Of a stretch of 64,000 bases of DNA, positions 1 through 64,000 are shown piece after piece. Numbering within the stretch: position 1 is the first letter of the stretch; each line of letters starts with the position of its first letter. The stretch is from Rhizomonospora bruguierae (GTDB taxonomy: Bacteria; Actinomycetota; Actinomycetes; Mycobacteriales; Micromonosporaceae), in assembly GCF_018397995.1 (NCBI RefSeq), contig NZ_BBQH01000039.1, positions 1 to 64,000 of the forward strand. The letters run 5' to 3'. A program made the position numbers and the translations under genes. The notes beneath the pieces are model-generated. The model was not told where the DNA came from. It did no database searches and saw nothing but the letters and a program-made list of their open reading frames with translations.

Positions 1-543
1 GCCGGGACGCGGCGCGGCGGGCGCACCACCCTCGGCCGGCGGCTGCCGGCGCGGAGCCTGCTGCTGCTGGGCCTTGGCGGCCTGCTGCGCCTTGAGGGCG
101 GCGTCCTGCTCCGCCTTGAGCGCGGCAGCGCGCGCCTCGGCGGCCGCCACCTCGATGTCGTGCGCGCTCGCCGGCTTGGTCACCGGCGCGGCCGGCGTGG
201 GCGGCTGCGGACGCGGACCGGGCCGGGCCGGCGGGGTCGCCTTACGCGGCGGCGTCGGCCGGGCGGAGATCCGGGGCTCGGCGGGCGCCGCGGGTGCGGG
301 GCCGCCGTTGTTCCGCGGCGCGCTGCGCGGCGGCGCGGGACTGGGAGAAGGGCTCGGCGCGGCCGGTGCCGGCGCCGAGGAGGACGCGACGAACGACTGG
401 CGGAGCCGGCGCGCGACCGGCGCCTCCACCGTGCTCGACGCGGATTTGACGAACTCGCCCATCTCCTTGAGCTTGGCGAGTACGATCTTGCTTTCGACCC
501 CGAGCTCCTTCGCGAGCTCGTGTACGCGGGCCTTGCCTGCCAC
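1..543 (-). CDS. infB: Translation initiation factor IF-2, N-terminal part (cut by window edge)
   Basis: This is the first 181 codons of IF-2, the GTPase that places initiator tRNA on the 30S subunit. The N-terminus (residues 1-30, with [16 protein letters not shown]) is the conserved IF2_N helical domain. After about residue 45 comes the long Ala/Pro/Arg-rich linker typical of actinobacterial IF-2, with a Gln/Ala-rich stretch near the window edge. The G domain lies outside the window. I chose the GTG at 541-543 because it gives the family start [10 protein letters not shown] and has GAGGAG just upstream. It is last in the rimP-nusA-ylxR-infB order, all on the minus strand. Confidence 0.95.
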
Positions 544-636
544 TGCACTCCTCACTCCGAGGCCGTGCGGGCGGGACCCGCAGCGACCTCACTCGTGCAC
601 TTGAAGCCTGGTCATCTGAGCGACTTCATCGTGTGC

Positions 637-972
637 TCATGTCGGTCGTCCTACCTTGCTCGTTTGCGACCCTCGCCCGACCTGCTGGCCGGTCGTAGTG
701 GTTACCGCATGGACATGCTCGGCCACCGGCCCGGTGTCGAGGACACCGGTGACGCGCAGCGCCCGCCCGAAGGCGCGGCGCCGCTCCGCCAGCGCGAGAC
801 AAGCCGGATCGGGGTGCAGATGCGCTCCCCTGCCCGGCATTCTGCGCGCCGGATCGGGCCGGAGGCTGTAACCAGTCTCACTGCCGACCGCGACGACGCG
901 CAGAAGGTGCGTGGCGGTGGTCCGTTCCCGGCAGCCCACACAGGTGCGCACCGGGGACGCGGGACCAACCAC
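637..972 (-). CDS. ylxR: YlxR/RnpM family RNA-binding protein
   Basis: A 111-residue protein of the YlxR (DUF448) family, which binds RNA and in Bacillus has been linked to RNase P RNA (RnpM). The family motif RTCVGCRE is at residues 9-16, and the basic segment RRRAFGRALR follows the middle of the domain. It starts with GTG and lies 15 bp after the nusA stop, as usual for nusA-ylxR-infB operons. The role in actinobacteria is not settled; the family call is firm. Confidence 0.92.
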   Translation of the reverse strand: MVGPASPVRTCVGCRERTTATHLLRVVAVGSETGYSLRPDPARRMPGRGAHLHPDPACLALAERRRAFGRALRVTGVLDTGPVAEHVHAVTTTTGQQVGRGSQTSKVGRPT

Positions 973-987
973 CGAGTAAGTCTACCC

Positions 988-2040
988 CTAGCCGCCGGTG
1001 ACCGCGCCGCCCGGTTCCCCGGCGCGATCTTCGGCCGGCGACGCCTGGCGGACCGTCGGAGCCGCCTGCTCGGTGTCCGGGCGGATGTCGATCCGCCAAC
1101 CGGTGAGCCGCGCCGCGAGCCGGGCGTTCTGCCCCTCCCGGCCGATCGCCAGCGACAACTGGTAGTCCGGCACGGTGACCCGGGCGGTGCGGTTGAGGGC
1201 GTCCACCACGTCCACCCGTAGCGCCTTCGCGGGCGACAGCGCATTCCCGACAAAAGCCGCCGGGTCCTCGGACCAGTCGATGATGTCAATCTTCTCGCCG
1301 TGCAGCTCGCTCATCACCGCCCGGACCCGCTGGCCCATCGGCCCGATGCAGGCACCCTTGGCGTTGACCCCCGGGGCCACCGACCGCACGGCGATCTTCG
1401 TCCGGTGGCCGGCCTCGCGGGCGATCGCGGCGATCTCCACCACCCCGTCCGCGATCTCCGGGACCTCCAGCGCGAACAGCTTCTTCACCAGGTTCGGGTG
1501 GGACCGGGAGAGCGTGATCTGCGGCCCCCGGAACCCCTTCGCCACGTGCACCACCACGCACCGGATCCGCTGGCCGTGCGCGTAGACCTCGCCCGGCACC
1601 TGCTCCGCCTGCGGCAGCACCGCCTCCAGCTTGCCCAGGTCGACCGTGACGATGCCCTTCTCGGTGCGCGCCTCGTGCGCCTGCACCACCCCGGTCACCA
1701 GGTCGCCGTCGCGGCCGGCGTACTCGCCGAAGTGCACCTCGTCGGTGGCCTCCCGCAGCCGCTGGAGGATCACCTGCTTCGCGGTCATCGCCGCGATCCG
1801 GCCGAAGTCGTGCGGGGTGTCGTCCCACTCCCGGACCACGGTGCCCTCGGCGTCCTGCTCCTGCGCCAGGACGGTGGCCGCGCCGGTCTTGCGGTCGATC
1901 TGCACCCGGGCGTACTGCTGGGCGCCCTCGGTGTGCCGGTACGCGGTCAGCAGCGCGGTCTCGATGGCCGACAGGATCGTCTCGAACGGGATCTCCCGCT
2001 CGCGCTCCAACGCGCGCAGCGCCGCGAGGTCGATGTTCAC
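988..2040 (-). CDS. nusA: Transcription termination/antitermination factor NusA
   Basis: A 350-residue NusA, which binds RNA polymerase and nascent RNA to tune pausing, termination and antitermination. The order is: RNAP-binding N-terminal domain (about 1-100), S1 domain (about 105-175, with [18 protein letters not shown]), then KH1 with [10 protein letters not shown] and KH2 with [18 protein letters not shown]. It lacks the acidic C-terminal repeats of the E. coli protein, as in other actinobacteria. It starts with GTG, and the rimP stop overlaps it as GTGA, so the two are probably translationally coupled. Confidence 0.96.
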
Positions 2041-2738
2041 CTCTGCTCGTCCTCCAGTTCGGTCTCGCCGTCGTCCTCGAAATCGTCATCGTCGGTGTCG
2101 GCTTCGTCGTCCGCGCCGGCGGCCGCCAACTCCTCGTCGGAGATCTCCGCCAGCCGGCTGAACTCCACCTGCACGTGGCCGGGGCCCAGCGCGCCGTACT
2201 CCACCTCGACCGGCTCGCCGCCCTCCGGCGCCAGCACGACGCCCTCGGCGTCCGCGGCGCTGACCCGGGCGGTCACCTGCCGCTCCCCCGCGCGCACCTT
2301 CACCAGCCGCCCCACGTTGCGCCGCCAGTGCCGGGGCAGGGTCAGCGGGCGGTCCACCCCCGGGGAGCCGACCTCCAACTGGTACTCGCCGGGCAGGATC
2401 TCCCCGCCGGTCTCGTCCGCCCGGTCCAGGGCCGCCGACACCGCGCGGGCCACCACGGCCACCGCGTCCAGGCTGACCCCGCCGTCGGCGTCCACCAGCA
2501 CCCGGACCAGGTACCGCCGCCCCACCCGGGACAGGGTCACGTCCTCCAGGTCGTAGCCGACCGCACCAACCACGGGCTCGATCACCTCGCGCAGTCGGGC
2601 CCGCGCCGCCGCCTGGTCGATCCGGGGCGCCGGTGGGAACCGGTCCTCGGTGCGCTGCCGCTCCGGCCCCGGTCGCCGGGCGCCCCGCGGGCCGCCCCGA
2701 CCCGCGCCGCTGCGCTGCGAGCCGCCGCGCTGAGCCAT
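2037..2738 (-). CDS. rimP: Ribosome maturation factor RimP
   Basis: A 233-residue RimP, required for 30S subunit maturation. The conserved core (about residues 45-195) includes [20 protein letters not shown] and [13 protein letters not shown]. It is longer than the usual 150-170 residues because of a Gly/Arg-rich N-terminal extension (about 1-40) and a strongly acidic tail rich in Asp and Glu, both common in high-GC actinobacteria. It is the first gene of the rimP-nusA-ylxR-infB operon; the divergent lipoprotein gene starts at 2917, so the promoter should lie in 2739-2916. Confidence 0.94.
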
Positions 2739-2916
2739 CTGGAACCACCCCCTGCCGGACCCGTCTCAAGGAACCACGCCGATACGCCACCGGGCGGTGC
2801 GCACGGTGGCTGCGCAGAGCGTAACGCGAGATCAGTGCGCACGACCGGGCGGCGCACCGAAGATAGGCTCCGGGTGGCCTGCGGCGAGGGCCCCGGATGG
2901 TGTTGACTTGGCGGTG

Positions 2917-3426
2917 ATGGGCGGAACAGGCGGATACGGGGACGGGCGGGGGCGCTCGCGGCGGTTGGTGCTCGGCGCGGCGGCCGCCGGCGCGATGTCG
3001 GTCACAGCGGCCGGCTGCGGCCTGCTGGACCGGAGAAAACCCAAGCCGGACCAGCCGGACCCGCTGCTGCCCATGCTGGCCGAGACCCGCGACCTGACGG
3101 CGCGGTACGACGCCGCGATCGCCGCCCAGCCCAGCCTCACCGCCCGGCTGACGCCGCTGCGCGAGGCTACCGCCGAACACGCCACCGCGCTGGCCAAGCT
3201 GATCGGTTTGAGCGGATCCACCACCCCACCCGCGACCTCCCCCGGCCCGTCCGCACCGGCCACACCGCCGGCCTCACCGGTCGACGCCCTGGTCGACCTG
3301 CGCGCCGCCGAACAGGCCGCCCAGCGCACCGCCACCCAGGCGTGCCTGACCGCCCCGGGCGACCGGGCGGCCCTGCTCGGCTCGATCGTCGCCGCCCGCG
3401 CCACGCACCAGGCGGTCCTGGCATGA
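2917..3426 (+). CDS. Tat-type lipoprotein, probable ferritin-like helical protein
   Basis: A 169-residue exported protein. Residues 14-40 have the look of a twin-arginine signal ([17 protein letters not shown]) ending in a lipobox TAAGC, so it is probably a lipid-anchored extracytoplasmic protein. The mature part has helical stretches (LLPMLAETRDLTARYDAAI; LREATAEHATALAKLIG) split by a Pro/Thr/Ser linker, resembling the helix pairs of ferritin-like DUF4439 proteins. ATG 2917 is chosen because it places the Arg pair correctly. Its TGA is the left edge of the IS110 insertion. Before the insertion it should have overlapped the downstream DUF4439 gene as ATGA. Function unknown. Confidence 0.72.
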   Translation: MGGTGGYGDGRGRSRRLVLGAAAAGAMSVTAAGCGLLDRRKPKPDQPDPLLPMLAETRDLTARYDAAIAAQPSLTARLTPLREATAEHATALAKLIGLSGSTTPPATSPGPSAPATPPASPVDALVDLRAAEQAAQRTATQACLTAPGDRAALLGSIVAARATHQAVLA

Positions 3427-3435
3427 GTTGCCCTG

Positions 3436-3441
3436 TGTCAA
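3436..3441 (-). promoter_or_regulatory. Probable -35 half of the IS110 circle-junction promoter
   Basis: Read on the minus strand this is TTGACA, a perfect -35 hexamer, overlapping the recombinase stop codon at the right end of the element. If right and left ends join through the CT core, a -10-like CACCAT from the left end would lie 18 bp downstream, just ahead of the bridge RNA region. This matches the known logic of IS110 circles, where RNA and recombinase expression switch on after excision. The -10 assignment is weak. Confidence 0.45.
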
Positions 3442-4505
3442 GCCGCTGCCGGTTGATCTTGGTTGGGCAGGTGTTGGAGGGCTCCGTGGCGGTCGGGGTT
3501 GTAGGGGGTGTTGGTGGTCCAGCACTTCCAGATGATGTTCGGCCATGCGCGGGCGAGGATGCGTACGGCGTGTGGGTGGTCGCAGCCGCGGGCGCGGGCG
3601 CGGTTGTACGGATCGGCGGCCCAGGGGTTGGCGTGGCGGCTGTCGCCGGCGAAGTCGCCGACGGCGTCGCGCAGTTGTTTGTCGACGGCCCAGCGGAAGG
3701 CCACGACGGTGACTTTGCCGGATTGGCGGGTGGAGGGTGCGACGCCGGCGAGGCAGGCCAGGGAGTCCGGGGTGGGGAATCGGCCGCGGGCGTCGCGGAT
3801 CTCGGCGAGGAGTCGGGCGGCGCGGACGGTGCCGGTTTTGGGCAGGTTGGTGAAGATGTCCCGGTCGGGGTGCAGGGTGAGGGCTTCGCTGGTCTGCTGG
3901 GTCGGGGCGTCGATCTGCGTGGTGATGGCCTGGAGGGTGGTCAGGTAGGCGCGGGTGATGCCGGCCAGGGCCTGGCCGTGGTCGTCGGTGGCGCCGCGCG
4001 GCGCGGCGGTGATCCGGGTGTGCAGCACGGTGGGGTCGGTGCGGCCGCTGTAGCCGACGCTGGACAGCCAGGCGGCCAGGCGCTTGGGCGAGAGCCAGTC
4101 CATGGCGTTCTGGGTGGTGAAGCGGGTCAGGAACCGCAGGCTGATCGTGGAGTCGATGTCGCGGAAGAGGTCCACTGCGGCCGGCAGGGCGGTGGCCAGG
4201 TGGGCGCGCAGTTGGTTGGCCACCGCGACGCGGTGGGCGACGAGGTCTTTGCGGGCCCGGCGCAGCTTGCGCAGCGCGGTGGTGTCCGGGCTGTCCAGGA
4301 CGAGGGGGGTGAGTCGACGCCGGTCGGTGCGGACGGTGTCGGCCAGGACGTAGGCGTCGAACCGGTCGTCTTTGTTGCCGGCCGAGCCGTAGCGCTCCAG
4401 CGGCTCACCGTCGACGTCCACGACGCAGACCGCGTAGTCGTCCTTGGCCCAGTCCACGCCCGCGGAGTTTCCTCGCGCCGAGCCGGTGGTGTCAGTCAAA
4501 CTCAT
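3438..4505 (-). CDS. IS110-family recombinase, internally deleted
   Basis: A 355-residue DEDD/RuvC-like recombinase. N-terminal GVDWAKDDYAVCVVDVDGE is the first strand with the first Asp, NKDDRFDAYVLAD carries the last two acidic positions, and the C-terminal Transposase_20 domain has the APSTRQSGKV segment with the presumed catalytic Ser. Typical relatives run to about 400 residues. Here only some 25-30 residues separate the first Asp from the NKDD motif, where I expect 80-90, and GEPLER runs directly into YGSAGNKDD. The segment that should hold the second acidic residue (a Glu in an IERxDG-type motif) is missing. The frame is intact, so this is an in-frame deletion and the protein is probably catalytically dead. 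Confidence 0.9.
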   Translation of the reverse strand: MSLTDTTGSARGNSAGVDWAKDDYAVCVVDVDGEPLERYGSAGNKDDRFDAYVLADTVRTDRRRLTPLVLDSPDTTALRKLRRARKDLVAHRVAVANQLRAHLATALPAAVDLFRDIDSTISLRFLTRFTTQNAMDWLSPKRLAAWLSSVGYSGRTDPTVLHTRITAAPRGATDDHGQALAGITRAYLTTLQAITTQIDAPTQQTSEALTLHPDRDIFTNLPKTGTVRAARLLAEIRDARGRFPTPDSLACLAGVAPSTRQSGKVTVVAFRWAVDKQLRDAVGDFAGDSRHANPWAADPYNRARARGCDHPHAVRILARAWPNIIWKCWTTNTPYNPDRHGALQHLPNQDQPAAA

Positions 4506-4544
4506 AATCGCCTCTCCGCTGCGCTACCAGTGGGGAAGCACCTG

Positions 4545-4716
4545 GCGGTTCCGGGACACCACTGCCGGTCGCTCATTGAGCGGCGCTCGATAGCGCATAG
4601 CCCTGTTGCCAGTCGGGGTGTCCCGGGCCGTCGGGCCTCGCAGAACTCATGCTGGACCTCACAGGTCGAGCGAGCTGGGCGATGGCCCGACGGTCACCGG
4701 TGCGCCCGAACCCTCA
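4545..4716 (-). ncRNA. Bridge RNA of the IS110 element
   Basis: The non-coding left end folds into two consecutive stem-loops on the minus strand. Target-binding loop: 10-bp stem 4693-4684/4637-4628, inner hairpin 4667-4655, and guides CUCGCUC (4674-4668) and GCAUGAG (4652-4646). The first pairs with the flank GAGCGGG (4747-4753, one G-U); the second is the exact complement of the other flank read in element orientation (3427-3421). Donor-binding loop: 10-bp stem 4626-4617/4560-4551, with guides ACAGGGC (4606-4600), identical to the right end (3436-3430), and CAAUGAG (4578-4572), complementary to the left end (4749-4743). This is the IS621 bridge RNA layout. The outer boundaries are estimates; a weak 5' hairpin may lie near 4716-4700. 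Confidence 0.85.
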
Positions 4717-4744
4717 TCGGATCGAGCGAGACCATGGTGGACCA

Positions 4745-5182
4745 ATGAGCGGGTCCGCGGCCAAGAGCCTGGGCGCCGCGCTGGCCGGCGAGCACGCCGC
4801 CGTCTACGCCTACGGCGTCCTCGGCGTCCGCCTCACGGACAACTCCCTCGCCACGGCCGCGCGCAGCGCCGAGGCCGCCCACCGGGCCCGCCGCGAGTCC
4901 CTGATGGCGGCGCTCGCCGGGCTCGGCACCCCCGGTCCAGCCGCGAACGCCGGGTACCAGTTGCCCTTCCCGGTCACGGACAGCGCGTCCGCCATCAAGC
5001 TCGCCGTCCAGGTGGAGGAGAAGGCGGCGGCCCTGTGGCGGGCGGCGCTCGCCGACACCGACGGCGAGCAGCGCCGCACCGCCCTCGACGCCCTCGTCGA
5101 CTGCGCCGTCCGGGCGACCACCTGGCGCCGCGCGGGTTCGATCACGCCGCTCACCACCACCTATCCCGGCCGCCCCGTCTGA
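4745..5182 (+). CDS. DUF4439 ferritin-like protein
   Basis: A 145-residue protein of the DUF4439 ferritin-like family. Helices such as AKSLGAALAGEHAAVYAYGV and AVQVEEKAAALWRAALADT carry the spaced Glu/His residues expected of a four-helix bundle; metal binding is not shown. There is no signal peptide, so it is probably cytoplasmic. It was apparently the second gene after the lipoprotein at 2917, joined by an ATGA overlap, until the IS110 element separated them. Its ATG now comes from the last three bases of the element, which match the original codon. No strong Shine-Dalgarno is left, so expression may be reduced. Confidence 0.82.
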   Translation: MSGSAAKSLGAALAGEHAAVYAYGVLGVRLTDNSLATAARSAEAAHRARRESLMAALAGLGTPGPAANAGYQLPFPVTDSASAIKLAVQVEEKAAALWRAALADTDGEQRRTALDALVDCAVRATTWRRAGSITPLTTTYPGRPV

Positions 5183-5226
5183 TCGATCCCGTCGGGTACT
5201 CCCGGGGTGAGCGGGGTTGCCGAGAA

Positions 5227-5244
5227 CATACTCGGTATGCATAC
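5227..5244. promoter_or_regulatory. Probable PadR operator
   Basis: Two overlapping palindromes lie 10-27 bp ahead of the PadR start: CATAC-TCG-GTATG (5227-5239) and GTATGCATAC (5235-5244). AT-containing dyads of this kind are typical of PadR operators and stand out in this GC-rich DNA. The position suggests the regulator represses its own operon, including the ABC genes behind it. Confidence 0.6.
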
Positions 5245-5253
5245 TGCGTAGCC

Positions 5254-5853
5254 ATGTCCATTCGGCACGGTTTGCTGGCGCTGTTGGAGCGGGGGCCGAT
5301 GTACGGCTACCAGCTGCGGGCGGCCTTCGAGGAGTCCACCGGCGGCGCATGGCCGCTGAACATCGGGCAGGTGTACACGACGCTGAACCGCCTGGACCGG
5401 GACGGGTTGGTCCGGGCGCTGGCGGAGAGCGAGGCGGGGCAGCGGCCGTACGAGATCACTGACGGCGGCCGGGCCGAACTGACGCTGTGGTTCGCCACGC
5501 CCATCGACCGGGCGGACCGGCCGCGGGACGAGTTGGCGATCAAGTTGGCGCTGGCGCTGACCACCCCCGGGGTGGACGTGCGCGCCGTGGTCCAGACGCA
5601 GCGGACGGCGAGCATGCGGATGCTCCAGGAGTACACCCGGCTCAAGGGCGGCGAACAGCGCCCGGCGGACCTGCCGTGGCGGCTGGTCCTGGACGCGATG
5701 GTCTTCCGGGCCGAGGCGGAGATCCGGTGGCTGGACCACTGCGAGGCGAGCCTCGTCCGGCACACGCCGATCCCGTCGCAGGCACGGCCCGCCACGGCGG
5801 ACGAGCCCGCGAGCCACGACGACAGCCGGGACGAGAGCGGGGTGCGCCGATGA
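5254..5853 (+). CDS. PadR-family transcriptional regulator
   Basis: A 199-residue PadR regulator. The N-terminal winged helix (about 1-85) has the family signature LLALLERGPMYGYQLRAAFE, then NIGQVYTTLNRLDRDGLV for the recognition helix and wing. The C-terminal helical domain (about 90-180) would form the dimer. The ATG at 5254 is chosen because it begins directly at the domain and follows the operator dyad. The stop overlaps the ATPase start as ATGA, so it should be cotranscribed with the transporter it presumably controls. The inducer is unknown. Confidence 0.92.
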   Translation: MSIRHGLLALLERGPMYGYQLRAAFEESTGGAWPLNIGQVYTTLNRLDRDGLVRALAESEAGQRPYEITDGGRAELTLWFATPIDRADRPRDELAIKLALALTTPGVDVRAVVQTQRTASMRMLQEYTRLKGGEQRPADLPWRLVLDAMVFRAEAEIRWLDHCEASLVRHTPIPSQARPATADEPASHDDSRDESGVRR

Positions 5854-6569
5854 ACCCGGTCCTGGAACTTCGGGGGGTGACGCGCACGCACGGCACGGGC
5901 GAGACGGCCGTGCACGCGCTGCGAGACGTCTCGCTGGCCGTGGCCCCCGGCGAACTGGTCGCGGTGATGGGCCCGTCGGGGTCCGGGAAGTCGACGCTGC
6001 TGAACCTGGCCGGCGGGCTGGACCGGCCCACCGCGGGCGAGGTGTGCGTCGAGGGGGCGTCGCTGGGCGGGCTGTCCAAGCGGCAGTTGGCGCGGCTGCG
6101 CCGGCGCAGCGTCGGATACGTCTTCCAGGCGCTGAACCTGCTGCCCAGCCTGACCGCGATGGAGAACATCGCCCTGCCGCTCGAACTGGACGGATCGGGC
6201 CCCCGGGCCAGCCGGCGGGCGGCGGCCGAGGCGCTGGACGAGGTCGGCCTGGACGGGCTGGGCGGGCGGTTCCCGGACGAGCTGTCCGGCGGCCAGCAGC
6301 AGCGGGTGGCGATCGCGCGGGCGCTGGTGGGTGAGCGGCGGCTGGTGCTGGCCGACGAGCCGACTGGCGCGCTGGACTCGCAGACCGGCGAGGCGGTGCT
6401 GCGCCTGCTGCGGACGCGGGTGGACGCGGGCGCGGCCGGGGTGCTGGTGACCCACGAGGCCCGCCACGCGGCGTGGGCGGACCGGGTGCTGTTCCTGCGG
6501 GACGGGGTGCTGGTCGACACGGCCGGGCCGCTCGCCCGGCCCGAGGACCTGCTGGAGAGCGCACAGTGA
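5850..6569 (+). CDS. ABC transporter ATP-binding protein (LolD/MacB type)
   Basis: A 239-residue ATPase of the LolD/MacB group, which powers mechanotransmission-type exporters or extracytoplasmic effectors. Walker A GPSGSGKS is at residues 41-48, the Q-loop is FQALNLL, the signature LSGGQQQR, Walker B VLADEPTG and the switch His in VTHE. It starts by ATGA overlap with PadR. Its stop CAG-TGA falls inside GTGA, which also starts the first cassette mini-ORF at 6566. The permease at 6735 is the evident partner. Substrate unknown; drug or peptide export is a guess from the PadR context. Confidence 0.94.
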   Translation: MNPVLELRGVTRTHGTGETAVHALRDVSLAVAPGELVAVMGPSGSGKSTLLNLAGGLDRPTAGEVCVEGASLGGLSKRQLARLRRRSVGYVFQALNLLPSLTAMENIALPLELDGSGPRASRRAAAEALDEVGLDGLGGRFPDELSGGQQQRVAIARALVGERRLVLADEPTGALDSQTGEAVLRLLRTRVDAGAAGVLVTHEARHAAWADRVLFLRDGVLVDTAGPLARPEDLLESAQ

Positions 6570-6649
6570 GCGCGAGGAGCGCCCGGAGCGCGCCGGCCGG
6601 CGGCCGCGCAGGAAGCACCGCAGTCGCGAACGAAAGGCTGGCACAGTGA
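6566..6649 (+). CDS. Cassette mini-ORF, 27 residues
   Basis: A short frame starting with GTG inside the ATPase stop (GTGA) and ending with TGA overlapping the next GTG at 6646. The peptide starts MSARSARSAPAGG and ends TAVANERLAQ: Ser/Ala/Arg-rich and basic, with no recognisable domain. It may matter only because it carries ribosomes across the cassette. A stable product is unproven. Confidence 0.4.
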   Translation: MSARSARSAPAGGRAGSTAVANERLAQ

Positions 6650-6734
6650 GCGCGAGGAGCGCCCGGAGCGCGCCGGACCGCAGGACCGGCCGCCGCGCAG
6701 GAAGCACCGCAGTCGCGAACGAAAGGCTGGCACT
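6566..6734 (+). repeat. Two tandem copies of the GTGA coupling cassette
   Basis: Two copies in direct tandem: 6566-6645 (80 bp, 9 bp shorter in the middle) and 6646-6734 (89 bp). Both begin GTGAGCGCGAGGAGCGCC and end with ACCGCAGTCGCGAACG, AAAGG and a short spacer leading to the next GTG. Two related 89-bp copies are at 14761-14938 on the other strand. The array sits exactly between the ATPase stop and the permease start, and each unit supplies both a ribosome binding site and a start codon for the next. Confidence 0.9.
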
Positions 6735-6738
6735 GTGA
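6646..6738 (+). CDS. Cassette mini-ORF, 30 residues
   Basis: Second mini-ORF of the array. It starts at GTG 6646 after GAAAGG, and ends in a TGA that overlaps the permease GTG at 6735. The peptide begins MSARSARSAPDRRTGRR and ends TAVANERLAL. It keeps the length and ends of the two copies at 14.8 kb although the middle differs, which suggests the open frame or the GTGA spacing is maintained. Confidence 0.4.
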   Translation: MSARSARSAPDRRTGRRAGSTAVANERLAL

Positions 6739-9452
6739 GGTCTTGGTTGTCGGCGTTGCGGATCGCTCGGCGGGAGGCGCGGCGGTCGAAGGGACGCTCG
6801 GCCATGGTCCTGGCCATGATCGCGTTGCCGGTGCTGGCGCTGACGTACGCGGCGGTCAGCTACGACATGTTCACGCTCACCCCCGAGGAGGAGTTCGTCC
6901 AGCGGCACGGTGCCGCGGACGCGTCGCTCACCTGGCAGTACGCCGGCCCCACCACCCAGACCTGGGACGGTTGGAGCTCGATGAGCGATGCGCCGCTGCA
7001 CGAGCCCGTCACCGAGCGGGAGATTCTGGCCGAACTGCCGGTCGGGAGCCGGGTGATTCCGGTGGCGGAGAGTCACGTACCGCTGGCGACCGGGACCGGT
7101 GCGGGCGATCTGGACGCGGTCGGGGTCGACATCACCGACCCACTGGTTGCCGGCATGGTCAAGCTGCTGGACGGCGCCGCGCCGAGGCAACCCGGCGAGA
7201 TCGCGGTGACCGTGGCCGCCCGAAAGCGGCTCGGCGTGCGGATTGGCGACACGGTCCGGGGCGTCGCCGGCACCGCGGGCGGCGCGTGGCGGGTGACCGG
7301 TGTGGTCGAGTTCCCCGCCGACCTCGGCCAGCGGGTGGTGTTCGCGCCCGGGCACGTCCCGGTGCCGGCGGGGTCTGGCAGGGAGCCGCGAGCGACCTGG
7401 CTGGCGGACACGCCGCACCCGGTCACCTGGGCGGACGTGGAGCGCTACAACGAGCGCGGCATCGTCGTGGCGTCCCGGGCCGTGTCCAAGAACCCGCCGT
7501 CACCCGAGGAGACCGCCTACCCGTTTGACGACCCGGGCCGCTCGGTCAACGGCGAGACCCTGAGCATGGGTGGGCTGATCGCCGGGTTGGGGCTGCTGGA
7601 GGTGGTGCTGCTGGCGGGTCCGGCGTTCGCGGTCGGCGCCCGGCGGCGGCAGCGGGACCTCGCGCTGGTCGCGGCGAACGGGGGCACCCCGGCGCACCTG
7701 CGGCGGATCGTGCTCGCCGACGGGGTGGTCCTCGGGGCGGTCGGGGCGGTGGTGGGCATCGCGCTCGGTATCGTGCTCGCCTTCACCACCCGGCCGCTGG
7801 CCGAGCAGTATCTGCTGCAATCCCGCGCCGCCGGGTACCGGGTCTGGCCGGTGGCGCTGCTGGTGATCGCCGTCCTGGCGGTGGTGACCGGCCTGCTGGC
7901 GGCGCTGGTGCCGGCGGTCACCGCCGCCCGGTTCGACCTGGTGGCGGCGCTGACCGGCCGCCGGGGGGCGGTCCGCTCCCGCAAGCGCTGGCTGCTGCTC
8001 GGGCTGGCCCTCACCGCGGTCGGCGCGGCGATCGGCGCCTACGGCGCGCGGGGGACGGACCGCCGGGCGATCCTGGCCGGCCTGACGGTCGTGGAGTTGG
8101 GGCTGGTGCTGTGCACGCCGGCCCTGGTTGGGCTGATCGCGCGGCTCGGGGCCCGGCTGCATTTGGCGCCCCGGATCGCGCTGCGGGACGCCGCCCGCAA
8201 CCGGGCCGCCGCCGCGCCCGCCATCTCCGCGGTCATGGCCGCCGTCGCGGGCAGCGTCGCCCTCGGGGTGTACCTGACCAGCAGCACCGCCAGGCAGGAG
8301 GCGTCCTACACGCCGGGGCTGCCGACCGGGTACGTGAAGATCAGCTACTACACCGACCAGTCGCGGGACGAGATCGCGAGCCGCGTGGAGCAGGCGGCCC
8401 GGTCCATGCCGTGGGTGCGCGACACCTACCAGGTACGCGACTACGGCTGCCCGGCCGGCACCGACCCGGAGGTCTACTGCTCGCTGTGGCTGGCGGTCCC
8501 GGACGAGAACCGGTGCTTCGTGGACCAGTTGACGCAGCCGTTGACCGTGGAGCAGCGACGGGCGGCGCTGGCCGACTGGCGGTGTAACGCTTCCAGCGGC
8601 AAGTTCGTGTTCAGCAACAACAGCTTCCCCGCCGTCGACGACGGCACCCTGGTCGCCGCCGTGTTGGACGCCTCCCCGGCCGACGTGGCGGGGGCGCGGC
8701 GGGCGCTGGCGGCGGGCGGCGTGGTGGTGGCGGATCCGCGGTACGTCAAGGACGGCCACACGACCGTCGTCGTGCAGGACGGCCAGCATCCGGACGTGTC
8801 GGAGGAGAAGCTGCCGCACCTGACGGTGCCGGCGTACCTGATGACCAGCGGCATCCGGTTCCCCACCTGGTTCGTCTCACCGGCGCTGGCCGAGCGCACC
8901 GGGCTCGCGGCGCTGCCCAGCGCGCTGGTCGCGGCGACCGCGTCGGTCCCGACGCAGGCGCAGGAGGACGCCCTGCGCGCGGCGGTGCAGCGGATCGAGC
9001 CGACGATCGGCAACAACATCGGCGTGGAGCGGGGCGCGGATCCGCAGGAGGACCCGTTCCTCTACGTGCTCGCGGCGGCCGCCGCGCTGATCACGCTCGG
9101 CGCGGCCGGCATCGCGACCGGGCTGGCCGCCGCGGACGGGCGGGCCGACCTGTCCACGCTCGCCGCGGTGGGCGCCAGCCCGCGGCTGCGGCGGTTGCTG
9201 TCGCTGAGCCAGTCCGGGGTGATCGCCGGGCTGGGCGCGGTGCTCGGGGTCGCGGCGGGGCTCGGCGTCGCCTTCGCGATACTCACCGCGTTCAACCGGG
9301 CGGCGGTGGACTCCTGGCCGGTCATGATCGCGTTCCCGCTGACGGTGCCGTGGCGGAATCTGCTCGTGGTGCTGGTCGTGCCGCTGGTCGCGATGCTCGG
9401 CGCCGGCCTGCTCACCCGCTCCCGCCTGCCCATCGAACGCCGGCTGGAGTAG
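6735..9452 (+). CDS. FtsX/MacB-type ABC transporter permease
   Basis: A 905-residue FtsX-like permease, partner of the ATPase at 5850. After an N-terminal membrane segment (about 25-45) comes an extracytoplasmic domain (about 46-275). A block of membrane helices follows (about 275-480, including GLLEVVLLAGPAFAVGARRR and ALLVIAVLAVVTGLLAALVP), then a second extracytoplasmic domain with several Cys (about 510-770), then C-terminal helices (about 778-900). The two FtsX domains and large outer loops fit the duplicated actinobacterial permease type. Translation starts at a GTG provided by the cassette junction. Confidence 0.92.
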   Translation: MRSWLSALRIARREARRSKGRSAMVLAMIALPVLALTYAAVSYDMFTLTPEEEFVQRHGAADASLTWQYAGPTTQTWDGWSSMSDAPLHEPVTEREILAELPVGSRVIPVAESHVPLATGTGAGDLDAVGVDITDPLVAGMVKLLDGAAPRQPGEIAVTVAARKRLGVRIGDTVRGVAGTAGGAWRVTGVVEFPADLGQRVVFAPGHVPVPAGSGREPRATWLADTPHPVTWADVERYNERGIVVASRAVSKNPPSPEETAYPFDDPGRSVNGETLSMGGLIAGLGLLEVVLLAGPAFAVGARRRQRDLALVAANGGTPAHLRRIVLADGVVLGAVGAVVGIALGIVLAFTTRPLAEQYLLQSRAAGYRVWPVALLVIAVLAVVTGLLAALVPAVTAARFDLVAALTGRRGAVRSRKRWLLLGLALTAVGAAIGAYGARGTDRRAILAGLTVVELGLVLCTPALVGLIARLGARLHLAPRIALRDAARNRAAAAPAISAVMAAVAGSVALGVYLTSSTARQEASYTPGLPTGYVKISYYTDQSRDEIASRVEQAARSMPWVRDTYQVRDYGCPAGTDPEVYCSLWLAVPDENRCFVDQLTQPLTVEQRRAALADWRCNASSGKFVFSNNSFPAVDDGTLVAAVLDASPADVAGARRALAAGGVVVADPRYVKDGHTTVVVQDGQHPDVSEEKLPHLTVPAYLMTSGIRFPTWFVSPALAERTGLAALPSALVAATASVPTQAQEDALRAAVQRIEPTIGNNIGVERGADPQEDPFLYVLAAAAALITLGAAGIATGLAAADGRADLSTLAAVGASPRLRRLLSLSQSGVIAGLGAVLGVAAGLGVAFAILTAFNRAAVDSWPVMIAFPLTVPWRNLLVVLVVPLVAMLGAGLLTRSRLPIERRLE

Positions 9453-9495
9453 TCACGGGGGGACGCCGGGCCCGGGCGGGCGGCGGTCGACGCCG

Positions 9496-10212
9496 TCAGC
9501 CCAGGCCCCCGCCGATGCCGATCATGGCCCCGATGGCGTACGTGATGGCGGCCGCCGCCGCGCCCAGGACGAGCTGCCGCAGCCCGCTCCACCACCAGCG
9601 CCGCCCGGTGAACCGGGCGGTCACGGCGCCCGCCACGAACAGCCCGAGGCCGCCGGTGCCCAGCGCCAGCAGCAGGGAGGTGAAGCCCAGCAGGTACGTG
9701 ACCAGCGGTACCGCGGCGCCGATCGAGAAGCAGATGAACGAGGAGACGGCGGCGGCCCACGGGCTGGGCCGCTCGTCCGGGTCGACGCCCAGCTCCTCCC
9801 GGGCGTGGAAGCGCAGCGCCTCCTCCGGCCGGCGGTGCAGTTCCTCCGCGACCTGGCGGGCCAGCTCCTCGGACAGGCCGCGGGCGACCCACATCTGGGC
9901 CAGCTCCTCCGCCTCCGCCTCCGGGTTGAGCTCCAGCTCCAGCCGCTCCTTGGCCACCTCGGCAGCCACCTGCTCGTTCTGGGACTTGACGCTGGTGTAC
10001 TCGCCCAGGCCCATCGAGACCGCGCCGGCGACCAGGCCGGCCACCCCGGTCAGCAGGATGGTGCCGGGGCGCACGGCGCCGCCGCCGACGCCCGCGATCA
10101 GGGCGATGTTGGTGACCAGGCCGTCCATCGCGCCGAACACGGCCGGGCGCAGCCAGCCGCCGGAGACGTCCGCGTGGTGGCGCTCGATGAGCGCGGCGGG
10201 GGGTGCCGTCAC
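9496..10212 (-). CDS. VIT1/CCC1-family transporter
   Basis: A 238-residue membrane protein of the VIT1/CCC1 family, which moves Fe(II) or Mn(II). The first helix has the family pattern [17 protein letters not shown], followed by [12 protein letters not shown] at the end of helix 2. A soluble Glu-rich helical region (about 85-150) matches the metal-binding segment of plant VIT1. Three more helices follow (about 158-235). GTG 10212 overlaps the map stop as GTGA, so the two are coupled. The metal is not predictable from sequence alone. Confidence 0.88.
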
Positions 10213-11066
10213 AGCAGCGTCAGGATCTCGTAGCCGTCGTCGGTGACGACCACCGTGTGCTCGAACTGGGCGGTCCAGCGCCGGTCCTTGGTGACCACGG
10301 TCCAGCCGTCCGGCCACATGTCGTACTCGTGTGTGCCCAGCGTGATCATCGGCTCGATGGTGAAGGTCATCCCCGGCTCCATGATCGTGGTGAGCCGCGG
10401 GTTGTCGTAGTGCGGCACGTAGAGGCCGCTGTGGAAGGTCTCGGCGATGCCGTGGCCGGTGAAGTCGCGTACCACCCCGTAGCCGAAGCGCTTGGCGTAC
10501 GCCTCGATCACCCGGCCGATCGCGTTCAGCGGGCGCCCCGGCGCCACCGCCCGGATGCCCCGCATGGTCGCCTCGCGGGTGCGCTCGACGAGCTGGCTCG
10601 CCTCCTGCGACACCTCGCCGACGCAGAATGTGGCGTCCGTGTCGCCGTGCACGCCGTTGATGAAGGCGGTCACGTCCACGTTGACGATGTCGCCGTCCTC
10701 GATCACCGTGCTGTCCGGGATCCCGTGGCAGATCACCTCGTTCAGTGAGGTGCAGCACGACTTGGGGAAGTTCTTGTAGCCCAGCGTCGACGGGTAGGCA
10801 CCGTGGTCGCAGAGGAACTCGTGTACCACCCGGTCGACCTCGTCGGTGGTCACGCCGGGCTTGCAGTGCTCGCCGGCGAGCTGGGTGGCCTGGGCGGCGA
10901 GCCGACCGGCGAGTCGCATCTTCTCGATGGTCTCGGCGCTCTGCACGTGCGACCCCCGCCACGGCCGGGGGCCGGGCCTGCCCACATACTCGGGGCGGGT
11001 GATGTGCGGGGGTACCGTGCGCCGCGGGGTCTGCTTGCCGGGCGCCAGCGCTGCGCGGACACTCAT
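10209..11066 (-). CDS. map: Methionine aminopeptidase, type I
   Basis: A 285-residue enzyme that removes the initiator methionine from nascent proteins. The five metal ligands are visible: Asp in [10 protein letters not shown], Asp in HGDTDATF, His in DFTGHGIAE, Glu in FTIEPMI and Glu near the end in EHTVVV. ICHGIP supplies the substrate-side His. I start at ATG 11066 ([11 protein letters not shown]), giving the usual length of actinobacterial long-form MetAP; the frame is open further upstream with no support. Confidence 0.95.
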
Positions 11067-11318
11067 GCCACCCAGACTAGCGGGCTGTCGGGCCGGCCCT
11101 GGCCGGCGTCCTCGACGTGGTTTGGCCTCGGCGCCCAGCGCCCACTCCGCGCCGAGGTCGCTTGGCCCCCTCCCTCCGGTCACGCGCCACCGTGACCGAG
11201 CTACGCCGCCCGCGCCGGGATCTCCACTCACCCGCTCCGCGCGAGCGGTGCTGGCGGTGCCCGGCGCCCGGCACGTCGAGGTACGCGGCGGGTGGGAGAC
11301 CGCAGCCCTCCCCGCGAG
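11067..11318. other. Intergenic gap with a 9-bp inverted repeat
   Basis: No convincing gene. CCTCGGCGC at 11126-11134 pairs with GCGCCGAGG at 11149-11157 across a 14-base loop. It lies downstream of the minus-strand operon that ends at 11319 and upstream of map, so it could act as a terminator or attenuator; there is no clear T tract. The rest presumably holds the map promoter. Confidence 0.4.
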
Positions 11319-11924
11319 TCAGGAGAATACGGGCAGGCCGTCGATGCTCACCCCGTTGCGGGTCGCCCGGTACTCGGACAGCGCCGCCGCGTCCCGCCGC
11401 TCGCCCCAGCGCACCAGCAGGTCCCGGTCGCCCTGGTAGGCCATCAGCGGCACGGCGTAGCCGCACGAGTCGCTGACCCGGTGCACGTCCACAGTGATCA
11501 CCGCGCGCAGGCCGTGCGGGTCCGGCGGGTCGGGGAAGGCGGCAAGCAGGTCGGCGCAGCGCGGGTCGGTGACCACCACCGCCGACCCCGTGCCGTGCAG
11601 CCGGACGATCTTCGGCGGCCCCTCGAACGCGCAGAACATCAGCGTGATCCGGCCGTTCTGCCGCAGGTGCGCGATCGTCTCCGCGCCGCTGCCGTGGAAG
11701 TCCAGGTACGCCACCCGGTGCGGGCCCAGCACGGCGAACGTACCGGTCATGCCCTTGGGCGAGAGGTTGACGTGACCGCCGTCCCCGCTCGGCGCGGTGG
11801 CCACGAAGAACATCCGCTGCGCCGAGATGAACTCCCGCAGCCGGCCATCGATGGACTCGTAAATCTTCCCCATCCACCGATCGTGCTCCATCACCGATCC
11901 GGAGGGGAACGGCGATCCCGTCAT
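11319..11924 (-). CDS. Pyridoxamine 5'-phosphate oxidase-fold protein
   Basis: A 201-residue PPOX/FMN-binding split-barrel protein. FISAQRMFFVATAPSGDGG and VNLSPKGMTGTFAVLG form the barrel start, and MFCAFEGPPKIVRLHGTG is the usual mid-domain motif. It lies last in the operon after the amidotransferase and begins by ATGA overlap at 11924; an internal ATG (MEHDRW) is an alternative. Such proteins bind FMN or F420 or have no known activity, and the cofactor cannot be read here. Its place in the catabolic operon suggests an accessory redox role, not proven. Confidence 0.82.
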   Translation of the reverse strand: MTGSPFPSGSVMEHDRWMGKIYESIDGRLREFISAQRMFFVATAPSGDGGHVNLSPKGMTGTFAVLGPHRVAYLDFHGSGAETIAHLRQNGRITLMFCAFEGPPKIVRLHGTGSAVVVTDPRCADLLAAFPDPPDPHGLRAVITVDVHRVSDSCGYAVPLMAYQGDRDLLVRWGERRDAAALSEYRATRNGVSIDGLPVFS

Positions 11925-12607
11925 CCGGCGGCCGCGACCAGCGCCCTGAACAGGCGGACATCGTCCAGGTACTCCGGGTGCCACTGCACGCCGAGGACGA
12001 ACCGCTTCGCCGGGTCCTCGGCCACCTCGACCACCCCGTCGTCGGCCCAGCCGGTCACCGTGAGCCGGCCCGGGTCCGCGACGCCCTGGTGGTGGTACGA
12101 GTTGACCTCGCCGTCGCCGGCCATGATCCCGGCGATCCGGCTCCCCGGGGCGAACCGCACCCGGTGCGTGCCGTACACCGCCGGCGCGGGCTGGTGCCGG
12201 TCGTCGCCGATCACCTCGGGCAGGTGCTGGTGCAGCGACCCGCCGTACGCGACGGTGAGCAGTTGCATCCCCCGGCAGACGCCGAGGACCGGCAGGTCGG
12301 CGGCGAGCGCGGCGGCGAGCAGGGCCAGCTCGGCGCGGTCCCGGTCCGGGCGGCTGTCGGTCAGTGGATGCCGGGGGGCGCCGTAGTTCCCCGGATCCAC
12401 GTCGGGGCCGCCGGCGATCACCAGGGCGTCCAGGATGCGCAGCACGTCCGCGTCGACCGGGTCCGGCGGGAGCACCACGCAGCGGGCGCCCGCCCCGTTG
12501 ATGACCCGCACGTACCGCTCGTGCACGAACGCGACCGGCACGCCCCGCCACGGACCCCAACTGGCGGGCTCCAGGTAGGACGTGATGCCGACGACCGGAC
12601 GGGTCAT
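11921..12607 (-). CDS. Gamma-glutamyl-GABA hydrolase-like class I amidotransferase (peptidase C26)
   Basis: A 228-residue C26 peptidase related to PuuD, which hydrolyses gamma-glutamyl amides. LVIAGGPDVDPGNYG is the oxyanion strand, VLGVCRGMQLLTVAYGG carries the nucleophilic Cys, and the C-terminal VQWHPEYL has the catalytic His and Glu. It overlaps the SDR stop and the PPOX start as ATGA. In this operon it would release glutamate from the oxidised gamma-glutamylated intermediate made by the ligase and dehydrogenases upstream. Confidence 0.9.
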   Translation of the reverse strand: MTRPVVGITSYLEPASWGPWRGVPVAFVHERYVRVINGAGARCVVLPPDPVDADVLRILDALVIAGGPDVDPGNYGAPRHPLTDSRPDRDRAELALLAAALAADLPVLGVCRGMQLLTVAYGGSLHQHLPEVIGDDRHQPAPAVYGTHRVRFAPGSRIAGIMAGDGEVNSYHHQGVADPGRLTVTGWADDGVVEVAEDPAKRFVLGVQWHPEYLDDVRLFRALVAAAG

Positions 12608-13371
12608 CGCGGGGTCACGTACGCGCCGGTGATCCCGCCGTCCACGACGAACTCGGCGGCGGTCATGAACGACGCGTCGTCGCTGGCCAGGAACGCCACC
12701 GCGGCGGCGATCTCGCCCGGCTCGGCGAACCGCCCCATCGGCACGTGGACCAGGCGGCGGGCGGCCCGCTCCGGATCCTTGGCGAACAGTTCCAGCAGCA
12801 GCGGGGTGGCGACCGGCCCGGGGCACAGCGCGTTGACCCGGATGCCCTCCCGGGCGAACTGGACGCCCAGTTCCCGGGTCATCGCCAACACCCCGCCCTT
12901 GCTCGCGGTGTAGGCGATCTGGCTGGTGGCGGCGCCCATCAGGGCCACGAAGCTGGCGGTGTTGATGATCGAACCCCTGCCCTGGCGGCGCATGTGGGGG
13001 ATCACGTACTTGCAGCACAGGTACACGCTGGTGGTGTTCACCCGCAGCACCCGCTCCCACGCCTCCAGCCCGGTGACGAGGATCGAATCGTCGTCCGGCG
13101 GGGAGATGCCGGCGTTGTTGACCGCGATGTCGATCCGGCCGTGCCGCTCGGCCACCCCGTCGAACAGGTCCCGCACCTGGGCCTCGTCGGCCACGTCACA
13201 GGCGACGAACTCGCCACCCAGCTCATCGGCGAGTTCCTTGCCGCCCCGCGGGTTCACGTCGACGCACACCACCCTGGCGCCCTCGGAAGCCAGCCGACGC
13301 GCGCTCGCCAGCCCGATCCCGCTGCCGGCGCCGGTCACCACGGCCACCCGCCCGTCCAGCCGACCCTCCAC
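12604..13371 (-). CDS. Short-chain dehydrogenase/reductase
   Basis: A 255-residue classical SDR. The NAD(P) loop is TGAGSGIG near residue 14, NNAG is near 87, and the catalytic Tyr and Lys are in YTASKGG near 152-156, with a Ser/Thr region before them. The acidic residue after beta 2 (CVDVNP) favours NAD. It lies 12 bp after the aldehyde dehydrogenase stop and overlaps the amidotransferase. An alcohol-oxidising step on a gamma-glutamyl amide would explain its place; sequence does not fix the substrate. Confidence 0.9.
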   Translation of the reverse strand: MEGRLDGRVAVVTGAGSGIGLASARRLASEGARVVCVDVNPRGGKELADELGGEFVACDVADEAQVRDLFDGVAERHGRIDIAVNNAGISPPDDDSILVTGLEAWERVLRVNTTSVYLCCKYVIPHMRRQGRGSIINTASFVALMGAATSQIAYTASKGGVLAMTRELGVQFAREGIRVNALCPGPVATPLLLELFAKDPERAARRLVHVPMGRFAEPGEIAAAVAFLASDDASFMTAAEFVVDGGITGAYVTPR

Positions 13372-13383
13372 TTGCGACCCCCA

Positions 13384-14760
13384 CTAGTCCGTTGCGATGA
13401 ACACGTTCTTGGTTTCGGTGAAGGCGAGCGGCGCGTCCGGACCCAGTTCGCGGCCGAGACCGGACTGCTTCACCCCGCCGAACGGGGTCCAGTAGCGCAC
13501 CGACGAGTGCGAGTTGACGCTGAGCGTGCCGGTCTCCACGGCGCGGGCGACCCGGATGGCCCGGCCCACGTCCCGGGTCCACAGCGAGCCCGACAACCCG
13601 TACTCGGTGTCGTTGGCGAGCCGGATCGCGTCCGGCTCGTCGTCGAACGGCAGCACGGAGACGACCGGGCCGAAGATCTCCTCGCGCCAGTGCCGGTCCG
13701 CCGGCGACCCGGCCAGCAGCACCGTCGGCGGATACCAGTAGCCACGCCCGGCCGGGGCGCTCCCCGTGTACGCCACCGTCGCGCCGTCCACATAAGACGC
13801 CACGGTGGCCCGGTGCGCGGCCGAGATCAGGGGACCCATCTCGGCGTCCGGCGACGCCGGGTCGAGCACCCGGAACGCCTTCACCGCCGGCTCCAGCAAC
13901 GCCAGGAACTTCTCGTACACCGAACGCTGGACCAGGATCCGCGAGCGGGCGCAGCAGTCCTGGCCGGCGTTGTCGAAGACGCCGGACGGCGCGGACGCCG
14001 CGGCACGCTCCAGGTCGGCATCGGCGAACACGATGTTCGCGCTCTTGCCGCCCAGTTCCAGGGTGACCCGCTTCACCCGCCCGGCGCAGCCGGCCATGAT
14101 GCGCCTACCCACATCCGTGGAGCCGGTGAAGCAGACCTTGCGGACCGCCGGGTGGGTGACGAACCGCTCCCCCACCACGGAGCCGCGCCCCGGAATCACC
14201 GTCAGCACCCCCGCCGGCAGCCCCGCCTCCAGCGCCAACTCAGACAGGCGCAACGCGGTCAGCGGGGTCAACTCGGCGGGCTTGAGCACAACCGTGTTAC
14301 CGGCGGCGAGCGCGGGGGCGAAACCCCAGCCGGCGATCGGCATCGGGAAGTTCCACGGCACGATCACGCCGAGCGGCTCGTGGAACGTCACATCCAGCCC
14401 GCCCGGCACCGGGATCTGCCGGCCGGACAACCGCTCCGGCGCGCCCGCGTAGTAGTCGAGCACGTCCCGGACGTTGCCCGCCTCCCAGCGCGCGTTGCCG
14501 ATGGTGTGCCCGGCGTTGCGCACCTCGATGCCGGCAAGCTCCTCGACATGCGCGTCAACCACCGCGGCGAACCGGCGCAGCAGCCGGGCCCGGTCGCCGG
14601 GCGTGACCGCCCGCCAACCCTCGAACGCTCCCCTCGCGCGCTCGATGGCGGCGTCGGCCCGCGCCGCGGTCGCCGACGGCACCTCCGCGACCACCTCCTC
14701 GGTCGCCGGGTTGATCACCTGGTGCACGCGGTCACCAGCCGCCGCGCTCCTCGCGCTCAC
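13384..14760 (-). CDS. Aldehyde dehydrogenase
   Basis: A 458-residue NAD(P)-dependent aldehyde dehydrogenase. Motifs in order: VIVPWNFPMP, FTGSTDVGRRIM, LELGGKSANIV with the general-base Glu, GQDCCARSRI with the catalytic Cys, and EIFGPVVSVLPF. The start is GTG 14760, reached by GTGA overlap with the upstream cassette mini-ORF. Its first codons (MSARSA) are the 5' end of the cassette itself, then AAGDRVHQVINPATE resumes the family sequence. It probably oxidises the gamma-glutamylated aldehyde in this operon. Confidence 0.93.
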   Translation of the reverse strand: MSARSAAAGDRVHQVINPATEEVVAEVPSATAARADAAIERARGAFEGWRAVTPGDRARLLRRFAAVVDAHVEELAGIEVRNAGHTIGNARWEAGNVRDVLDYYAGAPERLSGRQIPVPGGLDVTFHEPLGVIVPWNFPMPIAGWGFAPALAAGNTVVLKPAELTPLTALRLSELALEAGLPAGVLTVIPGRGSVVGERFVTHPAVRKVCFTGSTDVGRRIMAGCAGRVKRVTLELGGKSANIVFADADLERAAASAPSGVFDNAGQDCCARSRILVQRSVYEKFLALLEPAVKAFRVLDPASPDAEMGPLISAAHRATVASYVDGATVAYTGSAPAGRGYWYPPTVLLAGSPADRHWREEIFGPVVSVLPFDDEPDAIRLANDTEYGLSGSLWTRDVGRAIRVARAVETGTLSVNSHSSVRYWTPFGGVKQSGLGRELGPDAPLAFTETKNVFIATD

Positions 14761-14849
14761 AGAGCCATCCTTTCGCTCGCGACTGCGGTACTTCCTCCGC
14801 AACCACCGGTCCTGCGGCCCGGCACGCTCCGGGCGCTCCTCGCGCTCAC
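14757..14849 (-). CDS. Cassette mini-ORF, 30 residues (second at this locus)
   Basis: A GTG-started frame whose TGA overlaps the aldehyde dehydrogenase GTG. The peptide begins MSARSARSVPGRRTGG and ends TAVASERMAL. It differs from its upstream neighbour at two positions, so the copies are a recent duplication. Product stability unknown. Confidence 0.4.
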   Translation of the reverse strand: MSARSARSVPGRRTGGCGGSTAVASERMAL

Positions 14850-14938
14850 AGAGCCATCCTTTCGCTCGCGACTGCGGTACTTCCTCCGCAACCACCGGTC
14901 CTCCGGCCCGACGCGCTCCGGGCGCTCCTCGCGCTCAC
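14761..14938 (-). repeat. Two tandem 89-bp GTGA coupling cassettes, plus a partial third
   Basis: Copies at 14938-14850 and 14849-14761 (minus) are nearly identical and related to those at 6566-6734. Each starts GTGAGCGCGAGGAGCGCC and ends GCGAAAGGATGGCTCT before the next GTG. A third, truncated copy is the first 17 bases of the aldehyde dehydrogenase gene. The array lies exactly between the glutamine-synthetase-like stop and the dehydrogenase start. Confidence 0.9.
14846..14938 (-). CDS. Cassette mini-ORF, 30 residues (first at this locus)
   Basis: Starts at a GTG overlapping the stop of the glutamine-synthetase-like gene (GTGA) and ends at a TGA overlapping the next mini-ORF. The peptide begins MSARSARSASGRRTGG and ends TAVASERMAL. 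Same length, frame logic and ends as its neighbour. Confidence 0.4.
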   Translation of the reverse strand: MSARSARSASGRRTGGCGGSTAVASERMAL

Positions 14939-16299
14939 AGGCGCTCGAATCCCCGGGCCAGTTCCCAGTCCGTGACCGCCGCGTCGAAGGCCGCGACCTC
15001 GACCCGCGCGTTGTTGGCGTAGTGCTCGACCACCTCGGGGCCGAACGCCGCCCGGGCCAGGTCGGAGGACTCCCACCGCGCCAGCGCGTCCCGTAGCGTG
15101 GCCGGTACGCGCGGCGCCTCCGCGTCCTCGTACGCGTTGCCCCGGTACTCGGGCTCCAGCGGCAGGTCGTTCGCCAGCCCGTGTACCGCGCCGGCGATCA
15201 GCGCGGCGATCGCCAGGTGCGGGTTCACGTCGCCGCCCGGCATCCGGTTCTCCACCCGCAGCCCCGCGCCGTGGCCGGCCAGCCGCAACGCGCACGTGCG
15301 GTTGTCGCCACCCCAGCGCAGCGCGGTCGGCGCGAACGAGCCCGGCTGGTACCGCTTGTACGAGTTGATGTTCGGGGCATACAGCACGCTGAAGTCGCGC
15401 AGCGTGGCCAGCAGCCCGGCCACCACGCGCTGCCCCGTCGGCGACAGGTGCCCGGGCCCGTCACCGTGCATCGCCGGGCGGCCGTCCGCCGACCGAAGCG
15501 AGAAGTGGATGTGGCAGGAGTTGCCCTCGCGGGCGTTCGGCTTGGCCATGAAGGTGAGCGCCATCCCCTCCTGGGCGGCGATCTCCTTGGCGCCGTTCTT
15601 GTAGACGGCGTGGTGGTCGGCGCAGCGCAGCGCCTCGTCGTACCGGAACGTGATCTCGTGCTGGCCGAGGTTGCACTCGCCCTTGGCGTTCTCCGGCACC
15701 AGCCCGGCGCCGGCCATGTCGTTGCGGATCCGGCGCAGCAGCGGCTCCACCCGGGCGGTGCCGAGCAGCGAGTAGTCGACGTTGTACAGGTTCGCCGGGG
15801 TCAGCTCCCGATACCCCCGCTGCCACGCCCGTTCGTACGAGTCCCGGTAGACGATGAACTCCAGTTCGGTCCCGGCGTACGCGGTGAAGCCGTGCTCGGC
15901 CAGGCGCGCCACCTGCCGGCGCAGGATCTGCCGCGGCGAGGCGACCACCTCGCCGGAGCCGTCCGGCCACGCCAGGTCGGCGAGCACCATCGCGGTGCCC
16001 GGCTGCCACGGCACCCGGCGCAGCGTGGTCAGGTCCGGCCGCATCGCGAAGTCGCCGTACCCCCGGCTCCATCCCGACATCGCGTACCCGTCCACGGTGT
16101 TCATGTCGACGTCCACGGCGAGCAGGTAGGTACAGCCCTCGCTGCCGTGCGCCACCACCTCGTCCAGGAAGAACCGGGCATGGAAGCGCTTGCCCTGGAG
16201 CCGCCCCTGCATGTCGACCAGGGCGAGGACGACGGTGTCGATCTCGCCGGCGTCGACCGCGAGGCGCAACTCCTCGACGGTGAGTGGGGGCTGGGTCAC
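14935..16299 (-). CDS. Glutamine-synthetase-like gamma-glutamyl-amine ligase
   Basis: A 454-residue member of the glutamine synthetase superfamily. It has the GS beta-grasp start with LVDMQGRLQGKRF, the TELEFIVYRDSYE metal-ligand strand, NLGQHEITFRYDEALRCADH, AKPNAREGNSCHIHFSLR and NSYKRYQPGSFAPTALRWG. The missing adenylylation-type context and the operon partners suggest ligation of glutamate to an amine, like PuuA/GlnA3 (polyamines) or GlnA4 (ethanolamine in Streptomyces), not ammonia assimilation. It is the first gene of the operon, with its promoter in 16300-16647. The substrate is inference. Confidence 0.88.
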   Translation of the reverse strand: MTQPPLTVEELRLAVDAGEIDTVVLALVDMQGRLQGKRFHARFFLDEVVAHGSEGCTYLLAVDVDMNTVDGYAMSGWSRGYGDFAMRPDLTTLRRVPWQPGTAMVLADLAWPDGSGEVVASPRQILRRQVARLAEHGFTAYAGTELEFIVYRDSYERAWQRGYRELTPANLYNVDYSLLGTARVEPLLRRIRNDMAGAGLVPENAKGECNLGQHEITFRYDEALRCADHHAVYKNGAKEIAAQEGMALTFMAKPNAREGNSCHIHFSLRSADGRPAMHGDGPGHLSPTGQRVVAGLLATLRDFSVLYAPNINSYKRYQPGSFAPTALRWGGDNRTCALRLAGHGAGLRVENRMPGGDVNPHLAIAALIAGAVHGLANDLPLEPEYRGNAYEDAEAPRVPATLRDALARWESSDLARAAFGPEVVEHYANNARVEVAAFDAAVTDWELARGFERL

Positions 16300-16647
16300 G
16301 GTCGTCCTCTCATGGGGGTCAATGGTCTACGGCCGGACAGGGTGCGTCCAGCCGACGCCCGGGAGATCGATAAATGCGTTGCCGGCGCCGGGCGATTTCC
16401 GGCATCGTTACCGGCGTGACCGAGACGTTCCGCGAGCGCCGCCTCCGCTACCGGCGGCGCGACCGGCCCGCGACCGGCATCGGGAAGACGGCGCCCTAAC
16501 GCCCGCGCCGCCCCGGTCCCGCGGGCATCGCGGTGGCGTGGGGCGGCCGCGGTGGTGTGCACCGCGTCGACGCCCCACGCCACCCGCACCGCGCAGTTCC
16601 CGTGCCCGCAACCGCATGGTTCCGGGCGGGTGGGGTAGCCCGCGGCA
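16300..16647. promoter_or_regulatory. Divergent promoter region with a 13-bp inverted repeat
   Basis: Lies between two divergently transcribed genes. GGTGGCGTGGGGC (16532-16544) is the exact inverse complement of GCCCCACGCCACC (16572-16584), and the loop holds a second dyad (CGCGGTG...CACCGCG), giving a large cruciform-capable structure. A 27-codon GTG frame at 16416-16499 has no support beyond being open. The structure may be an operator or an RNA hairpin in the 5' leader of the metallo-hydrolase gene. Confidence 0.4.
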
Positions 16648-17502
16648 ATGGCCACCGACACGGTCACCTTCATCGGCACCGCCACCACGCTGCTGCGGCT
16701 GGGCCCGTTCACACTGCTCACCGACCCTAACTTCCTGCACGCCGGGCAGCGGGTACACCTGGGGTACGGGCTGATGTCCAAGCGCCGCACCGAACCCGCG
16801 CTGGACATCACCCAACTCCCGCCGCTGGACGCGGTGGTCCTGTCCCACCTGCACGGCGATCACTTCGACCGGGTGGCCAGCGGCCGCCTCGCCCGCGGCC
16901 TACCGATCGTCACCACCCCGCAGGCGGCCCGTAGGCTGCGCCGGCGGGGCTTCTTCGCGCTCCGGCCGCTGAACACCTGGGACAGCCACGAGTGGCGCCG
17001 GGGCTCCGCCGCGCTGCGGATCACCGCCACCCCGGGCCAGCACGGCCCCGGGCCCGTCGACCGGCTGATGCCCGACGTGATGGGCAGCCTCCTGGACCTG
17101 ACCGTGGACGGCAAGCGCCGGCTGCGGCTGTACATCACCGGGGACACGCTGCGCCGGCCGTTCCTGTCGGAGATCCCCCGCCGGTTCCCCGGCATCGACG
17201 CGATGCTGATCCACCTCGGCGGGGCCCGGGTGGCGGGCGTCCTGCTGACGATGGACGCGGGGCAGGGCGCGGACGCCGTCCAGATGATCCGGCCCGCCGT
17301 CACGGTGCCGATCCACTACGACGACTACGGCGTGTTCCGGTCCCCCCTGTCGGACTTCCTGCGCGAGGTTCGGCAGCGCAACCTGGCCGGCATCCAGACC
17401 ATCCGCCGCGGCGAGACCCTGCCACTGGTGGCGAAGTCGCTCGCCACCTCGCTCGTGGCGGCCGGCGAGCGCCGCGCCGCCGCCCCCGCCGAATGGCACT
17501 AG
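16648..17502 (+). CDS. MBL-fold metallo-hydrolase (UlaG-like)
   Basis: A 284-residue metallo-beta-lactamase-fold protein. SHLHGDHFDR (near residue 70) is the HxHxDH metal motif, ITATPGQHG carries a further His, YITGDTLRR the bridging Asp, and VPIHYDDYG the last His. The start with TFIGTATTLLRLGPFTLLTD is the UlaG-like N-terminus. It stands alone on the plus strand, divergent from the gamma-glutamyl operon. Hydrolase substrate unknown; lipid or lactone hydrolysis is common in this branch. Confidence 0.86.
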   Translation: MATDTVTFIGTATTLLRLGPFTLLTDPNFLHAGQRVHLGYGLMSKRRTEPALDITQLPPLDAVVLSHLHGDHFDRVASGRLARGLPIVTTPQAARRLRRRGFFALRPLNTWDSHEWRRGSAALRITATPGQHGPGPVDRLMPDVMGSLLDLTVDGKRRLRLYITGDTLRRPFLSEIPRRFPGIDAMLIHLGGARVAGVLLTMDAGQGADAVQMIRPAVTVPIHYDDYGVFRSPLSDFLREVRQRNLAGIQTIRRGETLPLVAKSLATSLVAAGERRAAAPAEWH

Positions 17503-17654
17503 GCGCGGGCGACCGCGGCTGGGATCCCCGCGGGCGGCCGGCACGGGGTAGGGATAACCCGACCAGATCTTGGGGGGTCGACGCCATGTCCGCCGGGCCT
17601 TCGGACCGGAACGCTGAAGGGGCGCCGACCGCCGGCCGGAACGGGAGAGCCCAG

Positions 17655-18701
17655 ATGACCGCGAGCACGACCCTCGACGCGCCACCCGCCACCCGCACCC
17701 GGGGCAGCGACTTCGCCGACCTGTCCCGGCGCGTCACCGCCGCCGGGCTCACCCGCCGCCGCCCCGGCTTCTACACGGTCGCCATCGCCGCCACCATCGG
17801 CGCACTGGCCGCCACCTGGGTGGCGTTCGCGCTGGTCGGCGACTCCTGGTGGACGCTCGCCGTGGCCGCCGCGATGGCCGTCGCCACCACCCAGGTCGCG
17901 TTCCTCGGCCACGACGTGGGGCACCGGCAGGTGTTCCGCACCCGGCGCCCGAGCGAGATCAGCGGCCTGCTGCTCGGCAACCTGGCGATCGGGCTGAGCT
18001 TCGGGTGGTGGATGGACAAGCACACCCGCCACCACGCCAACCCCAACCACGAGGACGAGGACCCCGACGTCGGCGCGGGCGTCCTCGCCTGGACCCCGGA
18101 GCAGGCGGCGGAGCGGCGGGGCCGCGCCGGCCGCTGGCTGGCCCGCCGACAGGCGTACCTGTTCTTCCCCCTGCTGACCCTCGAGGGCCTGAACCTGCAC
18201 GTGGCGAGCGGCCTGGCCATCCGCCGCACGCCCGTGCGCCACCGCACCGCCGAGGCCGTCCTGCTGCTCCTGCACGCCGCCGCCTACCTGACCGCGGTGT
18301 TCGCCGTCCTGTCGCCCGGCAAGGCGCTGCTGTTCATAGCCGTCCACCAGGGACTGTGGGGCGTCTACATGGGATGTTCGTTCGCGCCGAACCACAAGGG
18401 CATGCCCATCATCGGTCCGGGCCAGCGCCTCGACTTCCTCCGCAAGCAGGTCCTGACCTCCCGCAACGTGCGCGGGGGCCGGGTGGTCGACGTGCTCCTG
18501 GGCGGACTCAACTACCAGATCGAGCACCACCTGTTCCCCAGCATGCCCCGGCCCAATCTGCGCCGCGTCCGGCCCGTTGTCCGGGAGTACTGCGCCGAAC
18601 TGGGTCTGCCGTACACCGAGACGGGCCTGCTCACCTCGTACCGGCTCGCCCTGGCGCACCTGAACTCGGTAGCCGGCCGCCCAGATCAGCAGCCCACCTA
18701 G
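17655..18701 (+). CDS. Membrane fatty acid desaturase
   Basis: A 348-residue acyl-lipid/acyl-CoA desaturase with the three His boxes of the di-iron membrane family: GHDVGH, HTRHHANPNH and QIEHHLFPSMPRPN. Hydrophobic pairs of helices lie at about 35-80 and 190-225. The QxxHH third box is typical of front-end or delta-12-like enzymes, with a cytochrome b5-type QIEHH motif. Start chosen at ATG 17655, with GGGAGA 6 bp before it; an in-frame ATG at 17586 would add 23 residues. Confidence 0.9.
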   Translation: MTASTTLDAPPATRTRGSDFADLSRRVTAAGLTRRRPGFYTVAIAATIGALAATWVAFALVGDSWWTLAVAAAMAVATTQVAFLGHDVGHRQVFRTRRPSEISGLLLGNLAIGLSFGWWMDKHTRHHANPNHEDEDPDVGAGVLAWTPEQAAERRGRAGRWLARRQAYLFFPLLTLEGLNLHVASGLAIRRTPVRHRTAEAVLLLLHAAAYLTAVFAVLSPGKALLFIAVHQGLWGVYMGCSFAPNHKGMPIIGPGQRLDFLRKQVLTSRNVRGGRVVDVLLGGLNYQIEHHLFPSMPRPNLRRVRPVVREYCAELGLPYTETGLLTSYRLALAHLNSVAGRPDQQPT

Positions 18702-18756
18702 GGTCCGGCGCTGTCCCGACCCGGCAAGATCCGCGAGACGGGATCCAGGGGTGCCG

Positions 18757-19701
18757 CTAGATCGGGAAGCGGCCGCGGCGCCATTGCCAGTGGCGGCCGG
18801 CCATCAGGTGGTCGACGACCGCGCGCTGGAGCACGGTGCGGCGCGGGAGCTGGTCGAGCGGCGTGGTCAGGGTGCGGAACACGAACCGCAGCACCTCGAC
18901 GTCGCCGTCCAGCCCCTCCGGCTCCTCATACGGCTCCAGCTCGAACCTCCGCTGGAACCGGGCGATGTTGGCGTCCCCCGGCAGGTAATCCAACAGTTGC
19001 GGGTCGAGCAGCCACGAGCCGCAGCCGAACGCCGTGTAGTGCTCGTCGGGAAAGTGGCGGGGGAAGAACGCCCGGGCCTCGTCGAGCGACGCCGAGACGG
19101 CCTGCGGAGTCAGCGGCCCGTTGTCCGGGATGTGCAGGTCGATGGTGGTGCTGCCGCGCTGGTACTGGAGCCGGCCCAGTTCGTAGACGCCGCCGCGCGC
19201 GTGCAGCGTCAGCCAGCTCTGCGTGACCGGCCAGCCCTCGCCTTGCATCCGCCGGTCGATCGCGAGGTTGCGGCCCAGGTCCGCGAGGGTCGCCCAGGAC
19301 ACGGCATCGGCGATGCCGTGGGCGCGGTGGTACCCCGTGACGACGTCGACCAGGGCCAGGTACGCGTACACGTAGAGATGCCGCCAGGCGGGACCCCGTT
19401 CGCGCGGCAGCTCCGGGCCGGGCACCAGCCAGCCGTGACCCCCGAGATCGGCGCTGACCAGGGCGATCGAGCGGTCGAGCAGCCAGCGCAGCTCGGGGGT
19501 CCATAGTGGGGAGTCCGGGTCGGGCCAGCCCGCCATGATCTCGGCGGCGTCGTCCGGCCGCACCGCGAGCCGGTCGAGGATCGCGGGCGCGTCGGCCTTG
19601 GCGGGCAGCGGAGCCGATGGCCGGTCGCCGGCGAGCCGGTGCACGCGCTCGACGTCCTCGACGGGTACCCCGAGCCGGGCGGCGGTGTCGTCCAGATCCA
19701 C
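18757..19701 (-). CDS. GNAT-like acyltransferase (two-domain, NAT_N/GNAT_C type)
   Basis: A 314-residue protein resembling actinobacterial acyltransferases with a helical N-terminal domain (about 1-125) followed by a GNAT-like C-terminal domain (about 135-310). Recognisable segments are GWPDPDSPLWTPELRWLLDR, HGWLVPGPELPRERG, LGRLQYQRGSTTIDLHIPDN and FGCGSWLLDPQLLDYLPGD. Family assignment is from memory of these segments; donor and acceptor are unknown. Minus strand, convergent with the desaturase and followed upstream by a second acyltransferase gene. Confidence 0.65.
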   Translation of the reverse strand: MDLDDTAARLGVPVEDVERVHRLAGDRPSAPLPAKADAPAILDRLAVRPDDAAEIMAGWPDPDSPLWTPELRWLLDRSIALVSADLGGHGWLVPGPELPRERGPAWRHLYVYAYLALVDVVTGYHRAHGIADAVSWATLADLGRNLAIDRRMQGEGWPVTQSWLTLHARGGVYELGRLQYQRGSTTIDLHIPDNGPLTPQAVSASLDEARAFFPRHFPDEHYTAFGCGSWLLDPQLLDYLPGDANIARFQRRFELEPYEEPEGLDGDVEVLRFVFRTLTTPLDQLPRRTVLQRAVVDHLMAGRHWQWRRGRFPI

Positions 19702-19757
19702 GGGGCGACTCTAACGATCCACCACCATGATTCGCGAGACACGGGCGGGGTGGGGCG

Positions 19758-20597
19758 TCAGAAGAGGATGGTGGCGAAGGTGCCGGCGGAGCGGAAGCCA
19801 CAGCGGTCGTACACGCGGCGGGCGGGGGCGTTGTAGTCGTTGACGTAGAGGCTGACGGTGGGGGCGACGCGGCGGAGGGCGTCGCGGACGACGGCGGCGA
19901 CGCCGGCGATGGCGTAGCCGCGACCACGGAACTCGGGCGCCACCCACACGCCCTGCAACTGGGCGGTCTGCCGGGTGACCACGGCCAGTTCGGCCTTGAA
20001 CAGCACTTCGCCATCCACGATTTTGGCGTACGCCCGCCGCGCCCGGACCAGTTCGACGACCCGGCGGCGGTAGCCGCGCCCGCCGTCCTCGGCGACCGGG
20101 GAGACGCCCACCTCCTCGGCGTACATGGCGACGGAGGCGGGGTACAGGGCGTCGACCTCGTCGGGGCGGACGAGGCGGACGCCCGGGTCGGCCTGGACGG
20201 CGGGCGGGGCGTCCACGACCAGCAGGGGCTGGTCGGGGCGCACGTCGCGGGCTGGGCCCCAGACGTCGCCGAGCCGCTCCCAGAGCCCGAGCACCTGGTC
20301 GGCCCGGCCGACCACCGAGGAGCAGGCTCGCTCCTCGGTGCCAAGCTGGTCGGCGAAGGCGGCGACGGCGGGCGGCGCGGCCAGGACCGGGGTGCAGTGC
20401 GCGCCGAGCCAGCACACGGACTCGAGCTGCCGGCGCCCGCCGTACCCGAAGATCCGCCCGTCGGCGCGCCACCAGGACAGGCCGCGGGCGGCCACCCGCT
20501 CGGCCACCTGGGCGGCGGCGTACGGGTCGCATTCCAGCAGCCGTTCCACGGCGCCCCGCTCGGCGTCACCGAGATGGCGGACCGGCATCGTCAGCAC
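19758..20597 (-). CDS. DUF4081 GNAT acetyltransferase
   Basis: A 279-residue protein with an N-terminal DUF4081 domain (about 1-115, with CDPYAAAQVAERVAARGL) and a C-terminal GNAT domain (about 140-279). The acetyl-CoA loop is VWVAPEFRGRGYAIAGV and the last motif is LYVNDYNAPARRVYDRCGFR. This gene usually sits next to ispG in actinobacteria; here a PadR/MFS pair lies between them. The GTG at 20597 gives the usual start V-L-T-x-P-V-R; a TTG one codon earlier is possible. Substrate unknown. Confidence 0.88.
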   Translation of the reverse strand: MLTMPVRHLGDAERGAVERLLECDPYAAAQVAERVAARGLSWWRADGRIFGYGGRRQLESVCWLGAHCTPVLAAPPAVAAFADQLGTEERACSSVVGRADQVLGLWERLGDVWGPARDVRPDQPLLVVDAPPAVQADPGVRLVRPDEVDALYPASVAMYAEEVGVSPVAEDGGRGYRRRVVELVRARRAYAKIVDGEVLFKAELAVVTRQTAQLQGVWVAPEFRGRGYAIAGVAAVVRDALRRVAPTVSLYVNDYNAPARRVYDRCGFRSAGTFATILF

Positions 20598-20640
20598 CAA
20601 TCAAGACTGCCAGATGCTGCCCCACCGCGGGGGTGGGTGG

Positions 20641-21864
20641 TCAGCTGATCGTCACCAGCTCCCCTTCGGGCGCCCGGGTCCGCTCGCCCCAGCGGACGAC
20701 GGCGGGGACGAGCGCGCCGATCAGCAGGAAGGCCGCGCCCAGGACCAGCCAGCCGGGCAGCCCCCAACCGAGCGCCAGGCTGGTCACCACGACCGGGGCG
20801 ACCATGCCGCCGAGTTGAGCGCCCATGCCGTAGGCACCCTGGTACTGGCCCTGCGCGTGGGCGGGGGCGAGGCCGAAGGAGATGCCCCAGCCGGCAGCGG
20901 ACTGCCACAACTCGCCCACCACGTGCACCAGCGCGCCGATCAGCAGCAGCGGGACGGCGACGGCCGCCGGGACGCCGGCGCTGAGGCCGAACAGTCCACA
21001 GGCGAGCGCGATGACCAGTCCCGCGCGGCGGGCCGCCCGGGCGGCGCCGGCCAGGCTCTCGGTACCCCGGGAGGCGCGCACCTGGAACAGCACGACCATC
21101 ACGGTGTTAAGCAGCAGCAGCACGGAGACCATCCAGCGCGGCGCCCGGGTCTGCTCGGCGATCCACAGCGGCAACCCGATGGTCAGCAGCGAATGGTGGA
21201 TCATGAACAGGCCGTCGAGGACCGCGAAGGTGAGGAACGGCCGGTCGCGCAGGACGATCAGCCCGCGGCGCTGCCCAGGGGCCGTGGGGGCGGGCGGCAG
21301 CGCCGGCAGCCGGGTCAGGATCGCGGCGGCGGCGAGGAACGAGGCCGCATCGACCAGGATCATCGCCACGTACGCGGGCCGGGTGTCCAGGGTGAGGCCG
21401 ACGCCGGCCAGCACGGCGCCGAGGGAGATGCCGACGTTGGTGGTGGCGCGCAGGTAGGCGCGGGTGCGTACCCGCTGGCCGGCCGGGACGGCAGCGGCGA
21501 TCACCGCGCCGCGGGCGGCGCGGACGGTCGCGTCGCCGACGGCGGCCAGGGCGGCGACGAGCAGGGCCGCGGGGAACGTGCGCACGGCCAGCAGGGCCAC
21601 GGTCGCCAGCGCCGACCAGACCAGGGCGAGCAACTGGAGCCGGTTCGCGCCGTACCGGTCCGCCAGGTGGCCCGCCGGGGTGCTGAGGATCACGCCGACC
21701 AGCGCGGCGAGCGTCAGCGCGAGGCCGACCTCGTTGACGGACAGCCCGACCGAGCGGGTCAGGAACAGCGCGTTGGCGGCCAGGTACACGCCCCGGCCGA
21801 CGGTGTTGACCAGCGTCGCGAGGCTGAGCACCCGGGTCGGACCGGGTTCGGGGAGAAGCGGCAC
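20641..21864 (-). CDS. MFS transporter
   Basis: A 407-residue major facilitator with about 12 membrane helices. The motif-A loop STPAGHLADRYGANR follows helix 2, and loop 8-9 contains RASRGTESLAGAARAARRAG. It is transcribed away from the PadR gene at 21977, with a palindromic operator between them, a typical efflux pump-regulator layout. Export of a toxic small molecule is likely; the substrate is unknown. Starts with GTG. Confidence 0.9.
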   Translation of the reverse strand: MPLLPEPGPTRVLSLATLVNTVGRGVYLAANALFLTRSVGLSVNEVGLALTLAALVGVILSTPAGHLADRYGANRLQLLALVWSALATVALLAVRTFPAALLVAALAAVGDATVRAARGAVIAAAVPAGQRVRTRAYLRATTNVGISLGAVLAGVGLTLDTRPAYVAMILVDAASFLAAAAILTRLPALPPAPTAPGQRRGLIVLRDRPFLTFAVLDGLFMIHHSLLTIGLPLWIAEQTRAPRWMVSVLLLLNTVMVVLFQVRASRGTESLAGAARAARRAGLVIALACGLFGLSAGVPAAVAVPLLLIGALVHVVGELWQSAAGWGISFGLAPAHAQGQYQGAYGMGAQLGGMVAPVVVTSLALGWGLPGWLVLGAAFLLIGALVPAVVRWGERTRAPEGELVTIS

Positions 21865-21926
21865 GGCGCCGACTCTAGCCGTACGCCCGTACTGTTAGAA
21901 CGAGGGCTTGCCCACACAAGAATGTC

Positions 21927-21951
21927 GCCGATACACTTCCGATATATCGGC
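21927..21951. promoter_or_regulatory. Palindromic operator between MFS and PadR genes
   Basis: CCGATATATCGG (21939-21950) is a perfect 12-bp palindrome, and GCCGATA at 21927-21933 pairs with TATCGGC at 21945-21951. This AT-bearing dyad is 26 bp before the PadR ATG and 63 bp from the MFS start, so a bound dimer could repress both. It fits PadR operators in general. Confidence 0.65.
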
Positions 21952-21976
21952 AACACATCGACCATGGGGGAACGAC

Positions 21977-22543
21977 ATGCGTGACTTCAAGCGGGACTTC
22001 TGGGCCATGCACGAGGCCCGGCACCGGGGCTTCGGGTTCCGGCCCCCCTTCCCGCCCGGGCCGCACGGCCACGGGGACTGGCGGGGTCGGGGGCGCGGCC
22101 GGGGCGGCCGGCGCGGCAACGTGCGCGCCGCCGTGCTCGCCCTGCTCAGCGAGCGCCCGATGCACGGGTACGAAATGATCCAGGAGCTGGAGAGCCGCAC
22201 CGGCGGCATCTGGCGGCCGAGCCCGGGCTCGATCTACCCGACCCTCCAACTGCTGGAGGACGAGGGCCTGATCACCAGCGAGACGGAGAACGGCCGGAAG
22301 CGGTTCACCCTGACCGAGACCGGGCAGGCGGAGGCGACCCAGGCGGCGCAGAACGCGCCATGGGAGGAGTACGCCGACGACACCGTCTCCCAGGCGCAGG
22401 ACTTCCGGGACGCCGCCTTCGGGATCATGAACGCGCTGCGCCAGGTCGGCTTCAGCGGCACCCCGGAGCAGCGCACCCGGGCCCTGGAGGTCCTCAACGA
22501 GACCAAGCGCAAGCTCTACGCCATCCTCGCCGAGGCCGAGTAA
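21977..22543 (+). CDS. PadR-family transcriptional regulator
   Basis: A 188-residue PadR regulator. An N-terminal Gly/Arg/His-rich stretch (about 10-45, with RGRGRGRGGRRG) precedes the winged helix (about 46-125). The helix has VLALLSERPMHGYEMIQELE, PGSIYPTLQLLEDEGLI and the wing ENGRKRFTLTETG. A shorter C-terminal helical part follows (about 135-188), as in subfamily-2 PadR proteins. ATG 21977 has GGGGGAA upstream. It probably regulates itself and the divergent MFS pump through the palindrome. Confidence 0.92.
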   Translation: MRDFKRDFWAMHEARHRGFGFRPPFPPGPHGHGDWRGRGRGRGGRRGNVRAAVLALLSERPMHGYEMIQELESRTGGIWRPSPGSIYPTLQLLEDEGLITSETENGRKRFTLTETGQAEATQAAQNAPWEEYADDTVSQAQDFRDAAFGIMNALRQVGFSGTPEQRTRALEVLNETKRKLYAILAEAE

Positions 22544-22580
22544 CCCGCCGCAGCGCTGACCGCGCGGGGCTTACCGGGGC

Positions 22581-23771
22581 TTACTGGACCGTGACGGTGG
22601 GCTTGGCGGGCAGGAGGTCGCGCAGGTCCTCCGGGAGGTCGGCACCCATCTCGTCGGCCAACCGGAGGGCCTCCTCGACAAGCGTCTCGACGATCTGCGA
22701 CTCCGGCACGGTCTTGATGACCTCGCCCTTGACGAAGATCTGCCCCTTGCCGTTGCCGGAGGCGACGCCGAGGTCGGCCTCGCGGGCCTCGCCCGGCCCG
22801 TTCACCACGCAGCCCATCACGGCCACCCGCAGCGGCACCGGCAGCCCTTCCAGGGCGGCGGTGACCTGCTCGGCGAGCGTGTACACGTCGACCTGGGCCC
22901 GACCGCAGGACGGGCACGAGACGATCTCCAGGCCGCGCTCGCGCAGGCCGAGCGACTCGAGGATCGCCGCGCCGACCTTGACCTCCTCGACCGGCGGGGC
23001 GGACAGCGAGACCCGGATCGTGTCCCCCACGCCCTCGCCGAGTAGCGCGCCGAACGCCACCGCCGACTTGACCGTGCCCTGGAACGCCGGACCGGCCTCG
23101 GTGACGCCCAGGTGGAGCGGGTAGTCGCACTGCTCGGCAAGCTGCCGGTACGCCCGGATCATGACGACCGGGTCGTTGTGCTTCACGGAGATCTTGATGT
23201 CCCGGAAGCCGTGCTCCTCGAACAGCGAGCACTCCCAGAGGGCGGACTCGACCAGCGCCTCCGCGGTCGGCTTGCCGTACTTGGCGAGCAGGCGGGCATC
23301 CAGCGAGCCGGCGTTGACGCCGATCCGGATCGGCACCTTCGCGTCGGAGGCGGCGCGGGCGATTTCGGCGACCTTGTCGTCGAACTTCTTGATGTTGCCG
23401 GGGTTGACCCGCACCGCGGCGCAGCCGGCGTCGATCGCGGCGAACACGTACTTCGGCTGGAAGTGGATGTCCGCGATGACCGGGATCTGCGACTTCTTCG
23501 CGATCGCCGGCAGCGCCTCCACGTCGTCCTGCGACGGCACCGCGACCCGGACGATCTGGCAGCCCGCCGCGGTCAGTTCGGCGATCTGCTGGAGCGTGGA
23601 GTTCACGTCGGCGGTGACCGTGGTGGTCATCGACTGGATCGACACCGGTGCGCCACCCCCCACGGCCACCGGGCCGACCATGATCTGCCGGCTGGCCCGG
23701 CGGGGGGCCAGCGGCGGGGGTGGGACGGCGGGCATGCCCAGACTGACTGCGGTCACGGTGGTCTCACTCAC
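22581..23771 (-). CDS. ispG: 4-hydroxy-3-methylbut-2-enyl diphosphate synthase
   Basis: A 396-residue IspG (GcpE), the [4Fe-4S] enzyme of the MEP pathway that turns MEcPP into HMBPP. The TIM-barrel part starts [20 protein letters not shown] and has [11 protein letters not shown]. The iron-sulfur ligands are in [12 protein letters not shown] and [12 protein letters not shown]. The GTG start overlaps the rip1 stop as GTGA. Together with dxr two genes upstream it puts two MEP-pathway enzymes in one operon. Confidence 0.97.
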
Positions 23772-25003
23772 GGGAAGAGCCTGATCGGGTTGATGATGTC
23801 TGCGGTGATTGTCAACAGGGTGAACACGCCGCCGACGAGAATCAGCGCGTAGGTCACCGGCATGAGCTTGAGATAGTCCACCCGGCCGGGGTCCCGCCGG
23901 CCGATCCGGGCGTAGAGCCAGGAGCGGACCCGCTCGAACCAGGCGATCGCGATGTGCCCGCCGTCCAGCGGCAGCAGCGGCAGCAGGTTGAACACGCCGA
24001 TGAAGAAGTTCAGCGTGATGAACAGCGAGACGAACAGTTCCCAGGCGCCGTGCTCCACCGCCTCGCCGCCGATCCGGGTGGCGCCGACCACGCTGATCGG
24101 GGTGTTCACGTCCCGCTCACCGCCGGTGATCGCGGTCCACAGCGCGGGGATCTTCTTCGGGAACTGCTTGAGCGCCGCGAACGTGGCCTGGAACGCCTGC
24201 CCGGTGAACTTCACCGAGGCGTTGAACCCATCGACCGGGCCGTACGTCACGGTGGGCGGGACGCCGGGCGGCAGGTTCGGGCCGGAGACGCCGAGCGCGG
24301 CGACCGCGGTGGTCGAGCCGGCCGGATCGTCCAGCGGGGGCCGCTGGACCGCGCCGAGGGTCACCCGGGCGTCGTGCGGCTGCCCGTCCCGGACGTAGGT
24401 GATGCTCGCGGGGCTGTCCGGCTTCGCGGCGCGCAACTGGACCAGCAGGTCGTCGTAGGTGGTGACCGGGGTGCCGTTCACCGCCGTGATCTCGTCGCCG
24501 TCGCGCAGGCCGGCCTGCCTGGCCGGGCTGGGCGGGTCGCCGGGCTGGCAGTCGCGGACCTCGTTGGGCACCACGACGCAGTCGGTGACCTTCACGTAGG
24601 CGGCCAGCGGGGTCTTGATCGCCGGATTCGGCAGCCCCATGAACATGGCGACCAGCCAGAGCGCCACGAACGCCAGCAGGAAGTGCGTGATCGAGCCGGC
24701 GGACATCACGATCGTGCGCTTCCACACCGGATACCGCCACATGGCGCGCGGCTCGTCCTCGGGGGCCACGTCGTCGTCCTGCGGGGTCATCCCGACGATC
24801 TTGCAGAAGCCGCCGAGCGGGATGCCCTTGACGCCGTACTCGGTCTCGCCGCGCCGGAAGGACCACAGCGTCGGGCCGAAGCCGACGAAGTACCTCGTGA
24901 CCTTCATCCCGAACGCCTTGGCCGTGAGCAGGTGGCCGGCCTCGTGCAGGCTCACCGAGATGAGGATCGTCAGGGCGAACAGAACCACCCCAAGCAGGTA
25001 CAT
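23768..25003 (-). CDS. Site-2 zinc metalloprotease (RseP/Rip1 type)
   Basis: A 411-residue M50 intramembrane protease that releases anti-sigma factors or other membrane substrates. The first helix carries the zinc motif HEAGH (near residue 20). A PDZ domain follows (about 175-265, with [21 protein letters not shown]), and the third ligand is in [10 protein letters not shown] near 325. The ATG directly follows the dxr stop and has GGGAG 6 bp upstream within dxr. The dxr-rip1-ispG order is conserved in actinobacteria. Confidence 0.95.
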
Positions 25004-26233
25004 TCAGCTCCCTTTCGCCGCCGTGCGGACGGTGTCGATGATCTCGCGAGCCCGCGCTCGCGCCCAGGACTCGGCGGCGAGCACCTCCTCGACGGTACCC
25101 GGTTCGGCGAACTCCGGTGCACCCTCAAGGACGCGTTCGAGAGTGTCCACGATGCCCAGGAACGGCAGGGCGCCGGCGCGGAACGCGGCCACACACTCTT
25201 CGTTCGCCGCGTTGTAGATCGCCGGGCGGCAGTGCCCGGCCGCGCCCGCCTGCTTGGCGAGGCGGACCGCCGGGAACGCCTCGTCGTCCAGCGGGCGCAG
25301 TTCCCAGGTGTGCGCGGCGGTCCAGTCCACCGGCCGGGCGGCGCCGGGCAGCCGCTCGGGCCAGGCCAGCGCCAGGCCGATCGGCAGGCGCATGTCCGGC
25401 GGGCTGGCCTGGGCCAGGGTGGAGCCGTCCGCGAACTCCACCATCGAGTGGATCACCGACGGCGGGTGCACCATCACGGTGATCCGGTCGTACGGGACCG
25501 CGTACAACTCGTGCGCCTCGATGACCTCCAGCGCCTTATTCACCATGGTCGCCGAGTTGATCGTGACCACCGGCCCCATGTCCCAGGTGGGGTGCGCGAG
25601 CGCGTCGACGAGCGTGACCTCGGCCAACTCCTCCCGGCGGCGGTCCCGGAACGGGCCCCCGCTGGCGGTCAGGATCAGCCGGCTGACCTCGCCCCGGGCG
25701 CCGCCGCGCAGGCACTGGGCCAGCGCGGAGTGTTCGGAGTCCACGGGCACGATCTGGTCCAGCAGGGCGGGACGGGTCAGCGCGGCGCGGACCAGCGGGG
25801 CGCCCGCGATCAGCGACTCCTTGTTCGCCAGCGCCAGGGTGCGCCCGGCGCGCAGGGCCGCCAGCGTGGGCGCCAGGCCCAGCGAGCCGACGACGGCGTT
25901 CAGCACGGTGTGGCACGGCCAGCTGGCCAACTCGGCCATCGCGTCCGGCCCAGCAACAATCTTCGGCAGCTTGTAGTCGCCCGTCGCGTAGCCGCGCCGC
26001 GACGCCTCCGCGTAGAAGGCGAGCTGGAGATCCTGGGCGGCGGTGGCCCTCGCCACCCCGACGGCCTCCACCCCCAGCTCAAGGGCCTGCGCGGCGAGCA
26101 GTTCCACGTTCCCGCCGCCGGCGCCCAGGGCCACCACCCGGAACCGGTCCGGATTGCGGCGCACGAGGTCGATCGCCTGGGTGCCCACGGAGCCGGTCGA
26201 GCCGAGCAGGACTATGTCGCGCGGTACGGTCAC
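25004..26233 (-). CDS. dxr: 1-deoxy-D-xylulose 5-phosphate reductoisomerase
   Basis: A 409-residue DXR, which makes MEP from DXP with NADPH. The cofactor loop is [12 protein letters not shown] near residue 11, [11 protein letters not shown] is near 115, and the metal and substrate residues lie in [12 protein letters not shown] and [10 protein letters not shown]. The GTG at 26233 gives the family start just before RDIVLLG, with GGAG about 12 bases upstream; a GTG at 26251 would add six residues. First gene of the dxr-rip1-ispG operon. Confidence 0.96.
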
Positions 26234-26310
26234 GGCGCTATTGTGCTCCACCGCCGCCCAGGGCCTGGAAACCCCTGCGGGTGATCTCGAAGGGCAGGGG
26301 CCACGGGCAA

Positions 26311-26343
26311 GCGGCGGGCAGGGGCCGGGGCCTCGCCCGCCGC
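26311..26343 (-). terminator. Hairpin downstream of the MMPL gene
   Basis: GCGGCGGGC (26311-26319) pairs exactly with GCCCGCCGC (26335-26343) just after the MMPL stop at 26352. A GC-rich stem without a clear T tract is common for actinobacterial terminators. It also separates the MMPL gene from dxr. Confidence 0.5.
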
Positions 26344-26351
26344 CTCTGTCG

Positions 26352-28523
26352 TCAGCTCGCCGGCACGGGCTCGCGGATCTCCGGCGTGCCCGCTGACTCG
26401 CGGATGCCGTAGCGCCGGTACACCCGGGCCAGCGGCCCCGGCGCCCACCAGTTCCAGCGGCCCAGCAGGCGCATGGTCGCCGGCACCAGCAACGCCCGGA
26501 CCAGCGTCGCGTCCACCGCGATCGCGACGATCATGCCGACGCCGATGAGCTTGATGAATTGCACGCCGCCGGTGGCGAAGCCGGCGACCACGACGATGAG
26601 CAGCAGCGCGGCGGCGGTGATGAGGCGTCCGGTGTGCTGGATGCCGTTGGCCACGGCGGTGCGGTTCTCCCCGGTGCTGTCGTACTCCTCCCGGACCCGG
26701 GAGAGCAGGAACACCTCGTAGTCGGTCGCAAGCCCGAACAGGACGGCCAGCATGAGGATCGGGTTGGACGGCTCGATGGCGCCCAGGCTGGTGAACTTCA
26801 GCAGGCCGGCGAGGTGCCCCTCCTGGAAGACCCAGACGACCACGCCGAACGACGCGCCGATGGAGACCAGGTTCATCAGCACGGCCTTGAGCGACAGGAC
26901 CACCGAGCCGAAGGCCAGGAACAGCAGCGTGAACGTGGCGCCCGCCATGATCAGGGCCATCCAGGGCAGCCGGGCGCCGATGCTGGACAGCAGGTCCATG
27001 TTCTGCGCGGTGCGCCCGCCGACCAGGACCTCCGCACCGGTCGGCGCGGGCAGGTCGCGGATGGCGCGGACCAGGTTCTCGGCGGCCCCACCGGCCGGCT
27101 CGCCGGGGTACGTGACGGAGATCAGGGCGGACCCGCCGCGCTGGGCGATGACGGTCGCGCCGGAGGCGTCCGGCAGCGCGGCGACGCGCTGGGCGAACGC
27201 CGGCGCGGCGGCCGCAGCCCCGGCGGCGTCGCCGGAGATGAGGACCTGGATCGGCGCGACGGTGCCGTTGGGGAACTCGGCGCGGATCCGTTCACTGACC
27301 ACCCGCGACTCCGTGCCGGTCGGCAGGACCCGCTCGTCCATGCCGCCGAACTCGACCCGCAGGAACGGGGACGCCAGCACGGCGAGCACCGCGAACACGC
27401 CCACCAGGTACAGCGCCGGCCGGCGCATGACGCTGCGGGCCAGTCGCGCCCAGCCCCCGTCCGTGACGGAGCGGGGCCCGGCGGCCCGGCGGCGCCACGG
27501 CAGCGGGATGCGCAGCGCGTTGATCCGGTGACCCAGCACGGCCAGCAGCGCGGGCAGCACGGTCAGCGCGGCGACCATGGCGACCAGGACGGCGGCGATC
27601 CCGCCGAGTCCCATCGAGCGCAGGAACGGCTGCGGGAAGATCAGCAGGCTGGCCAGGGCGAGCGCGATCGTGAGCCCGGAGACCAGGACCGTGCGGCCCG
27701 CCGTGGCCATCGTTCGCCGGATCGCCTCGGGGGTCCCGTGCCCGGCGGCCAGTTCCTCGCGGAACCGGCTGACCACGAACAGCGCGTAGTCGATCGCCAT
27801 GCCCATGCCGATCAGCGTGATGATGTTGATGGCGAAGACCGAGACGTCGGTGACCAGGTTGAGCAGCCGCACGGCCATGAACGCGCCGAGGATGGCCAGC
27901 ACGCCGGTGAGCAGCGGCATCGACGCGGCCACCAGGCCGCCGAAGATCAGGATCAGCAGGATCAGCAGGACCGGCATCGACAGCAGCTCGGCCCGGCCGA
28001 TGTCCGCCCGGGTCCGCTCGTTGGCGGAGACCATGAACGCGGCGTTGCCGCCGACCTGGCTGGTGAGGCCGGGCACGGCCAGGTCCGGCTTGAGCGCGTT
28101 GTACGCCGCGCTCTGCTTGTCCTGGTCGGACTCGCGCAACCGGACGGCCGCGTAGGTGGCGTGCCGGTCGGCCGAGATCAGGTCCGGCGCCTGGGTGTCG
28201 TACCAGCTCACGACGTTGCCGATCTCGGGCCGGGCGCGCAGTTCGGCCAGCTTGGCGGTGACCGGCTCGCGAAAGGCCGGATCGTCGACGGTCCGGTCCG
28301 GGCTGCTGTAGAGCAGCAGCAGGTCGACGTTCTGGTGACCCAACTCCGCGGAGATCCGGCTCGCGGCCCGGACCGCCTCGCTGTCCGGGTCGTCGAAGCC
28401 GCCCCCGTGCAGCCGGCCGAATACGCCGGTCCCCCACAGGGCGCCGACGGTGGTGAACACCACCGCCGCCATCAGCACCAGCCACCGCGCCCGGACGACG
28501 GCGGCCCCCCACCACGCGAACAT
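26352..28523 (-). CDS. MMPL-family RND transporter
   Basis: A 723-residue MMPL protein: two similar halves, each with an extracytoplasmic domain (about 40-175 and 395-520) and a bundle of membrane helices. [17 protein letters not shown] in the first half and [20 protein letters not shown] in the second are the paired MMPL signatures; the Asp-Tyr pairs relay protons. Such proteins export lipids or drugs in actinobacteria. It is divergent from the TetR gene at 28630, with dyads between them, so it is probably the regulated target. Confidence 0.93.
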
Positions 28524-28543
28524 CGCGCACCCCCTCGACTACC

Positions 28544-28602
28544 GGGTAAGCTGCACACAGGCTTTACCCCCATAAACGCCGTTCACTATCGCAAGCGGCG
28601 TT
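28544..28602. promoter_or_regulatory. Probable TetR operator region
   Basis: Two dyads lie between the divergent MMPL and TetR genes. One is GGGTAAGC (28544-28551) against GCTTTACCC (28561-28569), imperfect by one base. The other is AACGCCG (28575-28581) against CGGCGTT (28596-28602), exact. The first is close to the MMPL start and the second to the TetR start, which would allow separate control of both. Confidence 0.5.
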
Positions 28603-28629
28603 CGCCCGGTCAAGGGAGTGAGCGGAACT

Positions 28630-29355
28630 ATGACGATGGCGTCACCCAGCCGCCGCGAACGACTGCGTGCCGCCACGGTGACGGAGTTGAAGGACCACGC
28701 CCGGCGGCTGCTCACCACCGGCGGCGTCCCAGCCATCTCGCTGCGCGCCATCGCGCGGGACATGGGCATGACCGCGCCGGCCATCTACCGGTACTTCCCC
28801 AGCCTGGACGCGCTGGTCCTGCACCTGGCCGAGGACATCTACGAGGAACTGCGGGTGGCCGTGGAGGACGCGCGGCACGCCGCCGGCGCCGACCCGGTCG
28901 AGCAACTCATCGCGATGACGCACGCGTTCCGGGCGTGGTCCCTGGCGCACCCGGCCGAATTCGGCCTGATCTTCGGCAACCCGGTGCCCGGCATCGACGC
29001 CTACGCGGCCGCCGCCTCGGCCTGCCGCCCGGGCGGGGAGGCCGCCGCCCGGTTCGGCGCACCCTTCCTGGAAACGCTCGCGCACCTGTGGGCGCAGCGC
29101 CCGTTCCCCACGACACCCCCGCCCCACCTGGCCGAGGCGTTCGCCCCGACCCTCGGACCGTTCCGGCTCAGGCACGGCGAGCCCGAACTGCCGGTCGAGG
29201 TCATCTACGAGTTCCTGGCCGCCTGGACCCGCCTGTACGGCATGGTGGCGATGGAGGTGTTCGGGCACCTGCACTGGGCGGTCTCGGACGTGACGCCACT
29301 GTTCGAGATAGAAGTCCGGCGGGTCGTCAAGTCCCTGGGCGGGGCGCCGGCCTGA
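28630..29355 (+). CDS. TetR-family transcriptional regulator
   Basis: A 241-residue TetR regulator. The helix-turn-helix is at about 15-60, with TTGGVPAISLRAIARDMG then MTAPAIYRYFPSLDALVLHL. The C-terminal domain (about 75-235) matches the WHG-type TetR_C (FRAWSLAHPAEFGLIFGNPV). ATG 28630 is chosen because GGGAG lies 11 bases upstream; a GTG at 28618 overlaps that ribosome site. It presumably represses the divergent MMPL exporter; the ligand is unknown. Confidence 0.9.
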   Translation: MTMASPSRRERLRAATVTELKDHARRLLTTGGVPAISLRAIARDMGMTAPAIYRYFPSLDALVLHLAEDIYEELRVAVEDARHAAGADPVEQLIAMTHAFRAWSLAHPAEFGLIFGNPVPGIDAYAAAASACRPGGEAAARFGAPFLETLAHLWAQRPFPTTPPPHLAEAFAPTLGPFRLRHGEPELPVEVIYEFLAAWTRLYGMVAMEVFGHLHWAVSDVTPLFEIEVRRVVKSLGGAPA

Positions 29356-29379
29356 CCGGCACCGCTACGCTCGCCTGCT

Positions 29380-30975
29380 ATGACCGCTCCGCAGCTCCCC
29401 TCGCGCGCCGATGTCGTCGTGGTCGGTGCCGGCCACAACGGCCTGGTCTCGGCCGTCCTGCTCGCCCGCGCCGGCCTGAAGGTCGTGGTACTGGAGGCCA
29501 CCGACGTGATCGGCGGCGCGGCCCGCACCGAGCGGCCCTTCCCCAAGGTGCCGGAACTGAGCCACTCCACCGGCTCCTACCTGCTCGGCCTGATGCCGCC
29601 GGAGCTGCTGCGCACCCTCGACGTGACGATCCCGACCCTGCGGCGGGATCCGCACTACTTCCTGCCCACGCCGGGCGGATCCGGCTCGCCGTACCTGCTG
29701 TTCGGCCGGGACCGGGAGGCGATCCGCGAGCAGATGGCCTCGTTCTTCACCCCCGAGGATGTCTCCGCCGACGACGCCCTCCAGGAAGAACTGGGCGCGA
29801 TGCGCAACGACCTCGGCCCGGCCTGGCTGGCCGAGCCGCTGCCGGTCGAGGAGACCGCCGAGCGGTACATCCGGCCCGCCCTGCAGAGCACGTTCATCAA
29901 CCTGGTACGCGGCTCGGTCGCCGACTACCTGGCCCGCTTCCAGTTCCGCTCCGACCTGCTGGTCGCCATGTACGCCGTGACCGACGGCCTGTCCGGGCTG
30001 AACGCCGGCCCGGACGACCCCGGCACCGGGCACAACTTCCTGGTCCACAACATGTGCCGGCTGCCCGGCGCGGACGGCACCTGGATGATCGCCCAGGGCG
30101 GCATGGGCACCGTCTCCCGGGTGTTCGCCGACGCGGCCCGCGCGGCCGGCGCGCAGATCTTCACCGGCACGCCGGTCGAGTCCATCGCGGTCGACGCCGG
30201 CGCCGCCGCCGGCGTGGTCCTCGCCGGCGGCCACCACATCGCCGCCCGGGCCGTCCTCGGCGCCTGTGACCCGTACCGGCTGATGGCCCTGGCCCCCGAC
30301 GGCGCGCTGCCGGCCGCGCTGACCGGGCGGATGGCGGCGGCCCGCCGCACCGGCACCACCCTCAAGGTGAACCTGGCCCTGCGCGACCTGCCCCGCTTCT
30401 CCTGCCTGCCGCCGGAGGCACCGAGCCCGTTCGGCGCGACGATCCACCTGTTGCCCGGGTCGGACGGCGGTGGCGAGCCGATGGCCGAACTGCGCCGGAT
30501 GTGGGCCGACGTGTGCGCCGGCCGGCTGCCCGCCGAGCCCACCATCGAGTGGTACCTGCACACGACGGTCGACCCGTCGCTGCGGGACCCGGCGGGGCAC
30601 CACTCGTCGGCGCTGTTCGTGCAGTCCGTCCCCTACGAACTGGCAGACGGCACCTGGGAACAGGCGCTCCCGGGGTACGTGGAGTCGCTGCTGGCGCTCT
30701 GCGACCGATACGCCCCCGGCACGTCGGACCTGGTGGCGGACACCCTGCCGCTCACCCCGCCCGGCATCGAGCAGCGGTTCGGGATCACCGGTGGGCACAT
30801 CCACCACGTGGACAACACCGTCTCGTTCACCGACCGGATGCCGTACGCGACCGGCCTGGACGGCCTGTACGCGGGCAGCGCCGGCTGCTTCCCGGGCGGA
30901 AGCGTGATCGGTGCGGCGGGCCACAACGCGGCCCGCCGCGTCCTCGCGGATCTGGGGGCCGGTCAGGGCAGCTGA
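29380..30975 (+). CDS. FAD-dependent oxidoreductase of the phytoene-desaturase/PYROXD2 type
   Basis: A 531-residue flavoprotein. The dinucleotide-binding fold VVVVGAGHNGLVSAVLLARA (about 11-30) and EATDVIGGAARTE are diagnostic. GGMGTVSRVFADAARAAGA is the second family motif, and the C-terminal GLYAGSAGCFPGGSVIGAAG completes the FAD site. It lies 24 bp after the TetR gene, but no carotenoid genes are nearby, so a CrtI role is not supported. The PYROXD2-like group of oxidoreductases of unknown substrate is the better fit. Confidence 0.86.
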   Translation: MTAPQLPSRADVVVVGAGHNGLVSAVLLARAGLKVVVLEATDVIGGAARTERPFPKVPELSHSTGSYLLGLMPPELLRTLDVTIPTLRRDPHYFLPTPGGSGSPYLLFGRDREAIREQMASFFTPEDVSADDALQEELGAMRNDLGPAWLAEPLPVEETAERYIRPALQSTFINLVRGSVADYLARFQFRSDLLVAMYAVTDGLSGLNAGPDDPGTGHNFLVHNMCRLPGADGTWMIAQGGMGTVSRVFADAARAAGAQIFTGTPVESIAVDAGAAAGVVLAGGHHIAARAVLGACDPYRLMALAPDGALPAALTGRMAAARRTGTTLKVNLALRDLPRFSCLPPEAPSPFGATIHLLPGSDGGGEPMAELRRMWADVCAGRLPAEPTIEWYLHTTVDPSLRDPAGHHSSALFVQSVPYELADGTWEQALPGYVESLLALCDRYAPGTSDLVADTLPLTPPGIEQRFGITGGHIHHVDNTVSFTDRMPYATGLDGLYAGSAGCFPGGSVIGAAGHNAARRVLADLGAGQGS

Positions 30976-30988
30976 CCCGGCCGGTGGA

Positions 30989-32599
30989 TCAGCCGTCCAC
31001 GTCGGTGGCCTCGGCCACCTCGACCACCTCGGCGGGCGCGTCCGCCGCCGGCTTGGAGCGCAGTTCGTGGCCCACGCTGGTCAGGCAGCGCCCGCTGGGC
31101 AGGTCGAACTTCCAGCCGTGCAACTGGCAGGTCAGCGTGGTGCCGTCGATGACGCCGAACCGGGTCAGGTCCGCCTTCAGGTGCGGGCAGCGCCGCTGCA
31201 CGATCCAGTCGCCCAGCTTGACGTCCTCGGCGTCCGGCTTCTGCTCGGCGTACCAGCCCTCCGCGTACTGCAGGCGCTCCTCGGACAGGCACTTGAAGAA
31301 CGCGTACACGAACTCGTTGTACTGGCCGATCCGCGCCGCCGAGAACCGGCAGGACAGGAACAGCGAGTTGACCCAGTCCACCTCGCCGGTGTGCAGCAGG
31401 TGCTCCACCAGCGCCCGCTCGGTGCGGAACCGGTAGCGCACCTTCTCGTCCGCGTACCGCCGCACCTCCTTGCCCGGGAAGTCCACCACAATGGATTCAA
31501 CGGTCTCCTCGCCAGCGTCTCCCGACGACCCGACCAGGTCGAAGCGCACCGGCCCGCCGACGCCCTTGGCCAGGTAGACCGACTCCTCCAGCAGCGGCTC
31601 GATGCGCCGCTTCATCTCCTTCAGGATGTCGATCTCCGGGTGCCGCCACGACTCCTTCTCCGCCGCGATCACCACGCGCTGCCGGTCCCGGTACTCGCGC
31701 AGGTACCGCTCCTTGTCGGCGAAGAACTCCTCGAGCGTGACGCCGTCGGGGTGGGTCACGCCGGTCGCGCCCTCGGCGGTCACCTCCGTCACGGAGCCCG
31801 GCAGCAGCACCACCGCGTTGGTGCCACCCACCTTCGCGTACTCCTCCAGGAACCTGCCCTGGTCCGGGAAGATGTTGCCCTCGTCCCCGAAAATGTCGTT
31901 GAACTGCCACAGCTCGTCGTCGAGGAAGCACGGCGGCCCGGCGATCGGGAAGACCGACGACGCCTTCAGGTCGTCGATGTACCGCCAGGTGCGGTCGAAC
32001 TGCCGGTCCCGCTTCTGCTTGCCGAACGCCCGCTTCGCCGACTCCGGCAGCTCGTACACCATCGGGTACCAGATCGCGCCGGAGAACTGGAGCATGTGCG
32101 CGTGCACATGCCCGAGCGAGGCGAACAGCCCGAGATCCGTGGGGCGGGCGTCGTTCTGGTTCAGCAACCGGATCCCGTCGTACTCCACCCACAGCGAGGA
32201 GTCGCCGATCGGGCCGTCCGTGGGGCTGGTCAGCGCCTGGATCATCACCTTCAGGCCGCCGTCCAGCTCGACGACCTGCTCGGTCTTCGTCCGCAGGAAG
32301 CTGGTGAAGCCCAGCTCCCGCAGCTCGTCCTCCAGCTCGCTGGTCGGGAACTCCGGCAGCAGCACGGTCGCCTTCTTCGAGACGAAGCGGCGCAGGTGCT
32401 TGGCGTCGAAATGGTCCCGGTGCAGGTGGGAGACGTACAGGTAGTCGGTGTCGCCGAGGGACTCCCAGTCCAGCCCCGAATTATCCGGGAACGGGAACCA
32501 GGACGCGAAATAGGCGGGGTTCACCCACGGGTCACAGAGGATGCTCCCCGCTGGCGTGTCGATCCGCATGCTCGCGTGACCGGTACCCGTGATCCGCAC
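30989..32599 (-). CDS. Metallo-beta-lactamase/Rieske two-domain protein
   Basis: A 536-residue protein. The N-terminal MBL fold (about 1-270) has SHLHRDHFDAKHLRRF as the metal motif and LNQNDARPTDL for a later ligand. After a helical middle comes a C-terminal Rieske domain (about 440-500) with RCPHLKADL and CQLHGWKFDLPSGRC, giving the Cys-x-His and Cys-x-x-His ligands of a [2Fe-2S] cluster. This combination recalls the CMP-N-acetylneuraminate hydroxylase-like group, with domain order reversed relative to that enzyme. GTG 32599 is preferred since GAGGGAG lies 7 bases upstream. Substrate unknown. Confidence 0.85.
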   Translation of the reverse strand: MRITGTGHASMRIDTPAGSILCDPWVNPAYFASWFPFPDNSGLDWESLGDTDYLYVSHLHRDHFDAKHLRRFVSKKATVLLPEFPTSELEDELRELGFTSFLRTKTEQVVELDGGLKVMIQALTSPTDGPIGDSSLWVEYDGIRLLNQNDARPTDLGLFASLGHVHAHMLQFSGAIWYPMVYELPESAKRAFGKQKRDRQFDRTWRYIDDLKASSVFPIAGPPCFLDDELWQFNDIFGDEGNIFPDQGRFLEEYAKVGGTNAVVLLPGSVTEVTAEGATGVTHPDGVTLEEFFADKERYLREYRDRQRVVIAAEKESWRHPEIDILKEMKRRIEPLLEESVYLAKGVGGPVRFDLVGSSGDAGEETVESIVVDFPGKEVRRYADEKVRYRFRTERALVEHLLHTGEVDWVNSLFLSCRFSAARIGQYNEFVYAFFKCLSEERLQYAEGWYAEQKPDAEDVKLGDWIVQRRCPHLKADLTRFGVIDGTTLTCQLHGWKFDLPSGRCLTSVGHELRSKPAADAPAEVVEVAEATDVDG

Positions 32600-32727
32600 C
32601 GTGCAACTCCCTCGGTCGCTGACACTGACATACGTTCCGAAGCTACCGGAGCCTAAACGGGACCCGGGCAGCCGGCTACGGCGGTGGTCATGCCAAACTG
32701 ATCGCACCGACGACGAAAGGACCGACC

Positions 32728-32946
32728 GTGGCGGGCGACGAGCCGGTAACCTCCCCCGACCAGCACAAGCCGGGCAACCGCAAGCTCGGCCGGATCGGCG
32801 CGCTGGGCACCGCGGCGGCGCTGCTGCTGCTCACGATCGGCAACCACCGCGGCCACGTCGAGGACTACTTCCTCATCGCCCTGGCCGCCGGCCTGGTCGC
32901 CATCGTCATCGGCGACGCCGTCCTGCGCCGCAACGGCCTCCGCTGA
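32728..32946 (+). CDS. DUF2631 small membrane protein
   Basis: A 72-residue protein with two membrane helices (about 24-39 and 48-64) and the family start EPVTSPDQHKPGNRKLGR, ending IGDAVLRRNGLR. DUF2631 genes commonly lie near dxr and rlmN in actinobacteria, as here. Starts with GTG. Function unknown. Confidence 0.85.
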   Translation: MAGDEPVTSPDQHKPGNRKLGRIGALGTAAALLLLTIGNHRGHVEDYFLIALAAGLVAIVIGDAVLRRNGLR

Positions 32947-32955
32947 CCCACCCGC

Positions 32956-32992
32956 GCCGACCGCCCCGTGGCGACACGGGTGCGGGATCGGC
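32956..32992. terminator. Hairpin between convergent DUF2631 and DivIVA genes
   Basis: CCCGTG (32965-32970) pairs with CACGGG (32975-32980) around a GCGA loop, and GCCGA (32956-32960) can pair with TCGGC (32988-32992) outside it. It lies between the ends of two convergent genes, so it could serve both strands. Confidence 0.5.
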
Positions 32993-33007
32993 GGCGGGGT
33001 CACCGGA

Positions 33008-34024
33008 TCAATGGCGGCGCAGCAGGTCACGGACCTCGCGGAGCGCCGCGTCCACCTCGGCCTCGAAGTAGCCCCCCGGCACCAGGCTGAACTGCGTCGA
33101 GTCCAGCTCGTTCTCGGTGATCGGCATCGAGCCGCGGCCGGCCATCGCGTTGAGTAGGCCGTCGAACAGCCGGTCAACCTGGTGGGGGTCGTAGCCGCTG
33201 CCGAACCGCCGGACCTGGAACGTGCGCCGGAGCTGGTCGATGCGCTGGAGCTCGACCGGAAGGCCGGGGATGGGTGCGGGGCCGCCCATCGGGGCGCCGT
33301 ACGGGTCGCCGCGTTCCGGCATGCGGATCTCAGCGGTCATGTCCATCTTGCCGTGGCGGCCGGCCTCGAAGCCGTCGAAACCACCGGACGGCCCGTCAAA
33401 CCCACCGGACGGCGGGCCATCGAAACCACCGGGCGGCGGACCGTCAAACCCACCGGACGGCGGACCGTCGAAGCCGCGGGGCGCGTCGTACATGCGCGGG
33501 TCGTAGCCGCCGCCGGGCGGGGGACCGTAGCCGCCACCCGGGCCGTCGTAACCCCCCGGACCGTCGTAACCGCCGCCCGCGTACGACGGCTCCTCGTACC
33601 CGCCGTACCGCGGGTCGTGCGGTGGGGCGGGCTGCGCCGGCGGCGGGGACATCGGACGGGGTGGGGGCTGCATGCGGTCATCCCGCATCGGCGGGCCCAT
33701 GCGCTCCGGCGGACCCATCCGGTCCATGCCGCCACCCGGCATGCCGGCCGTGCGGGGCTCGGGGCCGCGGGCGAAGCCGCCCCGGTCCTCCAACTCGGCG
33801 AGCTGGCGCTCGACCCGGTCCAGGTGCAGGTCGACCTGCCACTCGTCGTAACCGCCGAAGCGCACCCGGAAGACCACGTCGTGGACCTCCTGCGAGGTGA
33901 CCGGCGCGCCCATCGGGTCACCGTTCAGGGTCGACTCGACCCGGTCAAGGAACGAGTCCACCTCGTCAACCTTGTACCCGCGGCGGAGCGCCCGGCGCCG
34001 GAACCGCTGACCCTGACTCGCCAC
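33008..34024 (-). CDS. Protein with two DivIVA-type domains and Gly/Pro repeats
   Basis: A 338-residue protein. The N-terminal DivIVA-like motif GYKVDEVDSFLDRVESTL (about 16-33) is repeated later in the form GYDPHQVDRLFDGLLNAM (about 279-296). Each is followed by a second piece: VTSQEVHDVVFRVRFGGYDE and ITENELDSTQFSLVPGGYFE. The linker (about 95-235) is disordered, rich in Pro, Gly and Met, with five GFDG units in the form GFDGPPSG or close variants. DivIVA proteins mark curved membranes and poles. This gene ends next to rlmN. A scaffold role is inference. Confidence 0.82.
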   Translation of the reverse strand: MASQGQRFRRRALRRGYKVDEVDSFLDRVESTLNGDPMGAPVTSQEVHDVVFRVRFGGYDEWQVDLHLDRVERQLAELEDRGGFARGPEPRTAGMPGGGMDRMGPPERMGPPMRDDRMQPPPRPMSPPPAQPAPPHDPRYGGYEEPSYAGGGYDGPGGYDGPGGGYGPPPGGGYDPRMYDAPRGFDGPPSGGFDGPPPGGFDGPPSGGFDGPSGGFDGFEAGRHGKMDMTAEIRMPERGDPYGAPMGGPAPIPGLPVELQRIDQLRRTFQVRRFGSGYDPHQVDRLFDGLLNAMAGRGSMPITENELDSTQFSLVPGGYFEAEVDAALREVRDLLRRH

Positions 34025-34029
34025 TTAAG

Positions 34030-35205
34030 TCACCTTCCGTTCGCGCTGCCGGGTTCGCTGGCAGCAAGCTGTCCACACGCCCCGTCGATCTCCCGACCCC
34101 GGGTGTCGCGCACCGTCGTCGGGACGCCGGCCGCGCGCAGCCGGCGGACGAACTCCCGCTCCACCGGCTTCGGGCTGGCGTCCCAGCGGCTGCCCGGAGT
34201 CGGGTTGAGCGGGATGAGGTTCACGTGCGCCAGCCGGCCGGCCAACAGCCGACCCAGCAGGTCGGCCCGCCACGGCTGATCGTTCACGTCTCTGATCATC
34301 GCGTACTCGATGGAGACCCGCCGCCCCGTGCGCGCCCCGTACCGCCACGCGGCCTCCAGCACCTCGGCGACCTTCCACCGCTGGTTGACGGGCACCAGCT
34401 CGTCGCGCAGGCCATCATCGGGCGCGTGCAGCGAGAGCGCAAGTGTCACCGACAGCCCTTCCTCGGTGAGCCGGTGGATGGCCGGCACCAGACCGACGGT
34501 CGACACCGTGATGTGCCGCTGCGACAGGCCCAGACCCTCCGGCGCGGGGGCGGTGAGCCGGCGCACCGCCTCGACCACGCGCGGGTAGTTCGCCAGCGGC
34601 TCGCCCATGCCCATGAACACCACCCGCGACAGCCGCGGCGGCGAGCCCGCGACGGCCCCGCCGGCGGCCACGCCCGCCAGGTACACCACCTGGTCGACGA
34701 TCTCGGCGGTGGACAGGTTGCGGGTCAGCCCGGCCTGGCCGGTGGCGCAGAACGGGCAGGCCATGCCGCAGCCGGCCTGGCTGGAGACGCAGGCGGTGAC
34801 CCGGTCCGGGTACCCCATCAGCACGCTCTCCACCAGCGAGCCGTCGTGCAGCCGCCACAGCGCCTTGCGGGTCGCCCCGTCGTCGCACGCCAGCTCGCGC
34901 ACCGGGGTGAGCAGCGGGGGCAGCAGTTCGGCGGCGAGCCGCTCCCGGGCGGCGGCCGGCAGGTCGGTCATCCCGGCCGGGTCGCGCACCAGCCGGCCGA
35001 AGTAGTGGGTGGAGAGCTGGGCGGCGCGGAACGCGGGCACGCCCAGCTCGGCGGCGGCGGCCCGACGCCCGGCGAGATCCAGGTCGGCGAGGTGGCGCGG
35101 CGGCATGGCCGCGCGGCGCCGGGGCGCGCCCAGCACGGGCAGCGCCGGGCCGGCGGCGGGCATCCCGGCGGGCTCGGTCGGCGGGCTCAGGGGGGTCGTC
35201 GTCAT
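34030..35205 (-). CDS. rlmN: Dual-specificity RNA methyltransferase RlmN
   Basis: A 391-residue radical SAM enzyme that methylates C2 of A2503 in 23S rRNA and A37 in some tRNAs. The cluster motif is in [16 protein letters not shown] (three Cys); [17 protein letters not shown] is the SAM-binding GEP motif. The C-terminal methyl-carrying Cys is in EIDGACGQL. About 35 residues at the N-terminus are Pro-rich. It stands between cdsA and the DivIVA-like gene on the same strand. Confidence 0.96.
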
Positions 35206-35336
35206 CGCGCGTCAAGTCTCCCACGCCCGGACCCGGCACCGTCGGGACCCCGCCCGGATCTGCCACATCTGGCCTGGCCAGGCACTCCCTTGCGCTCCGG
35301 CGCTGCCGCCCGAGGGCAAGTCCGGCCGACGAACGG

Positions 35337-36365
35337 TCAGGTCAGGACCGCCAACAGGATGTACCCGACGGGCACGGTGAACAGGACGGAGTCGAGCCGG
35401 TCCATCACGCCGCCGTGCCCGGGCAGCAGATTGCTCATGTCCTTGATGCCGAGGTCCCGCTTGAGCATCGACTCGGCCAGGTCACCGAGGACCGCGGCCG
35501 CCGACAGCGCGGCGCCGAACACCGCACCCCACCACGGTGCCACGTCGAACAGCAGCCACAGCAGCAGCGCGCCGCCCGCGGCGGCGGTCAGCATCGAGCC
35601 GGCCAGCCCCTCCCAGGACTTCTTCGGGCTCACGCTGGGCGCCATCGGGTGCTTGCCGAACAGGACCCCGAACAGGTAGCCGCCGGTATCGGAGAGCACC
35701 ACCGCGGCGAGCGTGACCAGGACCCGCCACTGCCCGTCCTGCGGCTCGGCCAACAGCACCGCGAAGCCGCCGAGGAACGGCACGTACACGGCGATCAGGG
35801 CGGTCGCGGTAACGTCCCGCTGGTAGCCGGCGGGGCCGTCGGCCAGCCGCCACACCATCGCGGCCAGCACGGTCACCAGCAGCCCCAGGATCAGCGCGTC
35901 CGGGCCGCCATACCAGGCCAGCCCGGCCATCGCCAGGCCCCCGGCGATCAGCGGCACCAGCGGCGGGTTGGCCCCGGTCGAGGCGCGCAGCGCCCGGACC
36001 ATCTCCCACACCGCGACCACGATCGCCAGGCCCACCACGCCGAGGAAGGCGGGACGCCAGACGAACAGCGAGGCGAGCACCACCGCACCGAGGGCGACGC
36101 CCACGCCGATCGCGGCGGGCAGGTTCCGCCCGGCGCGGCTGTGCTTCGCGCGCCGGCGCCCGCCCGGCGGCCGGCCGCGACGCTGCGCCACCTCGTCCAG
36201 TTCCCGCTCCAGATCCGGCAGGTCGTCCGGGTTGTCGACCCGCGGCAGGTCCGCCGTGGGGGTGTCCGGCTCCGGGTACGCGTCGGGCGCGGCACTGACC
36301 TGCCGCGCCCGATGCCGGCCGTACTCGGGGTCGTCGAGGGGTTCGAGAGGGTCCAGGCGTGCCAT
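35337..36365 (-). CDS. cdsA: Phosphatidate cytidylyltransferase
   Basis: A 342-residue CdsA, making CDP-diacylglycerol for phospholipid synthesis. An unusually long hydrophilic N-terminus (about 1-85) leads into about eight membrane helices. The family signature is spread over VVLSDTGGYLFGVLFGKHP, SPKKSWEGLAGS, and then GDLAESMLKRDLGIKD and LPGHGGVMDRLDS near the end. Its ATG overlaps the frr stop by one base (TGATG). Confidence 0.96.
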   Translation of the reverse strand: MARLDPLEPLDDPEYGRHRARQVSAAPDAYPEPDTPTADLPRVDNPDDLPDLERELDEVAQRRGRPPGGRRRAKHSRAGRNLPAAIGVGVALGAVVLASLFVWRPAFLGVVGLAIVVAVWEMVRALRASTGANPPLVPLIAGGLAMAGLAWYGGPDALILGLLVTVLAAMVWRLADGPAGYQRDVTATALIAVYVPFLGGFAVLLAEPQDGQWRVLVTLAAVVLSDTGGYLFGVLFGKHPMAPSVSPKKSWEGLAGSMLTAAAGGALLLWLLFDVAPWWGAVFGAALSAAAVLGDLAESMLKRDLGIKDMSNLLPGHGGVMDRLDSVLFTVPVGYILLAVLT

Positions 36366-36922
36366 CAGACCTCGAGCAGCTCGACTTCCTTGTGCTTGAC
36401 CAGCTCGTCCACGTTCGAAACATACCGGTGGGTGAGGTCGTCCAGCTCCTTCTCGGCCCGGCGCCCCTCGTCCTCGCCGGCCTCGCCGTCCTTGACGATC
36501 CGGTCCAGCTCCTCCTTGGCCCGGCGGCGGATGTTGCGGACCGCCACCTTGGCCTCCTCGCCCTTGCCCCGGGCGACCTTGATCATGTCGCGCCGCCGCT
36601 CCTCGGTCATCTGCGGCAGCAGGATGCGCAGCTGGTTGCCCTCGTTGTTCGGGTTCACCCCGAGGTCCGAATCCCGGATCGCCTTCTCCATCGCGGACAG
36701 CTGCGACGCGTCGTACGGCTTGATGATGGCCATCCGCGGCTCCGGCGTGCCCACCGACGCCATCTGCGTCAGCGGCGTGGGGCTGCCGTAGTAGTCGATG
36801 ACGATCCGGGAGAACATGGCGGCGTTCGCCCGGCCCGTGCGGATCGCCGCCAACTCCTCCCTGGCGTGCTCGATCGCCCGATCCATCTTGTCCTCGGCTT
36901 CGAGGAGGGTATCGTCGATCAC
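36365..36922 (-). CDS. frr: Ribosome recycling factor
   Basis: A 185-residue RRF, which splits post-termination ribosomes with EF-G. Start [18 protein letters not shown], core [20 protein letters not shown], and end [18 protein letters not shown] are typical. I use GTG 36922, giving the usual M-I-D-D-T start, with AAGGAGG upstream; an ATG at 36943-36941 region would add residues not found in the family and overlaps the ribosome site. It lies 47 bp after pyrH. Confidence 0.96.
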
Positions 36923-36969
36923 CTGGTCCCTCGCCTCCTTCATGGGCGCTTGCGAATGCCTCCCCCGCC

Positions 36970-37731
36970 CTAGGCGGTAATGAGGGTACCGATCTGCTCT
37001 CCGCCGACCGCCTTGATGAGCGTGTCGGCGCCCTCCGCGCCGAACACGAGCATCGGCAGGCCGTTCTCCTCGCACAGGCTGAACGCGGCGGCGTCGGCCA
37101 CCCGAAGCCCGCGGCGCAGCACCTCCGAGAACGTGATGGTGTCCAGCTTGCGCGCGGTCGGGTCGGTGTGCGGGTCCGCCGTGTAGACCCCGTCCACCCC
37201 GTTCTTGCTCATCAGCACGAGATCGGCGTGGATCTCCAGGGCGCGCTGCGCGGAGACCGTGTCGGTGGAGAAGAACGGCATACCGGCGCCGGCGCCGAAG
37301 ATGACGACCCGCCCCTTTTCCAGGTGCCGGATCGCCCTGCGGGGAATGTACGGCTCCGCCACCTGGGCCATCGTGATCGCGGTCTGCACCCGCGTCTCGA
37401 TGCCCTCCTTCTCCAGGAAGTCCTGCAGGGCCAGGCAGTTCATCACCGTGCCGAGCATCCCCATGTAGTCGGCGCGGGCCCGGTCCATGCCGCGCTTCTG
37501 CAACTCCGCGCCGCGGAAGAAGTTGCCGCCGCCGACCACCACCGCGACCTGGATGCCCCGGCGCACCACCGTGGCGATCTGCCGCGACATCGACTGCACC
37601 ACGTCCGGGTCCACGCCGATCGCGCCGCCGCCGAAGACCTCGCCGGACAGCTTCAGCACCACCCGGCGCCCCCGCGTGAGCGGAAGCGACATGGGCTCGA
37701 TCCCGCGGTCCTGCTCCGTGGCCACCGTCAT
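36970..37731 (-). CDS. pyrH: UMP kinase
   Basis: A 253-residue hexameric UMP kinase. [13 protein letters not shown] is the phosphate-binding start, [14 protein letters not shown] the GNxxRG motif, and [20 protein letters not shown] the nucleotide site. [18 protein letters not shown] follows near the end. It is separated from tsf by a strong hairpin (37773-37815), so pyrH-frr-cdsA probably has its own promoter in the 147-bp gap. Confidence 0.96.
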
Positions 37732-37772
37732 CGCTACCCGCCCTCCAACGACCCGCTTCAGACACTATGTGA

Positions 37773-37815
37773 CGGGGAGGTCGCGGTGCTCATCGAGGAC
37801 ACCGCGACCTCCCCG
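37773..37815 (-). terminator. Strong hairpin between tsf and pyrH
   Basis: A perfect 16-bp stem: positions 37773-37788 (CGGGGAGGTCGCGGTG) pair with 37800-37815 across an 11-base loop. It lies 64-106 bases downstream of the tsf stop on the transcribed strand, and ahead of pyrH. The stem strength makes a terminator or 3' stabiliser for rpsB-tsf mRNA likely, although no T tract follows. Confidence 0.75.
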
Positions 37816-37878
37816 GTTGTTCGTCACGCTCCGCCGGCCGCCCGGCCCGCTCCGGCCGTGGGCGGGCGACCCGCGGCC

Positions 37879-38709
37879 TCAGGCCTGGCCGACCTCGAAG
37901 CGGACGAAGCCCGTCACCTCGATGCCCGCGTCGGCGAGCACCTGCTTGACGGACTTCTTCTGGTCCGCGACCGACGCCTGCTCCACGAGCACGAAGTCCT
38001 TGAAGAAGGCGTTGACCCGGCCCTCCACGATCTTCGGCATCGCGGCCTCGGGCTTGCCCTCCTCGCGGGCGGTCTGCTCGGCGATCCGCCGCTCCGACTC
38101 GACCACGTCCGCCGGCACCTCGTCCCGGATGACGTACTTCGGCCGCATCGCCGCGATCTGCATCGCGATGCCCCGGGCGTCCGACTCGGCCGCCTCGTCC
38201 GTCTTACCCCGGTAGGCCACCATCACGCCCACCTGCGGCGGCAGGTCGGGGCTCTTGCGGTGCATGTACACGGCGACCGGCGACTCCAGCACGCCGATCC
38301 GGTTGATCACCAGCTTCTCGCCGATCTTGGCGGACTGCTCCTGGACCGTGTCGGCGACCGTGCGCCCGTCCGCCAGGGTGGCGGCCAGGAACTGGTCGAC
38401 GCCGGCCGGACGCTGCGCGTCCACCGCCTCGACGAGCCGCTGGGCCAGCGCGATGAAGTCCGCGTTCTTGGCCACGAAGTCCGTCTCGCAGTTCAGCTCC
38501 AGCAGCGCGTTGCCGGAGTGCGCCACCAGCCCGTTGGCGGTGGTCCGCCCGGCCCGCTTGCCGACATCCTTGGCGCCCTTGACGCGCAGGATCTCGACGG
38601 CCTTGTCGAACTCGCCCGCCGACTCTTCCAGGGCCTTCTTGCAGTCCATCATGCCGGCGCCGGTCAGATCGCGGAGCTTCTTGACGTCCGCGGCGGTGAA
38701 GTTGGCCAT
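37879..38709 (-). CDS. tsf: Translation elongation factor Ts
   Basis: A 276-residue EF-Ts, the nucleotide exchange factor for EF-Tu. It has the UBA-like start [20 protein letters not shown], then [13 protein letters not shown], and the dimer-type core. The ATG at 38709 is preceded by a duplicated AAGAGAGTC sequence. It follows rpsB by 41 bp in the usual rpsB-tsf operon. Confidence 0.97.
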
Positions 38710-38750
38710 GACTCTCTCTTGACTCTCTCTTGGAGTTATCGGGGTCGGGG

Positions 38751-39587
38751 TCAGCTGGCGTTCGCCGGTGCCGGCGCCTCGGAGTCGCCCTTGGCCTCCG
38801 GGCCCTCCAGCAGTTCCCGCTCCCACTCGGCGAGCGGCTCGCCGGAGGCCACCGCGCCCGGCTGCGGCTTCTCCTCCGCGCCGCCGCGCTGCGCCTTGCC
38901 GGAACGCGCGATCAGGCCGTCCGCGACCGCCGCCGCGACCACCCGGGTCAGCAGCTCGGCGGAGCGGATCGCATCGTCGTTACCCGGAATCGGGAAGTCC
39001 ACCTCGTCGGGGTCGCAGTTGGTGTCCAGCACCGCGATCACCGGGATGCCCAGCTTGCGGGCCTCGTCGACGGCGATGTGCTCCTTCTTGGTGTCCACCA
39101 CCCAGATCGCCGAGGGCACCTTCTGCATGTCGCGCAGGCCGCCCAGGGTGCGGGTCAGCTTCTCCTTCTCGCGCGAGAGCTGGAGCGTCTCCTTCTTGGT
39201 GTACCCGGCCGCCGTGCCGGTCAGGTCGATCGACTCCAGCTCCTTCATCCGCTGCAGCCGCTTGTACACCGTCTGGAAGTTGGTCAGCATGCCGCCCAGC
39301 CAGCGGTGGTTCACGAACGGCTGGCCCACCCGGGTGGCCTGCTCGGAAATGGCCTCCTGGGCCTGCTTCTTGGTACCCACGAACAGCACCGTGCCGCCCT
39401 CGGCGACCGTGGTGCGGATGAACTCGTACGCCTTCTCGATGTAATCGAGGGTCTGACGCAGGTCGATGATGTAGATACCGTTGCGCTCGGTGAAGATGTA
39501 GCGCTTCATCTTCGGGTTCCAGCGTCGGGTCTGGTGCCCGAAGTGGACACCACTCTCCAGCAGCTGGCGCATGGTCACGACGGCCAT
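38751..39587 (-). CDS. rpsB: 30S ribosomal protein S2
   Basis: A 278-residue S2. Start [20 protein letters not shown], then [34 protein letters not shown] and [21 protein letters not shown] hydrophilic Ala/Glu/Pro tail of about 45 residues extends past the fold. The ATG at 39587 gives the family start; the frame stays open upstream through the leader, which is not coding. Confidence 0.97.
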
Positions 39588-39900
39588 GGTCGATGCACTC
39601 CTCGTACGTCCCTGGTTGTCGCGGGGCACCGGTCGGCCCCCGCCCTGGCGCCCGGCCGCCGGCCTGCCGACCCGGAACGATGGGAACGCTCGGGACCAGG
39701 GTGGCCGCCGGCCCCCGACACATCTCGGGGGATTCGGGCACGCGAGGTCGACCACGCAAGGTGGTCGCCAGCGGGAAAGTCTACCCGCCAAAGCCGAACC
39801 CCGACCGGTGGGCCCGTCCGCCCGCCTCGCGGGGTGATCAGGACAGCTCGCGCCGCGGCTCAACCAGCATGTTTGCCCCCGGGACGGCGGTGTCGCGAAT
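39588..39900 (-). promoter_or_regulatory. rpsB promoter/leader region with two hairpins
   Basis: No gene. Two exact dyads lie on the rpsB side: CGACCAC/GTGGTCG (39749-39755/39761-39767) and CCCCCGA/TCGGGGG (39712-39718/39725-39731). A TAGACT that could be a -10 element is near 39785 on the minus strand. If transcription starts there, both hairpins fall in a leader of about 190 nt, where ribosomal-protein autoregulation often acts. Not proven. Confidence 0.4.
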
Positions 39901-40785
39901 TCACCCGACCGCCAGGCCGGCGGCGACAAACAGAACGAGGGCGACAAGGAGGTAGGCAACGGGCGGCCGCAACCAGGCTTCGCCGGCCCGCTGGGGCACC
40001 TTCCCCGCCCCTCCGGCCAGCCCGTACAGCCCCGCCCCGAACAGGGGCAGCCCGAGCACCAGGAAGGTGCCGACCACGACCACGACCCCGGGCCCGGACA
40101 CCGGCTCCCGCAGGGCGGCGGTGATCAGGATCCGCAGCGCCGGAACCTCCAGCACCAGAACCCCCAGGCCGAGCAGGACCGCGAACGCCGGCCGCCGGGC
40201 CCGGTAGAACGCCTCGCCGGCCGGAGGCTCCATGCGCGGGGGTGCTGTATGCGGGGGCGCTGCATAGGTGGGCTCTGTGCCCTGGGTCTCCGCGCGCTGG
40301 GTCTCCGCGCGCTGGGTCTCCGCGCGCTGGGTCTCCGCGCGCTGGGTCTCCGCGCGCTGGGTCTCCGCGCGCTGGGTCTCCGCGCGCTGGGTCTCCGCGC
40401 GCTGGGTCTCCGCGCGCTGGGGGACAGCCGTCGCGTCACCGCGCGGCCCATCGCGGCGCAGGGCCGCCCGGTCGATCGGCTCGGTCCGGAACCGTGGAAT
40501 GCTCCCGGTCTCGCCCGCCGCCGACGGCACGACCGCCGGGACGGCACCGGTCGGCTCCGACCCGCTGCTCCACCCGCCATCCGGCACCCCATGGCGCGGC
40601 TCTGGCGCGTGGTAGTCCTCCCCAACGTGCTCCTGGCGGGCCGGATAGCCCTCCTCCACTTGCCGCTGCCCGGCCGGGCGGCCCTTCTCGGCGCGCCCCT
40701 GCCCGGCCGGCAGGTGCCCGTTCCGGGTGTCCGGCCCCGGCGTGCCGTACCGTTCGCCGGGCATCGACTCCCGCTGCTCGTCCAC
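39901..40785 (-). CDS. Membrane protein with nine tandem RAETQ repeats
   Basis: A 294-residue protein of unknown function. A charged, disordered N-terminal part (about 1-190) ends in nine identical five-residue units R-A-E-T-Q. Then come four hydrophobic segments (about 205-225, 235-255, 240-262, 275-292), including [22 protein letters not shown] 40785 and ATG 40764 are both possible starts. It lies upstream of rpsB on the same strand, with no recognised homologue. The repeat could be a coiled, Glu-rich spacer. Confidence 0.6.
40282..40416. repeat. 15-bp minisatellite, nine copies
   Basis: Nine contiguous copies of CTGGGTCTCCGCGCG on the plus strand, followed by a degenerate tenth. All lie inside the membrane-protein gene in its reading frame and encode R-A-E-T-Q. 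The copies are identical at DNA level, so the array is recent and likely to vary in number between strains. Confidence 0.95.
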
Positions 40786-41410
40786 GGCCGGACCGTATGC
40801 GACCTGCGCCAGTACCGCCACCGCTACAGCCGCCGCACCCCCTCGCCGGTGTTGCCGGGCAGCACGAGCCCCACCGTGTCGTACCAAGGTCCCTCTCCCG
40901 CGGACCGCCAGCCGCTCGGCCAGCCCGGGCTGCCCTCCGGGCGGCGGTGTAAGGGCGGTGTTTCCATCGGGAGGCAGAGCAAAGCGCGACGTAACACGGC
41001 CCCACCCCTCCACCCAAGGGCCGGGCCGACCAGCAGCGCCGCGACAGGGCCGTCCGCGACGCCTGCTACCTCATCGTCGAGCTCTCCACGGACAGCGGGC
41101 CGAACACAGCGCGCGACCTCCCCACACCCGCCTCGTCGATCGCCAGGCCAACCCATCGGGGCCCCAAGCGCACGCTTTCACGGGTGCGACGCGAGCGCGG
41201 GAGGATGCGACGCAGAAGGATACAGGCAGTGCGGGAGGGGCGTGAGCTGCGCGGGAGAGCGCCGGGGGCCGTGGGCGGCGGAGCGCGGGGCAGGCGTGCT
41301 GCCGTAGCAGATCCACCTGTGGTGGGGGTGGTTGCCCACAGTGGGCGGGTTGTCCCCAGGTTGATGAGTGGGCGGTTGGCGGGGCGGGGCGGGCGGTCCA
41401 CGGTGGGCGC
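40786..41410. other. 625-bp stretch without a convincing gene
   Basis: Lies between the divergent membrane-protein and yraN genes. Several frames are open on both strands, as expected from GC content. One on the minus strand (41156-40824, ending GPWYDTVGLVLPGNTGEG) looks locally protein-like but matches no family I know and may be a gene remnant. Near yraN there are DnaA-box-like words (TTGTCCCCA near 41352). Otherwise nothing recognised. Confidence 0.35.
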
Positions 41411-41773
41411 ATGACGAAGGTGAGACGGGCCGTCGGGGCGTACGGGGAGCGGGTCGCCGCCGAGCACCTGCGGGCCGCCGGGTTGGTGGTGCTGGACCGC
41501 AACTGGCGCTGCCCGGAGGGCGAACTGGACATCGTCGCCCGGGACGGGGCGGGCACCCTGGTCATCTGCGAGGTGAAGACGCGGCGCACCGGCGCCTTCG
41601 GGCCGCCGATCCTGGCGGTGCACCCGGCGAAGGCGCGGCGGCTGCGCCGGCTCGCCGCCGCCTGGCTGGCCGCCACCGGGGTGCAGCCGCGGGAGGTCCG
41701 TTTCGACGTGGTGTCGGTGCTGCCCCAGCGGCAGGGGCCGGCCCGGGTGGAGCACGTGCGTGGGGCCTTCTGA
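41411..41773 (+). CDS. yraN: YraN/UPF0102 family endonuclease-like protein
   Basis: A 120-residue protein of the YraN family with a PD-(D/E)xK nuclease-like core: GERVAAEHLRAAGLVVLDRN, then GELDIVARDG and VICEVKTRR supplying the Asp, Glu and Lys. It overlaps comM by one base (TGATG). In actinobacteria it regularly precedes comM and dprA. Biochemical role unclear. Confidence 0.94.
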   Translation: MTKVRRAVGAYGERVAAEHLRAAGLVVLDRNWRCPEGELDIVARDGAGTLVICEVKTRRTGAFGPPILAVHPAKARRLRRLAAAWLAATGVQPREVRFDVVSVLPQRQGPARVEHVRGAF

Positions 41774-43293
41774 TGAGCTACGCGAAGGTGCTCTCCGCCG
41801 GCCTGGTGGGCCTCGCCGGCCATCCGGTCGAGGTCGAGGCGGACCTGGCCGCCGGGCTACCCGCCGTGGCCCTGTCCGGGCTGCCCGACACCGCGCTGCA
41901 CGAGGCGCGGGACCGGGTGCGCGCGGCGATCGTGAACTCCGGCGAGTCGTGGCCGAACCGCCGCATCACCGTGAACCTGCTCCCCGCCACGCTGCCGAAG
42001 TTTGGCTCGGGGTTCGATGTCGCGATCGCGCTCGCCCTGCTAGCCGGCGCCGGCGAGTTGCCGCTGGCGCCGCTGCAGGGTGTGGCCGTCCTCGGCGAGT
42101 TGGGCCTGGACGGAACGGTCCGCCCGGTGCGCGGCGTGCTGCCGATGGTCGCGGCGGCGGCGGGGGCCGGGGTGGCGCGGGTGGTGGTGCCGGTCGCCAA
42201 CGCCCGTGAGGCGGCGCTCGTGCCCGGCCTGCGGGTCCGCGCGGCCGACACGCTGCACCGGCTGATCGCCTATGTCCGCGACGGTGCCCCGCTGCTGGAG
42301 CCGCCCGAGGCACCGCCGGGAAACGAGGCGGCGGGGCTCGACCTGGCCGACGTGAGCGGCCAACTGCTCGGCCGGCGGGCGCTGGAGGTGGCCGCGGCCG
42401 GCGGGCATCATCTCGCGCTGATCGGTCCACCGGGTGCGGGCAAGACCATGCTCGCCGAGCGACTGCCGTCGATCCTCCCGGAACTGGACGACGAGACCTC
42501 GCTGGAGGTCACGTCGGTGCACTCGATCGCCGGCACGCTGCCGCCCGGCGCACCGCTGCTGCGCCGGCCGCCGTTCCAGGCGCCGCACCACACCACGAGC
42601 GTGGCCGCGCTCGTGGGTGGCGGCAGCGGGCTGGCCCGCCCGGGTTCACTGTCGCTGGCCCACCACGGCGTGCTCTTCCTGGACGAGTGCCCCGAGTTCA
42701 GCGCCCGGGCACTGGATGCGCTGCGCCAGCCGCTGGAGCACGGCACGGTCCTGATCGCGCGCAGCCGGGGCACCACCAAGTACCCCGCCCGCATCCAACT
42801 GGTCATCGCCGCGAACCCGTGCCCCTGCGCGAAGCCGGGCGGCAAGCAGTTCTGCGAGTGCGCCCCCGCGGTGCGCCGGCGGTACCTCGGCCGGCTCTCC
42901 GGCCCGCTACTGGACCGGATCGACGTCCAGGTGAACCTGCCTCCGCTCAGCGCCGCGGAGTTGCTGGCCGGCGGCACGCCGAACGAGCCGTCCGGTCCGG
43001 TCGCGGAGCGGGTCGCCAAGGCGCGGGCGGCCGCCGCGGCGCGGTGGAGCGAGGGCGGCTGGCGCACGAACGCACGGGTGCCGGGCGCGGTCCTGCGCCG
43101 CTCGCCGTGGCGCCTGCCGAACCGGGACACCACCGGCCTGCGCCGGCTCATGGACAGTGGCGAGCTTTCGGCCCGCGGCTTCGACCGGGTTCTGCGGCTC
43201 GCGTGGACCATCGCGGACCTGGACGGCCGGAGCCGTCCGGACGCGAGCGACCTCGGTGAGGCCACGATGCTACGCACGGGGAGCCGGCCATGA
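41773..43293 (+). CDS. comM: YifB/ComM-family Mg-chelatase-like AAA ATPase
   Basis: A 506-residue ComM (YifB). The N-terminal ChlI-like domain (about 1-165) has GLPAVALSGLPDTALHEARD and PKFGSGFDVAIALALL. The AAA core follows, with Walker A GPPGAGKTML, Walker B GVLFLDECPEF, and NPCPCAKPGGKQFCEC with the Cys cluster. ComM is a branch-migration helicase in natural transformation elsewhere. Coupling to yraN and to dprA (ATGA) supports a DNA-processing unit. Confidence 0.95.
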   Translation: MSYAKVLSAGLVGLAGHPVEVEADLAAGLPAVALSGLPDTALHEARDRVRAAIVNSGESWPNRRITVNLLPATLPKFGSGFDVAIALALLAGAGELPLAPLQGVAVLGELGLDGTVRPVRGVLPMVAAAAGAGVARVVVPVANAREAALVPGLRVRAADTLHRLIAYVRDGAPLLEPPEAPPGNEAAGLDLADVSGQLLGRRALEVAAAGGHHLALIGPPGAGKTMLAERLPSILPELDDETSLEVTSVHSIAGTLPPGAPLLRRPPFQAPHHTTSVAALVGGGSGLARPGSLSLAHHGVLFLDECPEFSARALDALRQPLEHGTVLIARSRGTTKYPARIQLVIAANPCPCAKPGGKQFCECAPAVRRRYLGRLSGPLLDRIDVQVNLPPLSAAELLAGGTPNEPSGPVAERVAKARAAAAARWSEGGWRTNARVPGAVLRRSPWRLPNRDTTGLRRLMDSGELSARGFDRVLRLAWTIADLDGRSRPDASDLGEATMLRTGSRP

Positions 43294-44474
43294 CGGAGCC
43301 GCTGCACGAGATCCGGGCGGCGCGGACCGCGCTGACCTGGCTGATCGAACCGGGCAACGAGGCGATCTGGCGGCTGGTCCAGCGGCACGGCCCCGTGGCC
43401 GCGCTCGCCGGGCTCATGGACGGCACCCTGGCCGACGGTGCCCTGCGCGCCGCCGCGCGGACCAGGCTCGCCGACGCCGACCCGCGCCAGGTCGCCGCGC
43501 TGGCGCTGGAACGCGCCGAACGGCTCGGCGCCCGCGTGCTGATCCCCGAGGACGGCGAGGAGTGGCCGGCCCAGGTCGCCGACCTGACCCGGATGGCGCG
43601 CGCCGGCGCCACCGCGACCGACCGGGACGCGTTCCCGCCGCTGTGCCTGTGGGTGCGCGGAGGCTGGCCGGTGGCGGAGGCGCTGGAACGGTCGGTGGCG
43701 GTGGTGGGCTCGCGGGCCGCCACCCCGTACGGCGCGCACATCGCGTCGGACCTCGCGTACGGGCTGGCGGACCGGGGATGGACGGTCGTGTCCGGCGGCG
43801 CCTTCGGCGTCGACGCCGCCGCCCACCGGGGCGCCCTCGCCGCCGGCGGCCGGACCGTGGCCATTCTCGCCTGCGGCATCGACCGCAGCTACCCGGTCGG
43901 CAACGCCGCGCTGCTCGACCGGATCGCCGAGACCGGCCTCGTCATCAGCGAATGGCCACCAGGCGCCGCACCGCACCGCCACCGGTTCCTCATCCGCAAC
44001 CGGGTCATCGCGGCGGCGACCGCCGGAACCGTGGTGGTCGAGGCGTCGGAGCGCAGCGGGGCGCTGCACACCCTGCGCCGCGCGGCGCGGATCGGGCGCC
44101 CGGCGATGCTCGTCCCCGGGCCGGTGACGTCGGCGATGTCGGTCGGCTGCCACGAGTTCCTCCGCGACGAGCCGGCCGCCCGCCTGGTCACCGGCGTGGC
44201 GCACGTCCTCGAGGAGGTGGGGCGGATCGGTGCCGACCTCGCCCCGCCGGTACGCGGCCCGGAGCGCCCCGAAGACCGGCTGGACCCGGTGCTGAACCGG
44301 ATCCTCGACGGCGTGCCGACCCGTACGCCCGCCGGAGCGGAGGAAATCGCGGCGCGGGCCGGTGTCGACCTGCGCAGCGCCATGCGCGCCCTCCCCGCGC
44401 TGGTCCTCCAGGGCTTCGTACGGCAGGAGCCGGGCGGGCTCTTCACCCTCGCCCCGCGCCGCAAGCGCGGGTGA
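43290..44474 (+). CDS. dprA: DNA-processing protein DprA
   Basis: A 394-residue DprA, which loads RecA on incoming single-stranded DNA. The Rossmann-like domain holds VAVVGSRAATPYG, VVSGGAFGVDAAAHRGAL and FLIRNRVIAAAT, with VVEASERSGALHT after it. A winged-helix C-terminus (about 330-390) with EEIAARAGVDLRSAMRAL is present. ATGA overlap with comM. The gene for sigma factor WhiG, often next in other actinobacteria, is not here. Confidence 0.95.
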   Translation: MTEPLHEIRAARTALTWLIEPGNEAIWRLVQRHGPVAALAGLMDGTLADGALRAAARTRLADADPRQVAALALERAERLGARVLIPEDGEEWPAQVADLTRMARAGATATDRDAFPPLCLWVRGGWPVAEALERSVAVVGSRAATPYGAHIASDLAYGLADRGWTVVSGGAFGVDAAAHRGALAAGGRTVAILACGIDRSYPVGNAALLDRIAETGLVISEWPPGAAPHRHRFLIRNRVIAAATAGTVVVEASERSGALHTLRRAARIGRPAMLVPGPVTSAMSVGCHEFLRDEPAARLVTGVAHVLEEVGRIGADLAPPVRGPERPEDRLDPVLNRILDGVPTRTPAGAEEIAARAGVDLRSAMRALPALVLQGFVRQEPGGLFTLAPRRKRG

Positions 44475-44563
44475 TCCGGTCCGCGATCCCGCAGCTGTGG
44501 CGCACGGCATGGAAAGAGGGGCGGTGATGACGCGCGTGCTTAACAGTTCAGGCCGTACGGTCA

Positions 44564-45517
44564 ATGCTCATGGGCATGGTTCGGCGTGGGCGCGGCACCG
44601 AACAGACACACACGGAGCTGCCGGGCGAAATGCGCGACGCGGTAGACGCGTTCGCACGGCACCTGTCCAGCGTGGAGAACAGGTCCGCGCACACCGTCCG
44701 GGCCTACGTGGCGGACATCGTCGCCCTACTCGACCACGCCGTCCGCATGGGCTGCCCGGACCCGCGCGGACTGGACATCACGGTCTTGCGGAGCTGGCTG
44801 GCGAAGATGCGCACCTTCGGCGCCGCCCGCTCCTCGCTGGCCCGGCGGGCGGCGGCGGCGCGCACATTCAGCGTCTGGGCGCACCGGGAGGGCCTGCTCG
44901 ACACCGACGTGGCGGCTCAGCTCGCCAGCCCGAGGGCGCACCGCGAACTGCCCTCGGTGCTGCGCGCCGACCAGGCCACCAAACTGCTGACCGCACCCGG
45001 CGAGGAGACATCCCCGGTCCTGCTGCGGGACCGGGCCGTGCTGGAACTGCTGTACGCAACCGGCGTGCGGGTATCCGAACTGTGCGGGCTGGACCTGCCC
45101 GACGTGGACCACGGCCGCCGGGTGGTGCGGGTGCTCGGCAAGGGCGCGAAGGAACGAACCGTCCCCTTCGGACAGCCGGCCGACGATGCGCTCGCCGGCT
45201 ACCTGCGCCTGGGCCGGCCCGCCCTGGCCGCACCCGACAGCGGCAACGCGCTCTTCCTCGGCGCGCGCGGCGGGCGCCTGCAAACCACGGGGGTGCGCCG
45301 CCTCGTCGGCCGCTACGCGCGGGCCGCCGGGCTCCCGCACACGGCGCCGCACGGCCTGCGCCACTCCGCCGCCACCCACCTGCTCGAGGGCGGTGCGGAC
45401 CTGCGCTCGGTGCAGGAACTACTCGGCCACTCAGCCCTGTCCAGCACCCAGATCTACACCCACGTCTCGGTCGAGCGGCTGCGGGCGGCGTACCGGCAGG
45501 CGCATCCGCGGGCCTGA
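44564..45517 (+). CDS. xerC: Tyrosine recombinase XerC-like
   Basis: A 317-residue tyrosine recombinase. The N-terminal SAM-like domain (about 25-110) has [19 protein letters not shown]. Catalytic residues are Arg in [11 protein letters not shown], Lys in [12 protein letters not shown], His and Arg in [11 protein letters not shown], His in [10 protein letters not shown] and Tyr in IYTHVS. The chromosomal dprA context suggests dimer resolution (XerC), not a phage integrase. Start codons at 44564, 44570 and 44576 are all in frame. Confidence 0.9.
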
Positions 45518-45544
45518 ACGGCCCCCGACCCGTACGATCTGCCT

Positions 45545-46723
45545 GTGGGAGACCGAGGTCACCAGCCGCCGGCGGCGATCCCCGGCGGCCGGCTGCTGTT
45601 CTCCCTCGACCCGGCCGTCGCCCACCTCAACCACGGCTCGTTCGGCAGCGTGCCGATCAGCGTTCAGCGGGCGCAGCAGCGGCTGCGGGACGAAGCGGAA
45701 AGCAACCCCCTGCGCTTCCACACCGTCGGCCTCGTCGACCGCATCGCGCACACCCGCCGGCACCTGGCGTCCTTCGTCGGTGCGGACCCCGCGCTCACCG
45801 CGCTGGTCGAGAACGCGACCGTTGGCACCAACCTGGTGCTCGGAAGCCTCCGCCTCGGTGCCGGCGACGAGATCCTCACCACGGACCGCGGGTACGGCGC
45901 GGTGCGGCTCGCCGTCGACGTCACCTGCCGGCGCACGGGCGCCACCTCCCGCACCGTCAACATCCCGCTGGACGCCGCCGACGACGCGATCGTCGCCGCG
46001 CTGGCCGCCGCCCTGCGCCCCGGCCGCACGAAACTGCTCATCGTCGACCAGATCACCTCGTCGACCGCCCGGCTGCTCCCGGTCACCCGCATCGCCGCCG
46101 CCGCCCGCGCGCAAGGGGTCCCGATCCTGGTCGACGGGGCGCACGTGCCCGGCATGCTGCCCGTCGACGTGACCGCCATCGGCGCCGACTTCTGGGTCGG
46201 CAACTTCCACAAGTGGGCGTTCGCCCCGCGCGGCACCGCGCTGCTCACCGTCGCCCCGGCGTGGCGGGAACGGATGGAACCCCTCGTCGTCTCCTGGGAG
46301 CAGGAGTCCGGCTTCCCCACCAACGTCGAGTGGCGAGCCACCGCCGACTACACCAGCTGGCTGGCCGCGCCCGCCGGCCTGTTCACGCTCCGCACCCTGG
46401 GCGTCGACGCCGTCCGGGCCCACAACACCGCCCTCGCCGCCTACGGGCAGCGGGTCATCGGTGAGGCTCTCAACCTCCCGCCCGCCGAGCTGCCCGACCC
46501 GGGTGGCCCCGTCGCCATGCGCCTCATTCCCCTCCCGGCGGGCATCGCCACCACCCAGGACGCCGCCGCGGCGCTGCGGCAGCGGATCGGCGAACAACTC
46601 GCGGCCGAAGTCAACATCGCGGCCTGGAACGGTCGCGGCTACCTGCGCGTGTGCGCCCAGGTCTACAACCGACCCGAGGAGTACGAGCGCCTGGCCCGGT
46701 CGCTGCCCACCCTGCTGGGCTGA
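45545..46723 (+). CDS. Class V aminotransferase-fold PLP enzyme
   Basis: A 392-residue PLP enzyme of the isopenicillin-N-epimerase/EgtE-like group. HLNHGSFGSVP opens the fold, NATVGTNLV is near residue 96, ILVDGAHVPGMLPVD holds the cofactor-binding Asp, and GNFHKWAFAPRG the PLP Lys near residue 222. No ergothioneine genes are in view, so EgtE cannot be claimed. It starts with GTG. The last 61 bp overlap the end of the convergent M23 gene. Confidence 0.85.
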   Translation: MGDRGHQPPAAIPGGRLLFSLDPAVAHLNHGSFGSVPISVQRAQQRLRDEAESNPLRFHTVGLVDRIAHTRRHLASFVGADPALTALVENATVGTNLVLGSLRLGAGDEILTTDRGYGAVRLAVDVTCRRTGATSRTVNIPLDAADDAIVAALAAALRPGRTKLLIVDQITSSTARLLPVTRIAAAARAQGVPILVDGAHVPGMLPVDVTAIGADFWVGNFHKWAFAPRGTALLTVAPAWRERMEPLVVSWEQESGFPTNVEWRATADYTSWLAAPAGLFTLRTLGVDAVRAHNTALAAYGQRVIGEALNLPPAELPDPGGPVAMRLIPLPAGIATTQDAAAALRQRIGEQLAAEVNIAAWNGRGYLRVCAQVYNRPEEYERLARSLPTLLG

Positions 46724-47328
46724 CCCACCCACCCGCGCGGCCCCGATCCCCGCAAGCCGGCCCGCAGGCGCGCACGGCCGGATCGGGCCGGCAGACGGGA
46801 AACGGCCAGCGGCGACGGTAGGAGGCGCACCCGGGCCTGGCCGAGGAGGGCGAGCGGGTCAAGGTAGACGGAGCCGCTCCGGAGACCCCAGTGGAGGCAG
46901 GCGGGCGCCGGGCAGCCGGCGTGACCCGGCATCAGGACGCCGATCGGCGCGCCGGCGGACACGATCTCTCCGGTTCTCACCGTCGGCTCCACCGGTTCGT
47001 AGGTGGTGCGCAGTCCGTTGGGGTGGTCGACGCTCACCACACCGCGGTCCACGACCCGACCGGCGAAGTGGACGCTGCCCGCACCGGCGGCACGGACCAC
47101 CGCTCCCGGGGTGGCCGCCAGGTCGACGCCGCGGTGACCGGCGAGCCACCGCGCGGCCGGCGGGTCGAACGGGCGGACGACGGCCGGGGACCCGTCCAGC
47201 GGCCAGCGATAGGGCGCCTCGCCGGGCGCTCGCGCGAGAACACGGGCGCTGCCAGCCATGCCCGCCGACGGGGACAGTGCGATGCAGAGGGCGACGGCCA
47301 CCGCGGCAGCCCATCGGTACACCTTCAT
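46663..47328 (-). CDS. M23 (LytM) family peptidase, secreted
   Basis: A 221-residue exported protein. The signal peptide is KVYRWAAAVAVALCIALSPS with a likely cut after AGMAG. The LytM domain (about 45-165) has HRGVDLAATPG with the first His and Asp and PACLHWGLRSG with the second pair. The HxH motif is replaced by LHWG, so activity needs testing. The Arg-rich tail after about 170 may be non-essential, as it overlaps the neighbouring gene. Confidence 0.82.
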   Translation of the reverse strand: MKVYRWAAAVAVALCIALSPSAGMAGSARVLARAPGEAPYRWPLDGSPAVVRPFDPPAARWLAGHRGVDLAATPGAVVRAAGAGSVHFAGRVVDRGVVSVDHPNGLRTTYEPVEPTVRTGEIVSAGAPIGVLMPGHAGCPAPACLHWGLRSGSVYLDPLALLGQARVRLLPSPLAVSRLPARSGRARLRAGLRGSGPRGWVGQPSRVGSDRARRSYSSGRL

Positions 47329-47415
47329 GGCGGCAGCATGGCCGCCCGCCGTGCCCGCTGCCACCGCGCCGCCATCAACCTGTGGACGGCGGGCGACCTG
47401 TGGACAACCGCCGGG

Positions 47416-47934
47416 CTAGAGGGTCCGGCGGAATAGCATGCGGTCCTCGCCCGGGCCGCTGTAGTCGGGCAGGCGCACGGCGGTCATGCCGATCGCGGTG
47501 TGGAAGGCGATCGAACCGGTGTTGCCGGGGGTGGTGATGGCGTGCAGTTCCTTGGCGCCGGCCTCGCGGGCGCGCGTCTCGAAGGTCGCCCACATCCGGC
47601 GGGCCAGCCCGCGACCGCGGTGCGAGCGGCGGGCCGCGACGACGTGGACGTAGCCGATGCCATCGGCGGTGACGGCCCCCAGCAGGTAGGCGACGGCGGC
47701 CGACCGTGGCGGGTTCAGCAGGCCCGGAACGGCGCCGGAGACCGGGGCGACGGGCACGGTCAGGTCGCGGATGACCAGGCCGTGGCCGGCGAACTGCCGG
47801 AACCAGACCGGGTGGTGCAGATGCGTGGTGTCACGGCCGTCCCAGAAGTCCCGCTGGGCGGCCAGCAGTTCGGCCCGGACGGCGATGGGGTCCTGGCTGC
47901 TGAGGGGCATGGCGACCAGGTGGCGTTCGGTCAC
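47416..47934 (-). CDS. GNAT-family N-acetyltransferase
   Basis: A 172-residue GNAT enzyme. The acetyl-CoA loop is [20 protein letters not shown] (near residues 97-116), and TTPGNTGSIAFHTAIGMTAV gives the final motif with the neutral or active Tyr/His region. GTG 47934 is used; ATG 47910 is an alternative. It lies 7 bp after DUF2469. Substrate unknown. Confidence 0.88.
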   Translation of the reverse strand: MTERHLVAMPLSSQDPIAVRAELLAAQRDFWDGRDTTHLHHPVWFRQFAGHGLVIRDLTVPVAPVSGAVPGLLNPPRSAAVAYLLGAVTADGIGYVHVVAARRSHRGRGLARRMWATFETRAREAGAKELHAITTPGNTGSIAFHTAIGMTAVRLPDYSGPGEDRMLFRRTL

Positions 47935-47941
47935 GGCGCCG

Positions 47942-48265
47942 TCAGCCGCCGAAGCTGGAGTCCGTGGGGAGCGAGATGTCGGGCTTCTCCAGTTCCTCGA
48001 CGTTCACGTCCTTGAACGTCATTACTCGGACATTCTTCACGAACCGGGCCGGACGATACATGTCCCAGACCCAGGCGTCGTGCATCTCCACCTCGAAGTA
48101 GACCTCGCCGTCCGAGTTGCGCACGTGCAGGTCGACCTGGTTGGCCAGGTAGAAGCGGCGCTCGGTCTCCACCACGTAGGAGAACTGGCGGACGATGTCC
48201 CGGTACTCGCGGTAGAGCTGCAGCTCCATCTCGGTTTCGTACTTCTCGAGATCTTCCGCGCTCAT
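47942..48265 (-). CDS. DUF2469 protein
   Basis: A 107-residue acidic protein, highly conserved across actinobacteria: start SAEDLEKYETEMELQLYREY, core VVETERRFYLANQVDLHVR, and EMHDAWVWDMYRPARFVKNV. It overlaps the rnhB stop as ATGA. The rnhB-DUF2469 pairing is a standard arrangement. Function unknown. Confidence 0.94.
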   Translation of the reverse strand: MSAEDLEKYETEMELQLYREYRDIVRQFSYVVETERRFYLANQVDLHVRNSDGEVYFEVEMHDAWVWDMYRPARFVKNVRVMTFKDVNVEELEKPDISLPTDSSFGG

Positions 48266-49053
48266 CGAACCCCGCCTTCCATGGCCCCATCTTCCCCCAC
48301 CAGCATCGGCGACCGCGCCGTGTCGCCGCACGCCACGCCGACCGTACCCCCTGGCGGGTCCGATTGACCCGGCGCGGGCGGCTCCGGCGGGAGGAGCCCG
48401 CGGCGCCTGCGGTCCGCGGCGGCGACGTTCACGTACGAGAAGCGGTGCTCCGGGCAGGGCCCGTGGCGCTCCAGCGCGGCGGCGTGCTCGGGCGTGACGT
48501 AGCCCTTGTGCTCGGCGAAGCCGTAGTCCGGGTACCGCTCGTGCAGGTCGCGCATCAGCCCGTCCCGGGTGACCTTGGCAAGCACGCTGGCGGCGGCCAC
48601 GCAGGCGGCGACCTGGTCGCCCTTCCAGACCGCCAGGCCGGGCACGCCGAGGCCGTCCACGCCGAAGCCGTCGGTGAGCACGTAGTCGGGGCGGACCGCC
48701 AGCGAGGCGAGGGCCCGGCGCATCGCCGCCAGGTTGCAGACGTGCAGGCCACGGGCGTCGACGTCGCCGGGCGGGATGACGACCACCGCGTACGCCAGGG
48801 CGCGGGCGACGACCTCGGCGTAGATGCGCTCGCGGGCGGCACGGGTGAGCAGCTTGGAGTCGGTGAGCCCCTCGATCTCGCCGCGGCGGCCCTCGGGGAG
48901 CAGGGCGGCGGCGGCCACCAGCGGGCCGGCGCAGGCGCCGCGGCCGGCCTCGTCGGCGCCGGCGACGTAGCGGAAGCCGCGGCGCTGGAGGGCCCGCTCC
49001 AGGGCGTAGATCCCGGCCTCGCGGCGCACCACGGTGCGCGGCGGCGTCAGCAC
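48262..49053 (-). CDS. rnhB: Ribonuclease HII
   Basis: A 263-residue RNase HII, removing ribonucleotides from DNA. VAGADEAGRGACAGPLVAAA has the Asp-Glu pair, LTDGFGVDGL the third Asp region, and AAASVLAKVTRDGLM the DSK/SVxAK-type segment. HKGYVTPEHAAALERHGPCP follows. The GTG at 49053 has GGGAAGGGGA 8 bases before it. A Pro-rich tail of about 45 residues extends past the domain. It overlaps the end of the NUDIX gene by 7 bp. Confidence 0.94.
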   Translation of the reverse strand: MLTPPRTVVRREAGIYALERALQRRGFRYVAGADEAGRGACAGPLVAAAALLPEGRRGEIEGLTDSKLLTRAARERIYAEVVARALAYAVVVIPPGDVDARGLHVCNLAAMRRALASLAVRPDYVLTDGFGVDGLGVPGLAVWKGDQVAACVAAASVLAKVTRDGLMRDLHERYPDYGFAEHKGYVTPEHAAALERHGPCPEHRFSYVNVAAADRRRRGLLPPEPPAPGQSDPPGGTVGVACGDTARSPMLVGEDGAMEGGVR

Positions 49054-49568
49054 GAGTGAATCCCCTTCCCGTCCGCGACCGCCGCGCCGGCACCACCGAT
49101 CTCGCCGCCAGCGGGGGACAGCAGGCGTGCCATCAGCTCGGGCAGGTCGCGCGGGTAGACGGGCTCGTCGGCGGCGACCAGTTCGGTGACCGTCCACCAG
49201 CGGTGGGTATCGATCGAGCGGCGCTCGACCGGGTCGAAGCCGGCCGTGTCGATCTCGAACGCCGGTGCACGGAGCAGGAAGAACACCTGCTCCTGCCGGT
49301 ACCGGTGACCGTCGAAGGGGAACTCGGCCACATCGCGCCAGACCGGGGCGCCGAGATCGGCGGGGGTGACCGCGAGACCGGTCTCCTCGGCCACCTCGCG
49401 CGCGGCGCCCTCCGCCGCGGACTCGCCGTCGCGCAGCCCGCCGCCGACGGTGAACCAGTAGCGGACCTCGGGAGTAACGGGATCCCAGCCCCGGAACAGC
49501 AGGACGCGGTCCGCCTCGTCGACCAGGATCACACGGGCGGCGGAACGCCGCAACGGCACCTCGGTCAC
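49047..49568 (-). CDS. NUDIX hydrolase
   Basis: A 173-residue NUDIX protein. The box runs from GGGLRDGES to AAREVAEETGLAVTP (near 40-65), keeping the Glu residues that bind metal. FPFDGHRYRQEQVFFLLR is the following strand. GTG 49568 is chosen because it starts right before the domain. Substrate cannot be read; house-cleaning of nucleotides is usual. Confidence 0.9.
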   Translation of the reverse strand: MTEVPLRRSAARVILVDEADRVLLFRGWDPVTPEVRYWFTVGGGLRDGESAAEGAAREVAEETGLAVTPADLGAPVWRDVAEFPFDGHRYRQEQVFFLLRAPAFEIDTAGFDPVERRSIDTHRWWTVTELVAADEPVYPRDLPELMARLLSPAGGEIGGAGAAVADGKGIHSC

Positions 49569-49640
49569 CCGCCCAGAGTACGCACCGCCCCGGGACCGCC
49601 CACGACAGACACCCGCCGGCGGCGAGAGCCCCCGCACGGG

Positions 49641-50282
49641 CTACTTCGGCGCCGGGTCGGGGATCTTGTCGAACGGCTTGGGGACCGTGAGCCAGGTGGC
49701 GCGCCCCACCGGCCAGAAGATCGCGAACGCCCGGCCGATCACCGCGTCCTCGCTGATGGTGGCGTCGTTGACGTCGCCGCCGCTGTAGTGCTCAAGGGAG
49801 TCGCCGGAGGCGGCCCGGTGGTCGCCCATCACCCAGAGCCGGCCGGCGGGGACGGTGATGTCGAAGGGCTCCTTGGCGGGGGCGTCCTGGATACCGCCCT
49901 CGTTGGTGTAGATGTACGGCTCGTCCAGCGATTGGCCGTTGATGACCAGGCGGTTCTGCGGGTCGCAGCAGACCACCCGGTCGCCGCCGACGCCGATGAC
50001 GCGCTTGATGAAGTCCTCGCCCTCGGGGCCGGTGCGCCAGTCCGCGGGGGCCTCAAAGACGATGATCTCCCCGCGGTGCGGGGAGCGGAAGTCGTAGACG
50101 AGCTTGTAGACGAGCACTCGGTCGTCGATGTTGAGCGTGTGCTCCATCGACGGGGATGGAATATAGAACGTCTGCAGCACGAACGTCCGAACCAGGATGG
50201 CGACCAGGATCGCCACGCCCAGCAGGATCGGCAGTTCCTTCCAGAACGAACTGCGGCGGCGTTGGGTGTGCTCGTCAATCAC
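49641..50282 (-). CDS. lepB: Signal peptidase I (second copy)
   Basis: A 213-residue type I signal peptidase. One membrane helix (about 16-34), then the catalytic Ser in FYIPSPSMEHTL and Lys in FIKRVIGVGGDRV. VMGDHRAASGDSLEHY is box E. It lies 3 bp from the longer copy at 50286, the usual tandem of actinobacteria, so both are probably cotranscribed with rplS. Confidence 0.94.
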   Translation of the reverse strand: MIDEHTQRRRSSFWKELPILLGVAILVAILVRTFVLQTFYIPSPSMEHTLNIDDRVLVYKLVYDFRSPHRGEIIVFEAPADWRTGPEGEDFIKRVIGVGGDRVVCCDPQNRLVINGQSLDEPYIYTNEGGIQDAPAKEPFDITVPAGRLWVMGDHRAASGDSLEHYSGGDVNDATISEDAVIGRAFAIFWPVGRATWLTVPKPFDKIPDPAPK

Positions 50283-50285
50283 GCG

Positions 50286-51341
50286 TCAGAGCCTACGTCC
50301 TCGGCGTGGTGACCGAAGTCCGGAACGCGCGGCGAACGGCAGCGCCAGGAGGACGGGGAGGATCACGACGATTCCGCCCCCTCCCTTGGGCGGGGCGGAG
50401 CCGCCCGGGTTCGCCGGGGCGGCCCGCTCGGAGCCCTGCGGGACCACCTGCGGCGCCACCGGCGCGGACCCGGACGCCGGTGCCGCCGGCACGCCGTCGA
50501 AGGTGTCGCCGGGCAGCGGCAGGGTGTCCCAGTGGTTGCTGGGCCAGACGATCACGAAGGCCCGGCCGATCACGTTGCGGATGGGCACCGGGCCCTGGCA
50601 GCGGGAGTCCTGCGAGATGGCGCGGTGGTCGCCCATCACCCACAGATGGCCGGGCGGCACCACCACCTCGGCGAACCGGCGGGGCCCGCACTCGCCGTTG
50701 CTGCTCGGCGGCACGTCCAGCGGCGAGTCGCGCACTACGTACGGCTCGTTCAGCGGGTACCCGTTGACCGTGACCCGGCCCTGGCCGTCGCAGCACGCCA
50801 CGTGGTCGCCGGGCAGGCCGATGACCCGCTTGATGAAGTCCTTCTCGTTGGGGCGGCTGACGCCCACGAGATCCCCGATGGTCTGGCCGAGCTTGCCGGC
50901 GAAGCCGGTCGGCGTGGCGGTGGTGCCGGGCTCGGGCGCCCACCGGTCGGTGCCGCGGAACACCACCACCTCGCCGCGGTGCGGGTCCCGCACGTCGTAG
51001 ACGACCTTGTTCACCAGGACCCGGTCGCCGATCAGCAGGGTGTCCTGCATCGATCCGGACGGGATGAAGAACGCCTGGAGCAGGAACGTGCGGATCAGCA
51101 CGGCGAGGCAGAACGCGACGATCAGCAGCAGCGGTAGCTCCTGCCAGAGCGGCATGTGCTGCCGGCGGCGACGCATCCGCCGGCCCGGCAGCGGCTCCGG
51201 CTCATCCGGGGGCGCCGCGCCCTGGGGTACGCGACCCACGGCACGACTACCGCCCGCGGCACCGGATCCGGTGTCCTGCGGGCGGTAGGGCGAATGATCG
51301 CGCGCGCCGCGTTCGCGGTCGAAGCTCTCCCCGTACGTCAC
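50286..51341 (-). CDS. lepB: Signal peptidase I (first copy, with extended ends)
   Basis: A 351-residue type I signal peptidase. A long charged N-terminus (about 1-65) leads to one helix (LPLLLIVAFCLAVLIRTFLL), then Ser in FFIPSGSMQDTL and Lys in FIKRVIGLPGDHV. VMGDHRAISQDSRCQG is box E. The C-terminus has a Pro/Ala linker and a second hydrophobic stretch (GGGIVVILPVLLALPFA), so it may be anchored at both ends. Confidence 0.94.
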   Translation of the reverse strand: MTYGESFDRERGARDHSPYRPQDTGSGAAGGSRAVGRVPQGAAPPDEPEPLPGRRMRRRRQHMPLWQELPLLLIVAFCLAVLIRTFLLQAFFIPSGSMQDTLLIGDRVLVNKVVYDVRDPHRGEVVVFRGTDRWAPEPGTTATPTGFAGKLGQTIGDLVGVSRPNEKDFIKRVIGLPGDHVACCDGQGRVTVNGYPLNEPYVVRDSPLDVPPSSNGECGPRRFAEVVVPPGHLWVMGDHRAISQDSRCQGPVPIRNVIGRAFVIVWPSNHWDTLPLPGDTFDGVPAAPASGSAPVAPQVVPQGSERAAPANPGGSAPPKGGGGIVVILPVLLALPFAARSGLRSPRRGRRL

Positions 51342-51381
51342 CGTGGCCAGCGTACCGCTCGAGACCGCTGATGCTCGTCGA

Positions 51382-51738
51382 TCAGCTGGGCAGCTTTTCC
51401 CGCTTCTCCTTGATCTTGGCGGCCTTGCCGCGCAGCTCGCGGAGGTAGTAGAGCTTGGCCCGGCGCACGTCGCCCCTGGTCACCATCTCAATGCGGTCGA
51501 TGCCCGGGCTGTTCACCGGGTAGGTGCGCTCCACGCCGACGCCGAAGCTGATCTTCCGGATGGTGAACGTCTCGCGCAGCCCGGAGCCCTGGCGGCGGAT
51601 CACCACACCCTGGAAGACCTGCACCCGGGAGCGGTTGCCCTCGACGACCCGGGCGTGCACCTTGAGCGTGTCGCCGGCGCGGAAGTCCGGGATGTCGGTC
51701 CGCATCGACTGGGCGTCGAGCGAGTCCAGCGTGTTCAT
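51382..51738 (-). CDS. rplS: 50S ribosomal protein L19
   Basis: A 118-residue L19: [53 protein letters not shown] and [25 protein letters not shown] precedes the ATG. The 146-bp gap to trmD carries a direct repeat GCCGGGTGT but no obvious gene. Order rpsP-KH-rimM-trmD-rplS-lepB is the standard one. Confidence 0.97.
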
Positions 51739-51884
51739 CGCTGCTGCTTCCTCACGACTAAGGGGCACACCCGGCACACCCGGCGTGCGATCTTTCACGA
51801 AACCTTGGGCTCGCCGCCCGCCCGCGAGCGCGGCCGGTCGCGGCAACCTCCCTACTTTGCCACATGAGTCCCTCGGACCCGAAA

Positions 51885-52568
51885 TCAGGGCGGCGGCAGC
51901 AGGTCCGGCCGGCGCTGCGCGGTCCGGGCCAGGGACTCCTCCCGGCGCCAGCGGGCGATCTTCCCGTGGTCGCCGGAGCGCAGCACCGGGGGCACCTCCC
52001 GCCCCCGCCACACCGCCGGCTTCGTGTAGACCGGCGCCTCCAGCAGGCCGTTGGCGTGCGACTCCTCGGTCAGCGACTCGGCGTTGCCGAGCACCCCGGG
52101 CAGCAGCCGGGTCACCGCCTCCAGGATCACCAGGACCGCCACCTCACCGCCGAACAGCACGTAATCCCCGAGCGACAGTTCGTGGACCGGCATCCGGTCC
52201 GCCGACTCGTCCAGGACCCGCTGGTCGATGCCCTCGTACCGGCCGCAGGCGAAGATCAGGTGCGGGGCGCCGGCCAGGTCGTGGGCGATCGCCTGGGTGA
52301 ATGGACGACCGGCCGGCGTCGGGACCACGAGGGTCGAATCGGCGCGGGCGAGCCCGTCCAGCGCCAACCCCCACGGCTCCGGGCGCATGACCATGCCCGG
52401 CCCGCCCCCGTACGGGCTGCCGTCCACGGTCCGGTGCACGTCGCTGGTCCAGGTGCGCAGGTCGTGCACGGCCACCTCGAGCAGCCCGGCCTGCCGGGCC
52501 CGCCCGATCAGGGACAGGTCCAGCGGCGCCAGGTACTCGGGGAAGATGGTGACGATGTCGGTGCGCAC
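51885..52568 (-). CDS. trmD: tRNA (guanine37-N1)-methyltransferase
   Basis: A 227-residue TrmD, forming m1G37 with SAM through a trefoil knot. Start [20 protein letters not shown], then [26 protein letters not shown], and the knot [40 protein letters not shown] leads to the C-terminal domain. 13 bp after rimM. Confidence 0.97.
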
Positions 52569-52581
52569 GGGTGGCGTCCTA

Positions 52582-53118
52582 TCACAGGTCGAGCAGGCCC
52601 TCGGGGGCGTCCACCACGACCCGGCCGCCGGCCAGGTCCACCTCGGGCACGATCGCCTTGACGAACGGGATCAGCGACTCCCGGTGCTCGGGTCGGCGCA
52701 GCACCAGCAGGTCGGACGCGGGGGCGTGGTCGACCCGGACCACCTCGCCGAGCGTCTCCCCGGCCGGGGAGACGGCGCTCAGCCCGATCAACTGGTGGTC
52801 GTTGAACTCGTCCGGGTCCTCGGGGGCGCCGACCCGCGAACTGTCCACGCCGAGCACGACGCCGCGCAGCGCCTCGGCCAGATTGCGGTCGTGGACGCCC
52901 TCGAACGCGACGATGAGGCGGTCCTGGTGTGCCCGGACCGCCTCGATCGTGAGCGTCGCCGGCACCTGCCACGCCCCCGGCGGCGCGGGCCGGTCCACCT
53001 CGGTGGCCAGCACCGCCCCGGGCGTGAACCGGGCCGCCGGCTCGTCGGTGCGGACGGCGACGATGACCTCGCCGCGGATACCGTGCGGCTTCGCCACGTG
53101 CCCGACGTACAGGAGCAT
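52582..53118 (-). CDS. rimM: Ribosome maturation factor RimM
   Basis: A 178-residue RimM, which binds S19 and helps 16S processing. The N-terminal barrel has [20 protein letters not shown] and [19 protein letters not shown]. The PRC-barrel part (about 100-178) has [20 protein letters not shown] and ends [10 protein letters not shown]. Its start overlaps the KH gene stop by one base. Confidence 0.96.
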
Positions 53119-53381
53119 CAGTACGAATCGACGATGTCCACGCGCACGCCGCGCCCGCCAATGGACCCGATCACCTGCCGCAGCGCCTTGGCCGTCCGGC
53201 CGCCGCGCCCGATCACGGTGCCGAGATCCTCGGGGTGCACCCGCACCTCCAGGCGCTTGCCGCGCCGGGAGTCGATCATCCGGACGCGCACGTCATCCGG
53301 ATGATCGACGATGCCCTTGACGAGGTGTTCCAGCGCCGGGCGCAGCGGGGCCTCAGCCCTGCTGCTGGCCTGCGTCCGCAC
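53118..53381 (-). CDS. KH-domain RNA-binding protein (YlqC/KhpA type)
   Basis: An 87-residue single-KH protein of the KhpA (YlqC, UPF0109) family. [20 protein letters not shown] and [20 protein letters not shown] (the GxxG loop) are conserved. It starts with GTG 29 bp inside the 3' end of rpsP, so expression is likely coupled to S16. KhpA proteins bind small RNAs and mRNA in other Gram-positives. Confidence 0.93.
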
Positions 53382-53832
53382 CAGGCTGCTCCTCGGTGGT
53401 GGTTGCCTCGGCCCGGTCGCCCTTGCCCTCGACGGGCTTGGCCGCCTTGGCCGCCTTCTTCGACGCCCTGGCCGGCGCCTCGGCCGCCACGCCAGCCGCG
53501 GCCTGCGCCTCGGCCTCGTACCGCGCCTTGCGGTCGGCCCGCTCCGGCGCGGTCAGCAGCGGCGGCGGGGCCGGCAGGCCCTTGTACTTCTGCCAGTCGC
53601 CGGTCTTCTCCAGCAGCCGCTGGACGGCCTCGCTGGGCTGGGCGCCGACGGACAGCCAGTACTGCACCCGGTCGGACTTGACCTCGATCAGCGAGGGCTC
53701 CTCCTTCGGGTGGTAGATCCCGACGTACTCGATCGCCCGGCCGTCGCGCTTGGTGCGCGAGTCGGCGACGACGATGCGGTACTGCGGGTTGCGGATCTTA
53801 CCCAACCGCATGAGCCGGATCTTTACGGCCAC
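53353..53832 (-). CDS. rpsP: 30S ribosomal protein S16
   Basis: A 159-residue S16. The conserved domain is the first 80 residues ([57 protein letters not shown]). A long Ala/Lys/Glu tail follows, about twice the usual length of the protein and typical of actinobacteria. GTG 53832 has GGTAGGAG upstream. First gene of the rpsP-KH-rimM-trmD operon; its leader is in 53833-54102, where I see no gene. Confidence 0.96.
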
Positions 53833-54102
53833 GTTGTGCTCGCTCCTACCTGGCTGAAAGCTGAGCGCACCGGCAGGCACCGTGGGGTGGCGCCAAGCGG
53901 CGGCTCGGGACTGGCATCGCGTCCGGGTTAGAGGGCGCCGGACGCGCACCGGATACCAGCGCACCATTCTGCCAGACGCCACCCCCGCCCACCGAATCGG
54001 CGCCCCCACCCCGCCGACCCCTTCGCCGACTTTGGGGTTATGGCGTCCGGTTTCGGGCTTATACACCGGCTACGACTCCAAGATTGGCGGCGCGGGAGCG
54101 GG

Positions 54103-54648
54103 TTAGAGCAGGTCGGCCGCGCTCACCACGCGCCCGAAGTTGCCCTCGATGTTCGCGGCGGTGACGGCGGCGAACTGGTCCGCCGTGACATCGCCCTCGG
54201 TGAAGGTGTACGTCGCGTCCAGCGCGAACAGCACGTCGTACCCGAGGTCGCCGGCCAGCCGCGCGGTGGTCTCGCAGCAGCGGTTGGTCTGCACCCCCGT
54301 CACCACCACCTGCCGGACGCCGTTGGCGGTCAGCCAGGCCCCAAGATCCGGCGTGCCGTGGAAGGCCGAGTGCACGCTCTTGACGACCTCCAGCGCCGGC
54401 GACAGCCCCGCCACCACCGCCTTGTACGCGTGACCGGGGTGCTCCGGGCGCAGCGGCGACGCGGGATTGGTGGACGCGTGCCGGACCCGCACGACCGGCC
54501 GCCCCGCCGCCGACCAGGCCGCCGCGAGGGCCGCGATGTTCGCCTCGGCCTCCGGGTTGTTGCGCTTACCCCAGTAGGACTCGTCGTCGAAGGCGGCCTG
54601 CACGTCGATGACCAGCAGCGCGGCGCCTGCGTCCAATGCGATCGTCAT
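54103..54648 (-). CDS. Isochorismatase-family cysteine hydrolase
   Basis: A 181-residue isochorismatase-like hydrolase. ALLVIDVQAAFDDESYWGKR carries the catalytic Asp, the Lys is near residue 90 (EVVKSVHSAFHGT), and VVVTGVQTNRCCETTARLAG contains the nucleophilic Cys. This group includes nicotinamidases and N-carbamoyl hydrolases; the substrate is open. It lies upstream of rpsP on the same strand, 270 bp away. Confidence 0.92.
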   Translation of the reverse strand: MTIALDAGAALLVIDVQAAFDDESYWGKRNNPEAEANIAALAAAWSAAGRPVVRVRHASTNPASPLRPEHPGHAYKAVVAGLSPALEVVKSVHSAFHGTPDLGAWLTANGVRQVVVTGVQTNRCCETTARLAGDLGYDVLFALDATYTFTEGDVTADQFAAVTAANIEGNFGRVVSAADLL

Positions 54649-54744
54649 GCCGTTGATCGTGCTGGTCCGCCCGTACCCGGACGAGTGGCAGCCAAGCCAG
54701 CCCTCGCAAGATTCCCGCCACATTCCACATCGATACCAGGCTGA

Positions 54745-55531
54745 CCTCCTGGTACCGGGGAACGTCCGCCAGATGGTCGACCTGGGGCTGCTGTCCGTGG
54801 CGGCACCCCCCCCGCGGTCCCGGCCGTCACCGACGCGTCGTCGGCGGCGGACGCGGCGCGGGCGGTGCGCGAGGTACTCGGCATCGGTCTCGAGCCCGTC
54901 CCGTCCATGTCCGACACCTGCGAAAGGCTCGGCCTGTTGGTTCTGCCTACGCAGCTTCCCGGTGACGGCGCTTCGGTCAGTGTGGGCGGCCTGGGCGTGG
55001 CGGTGATCAGTACGGCCGGCGATCCGGGTCGTCGCCGCGCACGAACTGGGGCGTTTCCTGATCGGTGACGAGTACTCGTCCGACCTCGCCGTGCACGCGT
55101 CACGAAGTGAGCGGGAGGCACTGATCAACTCGTTCGCCGCCGAGTTCCTCCTGCCGCGGGGCGCCGTCCGGGCACAATGGAGCACCGTCACGGCAGATCC
55201 CGGCAACGGCAGGACGGCAGCGGTCAGGCTGTCCGCGCGGTACCGCGTCTCCTGGACCCTCACCCTCCAGCAGCTACGCAACGCACGGGCCGTCGGCGCC
55301 GAGCCGCTCACCCGCTGGCGCAACACCGCTCCGACCAGAGCGGAGCTGTTAGACGCCGCGGGATGGGAACCCCGGCCGGACCTTCTCCCAGGACAGGTTC
55401 CGCCACGTTACGCCCGCGCCGTTCTGGCCGCCTTCGCACACGGGTTGATCAATGCCGCGCGCACCGTTGAGCTGCTGCACGGGCAGGTGACGGCCGAGGA
55501 CCTACCGCCGCGCCAGGAGGACGCGGAATGA
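54745..55531 (+). pseudogene. ImmA/IrrE-type metallopeptidase, frameshifted and truncated
   Basis: Remnant of an ImmA/IrrE (M78) protein. In frame 1 an upstream part reads ARAVREVLGIG ... CERLGLLVLPTQLPGDGASV up to GDPGRRR. The reading then has to shift to another frame near 55028, where VVAAHELGRFLIGDEYSSDL and INSFAAEFLLPRGAVRAQW continue to the stop at 55531. The HExxH zinc motif is HELGR: the second His is lost. No N-terminal helix-turn-helix or good start is left, and an 8-C run near 54816 marks another likely slip. Plus strand, between minus-strand housekeeping genes. Confidence 0.75.
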
Positions 55532-55727
55532 CTATGCCGACGCAGCGGCGAGGGCAACGGTGCCTCGTGCGGGCTGACGGCCGCGTCCGCGAGCGCGACT
55601 GCCCTGCGGCCCGGGCGAGTTCACGGCGTGGGCCGCTCGGGTCGGCCTGCCGCTCGATCCGCTCCCCGCCGGCGCGCGGGACGCGACCGATGTTCACGAA
55701 GACGCGCGGGGCCTTTCCCAGCCGTGA
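55528..55727 (+). pseudogene. Decayed partner gene of the ImmA/IrrE locus
   Basis: An ATGA overlap (55528) marks a second gene, but no long frame follows. The first codons MTMPTQRRGQRCLV and a later stretch in another frame, FTAWAARVGLPLDPLPAGAR, ending DARGLSQP at a TGA (55725-55727), look protein-like and are out of register. ImmA/IrrE genes are often followed by a toxin-like or PIN-like gene; this could be one, but I cannot identify it. Confidence 0.4.
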
Positions 55728-55897
55728 GGGCGGGTGGGGTCGGGCCATGCCGGGTCGGGGCGGAAGTCCGGCATGGAGCCGTCGAACGGGAACCGGCCCG
55801 CTTCGGCCAGCGCCACCGGCTCCTCCCCCGCCGCCCGGATTCGCTTCGCCTCCTCGGCGGTCCGCCGCAGGATCGCGCGGACGGGGGTGAAGGTCAT
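55694..55897 (-). CDS. Small protein resembling the C-terminus of DUF402
   Basis: A 67-residue frame starting by ATGA overlap with the DUF402 gene. Its second half, AGRFPFDGSMPDFRPDPAWP, mirrors AGDFPFDGTWTDFHPDPAWP at the end of the neighbour, including the closing GWxRP. The first half also aligns loosely (AEEAKRIRAAGEEPVALAEA with the Glu/Ala helix there). It looks like a tandem duplication of the DUF402 tail that became a separate small gene. Function unknown. Confidence 0.6.
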   Translation of the reverse strand: MTFTPVRAILRRTAEEAKRIRAAGEEPVALAEAGRFPFDGSMPDFRPDPAWPDPTRPHGWERPRASS

Positions 55898-56544
55898 ACG
55901 ATCACCGGGGGTCGGTCCCAGCCGGGCACCAACGGCGGCGTCGGCCAGGCGGGGTCGGGGTGGAAGTCGGTCCAGGTGCCGTCGAAGGGGAAGTCGCCCG
56001 CCTCGATCAGTTTGACGACCCGCTCGCCTTCGGCGCGCACCGCCGCCTCGTCCGCCACCCAGTATTGCCCGGGGTGGGCGAGGCGCTCGGTGAACTCGTC
56101 CTCGTCCTTCCACTCCCAGGTGCGGTCCGGGCGTACGACGATGTCCAGATCCTGGTCGACCATGTCGACGCCGGTCGCGCCGCCCGGGTCGGACCAGCGG
56201 ACGGCGGGCTCCTCAAGGTTGACGTACCAGGCGGTGAAGCGGTCGGTGTCGTCGCGGAACCACCAGACGGAGTGGGCGGCGTCGGGCGGCATGAGTTTGA
56301 GCACCCCGGGCCCGGCCCACTCGCCGACCACGGGACGGTGCGGACCGCGCGCCCACTCGATGAACGGCAACTCACGCAGGAAGCGGCCGTCGTGGTACGC
56401 CTCGTTGACCACCGTGGTGCCGCGGGCGACCCAGACCAGCAGACCGCGCTCGTCGTCGCTGACCACGCGGGCCGGGCGCACCCAGGCGATCCGGCCGCGG
56501 CGCACGTTGCGGTGCAGGATGACCTCGCCGGGGGTGAACCGCAT
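55894..56544 (-). CDS. DUF402 domain protein
   Basis: A 216-residue DUF402 protein. This fold is shared with nucleoside di/triphosphate phosphatases and the RNase AU-1/FAU-1 tail. Segments: RFTPGEVILHRNVRRGRIAW, FRDDTDRFTAWYVNLEEPAV, GVDMVDQDLDIVVRPDRTWE and KDEDEFTERL. The Asp-rich DMVDQDLDIVV is the likely metal site. It ends by ATGA overlap with the small tail-like gene. It follows proS by 14 bp. Confidence 0.9.
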   Translation of the reverse strand: MRFTPGEVILHRNVRRGRIAWVRPARVVSDDERGLLVWVARGTTVVNEAYHDGRFLRELPFIEWARGPHRPVVGEWAGPGVLKLMPPDAAHSVWWFRDDTDRFTAWYVNLEEPAVRWSDPGGATGVDMVDQDLDIVVRPDRTWEWKDEDEFTERLAHPGQYWVADEAAVRAEGERVVKLIEAGDFPFDGTWTDFHPDPAWPTPPLVPGWDRPPVIV

Positions 56545-56558
56545 TCCGGGCGGCCCGC

Positions 56559-57965
56559 TCAGTAGGCGCGGGCCAGGACCGCCAACAGGTCGGGTTCGGT
56601 TTCCGAGTCGGGGACCGAGCCGTCCGGGCGGATCAGGCAGCGGACCGTGACCGCCTGCGTGTTGGCCTTGCGCTCGCCCTGCTCGCCGACCGCCGACCAC
56701 GGCACCCGGGCCCACCCGGTGGCGGCCGCCTCGATCGCGTCGTTGAGGTTGGTCACGTCGACCGTGTTGGCCTCGCGCCGGGCCAGCGCCTCGTCGTGCA
56801 GGGCCTGCTGGTCGGCGGCGAGCGCCGCGGTGACCGCGCCCACCACGTCGGGCACCGCCGTCGGGGTCTTGCCGCCGTCGACGCGGCGCACCACGGTCAC
56901 GGTGCCGGCGGCGAGGTCCCGCGGGCCCACCTCGATCCGGACCGGGTACCCCTTGAGCTCGGCGTCCACGGCGCGCCGGCCGAAGGCCGTGTCCACCCGG
57001 TCGTCGAAGCCGACCCGGACGCCCGCGTCGCGCAGCGCGTCCCGGATCTTCGCCGCCGCCTCGGCCACCCCGTCGCCGGACTTGACGATCATCACGTACG
57101 CCTGGATCGGCGCCAGCCGGGGCGGCACCCGCAGCCCGTTGTCGTCGCCGTGGCACATGATCATGCCGCCGAGCATCCGGGTGGACGTGCCCCAGCTCGT
57201 GGTCCAGGCGTACTCCCGGCCGCCGGTCGGGCCCGAGTACGCGATCTCGAACGCCTTGGCGAAGTTCTGCCCCAGCTCGTGCGAGGTGCCCAGTTGCAGG
57301 GCCTTGCCGTCGCCCATCATGCCCTCGAGGGTGAGCGTGTTGGTGGCCCCGGCGAACCGCTCACCGGCCGTCTTGCGGCCGACCAGCACCGGGATGCCGA
57401 CCACGCCGACCAGGAAGTCCTCGTACACCTCGTGCAGGATCTTGCGGGCGTAGTCGCGCGCGTCGGCCTCGGTGGCGTGCGCCGTGTGCCCCTCCTGCCA
57501 GAGGAACTCGGAGGTGCGCAGGAAGACCCGGGGCCGAAGCTCCCACCGGACCACGTTGGCCCACTGGTTGAGCAGCAGCGGCAGGTCCCGGTACGAGTCG
57601 ACCCACTTGGCCATGAACTCGCCGATGACCGTCTCGCTGGTCGGGCGGACCACCACCGGCTCGGCCAGTTCCTTGCCGCCGCCGTGGGTCACCACCGCCA
57701 GCTCCGGCGAGAAGCCCTCCACGTGCTGGGCCTCGCGGCGCAGGTAGCTCTCCGGGATGAACAGCGGGAAGTACGCGTTCTGCGCGCCGGCCGCCTTGAT
57801 CCGGGCGTCCATCTCCGCCTGCATGCGCTCCCAGATGGCGTACCCGGCCGGTCGGATCACCATCGTGCCGCGGACCGGGCCGTTGTCGGCCAGCTCCGCC
57901 TTCGCGATCAGATCCTGGTACCAGCGGGGAAAGTCCTCCGCACGGGGAGTGAGCACGCGCGCCAT
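56559..57965 (-). CDS. proS: Prolyl-tRNA synthetase, type 3
   Basis: A 468-residue class II ProRS of the archaeal/eukaryal-like type 3, without the bacterial editing insert. Motif 1 region GTMVIRPAGYAIWERMQAEM, motif 2 RPRVFLRTSEFLWQEGHTA, motif 3 near GTSTRMLGGMIMCHGDD. The anticodon domain is about 285-390, and the C-terminal zinc-like domain is reduced, ending LLAVLARAY. Minus strand, head of a small group with the DUF402 genes. Confidence 0.96.
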   Translation of the reverse strand: MARVLTPRAEDFPRWYQDLIAKAELADNGPVRGTMVIRPAGYAIWERMQAEMDARIKAAGAQNAYFPLFIPESYLRREAQHVEGFSPELAVVTHGGGKELAEPVVVRPTSETVIGEFMAKWVDSYRDLPLLLNQWANVVRWELRPRVFLRTSEFLWQEGHTAHATEADARDYARKILHEVYEDFLVGVVGIPVLVGRKTAGERFAGATNTLTLEGMMGDGKALQLGTSHELGQNFAKAFEIAYSGPTGGREYAWTTSWGTSTRMLGGMIMCHGDDNGLRVPPRLAPIQAYVMIVKSGDGVAEAAAKIRDALRDAGVRVGFDDRVDTAFGRRAVDAELKGYPVRIEVGPRDLAAGTVTVVRRVDGGKTPTAVPDVVGAVTAALAADQQALHDEALARREANTVDVTNLNDAIEAAATGWARVPWSAVGEQGERKANTQAVTVRCLIRPDGSVPDSETEPDLLAVLARAY

Positions 57966-57989
57966 GACCGCACATCCTAGCCGGGAGGG

Positions 57990-59081
57990 TTACCGGGGCC
58001 GGCCCCGGAGCACGAGGTGCCGGGGGTTGCGCAGCGCCCGCAGGTCCACGCGCGGATCCTCGTCGTAGACGGTCAGGTCCGCCAGCCCGCCCTCGACCAG
58101 CCCCGGCACGCCGAGCCACTCCCGGGCGCCCCAGGACGCGGCGGCCAGCACCTCCTCGACGCCCAGGCCGGCGTGCTCGCGCAGCAGCAGCATCTCCTCC
58201 ACCGCCAGGCCGTGGTCGATGCCGCCGCCCGCGTCGGTGCCCACGTAGATCGGCACGCCGGCGCCGTGCGCGGCGCCGACCAGCGCCGGGAAGCCGTCCC
58301 GCAGGGCCAGCATGTGCTTGGCGTACCCCGGGAACTTCTCCCGCGCCCGGTCGGCGATCTCGCCGAAGGTCTGAATGTTGATCATCGTGGGGACCAGCGC
58401 CGTGCCGCGCCGGGCCATCTCCTCGATGATCTCCGGCGAGAGCCCGGTGCCGTGCTCCACGCAGTCGATGCCGGCGCGCACCAGGGTGGCGACCGCCTCC
58501 TCGCCGAACGTGTGCGCCGTGACCCGCGCCCCGGCCGCGTGCGCCGCCTCGACGGCCGCCGCCAGCGTCGCGTCGTCCCAGGCGGGGCCGAGGTCGCCGC
58601 GGCCCCGGTCCAGCCAGTCGCCGACCAGCTTGACCCAGCCGGTCCCGGCCGCCGCCTGCTCGGCCACCGCCTCGGCCACCCGCTCCGCCGGCACCTCCAG
58701 TCCGATGTCCCGCAGGTACCGCTTGACCGGCGCCACGTGCCGCCCCGCCCGGACCAGGCGCGGCACGTCCGGGTCGCCGTCCAGTTCCGGATACGGGATG
58801 GGCGAGCCGGCATCCCGGATCGCGAGCACCCCCGCCTCCCGGTCGAGGACGGCCAGGCGCTTCGCCTGCGCCACGGACGTGATCGGCGTACCACCCCGCG
58901 CGATACCGATGTGGCAGTGCGCGTCCACCAGCCCGGGCAGGATGAACCCGCCGTCGACCAGGGTGGTCGCCCCCGGCACCGGCTCGAACGTGACCCGGTC
59001 ACCGACCAGCCACACGTCGCGCACCTCGTCGTCGGGGAGCAGGACTCCCCGCACGTGCAGCGCCTCCGCCACCCGGCTCAC
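57990..59081 (-). CDS. Amidohydrolase-superfamily protein
   Basis: A 363-residue amidohydrolase. LVDAHCHIGIARG holds the HxH metal pair (near residue 55), VTAHTFGEEAV and DCVEHGTGLSPE the further His residues, and YVGTDAGGGIDHGLAVEEM the final Asp. GLADLTVYDEDPRVDLRAL is the usual C-terminal barrel. The GTG overlaps the ffh stop as GTGA. Imidazolonepropionase-like or prolidase-like activity is possible; the substrate is unknown. Confidence 0.9.
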   Translation of the reverse strand: MSRVAEALHVRGVLLPDDEVRDVWLVGDRVTFEPVPGATTLVDGGFILPGLVDAHCHIGIARGGTPITSVAQAKRLAVLDREAGVLAIRDAGSPIPYPELDGDPDVPRLVRAGRHVAPVKRYLRDIGLEVPAERVAEAVAEQAAAGTGWVKLVGDWLDRGRGDLGPAWDDATLAAAVEAAHAAGARVTAHTFGEEAVATLVRAGIDCVEHGTGLSPEIIEEMARRGTALVPTMINIQTFGEIADRAREKFPGYAKHMLALRDGFPALVGAAHGAGVPIYVGTDAGGGIDHGLAVEEMLLLREHAGLGVEEVLAAASWGAREWLGVPGLVEGGLADLTVYDEDPRVDLRALRNPRHLVLRGRPR

Positions 59082-60634
59082 TCCTTCGGCGGGCGCTTGG
59101 TGAGCTTGTTGAAGTCGATCTTCGGAAGGGTGAAGCCCGGGGGGAGGCCCTCGGCGCCGGTCAGCGCGCCCGGGTCCAGACCCGGCGGGAGCTGGGGCAC
59201 ACCGCCCGGGAAGCCGCCCGCGCCGATCCGCGGCGCACCCTGCCCTCCGCTGCGCGAACGCTGCGAACCCTTCGCGTTCTTCCGCTTGTTCTTCGGCGAC
59301 TTGGTGGCCTTGCGCCGGCCGGGCAGGCCCATCATGCCGCCCATCTGCTTCATCATCTTCTGCGCGTCGGCGAACCGGTTGAGCAGCTGGTTCACGTCCA
59401 TCACCGTGACCCCGGAGCCGTTGGCGATGCGGGCCCGCCGGGAGCCGTTGATGACCTTCGGGTTCTGCCGCTCGCCGGGGGTCATCGACCGGATGATCGC
59501 GGTGATCCGGTCGAAGTGCTTGTCGTCCAGCTCGGCGAGCTGGTCCTTCATCTGCCCCATGCCGGGCAGCATGCCGAGCACGTTGGCGATCGGCCCCATC
59601 CGCCGGACCGCCATCAGCTGCTCGAGGAAGTCCTCCAGCGTGAACCGCTCGCCACCGAGCAGCTTCGCCGTCATCTTCTCCTTCTGCCCGGCGTCGAACG
59701 CCGACTCGGCCTGCTCGATGAGCGTGAGCACGTCGCCCATGCCGAGGATCCGGCTGGCCATCCGGTCGGGGTGGAAGACGTCGAAGTCCTCCAGTTTCTC
59801 GCCGGTGGACGCGAACAGGATCGGCTGGCCGGTCACGTGCCGGACCGACAGCGCCGCGCCGCCGCGCGCGTCGCCGTCCAGCTTGGACAGCACGACGCCG
59901 GTGATGCCGACGCCGTCGCGGAACGCCTCGGCGGTACTCACCGCGTCCTGGCCGATCATCGCGTCGATCACGAAGATGACCTCGTCCGGCTGGACCGCGT
60001 CGCGGATCGCGGCCGCCTGCGCCATCATCTCCGCGTCCACGCCGAGCCGGCCGGCGGTGTCGATGATGACGATGTCCCGGGCGGCCCGGGTGGCGTGGTC
60101 GATCGAGCGGCGGGCCACCTCGATCGGGTCACCGACGCCGTTGCCGGGCTCCGGCGCGTACACCTCGACCCCGGCCCGCCCACCGAGCACCTGGAGCTGG
60201 CCGACGGCGTTGGGGCGCTGGAGGTCGGCGGCGACCAGCATCGGCTGGTGGCCCTGCAGGCTCAGGTGCCGGGCCAGCTTGCCGGCCAGGGTGGTCTTAC
60301 CGGAGCCCTGGAGACCGGCCAGCATGATCACGGTCGGCGGCTGCTTGGCGAACCGGAGCCGGCGGGCCTCGCCGCCGAGGATGCCGACCAGCTCCTCGTG
60401 CACGATCTTGATGACCTGCTGCGCCGGGTTCAGCGCCTGCGACACCTCGGCGCCGCGGGCGCGCTCCTTGACGGCGTTGATGAACACCTTGACCACCGGC
60501 AGGGCGACGTCCGCCTCCAGCAGCGCCAGGCGGATCTCCCGCGCGGTGGCGTCGATGTCGGCTTCGGTCAGCCGGCCCTTGCCGCGCAGCTTCGTGAAGA
60601 TGCCCGAGAGGCGGTCGCTGAGAGTGTCAAACAC
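59078..60634 (-). CDS. ffh: Signal recognition particle GTPase Ffh
   Basis: A 518-residue SRP54. The N domain (about 1-90) is followed by the G domain with GLQGSGKTTLAGKLARHL, IIDTAGRLGVDAEMM and LSKLDGDARGG. The Met-rich M domain (about 320-440) has MKQMGGMMGLPGRRK and binds 4.5S RNA and signal sequences. The Gly/Pro tail is long. It is translationally coupled to the amidohydrolase downstream. Confidence 0.97.
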   Translation of the reverse strand: MFDTLSDRLSGIFTKLRGKGRLTEADIDATAREIRLALLEADVALPVVKVFINAVKERARGAEVSQALNPAQQVIKIVHEELVGILGGEARRLRFAKQPPTVIMLAGLQGSGKTTLAGKLARHLSLQGHQPMLVAADLQRPNAVGQLQVLGGRAGVEVYAPEPGNGVGDPIEVARRSIDHATRAARDIVIIDTAGRLGVDAEMMAQAAAIRDAVQPDEVIFVIDAMIGQDAVSTAEAFRDGVGITGVVLSKLDGDARGGAALSVRHVTGQPILFASTGEKLEDFDVFHPDRMASRILGMGDVLTLIEQAESAFDAGQKEKMTAKLLGGERFTLEDFLEQLMAVRRMGPIANVLGMLPGMGQMKDQLAELDDKHFDRITAIIRSMTPGERQNPKVINGSRRARIANGSGVTVMDVNQLLNRFADAQKMMKQMGGMMGLPGRRKATKSPKNKRKNAKGSQRSRSGGQGAPRIGAGGFPGGVPQLPPGLDPGALTGAEGLPPGFTLPKIDFNKLTKRPPKE

Positions 60635-60689
60635 CCTGCAAGGGTAGCCGGAACCCGCCCGGACCCGCCGGGCGCCGCCGGCCTGCCGG

Positions 60690-61346
60690 TCAGGGGTCGA
60701 CGAGGCCGGACTGGTACGCGAACACGACCAGTTGCGCCCGGTCCCGGGCGCCGAGCTTGACCATGGCCCGGCTGACGTGGGTGCGGGCGGTCGCCGGGCT
60801 GACCACCAGCCGCTCGGCGATCTCGTCGTTGCTCAGCCCAGCACCGACCAGCCCCACGATCTCGCGCTCCCGCTCGGTCAGCGACCCCAGCCGGGGGTGC
60901 GGCCGGGGCACCCGGGCCGGCCGGGTGGCGAACTCGCGGACCACCCGCCGGGTCACCGACGGCGACAGCAGCGCCTCCCCCTCGGCGACCAGCCGGATCG
61001 CGCGCAGCAGTTCGGCCGGCCGGGTGTCCTTGATCAGGAAGCCGCTGGCGCCGTGCCGCAGCGCGTCGAAGACGTACTCGTCCAGCTCGAACGTGGTCAG
61101 CACGATGACCCGGGTGGCGGCCAGCGCCGGGTCGGCCACGATCCGCCGGGTCGCCTCGATGCCGTCGATGCCGGGCATCCGCACGTCCATCAGCACCACG
61201 TCGGGGCGCAGGTCGGTGGCGAGCCGCAGCGCGGCCAGCCCGTCCGCGGCCTCGCCGGCCACCGTCAGGTCGTCCTCGCTCTCCAGCAGGGCACGCAGCC
61301 CCAGCCGGACCAGGTCCTGGTCGTCGGCGATCAGCACGGAGATCAT
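60690..61346 (-). CDS. NarL/LuxR-type response regulator
   Basis: A 218-residue response regulator. The receiver domain (1-120) has the acidic pair in IADDQD, the phosphorylated Asp54 in VVLMDVRMPG, the Thr in VLTTFELDE and Lys in FLIKDTRP. The LuxR helix-turn-helix (about 153-215) has LTEREREIVGLVGAGLSNDE and TARTHVSRAMVKLGARDRA. ATGA overlap with the kinase gene. It probably regulates the ABC exporter genes upstream. Confidence 0.95.
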   Translation of the reverse strand: MISVLIADDQDLVRLGLRALLESEDDLTVAGEAADGLAALRLATDLRPDVVLMDVRMPGIDGIEATRRIVADPALAATRVIVLTTFELDEYVFDALRHGASGFLIKDTRPAELLRAIRLVAEGEALLSPSVTRRVVREFATRPARVPRPHPRLGSLTEREREIVGLVGAGLSNDEIAERLVVSPATARTHVSRAMVKLGARDRAQLVVFAYQSGLVDP

Positions 61347-62452
61347 CGAGCCGCCACCGGCAGCGTGGCCCGCACCCGGAAGCCCCGCCCGTCCCGGGGG
61401 CCGGCGGTGAACTCGCCGCCCACGGCGGTCACCCGCTCCCGCATGCCGCTGATGCCGTGCCCCGCCGCGAACCCGGCGGCACCGGCGCCCGTATCGAGCA
61501 CCTCGATGTCCACGGCGCCCTCCCGGTACCCGACGCGCACCTGGGCGGTGGTCGCGCCGGCGTGCCGCAGCACGTTGGTCAGCGACTCCTGCACCACCCG
61601 GTACGCGGCCAGGTCCAGCGCCGCGGGCAGGTCGTGCGGCTCGCCGGTGGTGGTCAACGTCACCGGGACCCCCGCCGCCCGGACCCGCTCCAGCAGGTCG
61701 GCCAGGCGCCCCAGGCCGGGGCCGGGCTGGCGGGGGGCCCGGACGACGGTCAGCGTGGCCCGCAACTCGTCCAGCGCCTCCCGGCTGGACCGGCCGATCG
61801 CGGCCAGCGCCTCCCGGGCCGGCTCCGCCCCGGGGACCGGCCGCTTGGCGAGCAGGTGCAGCGCCACCTCGGCCTGCATGGTGATCGCCGCGAGCCCGTG
61901 CCCCACCACGTCGTGCACCTCCTGGGCGATGCGCAGGCGCTCCTCGTCGGCGTACCGGCGCTGCGCCTCGGCCCGGCCGCGCGCCTGCCCCTCCTGGTAC
62001 AGCCGCAGGCTCAGCCCCACCGCGAAGGGTACGACGATCCACGCCGACGCGGGGACCACGGCGACCAGCCCCAGCGGCTGCGCCGCGTTGACGAAGACGT
62101 GTACCAGCAGCAGCGGCAGCGCCGCCAGGCAGCCGATCGTGGCGCGCAGCGGCGGCTCGTGCCGGGCCACCGAGTACACCGCCACCATGAACGAGAGCAG
62201 GACCGGCCCGTACGGGTGGCCCAGCGCCAGGTACGCCGAGGTGGCGACCGTGGTGACCGCGAGCGTGCCCAGCGGCCACCGCCGCCGCAGCGCGACCGAC
62301 AGGGCGGCGGCGGCCACGAGCGCGTAGCCGACCGGGTCCGGCGGGATCGTCCCGGGCTGGCGCCGGCCGGCCGGCTCCGAGCCGAACTGGCCGATGACGA
62401 GCAGGGCGGCGGCCAGCGCCGCATCCGCCGCCCACACCCGCCCGCGCGTCAC
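61343..62452 (-). CDS. DesK/NarX-type sensor histidine kinase
   Basis: A 369-residue kinase. Four to six membrane helices (about 8-140) come first, then a HisKA_3 dimer domain with RIAQEVHDVVGHGLAAITMQ (phospho-His in EVHD). The ATPase follows with VVQESLTNVLRHAGATTAQV and DTGAGAAGFAAGHGISGMRE. There is no large extracellular sensor, so it probably senses through the membrane, as kinases tied to exporters do. GTG 62452 overlaps the permease stop as GTGA. Confidence 0.94.
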   Translation of the reverse strand: MTRGRVWAADAALAAALLVIGQFGSEPAGRRQPGTIPPDPVGYALVAAAALSVALRRRWPLGTLAVTTVATSAYLALGHPYGPVLLSFMVAVYSVARHEPPLRATIGCLAALPLLLVHVFVNAAQPLGLVAVVPASAWIVVPFAVGLSLRLYQEGQARGRAEAQRRYADEERLRIAQEVHDVVGHGLAAITMQAEVALHLLAKRPVPGAEPAREALAAIGRSSREALDELRATLTVVRAPRQPGPGLGRLADLLERVRAAGVPVTLTTTGEPHDLPAALDLAAYRVVQESLTNVLRHAGATTAQVRVGYREGAVDIEVLDTGAGAAGFAAGHGISGMRERVTAVGGEFTAGPRDGRGFRVRATLPVAAR

Positions 62453-63264
62453 AGCACGTCCCTCCGCCGCAAGATCGCCCCACCGAGGATCGCGAAGCCC
62501 ACCAGGTACCCGACGAGGACGATTGTCGCCTGTCCGGCGCCCACCAGGCGCTCCACGCCCGGGGTGTCGGCGGCGCCGAGCGCCGCGACCAGGGAGCCGG
62601 CGTTCGGCCCGGGCAGCCCCTTCTGCGCGGTCGCCACCCAGGACAGCAGCGGCGCGGCGATGCCGGCCAGCAGGTTCTGCACGGCCAGCAGCCAGACCAG
62701 GCCCAGCCCGATCGGCAGCGCCACCGAGCGCAGCGTGATCGCGAGCAGCCCGCCGAGCGCGGCCCACATGAGCGCGATCAGCCAGCCCGCGGCCACCCCC
62801 TGGGCCAGGTCGCCGGCGGACGGCCAGTCGGCGGGTGCCGACTCGGCGGCGGCGATCAGGGCGCTGGCACCCGCCCCGGCGGCGAACACGGCCAGCACAG
62901 TGACCAGGCAGGCCACCGCCAGGACGGCGAGCTTTGCCCCGTACACCCGGATCCGCGACGGGCCCTGGGACAGGACCGTTTTCCAGGTGGCCCAGCCGTA
63001 TTCGCCGCCGACCACGAGCACGCCGAGGATCAGCACCAGCGCGCCCAGGAACACCGGCAGGCCGCCCAGCGAGTTGCCGACGAGCCGGGCCGGCAGCATC
63101 GCCGGCAGCCCGCCCACGGTGCGCACCCCGGCCGTGCCGCCGGCGTAGGACGCGTACGGGATCAGGTACGTGAAGGTCAGGGCCAGTACCAGCGCCACCG
63201 CCAGCAACAGCCACGCCGCCGGGCGCCGGACCAGCTTCATCAGTTCCGCGCGGACGCTACCCAC
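62449..63264 (-). CDS. ABC-2 type transporter permease
   Basis: A 271-residue permease with six hydrophobic segments, the first at LLLAVALVLALTFTYLIPYA and the last at ATIVLVGYLVGFAILGGAIL. It starts RAELMKLVRRPAAW, the usual cytoplasmic start of these proteins. GTG 63264 overlaps the ATPase stop by 8 bp, after GAGGGGGA. Together with the ATPase and the two-component genes it forms one sensor-exporter operon. Substrate unknown. Confidence 0.92.
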   Translation of the reverse strand: MGSVRAELMKLVRRPAAWLLLAVALVLALTFTYLIPYASYAGGTAGVRTVGGLPAMLPARLVGNSLGGLPVFLGALVLILGVLVVGGEYGWATWKTVLSQGPSRIRVYGAKLAVLAVACLVTVLAVFAAGAGASALIAAAESAPADWPSAGDLAQGVAAGWLIALMWAALGGLLAITLRSVALPIGLGLVWLLAVQNLLAGIAAPLLSWVATAQKGLPGPNAGSLVAALGAADTPGVERLVGAGQATIVLVGYLVGFAILGGAILRRRDVL

Positions 63265-64000
63265 GGTGGTCCCCCTCCCGCTGTGTCAACTCCAGGAAGA
63301 TCTGCTCAAGCTCCCGCTCCGCCGGCCGCAGTTCCCGCACCGCGACCCCCGCGCCGACCAGCTCGGCGTTGATCTTCGCCGCCTCGGCGGGCCCGGCGGC
63401 CAGGTCCAGGGCGTCGCCGCGCACCCGCACCCGGTCGGCGCCCAGCAGCGCCCGCGCCCTGGCCGCGGCGCGGTCGAGCGGCTCGGCGACCACCCGCAGC
63501 CCGGCCCCGCCGCGCAACTCGGCGACCGTGCTCTCCGCGATCAGCCGCCCGCCCGCGATCACCCCGACCCGGTCGCAGACCTGCTGCACCTCGCCGAGCA
63601 GGTGGCTGGAGAGCAGCACCGTGCGCCCCGCCGCGCCGAGCCGGCGGATCAGCGTGCGCATGTCCGCCATGCCGGCCGGGTCCAGGCCGTTCGTCGGCTC
63701 GTCCAAGATCAGCAGCTCCGGGTCCTTCAGCAGCGCCGCCGCCACGCCGAGCCGCTGCTTCATCCCCAGCGAGTACCCCGCGTACCGGCGCCGGGCCGCA
63801 CCGGCAAGATCAACCATTTCGAGGACGGGGGTGATGCGCGCCTCCCCCACGCCCGCGTACCGGGCGAGCACCCGCAGGTTGTCCCACCCCGACAGGTACG
63901 GGTAGAAGGCGGGACCCTCGATCAGCGCACCGACCCTCGGTACCGCGACCTCGACGCGACCCGCCGTGGGGCGCACCAGACCGAGCAACATCCGCAGCGT
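63257..64000 (-). CDS. ABC transporter ATP-binding protein (N-terminus outside window)
   Basis: The last 248 codons of an ABC ATPase of the CcmA/DrrA-like group. The signature is in YSLGMKQRLGVAAALLK, Walker B LLILDEPTNGLDP, the switch His in LLSSHLLGEVQQV. Walker A lies before the window edge. The C-terminal part (about the last 75 residues) carries the small extra domain seen in antibiotic-type exporters. First in the operon with the permease, kinase and regulator. Confidence 0.94.
   Translation of the reverse strand, partial: TLRMLLGLVRPTAGRVEVAVPRVGALIEGPAFYPYLSGWDNLRVLARYAGVGEARITPVLEMVDLAGAARRRYAGYSLGMKQRLGVAAALLKDPELLILDEPTNGLDPAGMADMRTLIRRLGAAGRTVLLSSHLLGEVQQVCDRVGVIAGGRLIAESTVAELRGGAGLRVVAEPLDRAAARARALLGADRVRVRGDALDLAAGPAEAAKINAELVGAGVAVRELRPAERELEQIFLELTQREGDHRG

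What the first reader, a model, noticed from the sequence alone, without database searches (positions are those of the whole stretch)
4545..4716. Complete bridge RNA whose four guides match the element ends and the actual target
Seen directly: on the minus strand the IS110 left end has two 10-bp stems, 4693-4684/4637-4628 and 4626-4617/4560-4551, each with an inner hairpin. In the first loop, CUCGCUC pairs with the flank GAGCGGG at 4747-4753 (one G-U), and GCAUGAG is complementary, in element orientation, to the other flank at 3421-3427. In the second loop, ACAGGGC equals the right end at 3436-3430 and CAAUGAG is complementary to the left end at 4749-4743. Known: this is the target-loop/donor-loop logic of IS621 bridge RNAs. 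Four guides in the right order make chance unlikely. It gives a target sequence for this element and a candidate programmable recombination system from an actinobacterium.
Basis: partly seen in the sequence, partly recalled or inferred. Interest (0 to 1): 0.9.

Follow-up and report, generated by a model that had tools for sequence, protein, structure and literature searches.

The report
IS110 element targeting operon gene junctions
A small jumping DNA element in an actinobacterium carries a guide RNA aimed at the spot where one gene's stop codon overlaps the next gene's start codon, and its other strand forms one uninterrupted reading frame between the two, so insertion leaves both genes whole; this copy is probably dead, but its relatives suggest how such elements hide inside operons.

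Summary
A bridge RNA with 5' stem-loop, target loop and donor loop lies in the left end of an IS110-group element. Across 33 relatives its stems show compensatory changes, and in 37-38 elements all four guides covary with their DNA (right target guide 6.82/7 matches, 5.24 shuffled).

Two corrections. The window's recombinase has lost 59 residues in frame, including the catalytic Glu of DEDD, so this copy is probably immobile. And the target is special: of 57 distinct insertions in relatives, 24 lie exactly on the TGA stop of a gene opposite the transposase, 14 of them also on the next gene's start (ATGA/GTGA overlap). In the window the site is the lipoprotein/DUF4439 overlap, seen uninterrupted in relatives.

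The strand antisense to the transposase is one open frame through the whole element, from the target's start codon to a TGA overlapping the next start codon (window 3423-4748). It is open in 23 of 36 elements. Its left-end part shows no amino-acid conservation, suggesting it is kept open for ribosomes rather than for a product. IS900 ('hed' ORF, translation-start targets) is the precedent. New variant of a known kind; nothing was tested at the bench.

The parts
3428..4749 (-). IS110-group insertion sequence, 1322 nt between the two core copies; the core TGAG (CTCA in element orientation) is present at both ends (3424-3427 and 4746-4749)
   Evidence: flank comparison with multi-copy relatives and uninterrupted homologous sites
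3438..4505 (-). recombinase ORF, 355 aa (relatives about 414); in-frame loss of 59 residues at the junction near 4395/4394 removes the DEDD glutamate; RuvC Asp and the serine motif (QSG) remain
   Evidence: Pfam PF01548 and PF02371; alignment A1 with 18 relatives
4703..4728 (-). 5' stem-loop of the bridge RNA
   Evidence: fold; equivalent hairpin visible in relatives' left ends
4628..4693 (-). target-binding loop module: 10-bp stem 4693-4684/4637-4628, 4 more pairs, inner hairpin
   Evidence: helix 1 has 10 of 14 pairs with changes on both sides
4668..4674 (-). left target guide CUCGCUC
4646..4652 (-). right target guide GCAUGAG
4551..4626 (-). donor-binding loop module: outer stem 4626-4617/4560-4551, inner stem, hairpin
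4600..4606 (-). left donor guide ACAGGGC
4572..4578 (-). right donor guide CAAUGAG
3436..3441 (-). TTGACA at the right end, -35 half of a promoter formed only in the excised circle; overlaps the recombinase stop codon
   Evidence: TTGACA-like, 17-18 nt, xAxxxT across the RE-LE junction in nearly all relatives
4734..4739 (-). CACCAT at the left end, -10 half of the circle-junction promoter
3423..4748 (+). open reading frame antisense to the recombinase through the whole element: ATG supplied by the target (overlapping the lipoprotein stop), TGA at the left end (overlapping the DUF4439 start), 441 codons
   Evidence: open and in frame in 23 of 36 elements
4736..4741 (+). SD-like GGTGGA upstream of the ATG restored at 4745
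   Evidence: SD-like 4-mers at 19 of 32 distinct left ends, 5.1 expected
2797..3426 (+). host gene upstream of the insertion: putative lipoprotein, stop codon TGA 3424-3426 retained
   Evidence: ORF; homologue next to DUF4439 in relatives
4745..5182 (+). host gene downstream of the insertion: DUF4439 protein, start codon ATG 4745-4747 retained
   Evidence: Pfam PF14530 E = 1.3e-38

Best explanation
This is a probably dead copy of an actinobacterial IS110-group element that moves by bridge-RNA-guided recombination and is adapted to live inside operons. Shown by sequence: the target loop, through the right target guide, is complementary to the stop/start overlap GC-NTGA-GC between two co-oriented genes; all four guides covary with target or donor in relatives; the core CTCA (TGAG on the gene strand) is shared by target and both element ends, so the upstream gene keeps its stop and the downstream gene gets back an ATG or GTG start from the left end; the strand antisense to the recombinase is an open frame from the target's start codon through recombinase gene and bridge-RNA gene to a TGA that overlaps the restored start, preceded in the junction-targeting elements by a Shine-Dalgarno-like motif. 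Inferred: ribosomes on the operon mRNA translate through the element and reinitiate on the next gene, which would limit polarity and make insertion nearly neutral; the bridge RNA and recombinase are expressed from a promoter formed in the excised circle.
For: Stem covariation: 92% of cells paired, 21 of 38 pairs changed on both sides, 10.3 in shuffles. Guide-target covariation, including natural reprogramming of the right guide between relatives: GCAUGAG/CTCATGC, GCGUGAG/CTCACGC, GCUUGAG/CTCAAGC, GCGGGAG/CTCCCGC, CGAUGAG/CTCATCG, GAUCGAG/CTCGATC. Junctions: 24 of 57 insertions on a stop codon; for sites with the target motif 23 of 39 against 12 of 212 for the same motif elsewhere in the flanks (Fisher 6e-14); stop plus start 14 of 39 against 10 of 212. 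Uninterrupted lipoprotein/DUF4439 pairs in relatives: 19 of 29 with a strict in-frame NTGA overlap. Antisense frame open in 23 of 36 elements with ten different left-end lengths, all 1 mod 3, while the other two antisense frames hold 224 and 396 stops; left-end part open in 18 of 18 such elements where dinucleotide shuffles predict 3.7. Frame-intact elements sit at junctions in 24 of 38 insertions, frame-broken ones in 2 of 19. Left-end codon positions vary evenly (78/58/67) and non-synonymous changes prevail, so openness rather than product seems kept. Circle-junction promoter.
Against: Gene calls come from my own codon-usage script, not from curated annotation. In these GC-rich genomes the antisense frame in register with the recombinase codons is naturally permissive: four distant IS110 elements have only 1, 1, 3 and 6 stops in it. 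Relatives share ancestry, so the Fisher and shuffle values overstate independence; the 18 elements of the left-end test were chosen as open; with about 6 changes of each trait on the tree the pairwise test has no power. At genome level the link between open frame and junction targeting is not significant (12 of 20 against 2 of 9, p = 0.11). The G229/G225/G173/G239 subclade has the open frame but intergenic insertions and no SD-like motif. Among motif sites outside genes about 60% are stops anyway (12 of 20), so guide sequence plus loss of intragenic insertions is enough to explain the junction excess. No expression data.
Confidence: 0.72

Rival explanations
1. An ordinary IS110 element with a bridge RNA. 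The junction preference is survivorship: the guide happens to match a motif common at gene starts, and insertions inside genes are lost. The antisense frame is open only because of GC-rich codon usage.
For: Background motif sites outside genes are about 60% stops (12 of 20 pooled), like the insertions; distant IS110s also have few stops in the in-register antisense frame; expected antisense stops from tnp codons are only about 0.9 per element.
Against: The frame also stays open through the 244-331 nt left end, which is not recombinase-coding, with indels in multiples of three (ten lengths, all 1 mod 3) and shuffles predicting 3.7 open of 18. Elements whose targets lack NTG have 27 antisense-stop codons in 9 elements (counted). 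SD-like motifs at the left end exceed expectation.
Confidence: 0.2
2. The antisense frame encodes a functional protein, as proposed for IS900 hed.
For: A long frame with start and stop; IS900 precedent.
Against: No Pfam match; no codon-position bias and mostly non-synonymous change in the left-end part; inside the recombinase gene its sequence is dictated by the other strand.
Confidence: 0.08
3. The window copy is active: the 59-residue gap is an assembly error or the shortened protein still works.
For: Draft assembly (182 contigs); the reading frame is preserved.
Against: The missing segment holds the DEDD glutamate present in all 18 aligned relatives; E60 mutants of IS621 do not recombine (PMC11208158); further changes at conserved positions (AEIG to AEIR, several Leu to Pro) suggest decay; only one copy in the genome.
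Confidence: 0.07

Closest known systems
IS621 bridge RNA system (IS110 family; Durrant et al. 2024 PMC11208160, Hiraizumi et al. 2024 PMC11208158)
   Same: Bridge RNA in the left end upstream of a DEDD recombinase; target loop then donor loop; four guides in the same order; CT core; promoter formed at the RE-LE junction.
   Different: Recombinase about 414 aa in intact relatives instead of about 326; right target guide 7 nt; left donor guide pairing stops two bases before the core; target is a stop/start gene overlap; whole-element antisense open frame; this copy lacks the catalytic Glu.
IS900 of Mycobacterium avium subsp. paratuberculosis (Doran et al. 1997, cited in PMC8141618)
   Same: IS110 family; aimed at translation-start signals; antisense 'hed' ORF spanning the element without its own RBS or start; insertions described as stealthy, only three genes disrupted.
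   Different: IS900 motif CATGN6TCTCCTT (RBS to start), not NTGA; no bridge-RNA guide explanation found in the papers read; restoration of the downstream start and lack of product conservation were not reported there. IS900 was not compared by sequence here.
seekRNA of IS1111/IS110 elements (Siddiquee et al. 2024, PMC11187229)
   Same: RNA from the long non-coding region selects the target; natural reprogramming; recombinases of the subgroup with founding IS110 are 395-455 aa, the size seen here.
   Different: Does not describe stop/start-junction targets or an antisense frame in the passages read.

Membership tests
IS110 family, IS110 group | DEDD (RuvC) plus Transposase_20 recombinase | tested here: met
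   PF01548 1.8e-17 and PF02371 3.3e-14; the full DEDD set is present in relatives but the Glu is missing in the window copy
IS110 family, IS110 group | long non-coding region upstream of the recombinase (left end), short right end | tested here: met
   left end 244 nt, right end 10 nt
IS621-type bridge RNA | 5' stem-loop, then two stems with internal loops, conserved structure | tested here: met
   the 5' stem-loop alone is weak (z = -1.4)
IS621-type bridge RNA | LTG, RTG, LDG and RDG complementary to target and donor and covarying with them | tested here: met
IS621-type bridge RNA | core dinucleotide included in all four guide pairings (as in IS621 itself) | tested here: not met
   included for RTG and RDG, and for LTG in the window; LDG pairing ACAGGGC ends two bases before the core, and in some relatives LTG pairs with only the first core base. 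A detail of IS621; filed therefore as IS110-group bridge RNA, not as an IS621 orthologue
IS621-type bridge RNA | RNA is made and binds the recombinase | not testable with these tools
   needs small-RNA sequencing and binding assays
IS621-type bridge RNA | promoter at the RE-LE junction of the circle | tested here: met
   TTGACA-like / 17-18 nt / xAxxxT across the joined ends in nearly all elements examined, as sequence only
IS900 (hed-bearing IS110) | antisense ORF through the whole element without its own start | tested here: met
IS900 (hed-bearing IS110) | target motif CATGN6TCTCCTT | tested here: not met
   targets are CTCANNN in most relatives, CTCATGC in the window
IS900 (hed-bearing IS110) | sequence relationship of recombinase and RNA to IS900 | not tested
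   no IS900 sequence was fetched
Rfam RNA families | match to a curated covariance model | tested here: not met
   no match at gathering or at E <= 1

The most novel reading that the evidence does not exclude
Some IS110 elements have evolved a translational relay: the bridge RNA aims them at NTGA overlaps of operons, and selection keeps the antisense strand, including the bridge-RNA gene itself, free of stop codons from the host's start codon to a TGA that overlaps a restored SD and start codon, so that ribosomes cross the element and the downstream gene stays expressed. One stretch of DNA would thus serve as recombinase gene, guide-RNA gene and, on the other strand, a ribosome passage.
Probability: 0.55. 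Interest if true: 0.78.

Novelty: new variant of a known kind. Interest (0 to 1): 0.62.

Why it matters
It gives a natural data set in which small changes in a bridge-RNA guide track changes in target sequence, points to intact actinobacterial recombinases for programmable insertion, and supplies a testable answer to what the antisense hed ORF of IS900 is for: an open passage for ribosomes rather than a protein. It would also be a case of a guide RNA aimed at the punctuation between genes, a way for a transposon to enter gene-dense operons at low cost.

Tried and rejected
Rfam gave no family at any threshold. A single-sequence PDB search found nothing and the profile search only a chance hit, so the DEDD residues were mapped by alignment among relatives and the published IS621 description. 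The own-genome and genus searches gave a single copy. Considered that the right-target matches might be element sequence rather than host: rejected by uninterrupted lipoprotein/DUF4439 pairs in relatives. Considered extended pairing beyond the 7-nt right guide (ACC/SD bases further out): dropped, the bases there belong to the inner hairpin. Considered that some extra mechanism over-selects junctions: background counts show guide sequence plus loss of intragenic insertions suffices. Considered a functional antisense protein: no codon-position signal, no Pfam match. The sigma-70 scan of the inserted form found no promoter, as expected if it forms only in the circle. Distant IS110 groups (30-34% identity) use other targets and do not show the fully open frame. 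One NCBIfam scan failed on wrong coordinates and was not repeated.

Full report
WHAT IS THERE. The minus strand of 3428-4749 is an IS110-group insertion sequence. Its recombinase ORF (4505-3438) matches PF01548 and PF02371. The 149 nt of target and donor modules fold far better than shuffles (z = -6.3). A 5' stem-loop precedes them at about 4728-4703. No Rfam family matches.

IS IT A BRIDGE RNA? Relatives were collected from the window's family (several records are Micromonosporaceae by title) and other actinomycetes and cut out with flanks; several genomes have 2-6 copies, which fixes the element ends. On an alignment of 33 distinct RNAs the proposed structure pairs in 92.2% of cells; 21 of 38 pairs have changes on both sides, against 10.3 in shuffles; structures slid by 1-3 columns pair in 37-46%. 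In 37-38 elements the guides match their own DNA: right target guide 6.82 of 7 (5.24 shuffled, z 12.4), left target guide 5.28 of 8 (4.09), left donor guide 6.92 of 7 (6.76), right donor guide 6.95 of 7 (6.50), 0 of 3000 shuffles reaching the observed value (relatedness not corrected). Examples: G194 GCAUGAG with CTCATGC; G213 and G259 GCGUGAG with CTCACGC; G286 GCUUGAG with CTCAAGC; G096 GCGGGAG with CTCCCGC and donor ACAGAGC with ACAGAGC; G444 GAUCGAG with CTCGATC. The joined ends form TTGACA-17/18-xAxxxT in nearly all elements, matching the circle-junction promoter reported for IS621 (PMC11208160).

THE WINDOW COPY IS PROBABLY DEAD. The 355-aa ORF lacks 59 residues present in all 18 aligned relatives, between GEPLE and RYGSAG; the gap includes the GIER glutamate of the DEDD set, and other conserved positions have changed. 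In IS621 mutation of E60 abolishes recombination (PMC11208158). The genome holds one copy and one further partial PF02371 match on contig C16, so no obvious helper. An assembly error cannot be excluded.

THE TARGET. Joining the flanks gives GGTCCTGGC-ATGA-GCGGGTCC: the stop of a putative lipoprotein gene overlapping the start of a DUF4439 gene. In most of 29 relatives the two genes lie side by side without an element; 19 show a strict in-frame ATGA or GTGA overlap, one reading GGTCTGGCATGAGCG. So the sequence complementary to the right target guide is host sequence. With a simple codon-usage gene finder written for this purpose, 24 of 57 distinct insertions sit exactly on the TGA stop of a gene running opposite to the recombinase, 14 of them also on the start of the next gene. 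For the same motif elsewhere in the flanks the figures are 12 and 10 of 212 (Fisher 6e-14 and 3e-7; not corrected for relatedness). In 1.2 Mb of background from three host genomes, full right-guide sites (GCTCATGC in G194, GCTCACGC in G259, GCTCATCG in G426) lie at stops in about 12 of 73 and inside genes in 53 of 73; leaving the latter out, about 60% are stops, much like the insertions. Guide sequence plus loss of intragenic insertions therefore explains the pattern. Among sequences GCTCANNN with at least 20 sites, TGC, the window's, has the highest share of stop/start overlaps (0.16), with CGA, TCG and CGG, used by relatives, next; CGC had none in this sample.

WHAT INSERTION LEAVES BEHIND. 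The shared CTCA core means the upstream gene keeps its TGA and the left end gives back ATG or GTG to the downstream gene. On the gene strand the element is a single open frame from the target's start codon to a TGA that overlaps the restored start: 3423-4748 in the window, 441 codons. It is open and in frame in 23 of 36 elements, of lengths 1322 to 1586; their left ends have ten different lengths, all 1 mod 3, although that region encodes the RNA; the other two antisense frames carry 224 and 396 stops in total. For 18 of these elements dinucleotide shuffles predict 3.7 open left ends. Elements with a broken frame are mostly those whose target has no NTG; both traits change about six times on the recombinase tree and never in opposite directions in independent pairs, but the number of pairs is too small for a test. 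Frame-intact elements sit at junctions in 24 of 38 insertions, broken ones in 2 of 19 (p = 2e-4 by insertion, 0.11 by genome). SD-like 4-mers precede the restored start in 19 of 32 distinct left ends, 5.1 expected.

FUNCTION OF THE FRAME. In the left-end part, changes are spread evenly over codon positions (78/58/67) and mostly non-synonymous, and no Pfam family matches. This points to selection for openness, not for a product. The inferred role is a relay that lets ribosomes cross the element and reinitiate on the next gene. Caveat: the in-register antisense frame is naturally permissive in these genomes (1, 1, 3 and 6 stops in four distant elements).

KNOWN AND NEW. Bridge RNAs and their logic are known (PMC11208160, PMC11208158, PMC11187229). 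IS900 is the closest precedent for the rest: Doran et al. 1997 (title, cited in PMC8141618) reported that it targets translation initiation signals for its hed gene, and PMC8141618 reports a whole-element antisense ORF without its own start, the motif CATGN6TCTCCTT and 'stealthy' insertions. Not found in the library searches: a guide RNA aimed at stop/start overlaps, restoration of the downstream start by the element end, or evidence that the antisense frame is kept open rather than conserved as a protein. The library lacks most subscription journals, so this is no proof of priority.

VERDICT. A real bridge RNA in a degenerate element: new member of a known kind as originally claimed. The junction targeting with an open antisense passage lifts it to a new variant of a known kind, with the relay function still to be tested.

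Noticed in passing
L145-L149 (G096) and L284-L288 (G099): Two distantly related IS110 elements (about 31% identity) in the same genus group sit in or beside the same repeated palindromic sequence CCCGCATGCTCCCGCGGGC, suggesting convergence of guides on one genomic repeat.
   Followed up: no
L150-L153, L156-L159 (G229, G239, G173, G225): A subclade keeps the whole-element antisense frame but has a well-matched left target guide, mostly intergenic insertions and no SD-like motif at the left end.
   Followed up: partly
G000:C16:3080-3238: A second, partial Transposase_20 match in the window's genome (286-aa open frame), perhaps a remnant of another IS110 element.
   Followed up: no
L010 and L005: Core neighbourhood differs from CTCA (CTAC, CTCT); in L010 the right guide reads CAAUAG, following the changed third base (CTA), with one remaining mismatch.
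   Followed up: no
L154, L155, L164, L170, L171: The donor-loop hairpin carries extra nucleotides in these bridge RNAs, a length variant.
   Followed up: no
window 3438-3441: The recombinase stop codon TGA is embedded in the TTGACA box of the right end in most elements of the clade, so stop codon, promoter half and donor site overlap or adjoin.
   Followed up: partly

Follow-up and report, generated by a model that had tools for sequence, protein, structure and literature searches.

A probable NamH-type muramic acid hydroxylase with metallo-beta-lactamase, SCP2-like and Rieske domains in Rhizomonospora bruguierae

The window, by which we mean the whole 64,000-nucleotide stretch analyzed (positions 1 to 64,000 of contig NZ_BBQH01000039.1 of Rhizomonospora bruguierae), encodes on its reverse strand a protein of 536 amino acids in a frame that runs from GTG at 32599 to TGA at 30989 with no internal stop (Table 1). 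The mechanical open reading frame extends to 32707, and an AGGGAG lies a few bases 5' of the GTG at 32599. All 23 rows of an alignment of the window protein with 22 chosen relatives, with identities down to 42%, start at the point of this GTG, to which the rows were cut by script from BLAST alignments. A second alignment holds the window protein and 19 rows of less than 93% mutual identity, picked from 81. The protein has three parts: an N-terminal metallo-beta-lactamase (MBL) domain, a middle SCP2-like domain, and a C-terminal Rieske domain. Upstream, the genes tsf, pyrH, cdsA, rlmN, and a DivIVA-like gene precede it in that order on the same strand.

Table 1. Coordinates of the namH-like gene, its domains and motifs, and its immediate neighbors in the window
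Feature	Position	Strand	Basis
namH-like gene	30989..32599	(-)	GTG start, TGA stop; PF25451 170.5 bits, PF00355 35.9 bits
UlaG-like metallo-beta-lactamase domain, about residues 1-286	31742..32599	(-)	predicted model and profile matches
HLHRDH metal-binding motif (HxHxDH), residues 58-63	32411..32428	(-)	H58, H60, D62, H63 invariant in 23/23 rows
D128, D133, D150, candidate further metal ligands	32150..32218	(-)	invariant in 23/23 rows
SCP2-like domain, residues 325-452	31244..31627	(-)	PF25451 and predicted C-terminal model
Rieske [2Fe-2S] domain, about residues 452-516	31052..31246	(-)	PF00355 and predicted model
Rieske ligands C471-P-H473, C491-Q-L-H494	31118..31189	(-)	invariant in 23/23 rows
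DivIVA-like upstream neighbor (cell growth/division)	33008..34024	(-)	PF05103 E 2.5e-11
FAD-dependent oxidoreductase, convergent, downstream	29380..30975	(+)	PF01593/PF01266

Among Pfam models, the protein scores well above the cut-off of 28.2 bits for PF25451, named "Rv3818-like, SCP2-like domain" (E 2e-50), and above that of 20.3 bits for the Rieske family PF00355 (E 7e-9), with the latter match spanning residues 467-507. Two Pfam MBL models fall under their cut-offs (PF13483, 22.6 of 24; PF12706, 20.8 of 27). In sequence-profile comparison with the PDB, two oxygenases come first, FrsH (E 1e-10) followed by CmlA (E 7e-6), both ranking ahead of MBL hydrolases. A predicted model of the whole protein, built from 20 aligned rows, is of moderate quality (mean pLDDT 69.5), and its residues 1-286 match CmlA (5kik; Z 18.1, rmsd 3.5, 234 aligned), FrsH (8a90; Z 17.4, rmsd 3.4, 230 aligned), and a Thermotoga structure (3x2z; Z 17.9, rmsd 2.9, 210 aligned). 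Some MBL structures that are not oxygenases equal or exceed CmlA (3rpc, Z 19.9; 6brm, Z 19.1), and an oxygenase therefore cannot be proven by the fold alone. The likeness to CmlA and FrsH is confined to the MBL domain and to oxygenase chemistry: the matched region occupies residues 251-532 of their chains, behind a different N-terminal part, and the match included neither a Rieske nor an SCP2 part. CmlA and FrsH work in nonribosomal peptide pathways.

The metal site of the MBL domain is strongly conserved. Across the 23 rows, the only invariant histidines of this part are H8, H58, H60, and H63. The HLHRDH ligands and the three aspartates D128, D133, and D150 are also retained by two related proteins that IMG/VR contigs encode, at only 26 to 29% identity. 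The profile match aligns D150 with an aspartate of CmlA, and all three aspartates are putative metal ligands, judging from their conservation. The combination of invariant histidines and carboxylates would fit an iron site better than the usual zinc site.

For the other two domains, residues 320-516 were modeled separately from 22 rows (mean pLDDT 73.4). Residues 3-134 of this C-terminal model match a sterol carrier protein (8af2; Z 9.9, rmsd 4.2, 116 aligned), and the SCP2 domain is also matched by the SCP2-like part of the alkylsulfatases SdsA1 and Pisa1 (Z 7.3-8.2). These alkylsulfatases are hydrolases that combine MBL and SCP2 in one protein and are not known to have a Rieske domain. The last part of the model matches the Rieske ferredoxin-type structure 3c0d (Z 7.7, rmsd 2.7, 62 aligned) and 2qpz (Z 7.6, rmsd 3.5, 63 aligned), and the Rieske ferredoxin and Rieske oxygenase matches together lie at Z 7 to 8. 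Over about 60 residues such values are modest and on their own weak, and they agree with the Pfam match and the ligands in pointing to a predicted Rieske fold. In a wider motif count, HxHxDH occurs in 110/110 rows and CxH...CxxH in 109/110, the exception being a row cut at a contig end (L106); for one conservation count, this row and another cut at a contig end (L088) were removed, leaving 107 of 109 rows. All four Rieske ligands are likewise kept in both IMG/VR-contig relatives. An earlier note on this DNA had described an MBL fold followed by a Rieske cluster at the C terminus, with the HxHxDH site and complete CxH/CxxH ligands intact in one protein. Its coordinates and motifs were right, and a Rieske fold for the C-terminal motif, checked on the predicted model, was borne out; its two-domain account overlooked the SCP2-like domain. 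One further cysteine beyond the Rieske ligands, C505, is invariant in 23/23 rows and in both IMG/VR-contig proteins.

The PF25451 domain is nearly universal in the family of the window and thins out beyond it. Counting incomplete genomes, a domain search found it in 116/121 genomes of the family, 84/200 of the order, and 38/396 of the phylum. The protein described here is the single PF25451 match in its own genome, and two copies occur in 4/121 family genomes (G455, G496, G499, and G504). In a tree, the window protein groups with Micromonosporaceae in a clade of 12 rows that has support of 100/100; the placement of the two IMG/VR-contig rows was disregarded because their branches are very long. 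The contig scan gave 574 confirmed matches, and the best 80, a set that is uninformative on more distant matches, are 80-85% identical and, judging by their titles, all from Micromonosporaceae. Thirteen records were matched in a plasmid search, six of them across at least 80% of the query, and plasmids recorded for Nocardia, Rhodococcus, and Tsukamurella carry full-length relatives that are 49-52% identical.

Conserved neighbors were looked for in other genomes and were found. In these best 80 of 574 loci, which include some short contigs, a DivIVA-like homologue is present in 78/80, rlmN in 69/80, and the FAD gene in 65/80. Neighbor clustering covered 20 regions (L111-L130), with the NamH gene recovered in 19/20 (the exception being L126). 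In three of them (L113, L121, and L122), mreB, mreC, rodA, and then namH follow one another on one strand, with rodA-namH gaps of 118, 115, and 125 bp. Beyond the order to which the window belongs, this arrangement links namH to growth of the wall; all three genomes belong to one family (f18) of the same phylum, and the arrangement may therefore reflect a single event. Within the order, a homologue of about 50% aligned identity occurs in genomes where its neighbors are acyltransferase, HAD, amidase, and serS genes. For example, in one such region (L119), the homologue lies near genes for seryl-tRNA synthetase, prephenate dehydratase, HAD, acyltransferase, and amidase proteins, surroundings that presumably resemble the Rv3811-Rv3838c region.

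Taken together, these features make it very probable that the protein is an orthologue of NamH, a cytoplasmic hydroxylase of UDP-linked muramic acid in which a Rieske domain would feed a two-iron MBL site. It combines a PF25451 match above cut-off, an N-terminal UlaG-type MBL domain with HxHxDH, and, at the C terminus, a Rieske domain in which both pairs of ligands are present. The orthology to Rv3818 is suggested by the Pfam family that bears its name and by named relatives. For NamH (Rv3818 in M. tuberculosis), the work cited is reportedly that of Raymond et al. from 2005. In M. tuberculosis, namH corresponds to Rv3818 (PMC3605390, PMC6194230), and NamH has been described as a muramic acid hydroxylase with a UlaG N-terminal and a Rieske C-terminal domain (PMC10050696) that converts N-acetyl to N-glycolyl groups on cell wall muramic acid in mycobacteria. 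In a protein-protein interaction assay, MurF was the only partner of Rv3818 reported among the Mur synthetases (PMC3605390). The window protein shares with NamH the UlaG-like MBL, the Rv3818-type SCP2-like domain, the C-terminal Rieske domain, and wall-linked neighbors. It is only 49-52% identical to the Nocardia, Rhodococcus, and Tsukamurella relatives, and its tsf-pyrH-cdsA-rlmN-DivIVA surroundings differ from the acyltransferase/HAD genes of other loci.

Homologues of namH were reported in 2018 in Stackebrandtia, Micromonospora, and Salinispora, three genera in which N-glycolylmuramic acid has been described in the wall, along with some species that have a homologue but in which N-glycolylmuramic acid was not known (PMC6194230). 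The glycolyl wall type has been measured in one Verrucosispora species (PMC5754459), and N-glycolylated murein has been reported in Microbacterium strains (PMC10757982) and Nocardia (PMC10913483). As glycolyl walls are known for the bacterial family from these papers, the strain of the window would be expected to hydroxylate its wall in the same way. Because both the NamH chemistry and the gene in Micromonospora and Salinispora are in print, the actinobacterial chemistry, which the earlier note had thought undescribed, is already described (PMC10050696, PMC6194230). The enzyme itself is known, and it has been reported before in this group. The same note had named the CMP-N-acetylneuraminate hydroxylase (CMAH) as the nearest combination of domains. 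It was right about the type of chemistry and the reversed domain order; since NamH itself is already in print as UlaG plus Rieske, NamH and not CMAH is the nearest known combination.

An actual CMAH, making Neu5Gc, is very improbable and the least probable reading of all. The animal enzyme also holds MBL and Rieske domains in one protein and hydroxylates an N-acetyl-sugar methyl on a nucleotide carrier (PMC9219854, PMC4819959), so that two kinds of domain and the reaction type are held in common. However, its substrate differs and its Rieske domain is N-terminal, at residues 6-112 (PMC9219854), in a comparison made by description and not by sequence; the window protein has the reverse order and belongs to the Rv3818 family (PF25451). 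We rejected CMAH as the family on the basis of the domain order, with the Rieske domain at the C terminus, and the Rv3818-type SCP2-like domain. No CMAH structure appears among the sequence or fold matches listed, which proves nothing. Hardly more credible is a zinc-dependent MBL hydrolase whose attached Rieske domain would serve redox sensing: the fold matches metallo-hydrolases, UlaG-like ones included, no less well than CmlA, but the MBL part has no invariant histidine beyond HxHxDH and H8, the oxygenases FrsH and CmlA rank first in sequence profiles, and the characterized NamH is described as an oxygenase (PMC10234563). A stand-alone MBL hydrolase likewise has little support, given the invariant-residue pattern and the FrsH/CmlA profile ranking.

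More serious, though still improbable, is the reading that the substrate of this NamH-type hydroxylase is not muramic acid but some other N-acetyl sugar, belonging either to the envelope or to a secondary metabolite. On two viral-classed contigs, relatives that share its domain order sit among glycosyltransferases and not among wall genes, and the genomes of the family that carry two copies suggest that some copies may therefore have other substrates. In contrast, the window genome has a single copy, nearly all genomes of its family, for which glycolyl walls are known, carry the gene, and its position adjoining the DivIVA-like gene is stable, all of which speaks against another substrate.

For the NamH reading, we interpret the MBL site as an oxygen-activating metal site and the Rieske domain as an electron relay because of the match between the MBL domain and CmlA, a diiron hydroxylase. 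FrsH and CmlA lead the profiles, the carboxylates are invariant, and NamH has been reported to use molecular oxygen (PMC10234563); from these we propose the following path. A cellular reductase would pass electrons into the C-terminal Rieske [2Fe-2S] cluster, which would hand them to the two-iron site of the MBL domain, and this site would activate O2 and add a single oxygen atom to the acetyl methyl group. The substrate would be a UDP-linked peptidoglycan precursor, in which hydroxylation of the muramic N-acetyl methyl would give N-glycolylmuramic acid. The SCP2-like domain would bridge the MBL and Rieske parts and may shape the substrate pocket. The presence of two irons instead of zinc, the electron path, and the role of the SCP2-like domain are thus putative. 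No reductase or ferredoxin gene was seen adjoining namH in the window, and selected Pfam-named neighbor clusters of the 20 regions contained no ferredoxin or reductase, which is weak evidence on the electron donor. We found no mechanism paper in the literature on the NamH electron donor or on NamH with diiron or Rieske, and a paper on the UlaG family (PMC3219644) has no occurrence of Rieske, NamH, or hydroxylase. The remaining interest of this protein lies in its mechanism (the identity of the metal, the electron donor, and the role of the SCP2-like domain) and in its relatives on viral-classed contigs.

Two such relatives are full length. An IMG/VR contig of 190,629 bases encodes an MBL-SCP2-Rieske protein that is 29% identical and keeps all ligands (L131:4992-6533, plus strand), with glycosyltransferase, sulfotransferase, and carbamoyltransferase genes as its neighbors. 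A Gp23 capsid protein of the T4 type (205.7 bits) is encoded on the same contig, as is a terminase (49.2 bits), so that this gene appears to be carried by a T4-like phage. Searched against a phage collection, the protein gave two short partial matches only, at 20% coverage; a search for NCLDV capsids gave no match anywhere, controls included. The second full-length protein (L132:1485-3035, plus strand) is encoded on a viral-classed IMG/VR fragment of 10,445 bases that has no Gp23 or terminase match. Close to its gene are a GT11 gene and another that matches GT29, a sialyltransferase family. Our literature search found nothing on a phage-borne MBL-SCP2-Rieske protein. We tentatively suggest, as a possibility that we hold to be rather doubtful, that NamH is one branch of a wider group of MBL-SCP2-Rieske hydroxylases of N-acetyl sugars, all with a CmlA-like two-iron site fed by a Rieske cluster of their own and employed beyond peptidoglycan as well, in which phage glycan cassettes would modify virus or host sugars. 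If this is true, phages, one of them T4-like, would hydroxylate sugars of the virus or host surface. This pair of relatives is the single thread worth more work.

Two minor observations concern the distribution of the gene. The Micromonosporaceae genomes noted without PF25451 (G426, G452, and G511) consist of both drawn members of the genus g268 (93% and 82% complete) and one g251 genome that is 99% complete, and are possible losses. In Microbacterium, a relative with 42% identity (L135:2001-3758, plasmid NZ_CP072877.1) is annotated as three frames, namely MBL, hypothetical, and Rieske, and represents either a broken namH homologue or a sequencing error.
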